Assembly (NCBI GenBank): GCA_947174735.1 | Contig: CAMWKC010000048.1 | Span: 1 to 11,389, forward strand | Source of the DNA: an uncultured Porphyromonadaceae bacterium | GTDB taxonomy: Bacteria > Bacteroidota > Bacteroidia > Bacteroidales > Muribaculaceae | Direction of reading: 5' to 3' | Length of the DNA: 11,389 bases | Part shown: in pieces, positions 1 through 11,389 of the stretch | Position numbering within the stretch: position 1 is the first letter of the stretch | Layout: every line of letters starts with the position of its first letter | Made by a program: the position numbers and the translations under genes | Notes under the pieces: generated by a model | Database searches by the model: none | What the model was told of the DNA's origin: nothing | What the model saw: only the letters and a program-made list of their open reading frames with translations

Positions 1-956
1 GGGGTAGCAGAGTCTGTCTGTAAGCCGAGAGTATTAATCTGTGCGACAGACTTACCGGCCTCTCTGTAGCAGTGATTGATGATACGGGTGGCTTCCTGTT
101 CGAGTTTCGGGTCGCCGGTGTGTAGATGAAGGATAAGAAGCGGTAAGACCAGCTGTGTCTTGGCAATTCGGGGATTATGGCGCGATTGAGCAATTGCTTC
201 GGCTAAGAAATCACCAATCCATGTGGGAACTGTGATGATTTTTCTGCGTCCTAATTCAAGTATTACGGAAGCTAATTCCATAAGCTGCGATTTGTCGGCA
301 GCAGCTTCCATCATATCAATGGCAATGTCAGTATACTCAATCAGCAGTTCGCGCTCTGCGATGTCGCGGTAGTGGCTGTACAGGTTAATTAGGGCGACTA
401 ACTCTGACGGTGTATAGCTTTTAGTAAGGTCCGGTAAAATTCTGTTGCTGCTTACTTCAAGCGGCTTTGAGAGAAGAAACGACAGGTTATCCAACTCATT
501 GCGGTAGGTCATAACGCAATAGTCGATTTTCAACTGTTCGCTTTTGTTGGCTGCTTTGCGTTGCTTGAGTTCGCGGACTATCCGGCCTTCATAGTAATAT
601 GTGAGATGTTCGCGCCCGGCTTTGGCTCTTGACTGATGACGAAGCGGCCAACGGCGGTAGAGGCTGTGCAGTTCTCCGACGGTCAGAGCAGTTAAATCCT
701 TTCTGACCAATTCGCCTTCCGGCATGTCGTAAAGATTTTCGGCCGACTGTATGCGGTGTCTTGAAATCAGTTCGCCGACAACCTTCCTAAGTCTGGTTAT
801 ACACTTCTTCGACAGCGAAATGTGTTCGCGGTCCAGAACCGTCGAGGCGTAGTCGCCTACTTCGGAGAAAATCTGACCAAGCGTCAGCAGATCTTCGGTA
901 GGAGAAGATGCCGAGACCGGATAGTTCATAATTCTGGACGGAAGAGTGCAAATCAT
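1..956 (-). CDS. Unrecognised protein downstream of upxY, partial (C-terminus beyond the left edge)
   Basis: An open frame of 318 codons starts at 956 and is still open at position 1, so the gene is truncated by the window. Its ATG overlaps the upxY stop as ATGA (953-956), which suggests translational coupling; a second in-frame ATG lies at 929. The product is soluble-looking, rich in charged residues and probably mostly helical, with no signal peptide or membrane segment. A basic, aromatic stretch near residues 95-130 (RRWPL, then GREHLTYYYEGR) is its most distinctive part and is followed by a Leu/Glu-rich region resembling a helical repeat. I do not recognise the family. It is longer than UpxZ (about 160 aa), the usual partner after UpxY in Bacteroides capsule loci, and does not resemble it. 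Its position in a UpxY operon suggests a regulatory or surface-polysaccharide-linked role, which is an inference. Confidence 0.8.
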   Translation of the reverse strand, partial: MICTLPSRIMNYPVSASSPTEDLLTLGQIFSEVGDYASTVLDREHISLSKKCITRLRKVVGELISRHRIQSAENLYDMPEGELVRKDLTALTVGELHSLYRRWPLRHQSRAKAGREHLTYYYEGRIVRELKQRKAANKSEQLKIDYCVMTYRNELDNLSFLLSKPLEVSSNRILPDLTKSYTPSELVALINLYSHYRDIAERELLIEYTDIAIDMMEAAADKSQLMELASVILELGRRKIITVPTWIGDFLAEAIAQSRHNPRIAKTQLVLPLLILHLHTGDPKLEQEATRIINHCYREAGKSVAQINTLGLQTDSAT

Positions 957-1966
957 AAAGAGCTTTCAGGGGAGAGATAATAGTCGTATTCCGTTCTCAC
1001 CATCTGCTGTGCTTTTGATGAGGGTTCGAGTTGTTTCAATTTCTCGTAATCGGATAAGAGACTATCTTTATCTTTTGTGATGACAGAGAGTATGAGATTA
1101 TTCACGCTCTTCGTCCATTCGTTAGTTACCGAATCTTTGACACGCTCATATTTTGCGAGAGCTTTGGCTGCTTCAGGTATATTACCGATAATGTGATTAG
1201 CAGCATAGAGAAGCACTTGAAGCCGTGCATCGAGTTTACGGTTATTGAGTTTGGCCACTTCCATACGTCCGCAAAACACTGACAGTTTTGCGGCAAGCGG
1301 TGTAGGCAGTGCTTCGTCTTTGTCGAAATATCTTAAGGCATTAAGCAGATGAGGGACAAAGGCGTCTATCTGGTCGTTAGCCCGGGTAGAGTGACTTGAA
1401 AATTCGAGTACGCGGACGTCGGTAGCTTTTACATCGAAAGCGATTGTTCCTACCTTATTATATACGTTAAGTACGATATTGCCGGTCTTGCTCTTTGCCT
1501 TCGGCATAAATGTACCGACAAGTCCGGGGAAGTCTCCTTTCACAACCTCAACCAGATCACCGTCTTCGAGGTCAATTTCATCAAGCGGAAAATATGGAAG
1601 GCAGTTTTTATAGGTTCTGGCGATATTTTTGAAGTTAACCATCTGTCGGTCATCAATTATCGCGTACCGTTCCGCACTACCGTGATCAATGAGGAAGGAG
1701 AAGCCGTTAGGTTGTGCACACAGGCGCTTTACCTCGGCGAAGGTACCTTTAACAAAAACATAGTGGAAGGTAAGGCTAATTGTCCGGAACTTTATCTCCC
1801 CCTGTTTTTCTTCTCTGACAACGTAAGTCGGTGCAAAAAGCTCAAGTGCGGTATTATTCCATGAATTAAACCGCTCAACCTCTTTCTGAGCAAGATTTTT
1901 GATTGTACCGCCTATATAGTTCAGCACATACCATGCAGGCTTATCCGGACGTGAATCAGGCGCCAT
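953..1966 (-). CDS. UpxY-family (NusG-like) transcription antiterminator with C-terminal extension
   Basis: NusG paralogs of the UpxY type ride on RNA polymerase and allow read-through of long surface-polysaccharide operons whose promoter they share. The N-terminal NGN domain begins at residues 12-15 (WYVL) and includes the typical YVFV strand at 69-72; a KOW motif follows at about 134-165, with EDGDLVEVVKGDFPGLVGTF-like spacing. UpxY proteins are usually about 170-190 aa, whereas this one has 337 aa: residues 190-337 form an extra, apparently helical domain I do not recognise. It is first in a minus-strand operon, coupled by ATGA to the next gene. A leader of about 120 bp separates it from a candidate invertible promoter (2086-2307). 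No good minus-strand promoter is visible nearer, so expression probably depends on inversion of that segment. The family call is firm; the operon controlled is outside the window. Confidence 0.85.
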   Translation of the reverse strand: MAPDSRPDKPAWYVLNYIGGTIKNLAQKEVERFNSWNNTALELFAPTYVVREEKQGEIKFRTISLTFHYVFVKGTFAEVKRLCAQPNGFSFLIDHGSAERYAIIDDRQMVNFKNIARTYKNCLPYFPLDEIDLEDGDLVEVVKGDFPGLVGTFMPKAKSKTGNIVLNVYNKVGTIAFDVKATDVRVLEFSSHSTRANDQIDAFVPHLLNALRYFDKDEALPTPLAAKLSVFCGRMEVAKLNNRKLDARLQVLLYAANHIIGNIPEAAKALAKYERVKDSVTNEWTKSVNNLILSVITKDKDSLLSDYEKLKQLEPSSKAQQMVRTEYDYYLSPESSL

Positions 1967-2085
1967 AGGGAAAGTAAAGTATGTGCTTTTACTTAGCTTG
2001 GCACAAATGCATACTACTAGAAATCAGTAGTTTAAATTAGCATTCTCGCCAAACTTCCGAAAAGTCGTCTACAAATCTTCAACGA
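1967..2085 (-). promoter_or_regulatory. upxY untranslated leader
   Basis: This non-coding stretch lies between the upxY start and the invertible segment. It holds two small hairpins: ACTACT/AGTAGT (2012-2030) and AGTCGT/ACGACT (2063-2087). In Bacteroides UPS loci the leader before upxY is needed for antitermination by the cognate UpxY. Whether these hairpins serve that purpose here is an inference. I see no perfect TAnnTTTG element reading toward upxY in it. Confidence 0.45.
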
Positions 2086-2112
2086 CTAATCACACTCTTT
2101 TTCTAAGAGATT
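2086..2112 (+). repeat. Left inverted repeat of the invertible segment
   Basis: Compared with the reverse complement of 2281-2307 it matches at 23 of 27 positions, including an uninterrupted 12-bp core TTTCTAAGAGAT. The similarity stops abruptly at both ends. Confidence 0.7.
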
Positions 2113-2234
2113 GTGACGATTACTAAGTATTTTATACTTAGTAGTTTAGTTATACATCATTCTTAGATTTTATAAACATTACAGTAAAAAATACGAATCT
2201 TTGAATAAAAAGTAAGTTAAAAACGCACCGATAA

Positions 2235-2266
2235 TTTGGTGTTTATTATAATATTTAGTAATTTTG
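2235..2266 (+). promoter_or_regulatory. Promoter inside the invertible segment, pointing away from upxY
   Basis: The -33 element TTTG (2235-2238) and a perfect Bacteroidetes -7 element TAATTTTG (2259-2266) are separated by 20 bp. The direction is rightward, away from upxY, so upxY would be OFF in this configuration. Confidence 0.65.
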
Positions 2267-2280
2267 CTTAATAATATAAG

Positions 2281-2307
2281 TATCTCTTAGAAAGAGATTG
2301 TGATAAG
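2281..2307 (-). repeat. Right inverted repeat of the invertible segment
   Basis: This is the partner of 2086-2112 in opposite orientation. It starts 15 bp after the -7 element of the enclosed promoter, so a transcript from that promoter would cross it in the present orientation. Confidence 0.7.
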
Positions 2308-2310
2308 AAC

Positions 2311-2359
2311 TAAACATTGAGGTATCAAATCTGGAGCAGATTTGATACCTCAATGTTTA
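2311..2359. terminator. Strong hairpin just outside the invertible segment
   Basis: A perfect 22-bp stem (2311-2332 with 2338-2359) closes on a GGAGC loop. It begins 4 bp after the right inverted repeat, directly in the path of the outward-facing promoter. There is no long T-run, which is common for Bacteroidetes terminators. No gene upstream on either strand needs a terminator here, so its likely job is to stop transcription in the OFF orientation and shield abiE. Confidence 0.6.
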
Positions 2360-2379
2360 TGTAAAAAATAATCTAAAGA

Positions 2380-2475
2380 TCTGTGTTAGCTCTGTGTTTC
2401 AGTTCTTATGGCAATTCTGTGTTCCCATGCAGCGACGTTCCCGGTGAACAAGCAATCTTTCCCACATGGTTCTCT
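2380..2475 (+). repeat. Degenerate solo copy of the GxxExxY-flanking repeat
   Basis: It shares TCTGTGTTTCAGTTC (2391-2405) and a downstream ACGTTCCCGG block with the two repeats that flank the GxxExxY gene (5881-5974 and 6485-6580). The middle part has diverged and the end (TTTCCCACATGGTTC) is only similar. It is not associated with a GxxExxY gene. Confidence 0.55.
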
Positions 2476-2496
2476 ATCTGCTCAAAACACTGCCTC

Positions 2497-2559
2497 GGTA
2501 GTAAATATTTTCATAGTAAATTACATTTTATGTAATTTACTATGAAAATATTTACTACC
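2497..2559. promoter_or_regulatory. Perfect 63-bp palindrome, candidate AbiEi operator
   Basis: Two 30-bp arms pair perfectly around a TTT centre. The right arm runs into the abiEi -7 element. AbiEi antitoxins of known systems bind inverted repeats in their own promoter and repress the operon. The position of this palindrome over the promoter fits that role, though a structural role of the DNA or RNA cannot be excluded. The left arm lacks a mirrored -7 element (CTCGGTA in place of CAAAGGTA), so this is not a bidirectional promoter. Confidence 0.55.
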
Positions 2560-2563
2560 TTTG
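2556..2563 (+). promoter_or_regulatory. -7 element of the abiE promoter
   Basis: TACCTTTG is a perfect match to TAnnTTTG and overlaps the last 4 bp of the palindrome. No clear TTTG lies at -33. The transcript would start about 2570 and reach the abiEi ATG after about 35 nt. Confidence 0.6.
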
Positions 2564-2604
2564 TAAGATAAGTTTGTTCAAATTATCCTTGAAGCACAGA
2601 CATT

Positions 2605-3237
2605 ATGAAATTAAAAGACGTTGGAAATATTCCATTCAGACTATCGGTGTTGCAATCAGTATTCCCCGACAATACTGCCATAACTGCTAAAGCTAAGCGT
2701 CTGGAGGATGCCGGTGACATCGTACGTCTTAAGCCGGGTTTATATGTGACAAGTCCGACAATAAGCGAAAAGAGGGTGAATGAGTTTCTTATTGCCAATC
2801 ATCTTCATGGTCCCTCGTATGTATCCATGCAAACAGCCTTACGATATTACGGACTAATACCTGAGCACGTCGTTGAGATAATATCACTAACACCGCGACG
2901 AGCAAAGACGTTTTCCAATAAAGTTGGTCGTTTCAGATATGTGCATTGTCCGGATTCATATTTTCCGATAGGTATTACTTCAATAATTGACGAAAGCGTC
3001 TCCTTACTCATAGCCACTCCTGAAAAAGCACTGTGTGATTTGATGTTATATACAGCTAATCTCAACCTACGTTATATTTCGGAAATTAGAACCTATATTA
3101 AGGAAGATCTAAGAATGGAGCAAGAGGATATAATCGGACTTAATACTGAAATCCTTAGAGAATGTGCCTGTGTCGGCAAAAAGAAAACCATGATAAACCA
3201 ATTGATAAAATTTATAGAATATGAGCGGAATGTTTGA
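2605..3237 (+). CDS. abiEi: AbiEi-family antitoxin of a type IV toxin-antitoxin system
   Basis: AbiEi neutralises the AbiEii toxin without direct complex formation and represses the shared promoter through its N-terminal winged helix. Here residues 1-48 look like that wing-helix region, ending in LKPGLYV (42-48). The conserved core follows: YVSMQTALRYYGLIPE (72-87), GRFRYVHC (107-114) and IATPEKALCDL (135-145). At 210 aa it matches short AbiEi proteins. The 3' end overlaps abiEii by 17 bp, so the two are translationally linked. A large palindrome and a -7 element lie just upstream, consistent with autoregulation. Family assignment rests on motifs and on the neighbour; antiphage activity is known for the family and inferred here. 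Confidence 0.85.
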   Translation: MKLKDVGNIPFRLSVLQSVFPDNTAITAKAKRLEDAGDIVRLKPGLYVTSPTISEKRVNEFLIANHLHGPSYVSMQTALRYYGLIPEHVVEIISLTPRRAKTFSNKVGRFRYVHCPDSYFPIGITSIIDESVSLLIATPEKALCDLMLYTANLNLRYISEIRTYIKEDLRMEQEDIIGLNTEILRECACVGKKKTMINQLIKFIEYERNV

Positions 3238-4045
3238 TCAGATGCTATCTCGCTATGACATTTCTACATCGTCGGCATTGAGAAATGCTACATTAGAGGT
3301 AATGCAACAAGTGACGCTGGCGGGACTGCATAGAGGAGGTTTTTTCGAAAAAGCTGCTTTCTATGGAGGTACCTGCCTGCGTATATTCTATGGTCTCGGT
3401 AGATTTAGTGAGGATCTTGACTTCTCATTGCTCAAATCCGACGACAGTTTTAACATCGAAGATTATTTTCCTGCTATAGTGGAGGAATTCAAAACTCTCG
3501 GTAGAGAAGTTATGATAACGAAGAAAGACAAAAGAAACTTTGGTAAAGTTGAGTCTGCATTCCTGAAAGATAATACTCATGTATATAATCTGTCATTCCA
3601 GACTGAGAAGAGTTACAAGATAAAAATAGAGGTTGATACACAGCCTCCCCTCGGTTTCTCAACTGAACAGAAGCTTCTTTTACAGCCATTTTCATTTATG
3701 ACCAGATGTATAACCCTGCCCGGCCTTTTTGCTGGCAAAATGCACGCATTGATCTTTAGAGGCTGGGGAAATCGTGTTAAAGGTCGCGATTGGTATGACT
3801 TCGAGTGGTATATACGCAATGATATGAAGCTTGACTTTAATCATTTCAAAGAAAGAGCAAAAGAATTCAATAATCTTGATCTTACACCGGACACATTTCA
3901 AGAAAAATTGATAAACCGTCTATCTTCAACTGATATTGAATTGGTTAAAAAAGATGTCCTTCCATTTGTCAAGAACCCTCAAGAACTTGAAATATGGAGT
4001 ACGGAATACTTTATTGCTCTTGCCAGAATGATAAAATTTCAATAA
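3221..4045 (+). CDS. abiEii: AbiEii-family nucleotidyltransferase toxin
   Basis: AbiEii/AbiGii toxins belong to the DNA polymerase beta-like nucleotidyltransferases; studied members modify tRNA or otherwise arrest growth, which can abort phage infection. The active-site pattern is visible: GGT at 49-51, then D65-L-D67 in the SEDLDFS segment, a third acidic site around E137/D139 (IEVDTQPP), and the C-terminal pattern K173 with KGRDWYD at 187-193. All key positions look intact, so the toxin is probably functional. The length (274 aa) is normal. The chosen ATG (3221) lies inside the end of abiEi; further ATGs at codons 4 and 8 are possible starts. No other gene shares the operon. Confidence 0.88.
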   Translation: MSGMFDQMLSRYDISTSSALRNATLEVMQQVTLAGLHRGGFFEKAAFYGGTCLRIFYGLGRFSEDLDFSLLKSDDSFNIEDYFPAIVEEFKTLGREVMITKKDKRNFGKVESAFLKDNTHVYNLSFQTEKSYKIKIEVDTQPPLGFSTEQKLLLQPFSFMTRCITLPGLFAGKMHALIFRGWGNRVKGRDWYDFEWYIRNDMKLDFNHFKERAKEFNNLDLTPDTFQEKLINRLSSTDIELVKKDVLPFVKNPQELEIWSTEYFIALARMIKFQ

Positions 4046-4073
4046 AAAGTTTATAAAAAGTTCCTTTATAGAT

Positions 4074-4098
4074 GATATCAGTATTACTCTCTGATATT
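4074..4098 (+). terminator. Weak hairpin after abiEii
   Basis: GATATCAG and CTGATATT form a 7-8 bp stem with a 9-nt loop, followed by GAATAATTTTAT. It is small and AT-rich, so it may only be a weak terminator. Confidence 0.3.
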
Positions 4099-4181
4099 GA
4101 ATAATTTTATCGTATAATTTTAGCCAGTCAATGTGTCAGTTATGTAAATCTGATTCCTATGAAGTTCTGCAAAGGATATAA

Positions 4182-4235
4182 GGCTTTTGAAAGCCGGTAT
4201 CATATATGAAAGATACCATTCATTTTATCCGGCTT
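4182..4235 (+). terminator. Overlapping, mutually exclusive hairpins
   Basis: GGCTTT/AAAGCC (4182-4195) competes with AAGCCGG/CCGGCTT (4191-4197 with 4229-4235), and GGTATC/GATACC (4196-4217) sits within the latter. The whole is bracketed by CTGCAAAG (4167-4174) and CTTTGCAG (4253-4260). It precedes the promoter at 4250, so it is more likely a terminator for read-through from abiE than a leader of the next gene. Confidence 0.3.
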
Positions 4236-4249
4236 AATGAAAAGCGTAC

Positions 4250-4257
4250 TAACTTTG
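4250..4257 (+). promoter_or_regulatory. -7 element of the acyltransferase remnant, possibly serving the symporter
   Basis: TAACTTTG matches the consensus perfectly and lies 17 bp before the remnant's ATG, with no clear -33 TTTG. No perfect -7 element lies between it and the symporter start (4423), so this promoter may now drive the transporter. Confidence 0.5.
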
Positions 4258-4274
4258 CAGAAAATTTCACATTT

Positions 4275-4398
4275 ATGTCTACGGCAAAACGAATAGTTTT
4301 TCTTGATTATCTGCGGGTGATAGCCTGTTTTAATCGGATGCTGTATCATAACGTGGCTTCTCTCGAAGCTTCCCTACAGTAAATATATCATCGGTTAA
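4275..4398 (+). pseudogene. Acyltransferase-3 gene reduced to its two ends by an internal deletion
   Basis: The first frame reads MSTAKRIVFLDYLRVIACF, the typical start of family-3 acyltransferases (membrane O-acyltransferases that decorate surface sugars). After it the similarity stops, and the frame ends at 4382. Another frame that closes at 4398 reads ITWLLSKLPYSKYIIG before the stop, which is the characteristic C-terminus of the same family. The central part of the protein, roughly 300 residues by family length, is therefore missing, and the join near 4325-4345 is out of frame. The intact -7 element upstream supports a formerly active gene. Assignment rests on recalled family consensus rather than an alignment; two matching ends in the right order make chance unlikely. 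Confidence 0.7.
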
Positions 4399-4422
4399 TA
4401 GAATCTACTTTAAAATCTATAT

Positions 4423-5643
4423 ATGAAGAAGTATCAGATTGTGATTTGGCTGCTGGCCCTTGTGATAGGTGTCGGTATAGGCCTGCTCAGGATTGAGTCA
4501 GTTAACTTAATCATGACTTTCATTGCCAATGTGTATACCCGGCTGTTCCGCCTATTGGCAGTCCCTACTATAGTGCTGGCTGTCATCACTACTTTGGCTT
4601 CACTGGGCGGTGGAAAAGAAATGGGAAGAATGTTCCGGACCACACTAACCTATACATTACTTACCACAACCGCTGCCGCTGTTGTAGGACTACTGTATTA
4701 TGTACTTGTGGCACCCGGTAATCTTCCTGCAAGTGTGATAGCGGAAGAAAATCCCGGAGGAGTGGATAAAGTCAGTTTCTCATATTCCGACCATATTTTA
4801 TCAGTCATACCTGATAACATCGTAAAACCATTCCTTGACGGTAATGTTCTGGCGTTGTTACTGATATGTTTTGCAGCGGGCATTGCCATCTCAAAAATGC
4901 CTGATACACAGTCCAAACGGTCGCTGGTTAACGGACTGACCGGTCTGCAGGACTTACTGTTTATGCTCATACGCTGGCTGATTGCTATTTTGCCTATAGG
5001 CATTGTAGCCTTTGCAGCACAATTGGTAGCTGAGGTCAGCGGCGGTATGATGCTTGATTCACTCGGCAAGTATGTATTGGTTATAATAGCCGGCAACTGT
5101 TCTCAGTTCTTCATCATATTACCTATTTTCCTGCTTATTAAAGGTCTTAACCCTATAAAGACCCTGAAAGGAATGGCTCCCGCTGTACTTATGGCTCTTT
5201 TCACGAAAAGTTCGGCTGCAACTCTCCCTGTTACTATGGAAAACTCAGAGAAGCGTCTTGGGGTCAACCCTAAGGTAGCGCGTTTCGTATTGCCTATATG
5301 CACCACTGTCAATATGAACGGCTGTGCAGCCTTTATACTCGTGACCTCACTGTTCGTGATGCAGAATAACGGTATGCCTATCACATGGGTAACTATGCTG
5401 ACATGGATATTCATTTCGGTACTATCTGCGGTAGGTAACGCCGGTGTACCTATGGGCTGTTACTTTCTTACACTGTCACTGATGTCGGGTATAGGCGCCA
5501 ACGTAGGTATCATGGGTATAATACTGCCGATTTATACTATAATCGACATGATTGAAACTGCTGAAAATGTCTGGTCTGACTCATGCGTATGCGCTATAAC
5601 CGACAAAGTAGTTAGTAAAACACAGCTAAATACTATAAAGTAA
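4423..5643 (+). CDS. Dicarboxylate/amino-acid:cation symporter (DAACS family)
   Basis: DAACS proteins (GltP/DctA/SstT type) take up glutamate, aspartate, C4-dicarboxylates or serine/threonine together with Na+ or H+ across the inner membrane. This 406-aa protein has many hydrophobic segments starting with residues 4-22, the re-entrant-loop signature TKSSAATLP (261-269), and TTVNMNGCA (294-302), the NMDGT-like ion- and substrate-binding motif of the family, with N and C in place of D and T. These changes in the binding motif leave the substrate open. The length is typical. It follows a dead acyltransferase and precedes a hairpin (5696-5721), so it appears monocistronic, probably transcribed from 4250-4257. 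Family certain; substrate not assignable. Confidence 0.88.
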   Translation: MKKYQIVIWLLALVIGVGIGLLRIESVNLIMTFIANVYTRLFRLLAVPTIVLAVITTLASLGGGKEMGRMFRTTLTYTLLTTTAAAVVGLLYYVLVAPGNLPASVIAEENPGGVDKVSFSYSDHILSVIPDNIVKPFLDGNVLALLLICFAAGIAISKMPDTQSKRSLVNGLTGLQDLLFMLIRWLIAILPIGIVAFAAQLVAEVSGGMMLDSLGKYVLVIIAGNCSQFFIILPIFLLIKGLNPIKTLKGMAPAVLMALFTKSSAATLPVTMENSEKRLGVNPKVARFVLPICTTVNMNGCAAFILVTSLFVMQNNGMPITWVTMLTWIFISVLSAVGNAGVPMGCYFLTLSLMSGIGANVGIMGIILPIYTIIDMIETAENVWSDSCVCAITDKVVSKTQLNTIK

Positions 5644-5695
5644 CATTCTATATGTTCTGACGATAGGCAATAGAAATTTATAAAACATAATAGCA

Positions 5696-5721
5696 AGCCA
5701 CCGACATCACTGCTGGTGGCT
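5696..5721 (+). terminator. Hairpin after the symporter gene
   Basis: AGCCACC (5696-5702) pairs with GGTGGCT (5715-5721), and AGC/GCT could extend the stem across a bulge. The 3' side is AT-rich (GATTTATATT). The distance from the stop codon (about 50 bp) suits a terminator. Nothing recognisable lies between it and the repeat at 5881. Confidence 0.5.
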
Positions 5722-5880
5722 GCTGATTTATATTAAGTATTTGTTATTGAGGAGAAGAATAACGAAAGTTATCTTGACCCAGGCATTATAGCTATGACTA
5801 CCTGATTTCGGTTGACTGTTTTAAGTTCTAAGCACTGATGAAAGCTGACAGTATATGCCTTGCGAAAGTTGACTTTTTAG
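5722..5880. other. Intergenic stretch without recognisable content
   Basis: No gene, promoter consensus or strong hairpin is visible here. Short recurring GAAAG(T/C)TGAC-like words occur (near 5840-5875), but they are too few and irregular to call a repeat. Confidence 0.5.
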
Positions 5881-5974
5881 TTCTGTGTAGTTCTGTGTTT
5901 CAGTTCCCGTTTTGTTCCCGTGTTCCTCAGGTGAGGTGTTCCCGACGACCGAAGCGAGTATCCCCATGTTGTTC
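5881..5974 (+). repeat. Left inverted repeat of the GxxExxY element
   Basis: It begins with TTCTGTGTAGTTCTGTG, continues with CAGTTCCCG and a CCTCAGGTGAGG micro-hairpin (about 5926-5937), and ends with CCCATGTTGTTC. The order of blocks is the same as in the reverse complement of 6485-6580. Confidence 0.75.
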
Positions 5975-6011
5975 GTCTTAAATAACAGAACTTAAAATTT
6001 CAAATAAAGTA

Positions 6012-6042
6012 TTGTTAGAGTTGAAGAGAATACGTAGCTTTG
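6012..6042 (+). promoter_or_regulatory. Promoter of the GxxExxY gene
   Basis: TTG (6012-6014) and TAGCTTTG (6035-6042), separated by 20 bp, fit the Bacteroidetes consensus. Transcription would start about 18 nt before the ATG, giving a very short leader. Confidence 0.6.
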
Positions 6043-6067
6043 TAGTGTAGTTTAAATTTACAGTGTT

Positions 6068-6472
6068 ATGGAAAATCTTAGTTATGAACTTATCGGGGCT
6101 GCTTTTGAAGTTCGTAATTGTTTGGGAGGGTATCTGCACGAGACCGCTTATGAAGCGGCATTGCATTATGAGTTGTTCCTACGCGGTATCACCAGTGAAC
6201 GTCAGGTGAGTCTGCCCGTAATATATAAAGGTCTTTCAATCCATAATCCGTACCGTATTGATATAGTTGTCGAAGGAAAAATAATAGTAGAGCTTAAATC
6301 ATTACCTGCCATGAGTATTCGCGAAGTGGGACAGCTATTAAACTATATGCAACTCTCACATATCAGATTGGGTTATCTTATTAATTTTGGAGCCACTGAC
6401 TTTTGTACTGCTTCCACACCTTCAGACCGTAAAGAAATTCTGCCTAAAGGAATATATAGATATTATCTTTGA
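6068..6472 (+). CDS. GxxExxY protein (PD-(D/E)XK nuclease-like)
   Basis: Members of this family are small, widespread in Bacteroidetes, and structurally assigned to the PD-(D/E)XK nuclease superfamily; their function is unproven. This 134-aa protein has the usual order: an N-terminal helix (YELIGAAFEV, 6-15), the name-giving region GGYLHETAY (20-28), RQVSLPVIYKG (45-55), YRIDIVVEG (62-70) with D65, IIVELKS (72-78) with E75 and K77, and QLLNYM (89-94). D65/E75/K77 form the expected catalytic set. The first glycine of GxxExxY is a tyrosine here (Y22), while E25 and Y28 are kept. It is monocistronic and enclosed by long inverted repeats. Confidence 0.85.
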   Translation: MENLSYELIGAAFEVRNCLGGYLHETAYEAALHYELFLRGITSERQVSLPVIYKGLSIHNPYRIDIVVEGKIIVELKSLPAMSIREVGQLLNYMQLSHIRLGYLINFGATDFCTASTPSDRKEILPKGIYRYYL

Positions 6473-6484
6473 TCTCCATAAATT

Positions 6485-6580
6485 GAACAACACGGGAATA
6501 GCTCGCTTTGCTCGCCGGGAACGTCGTACCTGAGGGACACAAGAACAACACGGGAACTGAAACACAGAACTACACAGACA
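6485..6580 (-). repeat. Right inverted repeat of the GxxExxY element
   Basis: Read on the minus strand it starts with TGTCTGTGTAGTTCTGTG, keeps the core TCTGTGTTTCAGTTC (6554-6568 on the plus strand), and ends with TTCCCGTGTTGTTC. It contains GTTCCCGTGTTGTTC and ATTCCCGTGTTGTTC near its two ends, so it has short internal direct repeats. It begins 12 bp after the GxxExxY stop codon. Confidence 0.75.
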
Positions 6581-6668
6581 TTTATTTCATTACGGAATAA
6601 CAAATCTTTACACTATTAAATCTTTACACCATACATCAACTTATACTAACTATTTTAACAGGTTAGAA

Positions 6669-6714
6669 AAATAAAAACTCTGCCGCAATCAGAATTGCGG
6701 CAGAGTTTTTATTT
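6669..6714. terminator. Strong bidirectional intrinsic terminator, downstream of tRNA-Ser
   Basis: A 21-bp stem (6669-6689 with 6694-6714) contains a GC-rich part CTCTGCCGCAAT and A/T runs on both sides, with the loop CAGA. It lies 4 bp beyond the tRNA 3' end, so it ends the tRNA transcript on the minus strand, and can also stop transcripts from the GxxExxY side. Confidence 0.85.
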
Positions 6715-6718
6715 AGGG

Positions 6719-6805
6719 CGGAGAGGACGGGATTCGAACCCGTGGTAGGATTGCTCCTACGTCAGTTTAGCAAACTGGTGGTTTCAGCCACTCACCCACC
6801 TCTCC
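6719..6805 (-). tRNA. tRNA-Ser (anticodon GCU)
   Basis: The minus strand folds into a class II tRNA of 87 nt: acceptor GGAGAGG/CCTCTCC with discriminator G, an anticodon stem-loop CAGTTTGCTAAACTG giving anticodon GCU (reads AGC/AGU), a long variable arm GTAGGA...TCCTAC, and the T arm CGGGTTCGAATCCCG. The 3' CCA is not encoded (CCC follows). It has its own promoter and terminator and stands at the border between the accessory genes on the left and pyrH/frr on the right. Confidence 0.96.
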
Positions 6806-6875
6806 AAGAGTTATATCAAGATACCCTAAGGCATCCTGCGACGTTATGGACTCTTCCCTTGCGTCTTTGCGAGTG

Positions 6876-6907
6876 CAAAGGTAGGTAGTATTTTCGAGAT
6901 GTGCAAA
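6876..6907 (-). promoter_or_regulatory. Promoter of tRNA-Ser
   Basis: On the minus strand, TTTG (6904-6907) and TACCTTTG (6876-6883) are 20 bp apart, both perfect. The transcript would begin about 65 nt before the mature tRNA. Confidence 0.75.
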
Positions 6908-6942
6908 TTTTAAGACAGTTTTTTCACAACAGCGATATTTTT

Positions 6943-6973
6943 TTTGATAGCTAAACTAAAAACATTAACTTTG
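6943..6973 (+). promoter_or_regulatory. Promoter of pyrH-frr
   Basis: TTTG (6943-6946) and TAACTTTG (6966-6973), 19 bp apart, match the Bacteroidetes consensus. It is divergent to the tRNA promoter; the two -33 elements are only 35 bp apart. The leader to the pyrH ATG is about 75 nt. Confidence 0.75.
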
Positions 6974-7055
6974 TGGGTGACAAGTCGAGAGCGTCTGCGC
7001 CCCTCCCGGCATCGGCTCACGGCCTCTATTGTGAACGTACAGGAAACATCATTTT

Positions 7056-7769
7056 ATGAAGTACAAACGTATATTACTCAAGCTGTCCGGCGAGTCGCTA
7101 ATGGGACAGCAAGGCTATGGCATAGATAAGGAGCGTCTCAGCGCTTATGCCCGCCAGATAAAGGAAATAGCCGATGCAGGAGTCGAGATAGGCATAGTTA
7201 TAGGAGGCGGAAATATATTTCGTGGCCTGTCGGGTGCGGCAAAAGGTTTCGACCGTGTCAAAGGTGACCAGATGGGTATGCTGGCAACCGTCATCAATTC
7301 GCTGGCTCTGAGTAGCGCTCTCGAAGCCGTCGGACAGCCTTCGGTGGTGTTTACGGCTATTCCGATGTTCCCTATCGGTGAACCGTATTCAAAATGGCAT
7401 GCCATAGAAGCCATGCGTCAAGGCAAAGTGGCGATAATGAGCTGCGGTACCGGTAGTCCGTACTTCACAACCGATACAGGTTCGGCACTCCGTGCTATTG
7501 AGATAGAAGCTGACGTTATGCTTAAAGGTACACGTGTGGACGGTGTATACACAGCTGACCCTGAAAAAGACCCGACAGCTGAAAAGTTTGATGAAATCAG
7601 CTATGACGAAGTTATAAACAGAGGTCTGAAAGTAATGGACCTTACTGCCACAGCTCTCTGTAAGGAAAACCGTATGCCTATCTACGTCTTCAATATGGAT
7701 ATAGAAGGTAATCTCGGCAAAATGATAGCCGGAGAAAATGTCGGCACACTCGTACACCCGGCCCGCTGA
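7056..7769 (+). CDS. pyrH: UMP kinase
   Basis: PyrH phosphorylates UMP to UDP with ATP in the cytoplasm, a required step of pyrimidine nucleotide synthesis; bacterial enzymes are hexamers of the amino-acid-kinase fold, activated by GTP and inhibited by UTP. Visible signatures are KLSGESLMG (9-17), GGGNIFRG (50-57), DQMGMLATVINSLAL, and GTGSPYFTTDTGSALRA with the following VMLKGTRVDGVY. The length of 237 aa is typical. It is first in a likely operon with frr (55-bp gap), under the promoter at 6943-6973. An AGGAAAC stretch stands some 10 bp before the ATG but is a weak ribosome binding site. A longer frame reading from 6944 in another phase is a shadow. Confidence 0.97.
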   Translation: MKYKRILLKLSGESLMGQQGYGIDKERLSAYARQIKEIADAGVEIGIVIGGGNIFRGLSGAAKGFDRVKGDQMGMLATVINSLALSSALEAVGQPSVVFTAIPMFPIGEPYSKWHAIEAMRQGKVAIMSCGTGSPYFTTDTGSALRAIEIEADVMLKGTRVDGVYTADPEKDPTAEKFDEISYDEVINRGLKVMDLTATALCKENRMPIYVFNMDIEGNLGKMIAGENVGTLVHPAR

Positions 7770-7824
7770 CGGTCAATAATCGCATAAACCATACTTAACC
7801 ATAACCACCAACACGCAAAATATC

Positions 7825-8382
7825 ATGGAAGTAAAAGAATATCTCCAGAATGCCGAAGATTCGATGCAGATGGCAGTGGAATACCTCGACGACACCCTGT
7901 CGCACATACGCGCCGGCAAAGCCTCCGCACGTCTGCTCGACGGCATACGTGTAAACTATTACGGCTCACAGGCTCCTATCAGCAACGTGGCTAATGTCAG
8001 TGTACCTGATGCACGTACTATAGCTATAACTCCGTGGGAAAAATCGATGTTTAAGGAAATTGAGAAAGCTATCATCAACTCCGATCTTGGTGTGACACCC
8101 GAGAACAACGGTGAAGTGATACGCCTTAATATTCCGCCGCTCACCGAAGAGCGTCGTAAACAGCTCGTAAAGCAGTCAAAGGCCGAAGCTGAACAGGCAA
8201 AAGTATCGGTACGCAATGCCCGCCGCGAGGCTATTGACGGTCTTAAAAAAGAGGTCAAGAACGGTCTGAGCGAGGATGTGGAAAAAGACGCCGAAGCCAA
8301 AGTTCAGAAACTGCATGATAAATACATGAAGAATATCGACGAGGTATTCGCTCTCAAAGAGAAAGAAATACTGACTGTATAA
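7825..8382 (+). CDS. frr: Ribosome recycling factor
   Basis: RRF, with EF-G, splits the post-termination ribosome so that subunits can be reused. The 185-aa length is exactly typical. The order of conserved regions is clear: a helical start, [23 protein letters not shown] segment (25-43), [14 protein letters not shown], a hinge with [14 protein letters not shown], and the long charged C-terminal helix ending near the stop. It follows pyrH in the usual bacterial order, and a large hairpin closes the operon 7 bp after the stop codon. Confidence 0.97.
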
Positions 8383-8389
8383 ATCGAAT

Positions 8390-8452
8390 CATACTGTCAT
8401 AGACAGGAGGGAGCATATCTTAGATATGCTCCCTCCTGTCTATGACAGTATG
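8390..8452. terminator. Perfect 63-bp palindrome closing the pyrH-frr operon
   Basis: Arms of 31 bp (8390-8420 and 8422-8452) pair without mismatch around a single central base; in RNA the tip must open to a small loop. The stem includes a GC-rich part (GGAGGGAGC). There is no T-run. Position between frr and the next gene suits a terminator, though the following glycosyltransferase starts only 25 bp later and has no clear promoter of its own. Confidence 0.65.
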
Positions 8453-8477
8453 CAACACTTTATCTGAATTATAAACC

Positions 8478-9458
8478 ATGTCCGGACCTGAAATATCAAT
8501 CATCGTACCTGCTTATCGTGTGGAATCCTACCTGCCGGCATGTATTGACAGCGTATTGGCTCAAACTTTTGATAACTGGGAACTACTGCTTATAGATGAC
8601 GGTTCGCCAGATGCTTGCGGAGCTATATGTGACGGTTATGCACAGCGCGATAGTCGAATAAAGGCCATACACCAGACTAACGCCGGTGTATCGGCAGCAC
8701 GTAATACCGGTTTAGAAGCTCATACAGGCAGTCTGCTGACATTTCTTGACGGCGATGATATGATTGCACCTCTTTATCTGCAAAGACTCCTTGAAGTCAT
8801 GCAACAGACCGGATGCGACATAGCGGGTTGTGGTGAGATAACGTTCAGCGACACTCCTGATATATCAGTAACCGCATTTCAGCAACCTAAACAATACAGC
8901 GGACCACAGGCCTACGAACTGATGCTTTATCAGACGAGTCGTCTTACAAGCTCGGTGTGGGGGAAACTCTACCGAAGCTCTCTTTGGGATACGGTGCGTT
9001 ACACACCCGGTTTGTGGTATGAAGACCTTGAGGTATCAGCCCGCATATTTCTACAGGCATACAGTATAGCCTATACTTCCGAACCTCTGTATCTGTACCG
9101 TCAGCACAAAGGCAGCTTTCTACATACTTTCCGTCCTGAGCGTCTGCATGTGCTCCGTGCTGTGGCCGGAGTGACCGATGAAGTGGCACACCGCTGTCCC
9201 GCTTTGCTTCCTGCTGCACACGACCGGATGCTAAGTGCCAATCTCAATATGATAGGCCTGATGGCTGCCAACAGATATGATGATCCGTCTACCGAAAGTC
9301 TCTGCTGGCAAACCGTAAAGAATCTAAGATATGAAACTCTGTTCAACAGTAAGGCCCGGCTCCGCAACCGTATTACAGCACTACTTACTTATATAGGAGG
9401 ACTACCGCTCTATCGGTTTGCCGCACGTTACTTCTATAACCGCGACAGTGAGGCATAG
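8478..9458 (+). CDS. Family 2 glycosyltransferase (GT-A fold)
   Basis: GT2 enzymes transfer a sugar from a nucleotide donor onto a polysaccharide, lipid or protein acceptor. Signatures are SIIVPAYRVESYLPACIDS (7-25), LLIDDGSPD (37-45) for nucleotide binding, NAGVSAARNTG (68-78), and DGDD (91-94) as the metal-binding DxD-like motif; a WYEDLE acidic motif follows at 180-185, typical of this subgroup. The C-terminal third (about 190-326) is helical with moderately hydrophobic stretches but no clear transmembrane span. The length of 326 aa is normal. It lies alone after frr, so substrate and pathway cannot be told. Its last 25 bp overlap the convergent methyltransferase gene. Confidence 0.9.
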   Translation: MSGPEISIIVPAYRVESYLPACIDSVLAQTFDNWELLLIDDGSPDACGAICDGYAQRDSRIKAIHQTNAGVSAARNTGLEAHTGSLLTFLDGDDMIAPLYLQRLLEVMQQTGCDIAGCGEITFSDTPDISVTAFQQPKQYSGPQAYELMLYQTSRLTSSVWGKLYRSSLWDTVRYTPGLWYEDLEVSARIFLQAYSIAYTSEPLYLYRQHKGSFLHTFRPERLHVLRAVAGVTDEVAHRCPALLPAAHDRMLSANLNMIGLMAANRYDDPSTESLCWQTVKNLRYETLFNSKARLRNRITALLTYIGGLPLYRFAARYFYNRDSEA

Positions 9459-10018
9459 AAATGCCACAACGCTATACCGGCGCTTACCGAGACATTGAGA
9501 GAATGTTTCACGCCTTCCTGAGGTATTTCGAGCACCATATCAGCTATATTTACTATTTCCTGATTTACACCTTCGACTTCGTTGCCTGCTACGATGACAT
9601 AGCGCTTATCCTGCGAAGGAGTAAAATCATCAAGACGCACACTGTTGTGTGCCTGCTCAAGAGCACAGATAGTCCATCCGTCTGCTTGAAGACGCCGTGC
9701 CTCAGCTACAGCATCAACTACATGGTACCATGCTACCGAATCTTCAGCTCCTAAAGCTGTCTTGGAAATAAGAGGATGCGGCGGTACGGGTGTGATACCG
9801 GCCATAATTACTCCTGCCATACGAAAGGCATCGCAAGTGCGCAGAAATGCTCCTACGTTGTGCATCGAACGCACATTGTCGGCTAACAACAGCACAGGCA
9901 GTTTTTCCAAAGCGCGATAGGCGCTCAAAGAGCAGCGTGTAAGTTCCAGAATATTTTTCTTGAGTCTGTCATTCTCCTCGGGAGAGTAACGGACTTTTTC
10001 AGTCCCAGTATGATTCAT
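9434..10018 (-). CDS. SpoU/TrmH-family RNA 2'-O-methyltransferase
   Basis: SpoU-family enzymes transfer a methyl group from S-adenosylmethionine to a ribose 2'-OH in tRNA or rRNA, using a trefoil-knot SPOUT fold. With the start at 10018 the 194-aa protein shows motif 1 as NVRSMHNVGAFLR (48-60), motif 2 as VAGNEVEGV (143-151) and motif 3 as IPQEGVKHSLNVSVS (165-179). The frame can be extended to an ATG at 10090, but that would overlap nadA by 62 bp and add an unconserved basic tail; 10018 lies 10 bp after the nadA stop and is preferred. It appears to be the second gene of a nadA operon. Target nucleotide is not known. The 3' end overlaps the glycosyltransferase gene by 25 bp. Confidence 0.88.
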   Translation of the reverse strand: MNHTGTEKVRYSPEENDRLKKNILELTRCSLSAYRALEKLPVLLLADNVRSMHNVGAFLRTCDAFRMAGVIMAGITPVPPHPLISKTALGAEDSVAWYHVVDAVAEARRLQADGWTICALEQAHNSVRLDDFTPSQDKRYVIVAGNEVEGVNQEIVNIADMVLEIPQEGVKHSLNVSVSAGIALWHFYASLSRL

Positions 10019-10028
10019 ACTGGTGATT

Positions 10029-10979
10029 TCAGAGTGATAATTCCAGCATACGTTCGATAGGACGACGGGCTTTTTCCGCTGTTTCCTCATCGACTATAAT
10101 CTCGGGGGTTTCATCGCGCAAAGCGCGATAGACTTTCTCAAGAGTATTCAGTTTCATATAGTCACATTCATTACACTGACACTCGGAATCATCAGCCGGA
10201 GCTGCGAGGAATGTTTTATCCGGACACTTCTTACGCATTTCAAAGAGAATACCGCTTTCAGTAACTACTATATATATAGGAGTGGAATCAGTACGTGCGA
10301 AATCAAGCAGAGCAGCGGTAGAGCCTACTTTATCAGCAATGAGCTGTAGTGAACGTCGACATTCAGGGTGCACCAATATCTTGGCTTCCGGATTGGCACG
10401 TTTCATTTCCATAATCTTATCAAGTGAGAAACGGTCATGTACGTGACAGGCGCCGTTCCATAGGGTCATATTACGACCGCTTACACGATTAATATAATCA
10501 CCAAGGTTACGGTCGGGACCGAAGATAATTTTTTCATCAGCCGGAAGAGATTCAATTATACGCCGGGCATTTCCTGAAGTAACCACAATGTCGGTAAGAG
10601 CCTTGACAGCTGCCGAAGTATTGACATAGCTTATCACCGTATGGTCAGGATGAGCTTCAACGAAAGCACGGAATTCCTCCGGATCGCAACTGTCGGCCAA
10701 AGAGCAGCCGGCTGCAGTGTCGGGTACAAGTACCTTTTTATCGGGACAGAGAATTTTAGCTGTCTCACCCATGAAGTGCACGCCGCACATGACAATAATG
10801 TCAGCATCTGTCAGTGCGGCCTGTCGTGCAAGTGCAAGTGAGTCGCCGATGAAATCGGCTATTTTCTGTATCTCGTCACGCTGGTAATAGTGAGCCATGA
10901 TGAGAGCATTTTTCTCCCGTTTGAGACGAGCTATCTCTTCACACAGCTTGTCGTGATCATGATGTTCAGTTGCGTTCAT
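10029..10979 (-). CDS. nadA: Quinolinate synthase A
   Basis: NadA condenses iminoaspartate with dihydroxyacetone phosphate to quinolinate, the second step of NAD synthesis from aspartate, and carries an oxygen-sensitive [4Fe-4S] cluster. The sequence shows MAHYYQ (28-33), VMCGVHFMGE with C65, NGACHVHDRF with C178, HPECRRS (204-210), and a final CQCNEC group (267-272), so the three cluster cysteines are plausibly C65, C178 and one of the last group (C272 by position). Length 316 aa is typical. nadB and nadC are not in the window. It faces the AT-rich repeat region on its 5' side and is followed by an RNA methyltransferase at 10 bp. Confidence 0.96.
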   Translation of the reverse strand: MNATEHHDHDKLCEEIARLKREKNALIMAHYYQRDEIQKIADFIGDSLALARQAALTDADIIVMCGVHFMGETAKILCPDKKVLVPDTAAGCSLADSCDPEEFRAFVEAHPDHTVISYVNTSAAVKALTDIVVTSGNARRIIESLPADEKIIFGPDRNLGDYINRVSGRNMTLWNGACHVHDRFSLDKIMEMKRANPEAKILVHPECRRSLQLIADKVGSTAALLDFARTDSTPIYIVVTESGILFEMRKKCPDKTFLAAPADDSECQCNECDYMKLNTLEKVYRALRDETPEIIVDEETAEKARRPIERMLELSL

Positions 10980-11042
10980 TTCTTTTTAGGTTTTATAAAT
11001 TTTAAAATTAATAAGATTATTAACAACAAAAACAATAAATAC

Positions 11043-11105
11043 TGTCAATAACTTGTTGATAACTTTTGTCTCAAAAATTTGGTAATTTGGAATATTTTAC
11101 AGGTA
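11043..11105 (+). repeat. Direct repeat module, copy 1
   Basis: It consists of TGTCAATAA (11043), TGTTGATAA (11054), a 14-bp spacer and a 29-bp segment (11077-11105) ending AATATTTTACAGGTA. Every component recurs 241 bp further right with identical spacing. Confidence 0.7.
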
Positions 11106-11189
11106 GAAGCTGAAAATTGTCCTATTTTTGGATTTAAGTTAGTAGTTATTAGCAATATAATTATAATAGAGAAATAATTCTCGATACTG

Positions 11190-11197
11190 CAAAGTTA
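11190..11197 (-). promoter_or_regulatory. Possible -7 element for nadA
   Basis: On the minus strand TAACTTTG is a perfect match, but the -33 position (within the motif array) has no TTTG. The leader would be about 200 nt. No better element lies nearer to nadA. If used, the array at 11209-11303 would cover the upstream part of this promoter. Confidence 0.35.
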
Positions 11198-11208
11198 CTA
11201 AAAATCCT

Positions 11209-11303
11209 GTCAACAACCTGTAGATAACTGTCAATAACCTGTCAATAACTTGTAGATAAGTTGTCAATAACCTGTCAATAACTTGTAGATAAGTTGTCAA
11301 TAA
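11209..11303 (+). repeat. Helically phased tandem 9-bp motif array
   Basis: Motifs start at 11209 (TGTCAACAA), 11219, 11229, 11240, 11251, 11262, 11273, 11284 and 11295, thus 10-11 bp apart. TGTAGATAA (11219, 11251, 11284) alternates with pairs of TGTCAATAA, giving a 32-33 bp higher-order unit. All lie on the same strand and the same face of the helix, which suits cooperative protein binding. Confidence 0.8.
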
Positions 11304-11346
11304 GTTTTACCTAAAATATTTGGCAATATAAAATATTTTACAGGTA
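11284..11346 (+). repeat. Direct repeat module, copy 2
   Basis: It overlaps the last two motifs of the array and repeats the layout of 11043-11105: two 9-bp motifs, a 14-bp spacer, and a 29-bp segment (11318-11346) matching 11077-11105 at 25 of 29 positions, with AATATTTTACAGGTA identical. Confidence 0.7.
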
Positions 11347-11389
11347 CGCTTTTTTTAACCCCTAAAAATGGTTTAAGAGAAAGTTATCG

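Follow-up and report, generated by a model that had tools for sequence, protein, structure and literature searches.

A predicted nuclease gene of the GxxExxY family between its own inverted heptamer arrays suggests that a class of genetic elements that spread repeats has been overlooked

Homing endonuclease genes sit in an allele of their own cut site. They resemble the GxxExxY genes considered here in being stand-alone nuclease genes that may be present in one relative and absent from another, but GxxExxY genes lie between repeats of their own, gene-free copies of which are dispersed. A closer parallel is offered by the REP/RAYT systems, in which a short repeat likewise stands in inverted orientation on either side of one enzyme gene, copies without the gene occur both singly and as inverted pairs, and enzyme and repeat coevolve. 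The available portion of one report describes the presence of the repeats as following that of the enzyme, with REPs usually exceeding 100 per genome, and proposes that the repeats are copied by the system's own enzyme (PMC2817692), much as we propose below for GxxExxY; the available portion of another describes the REP as a palindrome with a GTAG/CGTC tag (PMC3733652). The intervening sequences of 23S rRNA genes that carry an S23/four-helix-bundle ORF (PF05635) are also similar in having a small ORF between inverted repeats. As far as the accessible text of the relevant paper goes, these sequences lie inside 23S rRNA genes, are removed by RNase III and encode a PF05635-type protein between inverted repeats (PMC4990558). 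Their protein is unrelated to GxxExxY, however, and the locus studied here has no link to rRNA.

The locus lies in a stretch of 11,389 nucleotides (hereafter the window, meaning the whole stretch analyzed) on contig C48 of the draft genome of an uncultured Porphyromonadaceae bacterium, which comprises 388 contigs and is 72% complete. A preliminary description of this DNA had claimed that inverted repeats of about 95 bp enclose exactly one GxxExxY gene, and this is borne out. The left arm (5882–5974, + strand) is 85% identical to the reverse complement of the right, inverted arm (6485–6578, − strand) over 94 gapped columns, or 86% over 77 nt without gaps, and the one ORF of note between them is the GxxExxY gene of family PF13366 / TIGR04256 (6068–6472, + strand; 134 residues). 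When the 300 bp upstream and the 300 bp downstream of this gene were compared by BLAST, the inverted match scored 104 bits, against a median of 16.6 for 390 control ORFs, and the 94-bp arms are longer than those listed at most other loci. The left arm contains heptamers of the CACAGAA and CACAGA type on the − strand. By eye, an outer motif, CCTTGCGAAAGTTGACTTTTTAG (5858–5880, + strand), adjoins the left arm and recurs almost identically in the spacer of a repeat pair on contig C39 of the same genome. A possible promoter, TTG-N20-TAGCTTTG, can be read at 6012–6042 (+ strand), and its form fits the Bacteroidetes promoter consensus. No rRNA gene was found in the window at the gathering score, the sole match being a tRNA-Ser(GCT) gene at 6716–6806 (− strand). 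The third, diverged copy that had been noted elsewhere in the window is also real; it lies at 2374–2451 (+ strand, 75% identity), 5′ of an AbiE-like pair and without a GxxExxY gene. A perfect 30-bp inverted repeat with a 3-bp loop (2497–2559) separates this copy from the AbiEi/AbiEii-like pair (2605–4045), and the same order, with a like repeat copy upstream of a similar AbiE pair, is seen on another contig (L338) of genome G499, the nearest relative found.

The enclosed protein matches PF13366 with an E value of 1.3e-33 (116.3 bits; curated cut-off 22) and TIGR04256 with 5.2e-33 (113.9 bits; cut-off 35). PF13366 is its sole Pfam match, and the gene encodes neither a Y1 (HUH) transposase nor a four-helix-bundle protein. 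On this basis it belongs to the GxxExxY / PDDEXK_3 family and is a predicted PD-(D/E)XK nuclease. The PD-(D/E)XK residues D and E-x-K and the motif E-x-x-Y are all present, and the G of the family name is, by reading, substituted. Six positions (E25, Y28, D65, E75, K77, and Q89) are invariant in an alignment of 50 sequences, and D65 and Q89 recur in at least 90% of a second alignment of 58 other sequences. The fold model of the window protein has a pLDDT of 92.7, and no convincing solved structure related by sequence was found for GxxExxY. The closest fold match of the model is SSO0001, which we take to be Cas4, that is, a CRISPR adaptation enzyme. A Cas4 profile match is absent or weak in the four GxxExxY members submitted to PADLOC: the window member has no match, and the best match of the four is to Cas4 with E 0.01. 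The protein further differs from Cas4 and RecB-type nucleases in its length of 134 residues, and no Cas gene was found among the scanned window proteins. We know of no role that has been assigned to GxxExxY.

Inverted flanking repeats are far commoner at GxxExxY genes than at neighboring genes, and they are widespread, though not found at every locus. We compared the 300-bp flanks of GxxExxY genes with each other by BLAST, using as controls the other ORFs of at least 90 residues in the same stretches. PF13366 is present in 34 of 149 genomes of the host's family, probably the Muribaculaceae, where 41 of the 54 matches listed were sampled (contig-edge matches, partial matches and a few full ones being left out) and 38 remained after removal of two without an ORF and one with a short flank. 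Repeats of at least 30 bits in either orientation flank 32 of these 38 genes, compared with 15 of 390 controls; for inverted flanks alone, p = 3e-16, and strong direct repeats are also common (15/38 at 50 bits). Across many phyla, with the best 80 of 576 confirmed stretches in a named collection as the sample and six of them dropped, inverted flanks at 25 bits were found for 49 of 74 GxxExxY genes and 19 of 626 controls (p = 7e-23). Two Bacteroidota samples, which have ten proteins in common, behave in the same way at 25 bits. The first, the 30 best loci among the matches listed less two that were dropped, gave 13/28 against 2/37 in controls; the second, comprising 61 loci (those from genomes with several copies, among the matches listed, together with L305) less one, gave 34/60 against 8/90. 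The suggestion that GxxExxY families elsewhere might be flanked by such repeats is therefore supported by the same plan in the host's family, across phyla and in both Bacteroidota samples. When the 29 control ORFs whose inverted flanks reach at least 30 bits were all scanned with Pfam, they proved to comprise six PF13366 genes (the sought gene itself at L086, a known paralogue at L350, and four newly found), one PF05635 gene, and 22 other genes, 19 of them matching other families (L245 and L367 being the same gene) and three without a match. Because the high-scoring controls include PF13366 genes as well as GxxExxY neighbors with a common repeat, which account for some of the 22, the control rates are somewhat too high.

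Judged from their sequences, the repeats consist of degenerate heptamers in arrays whose outer ends match. Many arms across phyla carry TTTAACCGCAAAGACGCAAAGACGCAAAG-like sequence towards the gene and its reverse complement on the far side, and a self-match at 8 bp is enriched in the cross-phylum flanks (p = 2.6e-19), with a weaker self-match at lag 9 in the host's family. In the paralogue set, the heptamer core reads CRCNRAG or CRCNRAT, separated by spacers of mostly 1–4 bp; these tend to be alike on the two sides of any one gene but vary from locus to locus. The right arm of the window fits this plan, reading CACGGGA-7-CACAGAA-3-CACAGA on the + strand by comparison with the paralogue set. 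Canonical arrays of at least two units are readable at only 60 of 146 loci; at these 60, 105 of 138 arrays are oriented towards the gene. Of 32 loci readable in this respect, 27 have the same outer 5-mer on the two sides, compared with a mean of 5.2 and a maximum of 14 in 5000 shuffles. Unit lengths of 9–11 bp, and then of 9 bp, had been entertained and were abandoned in view of the cross-phylum lag of 8 and the heptamers with spacers. A Bacteroides finegoldii record, where the locus lies between radA and an FAD-protein gene, provides a named example of a GxxExxY locus.

The type of repeat goes with the protein and not with the host, and the matching of the GxxExxY enzyme with its repeat is well supported. 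The outer motif requires 20 changes when mapped on a tree of 60 proteins, whereas shuffled motifs require 38.8 on average and none of 200 shuffles was as low. An ACCGC clade (9/9) and a GCCAC clade (12/15) each include Flavobacteriaceae and Cyclobacteriaceae, and a CTCRC/CACGC clade (7/8) spans Lentisphaerota, Verrucomicrobiota, Planctomycetota, Pseudomonadota, SAR324, and Nostoc. Because 19 changes suffice for host phylum on this tree (counted without shuffles), the tree alone cannot part host from protein. The distinction comes from paralogues within genomes. At 43 of 123 loci, the genome contains a paralogue less similar to the protein than is the best foreign protein, and at 37 of these 43 the repeat of the nearest foreign protein is more similar than those of the in-genome paralogues (Wilcoxon p = 2.5e-8; mean cosine 0.42 against 0.15); with seven reciprocal pairs counted once, the figure is 30/36 (sign test p = 3.5e-5). 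A Mantel test over 87 loci gives r = 0.25 and p = 0.002, also after allowing for the composition of the farther flanks, and within the host's own family alone the protein–repeat similarity is not significant (r 0.07, p 0.17), which qualifies the likeness to REP/RAYT coevolution. At one intergenic place occupied in two genera (L085 and L087, with neighbors in common), the GxxExxY genes stand in opposite orientation with different repeats, and this may reflect either two insertions or an inversion.

Gene-free copies of the repeat are found both in the window's own genome and elsewhere. A count of copies with and without the gene in the 72% complete genome gave a single PF13366 match and 12 further repeat places, namely the third copy in the window and 11 on seven other contigs, including close inverted pairs on C39, C134, and C19. 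Several contigs end near a repeat, and the copies may thus be undercounted. The copies on C28 and C134 (L011 2127–3038 and L010 2700–3308) adjoin a PDDEXK_2 (Rpn-type) nuclease gene or apparent pieces of one, and a different dispersed repeat of ~150 bp (L009 4682–4830), several copies of which at 86–94% occur in G499, adjoins the C39 pair. The canonical array pattern CRCDRAGRCRCDRAGRCRCDRAG has no match in this genome, whose own units are of another type, but it occurs at 440 places in 65 of 296 Bacteroidota genomes. Array-bearing genomes have 1–34 canonical arrays, compared with the more than 100 that the available portion of PMC2817692 gives as usual for REPs. A reversed-pattern control gave 19 matches in four genomes, 14 of them in G376, and the 15 array matches of that genome are therefore doubtful. 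Among 30 solo places, one per genome and taken from the matches listed, two have a GxxExxY gene within 300 bp, eight have an inverted partner at 10–58 bp where about three would be expected, five have a direct neighbor, and 15 stand alone with no partner within 150 bp; nine overlap an ORF of at least 100 residues and 21 lie outside such ORFs. Two gene-free pairs were folded, one from a solo place and the C39 pair, and both form strong predicted hairpins, that of C39 with a long stem of 107 pairs.

At the level of whole genomes, the presence of arrays tracks that of the enzyme, as it does in REP/RAYT. PF13366 is found in 151 of the 296 Bacteroidota genomes, about half, and in 62 of 65 array-bearing genomes against 89 of 231 array-free ones (p = 3.4e-18). 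The corresponding counts are 62/65 against 170/231 for PF05635 (p = 6e-5) and 59/65 against 151/231 for Y1_Tnp (p = 2.5e-5); all three comparisons ignore shared ancestry of the hosts.

Relatives differ in the presence of genes and repeats. In G499, pyrH and its neighbors match the window at 87% up to the tRNA-Ser gene, synteny stopping at the tRNA 3′ end with other genes beyond. The tRNA gene thus marks a sharp synteny break, perhaps the edge of an island, and the genes beyond it in G499 (L304) are DUF262-like by reading. G499, which is 86% complete, has 13 repeat matches and no DNA match to the GxxExxY gene, so that either the repeats can persist without the gene or the gene was missed there. 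The other 40 genomes of the first draw, 24 of them of the same genus, contain no DNA match to the window gene or repeat. The search for empty sites showed that G499 lacks the C39 repeat pair, which lies within ~421 bp of extra DNA; at the corresponding place in G499, flanks of 93% and 94% identity lie 9 bp apart. Another dispersed repeat begins right at the right junction of this site, and gain and loss are for that reason indistinguishable. A comparison within another genus, at ~70–78% identity, places a short gene-free interval of G093 opposite a GxxExxY gene and its repeats in G168. No target duplication was read at the C39/G499 site (93–94%) or at the ~70–78% sites, the junctions at C39/G499 and at L084/L090 being placed only approximately. 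An apparent inversion or re-insertion at L061/L063 was ruled out, since the two represent one inherited site. Among 72,556 plasmid records, one protein query returned eight in the search for near-identical pairs, none of them useful, and the window DNA had no match.

We consider it probable, if by no means assured, that the locus is a two-part element consisting of a GxxExxY nuclease gene and its own inverted heptamer arrays, with the gene-free arrays as non-autonomous derivatives. The best reading of these data is an enzyme-plus-cognate-repeat element that would work as REP/RAYT does, its enzyme being a PD-(D/E)XK nuclease and its repeats unrelated. The window locus would then be the gene-carrying form, its arrays serving as the nuclease's own recognition sites, and the gene-free arrays, whether single or paired as hairpins, would be its non-autonomous derivatives. 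In the mechanism we propose, the nuclease would bind the heptamers of its own ends and cut at the arrays or next to them, the arrays probably being folded as hairpins or cruciforms. As the cut DNA is then repaired or replicated, arrays might be copied to new places, mostly on their own and now and then together with the gene. This mobile-element reading rests on the matched gene and arrays and on the gene-free pair that is present in one genome and absent from the other, with cutting and copying as its presumed steps. The pairing of a nuclease-fold protein with its own repeat, which the preliminary description had likened to REP/RAYT, is supported by the matching across paralogues, genomes, and phyla, and we infer from it that the enzyme spreads the repeats and that the element is mobile.

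The principal alternative is that gene and arrays are a matched pair but not a mobile one. The protein would then be a regulator or an enzyme of the host, binding to the arrays or cutting there, and the arrays would owe their spread to something else. Such a pair might serve to control its own gene, in chromosome upkeep, or in defence, with a nuclease for which the arrays mark self DNA. The pairing evidence fits any protein and its site, 15 of the 30 solo places hold a lone array, and the best fold match is to SSO0001, presumably Cas4. However, arrays that flank the gene on both sides, in inverted orientation and across phyla, fit this alternative poorly, as do the PADLOC results described above, and one protein clade with its outer end recurs in Cyanobacteriota, Verrucomicrobiota, Lentisphaerota, Planctomycetota, and Pseudomonadota, which looks like transfer of a unit. 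We regard this alternative as unlikely, though worth keeping in view. Far less likely is that the gene is a hitch-hiker, brought by unrelated machinery into repeat-rich intergenic places so that gene and repeats are linked only by location. This would suit a site that abuts a tRNA gene and a synteny break, and also the 22 of 29 high-scoring control ORFs that are other genes, some of them beside a GxxExxY gene. It is contradicted by repeats that match the protein and not the genome (37/43), by the outer-motif tree, by the matching of both array ends, and by the gene-less site in the same genus (~70–78% identity), which shows no element.

Slightly less probable still is that we are dealing with REPs that depend on a Y1 transposase of the RAYT/IS200 type or on the PDDEXK_2 (Rpn) nuclease genes of the genome. 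The genome does have four Y1_Tnp matches, one repeat copy lies beside a PDDEXK_2 gene (C28) and another beside apparent pieces of such genes (C134), but the best of the four Y1 loci (C58) has no window repeat in the 2 kb covered, and the link of arrays with Y1_Tnp across the 296 genomes (p 2.5e-5) is weaker than that with PF13366. That the repeats are ordinary terminators or chance inverted repeats is hardly credible and is refuted as a general account, as control ORFs rarely show such flanks and terminators would not follow the enclosed protein, although most solo places (21/30) are not in ORFs of 100 residues and the two folded pairs are strong hairpins. The preliminary description had held that repeats scattered over the genome without enrichment near GxxExxY genes, at a locus fixed in all relatives, would speak against it; at most half of this was observed, in that the repeats do occur elsewhere in the genome, but their enrichment near GxxExxY genes is strong and the locus is not fixed.

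The GxxExxY element is not a member of the REP/RAYT systems, because both its enzyme and its repeat are unrelated to theirs: the enzyme is of the PD-(D/E)XK type (PF13366) and not a Y1 transposase, and the repeat is an array of degenerate heptamers. We know of no system that pairs this enzyme class with such arrays. The open-access literature searched yielded no description of the pairing, only passing mentions of the term GxxExxY in two papers, and no occurrence of six GxxExxY-type repeat strings. To the best of our knowledge, the pairing would thus be new, with a way of life that resembles that of REP/RAYT, and our analysis suggests that a class of elements spreading such repeats has been overlooked. 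If this is true, the GxxExxY family gains a substrate and a job, the recurrent TCTGTG/CTTTGCG-type repeats of many bacterial genomes are explained, and REP/RAYT has a second, independently built counterpart, through which the persistence of an enzyme with a short repeat can be studied outside the tyrosine transposases.

A second branch may exist. Among 30 loci of stand-alone PF05635 genes of Bacteroidota, chosen for their scores from the matches listed, 11 have flanks that match in inverted orientation at 25 bits, compared with 1 of 45 controls. Four PF05635 matches occur in the window's own genome, three of them over the cut-off and one of these partial, and repeats of tandem units are seen nearby by eye. 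We tentatively raise the idea, with more doubt than confidence, that repeat-spreading elements form a widespread class with at least two unrelated partners, GxxExxY and PF05635, each with inverted arrays of its own, and that the 23S rRNA intervening sequences are the PF05635 branch landed in rRNA genes; the link between PF05635 and these intervening sequences is a lead only. Inverted or tandem-unit repeats, with units of 7–8 bp by eye, were also seen at PF05635 genes (L180–L213).

Three further features of the window were observed away from the GxxExxY locus. At 953–1966, an UpxY-like antiterminator scores 70 bits (curated cut-off 100) and may open a capsule locus. Two 42-nt arms (8379–8463), 88% complementary and 1 bp apart, lie in the gap that separates frr from a glycosyltransferase gene and likely form a terminator. 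Upstream of nadA (11032–11316) are about ten copies of an 11-bp unit, TGTCAATAACT / TGTAGATAAGT, which is DnaA-box-like by eye, and a 63-bp block has a second copy 241 bp off.
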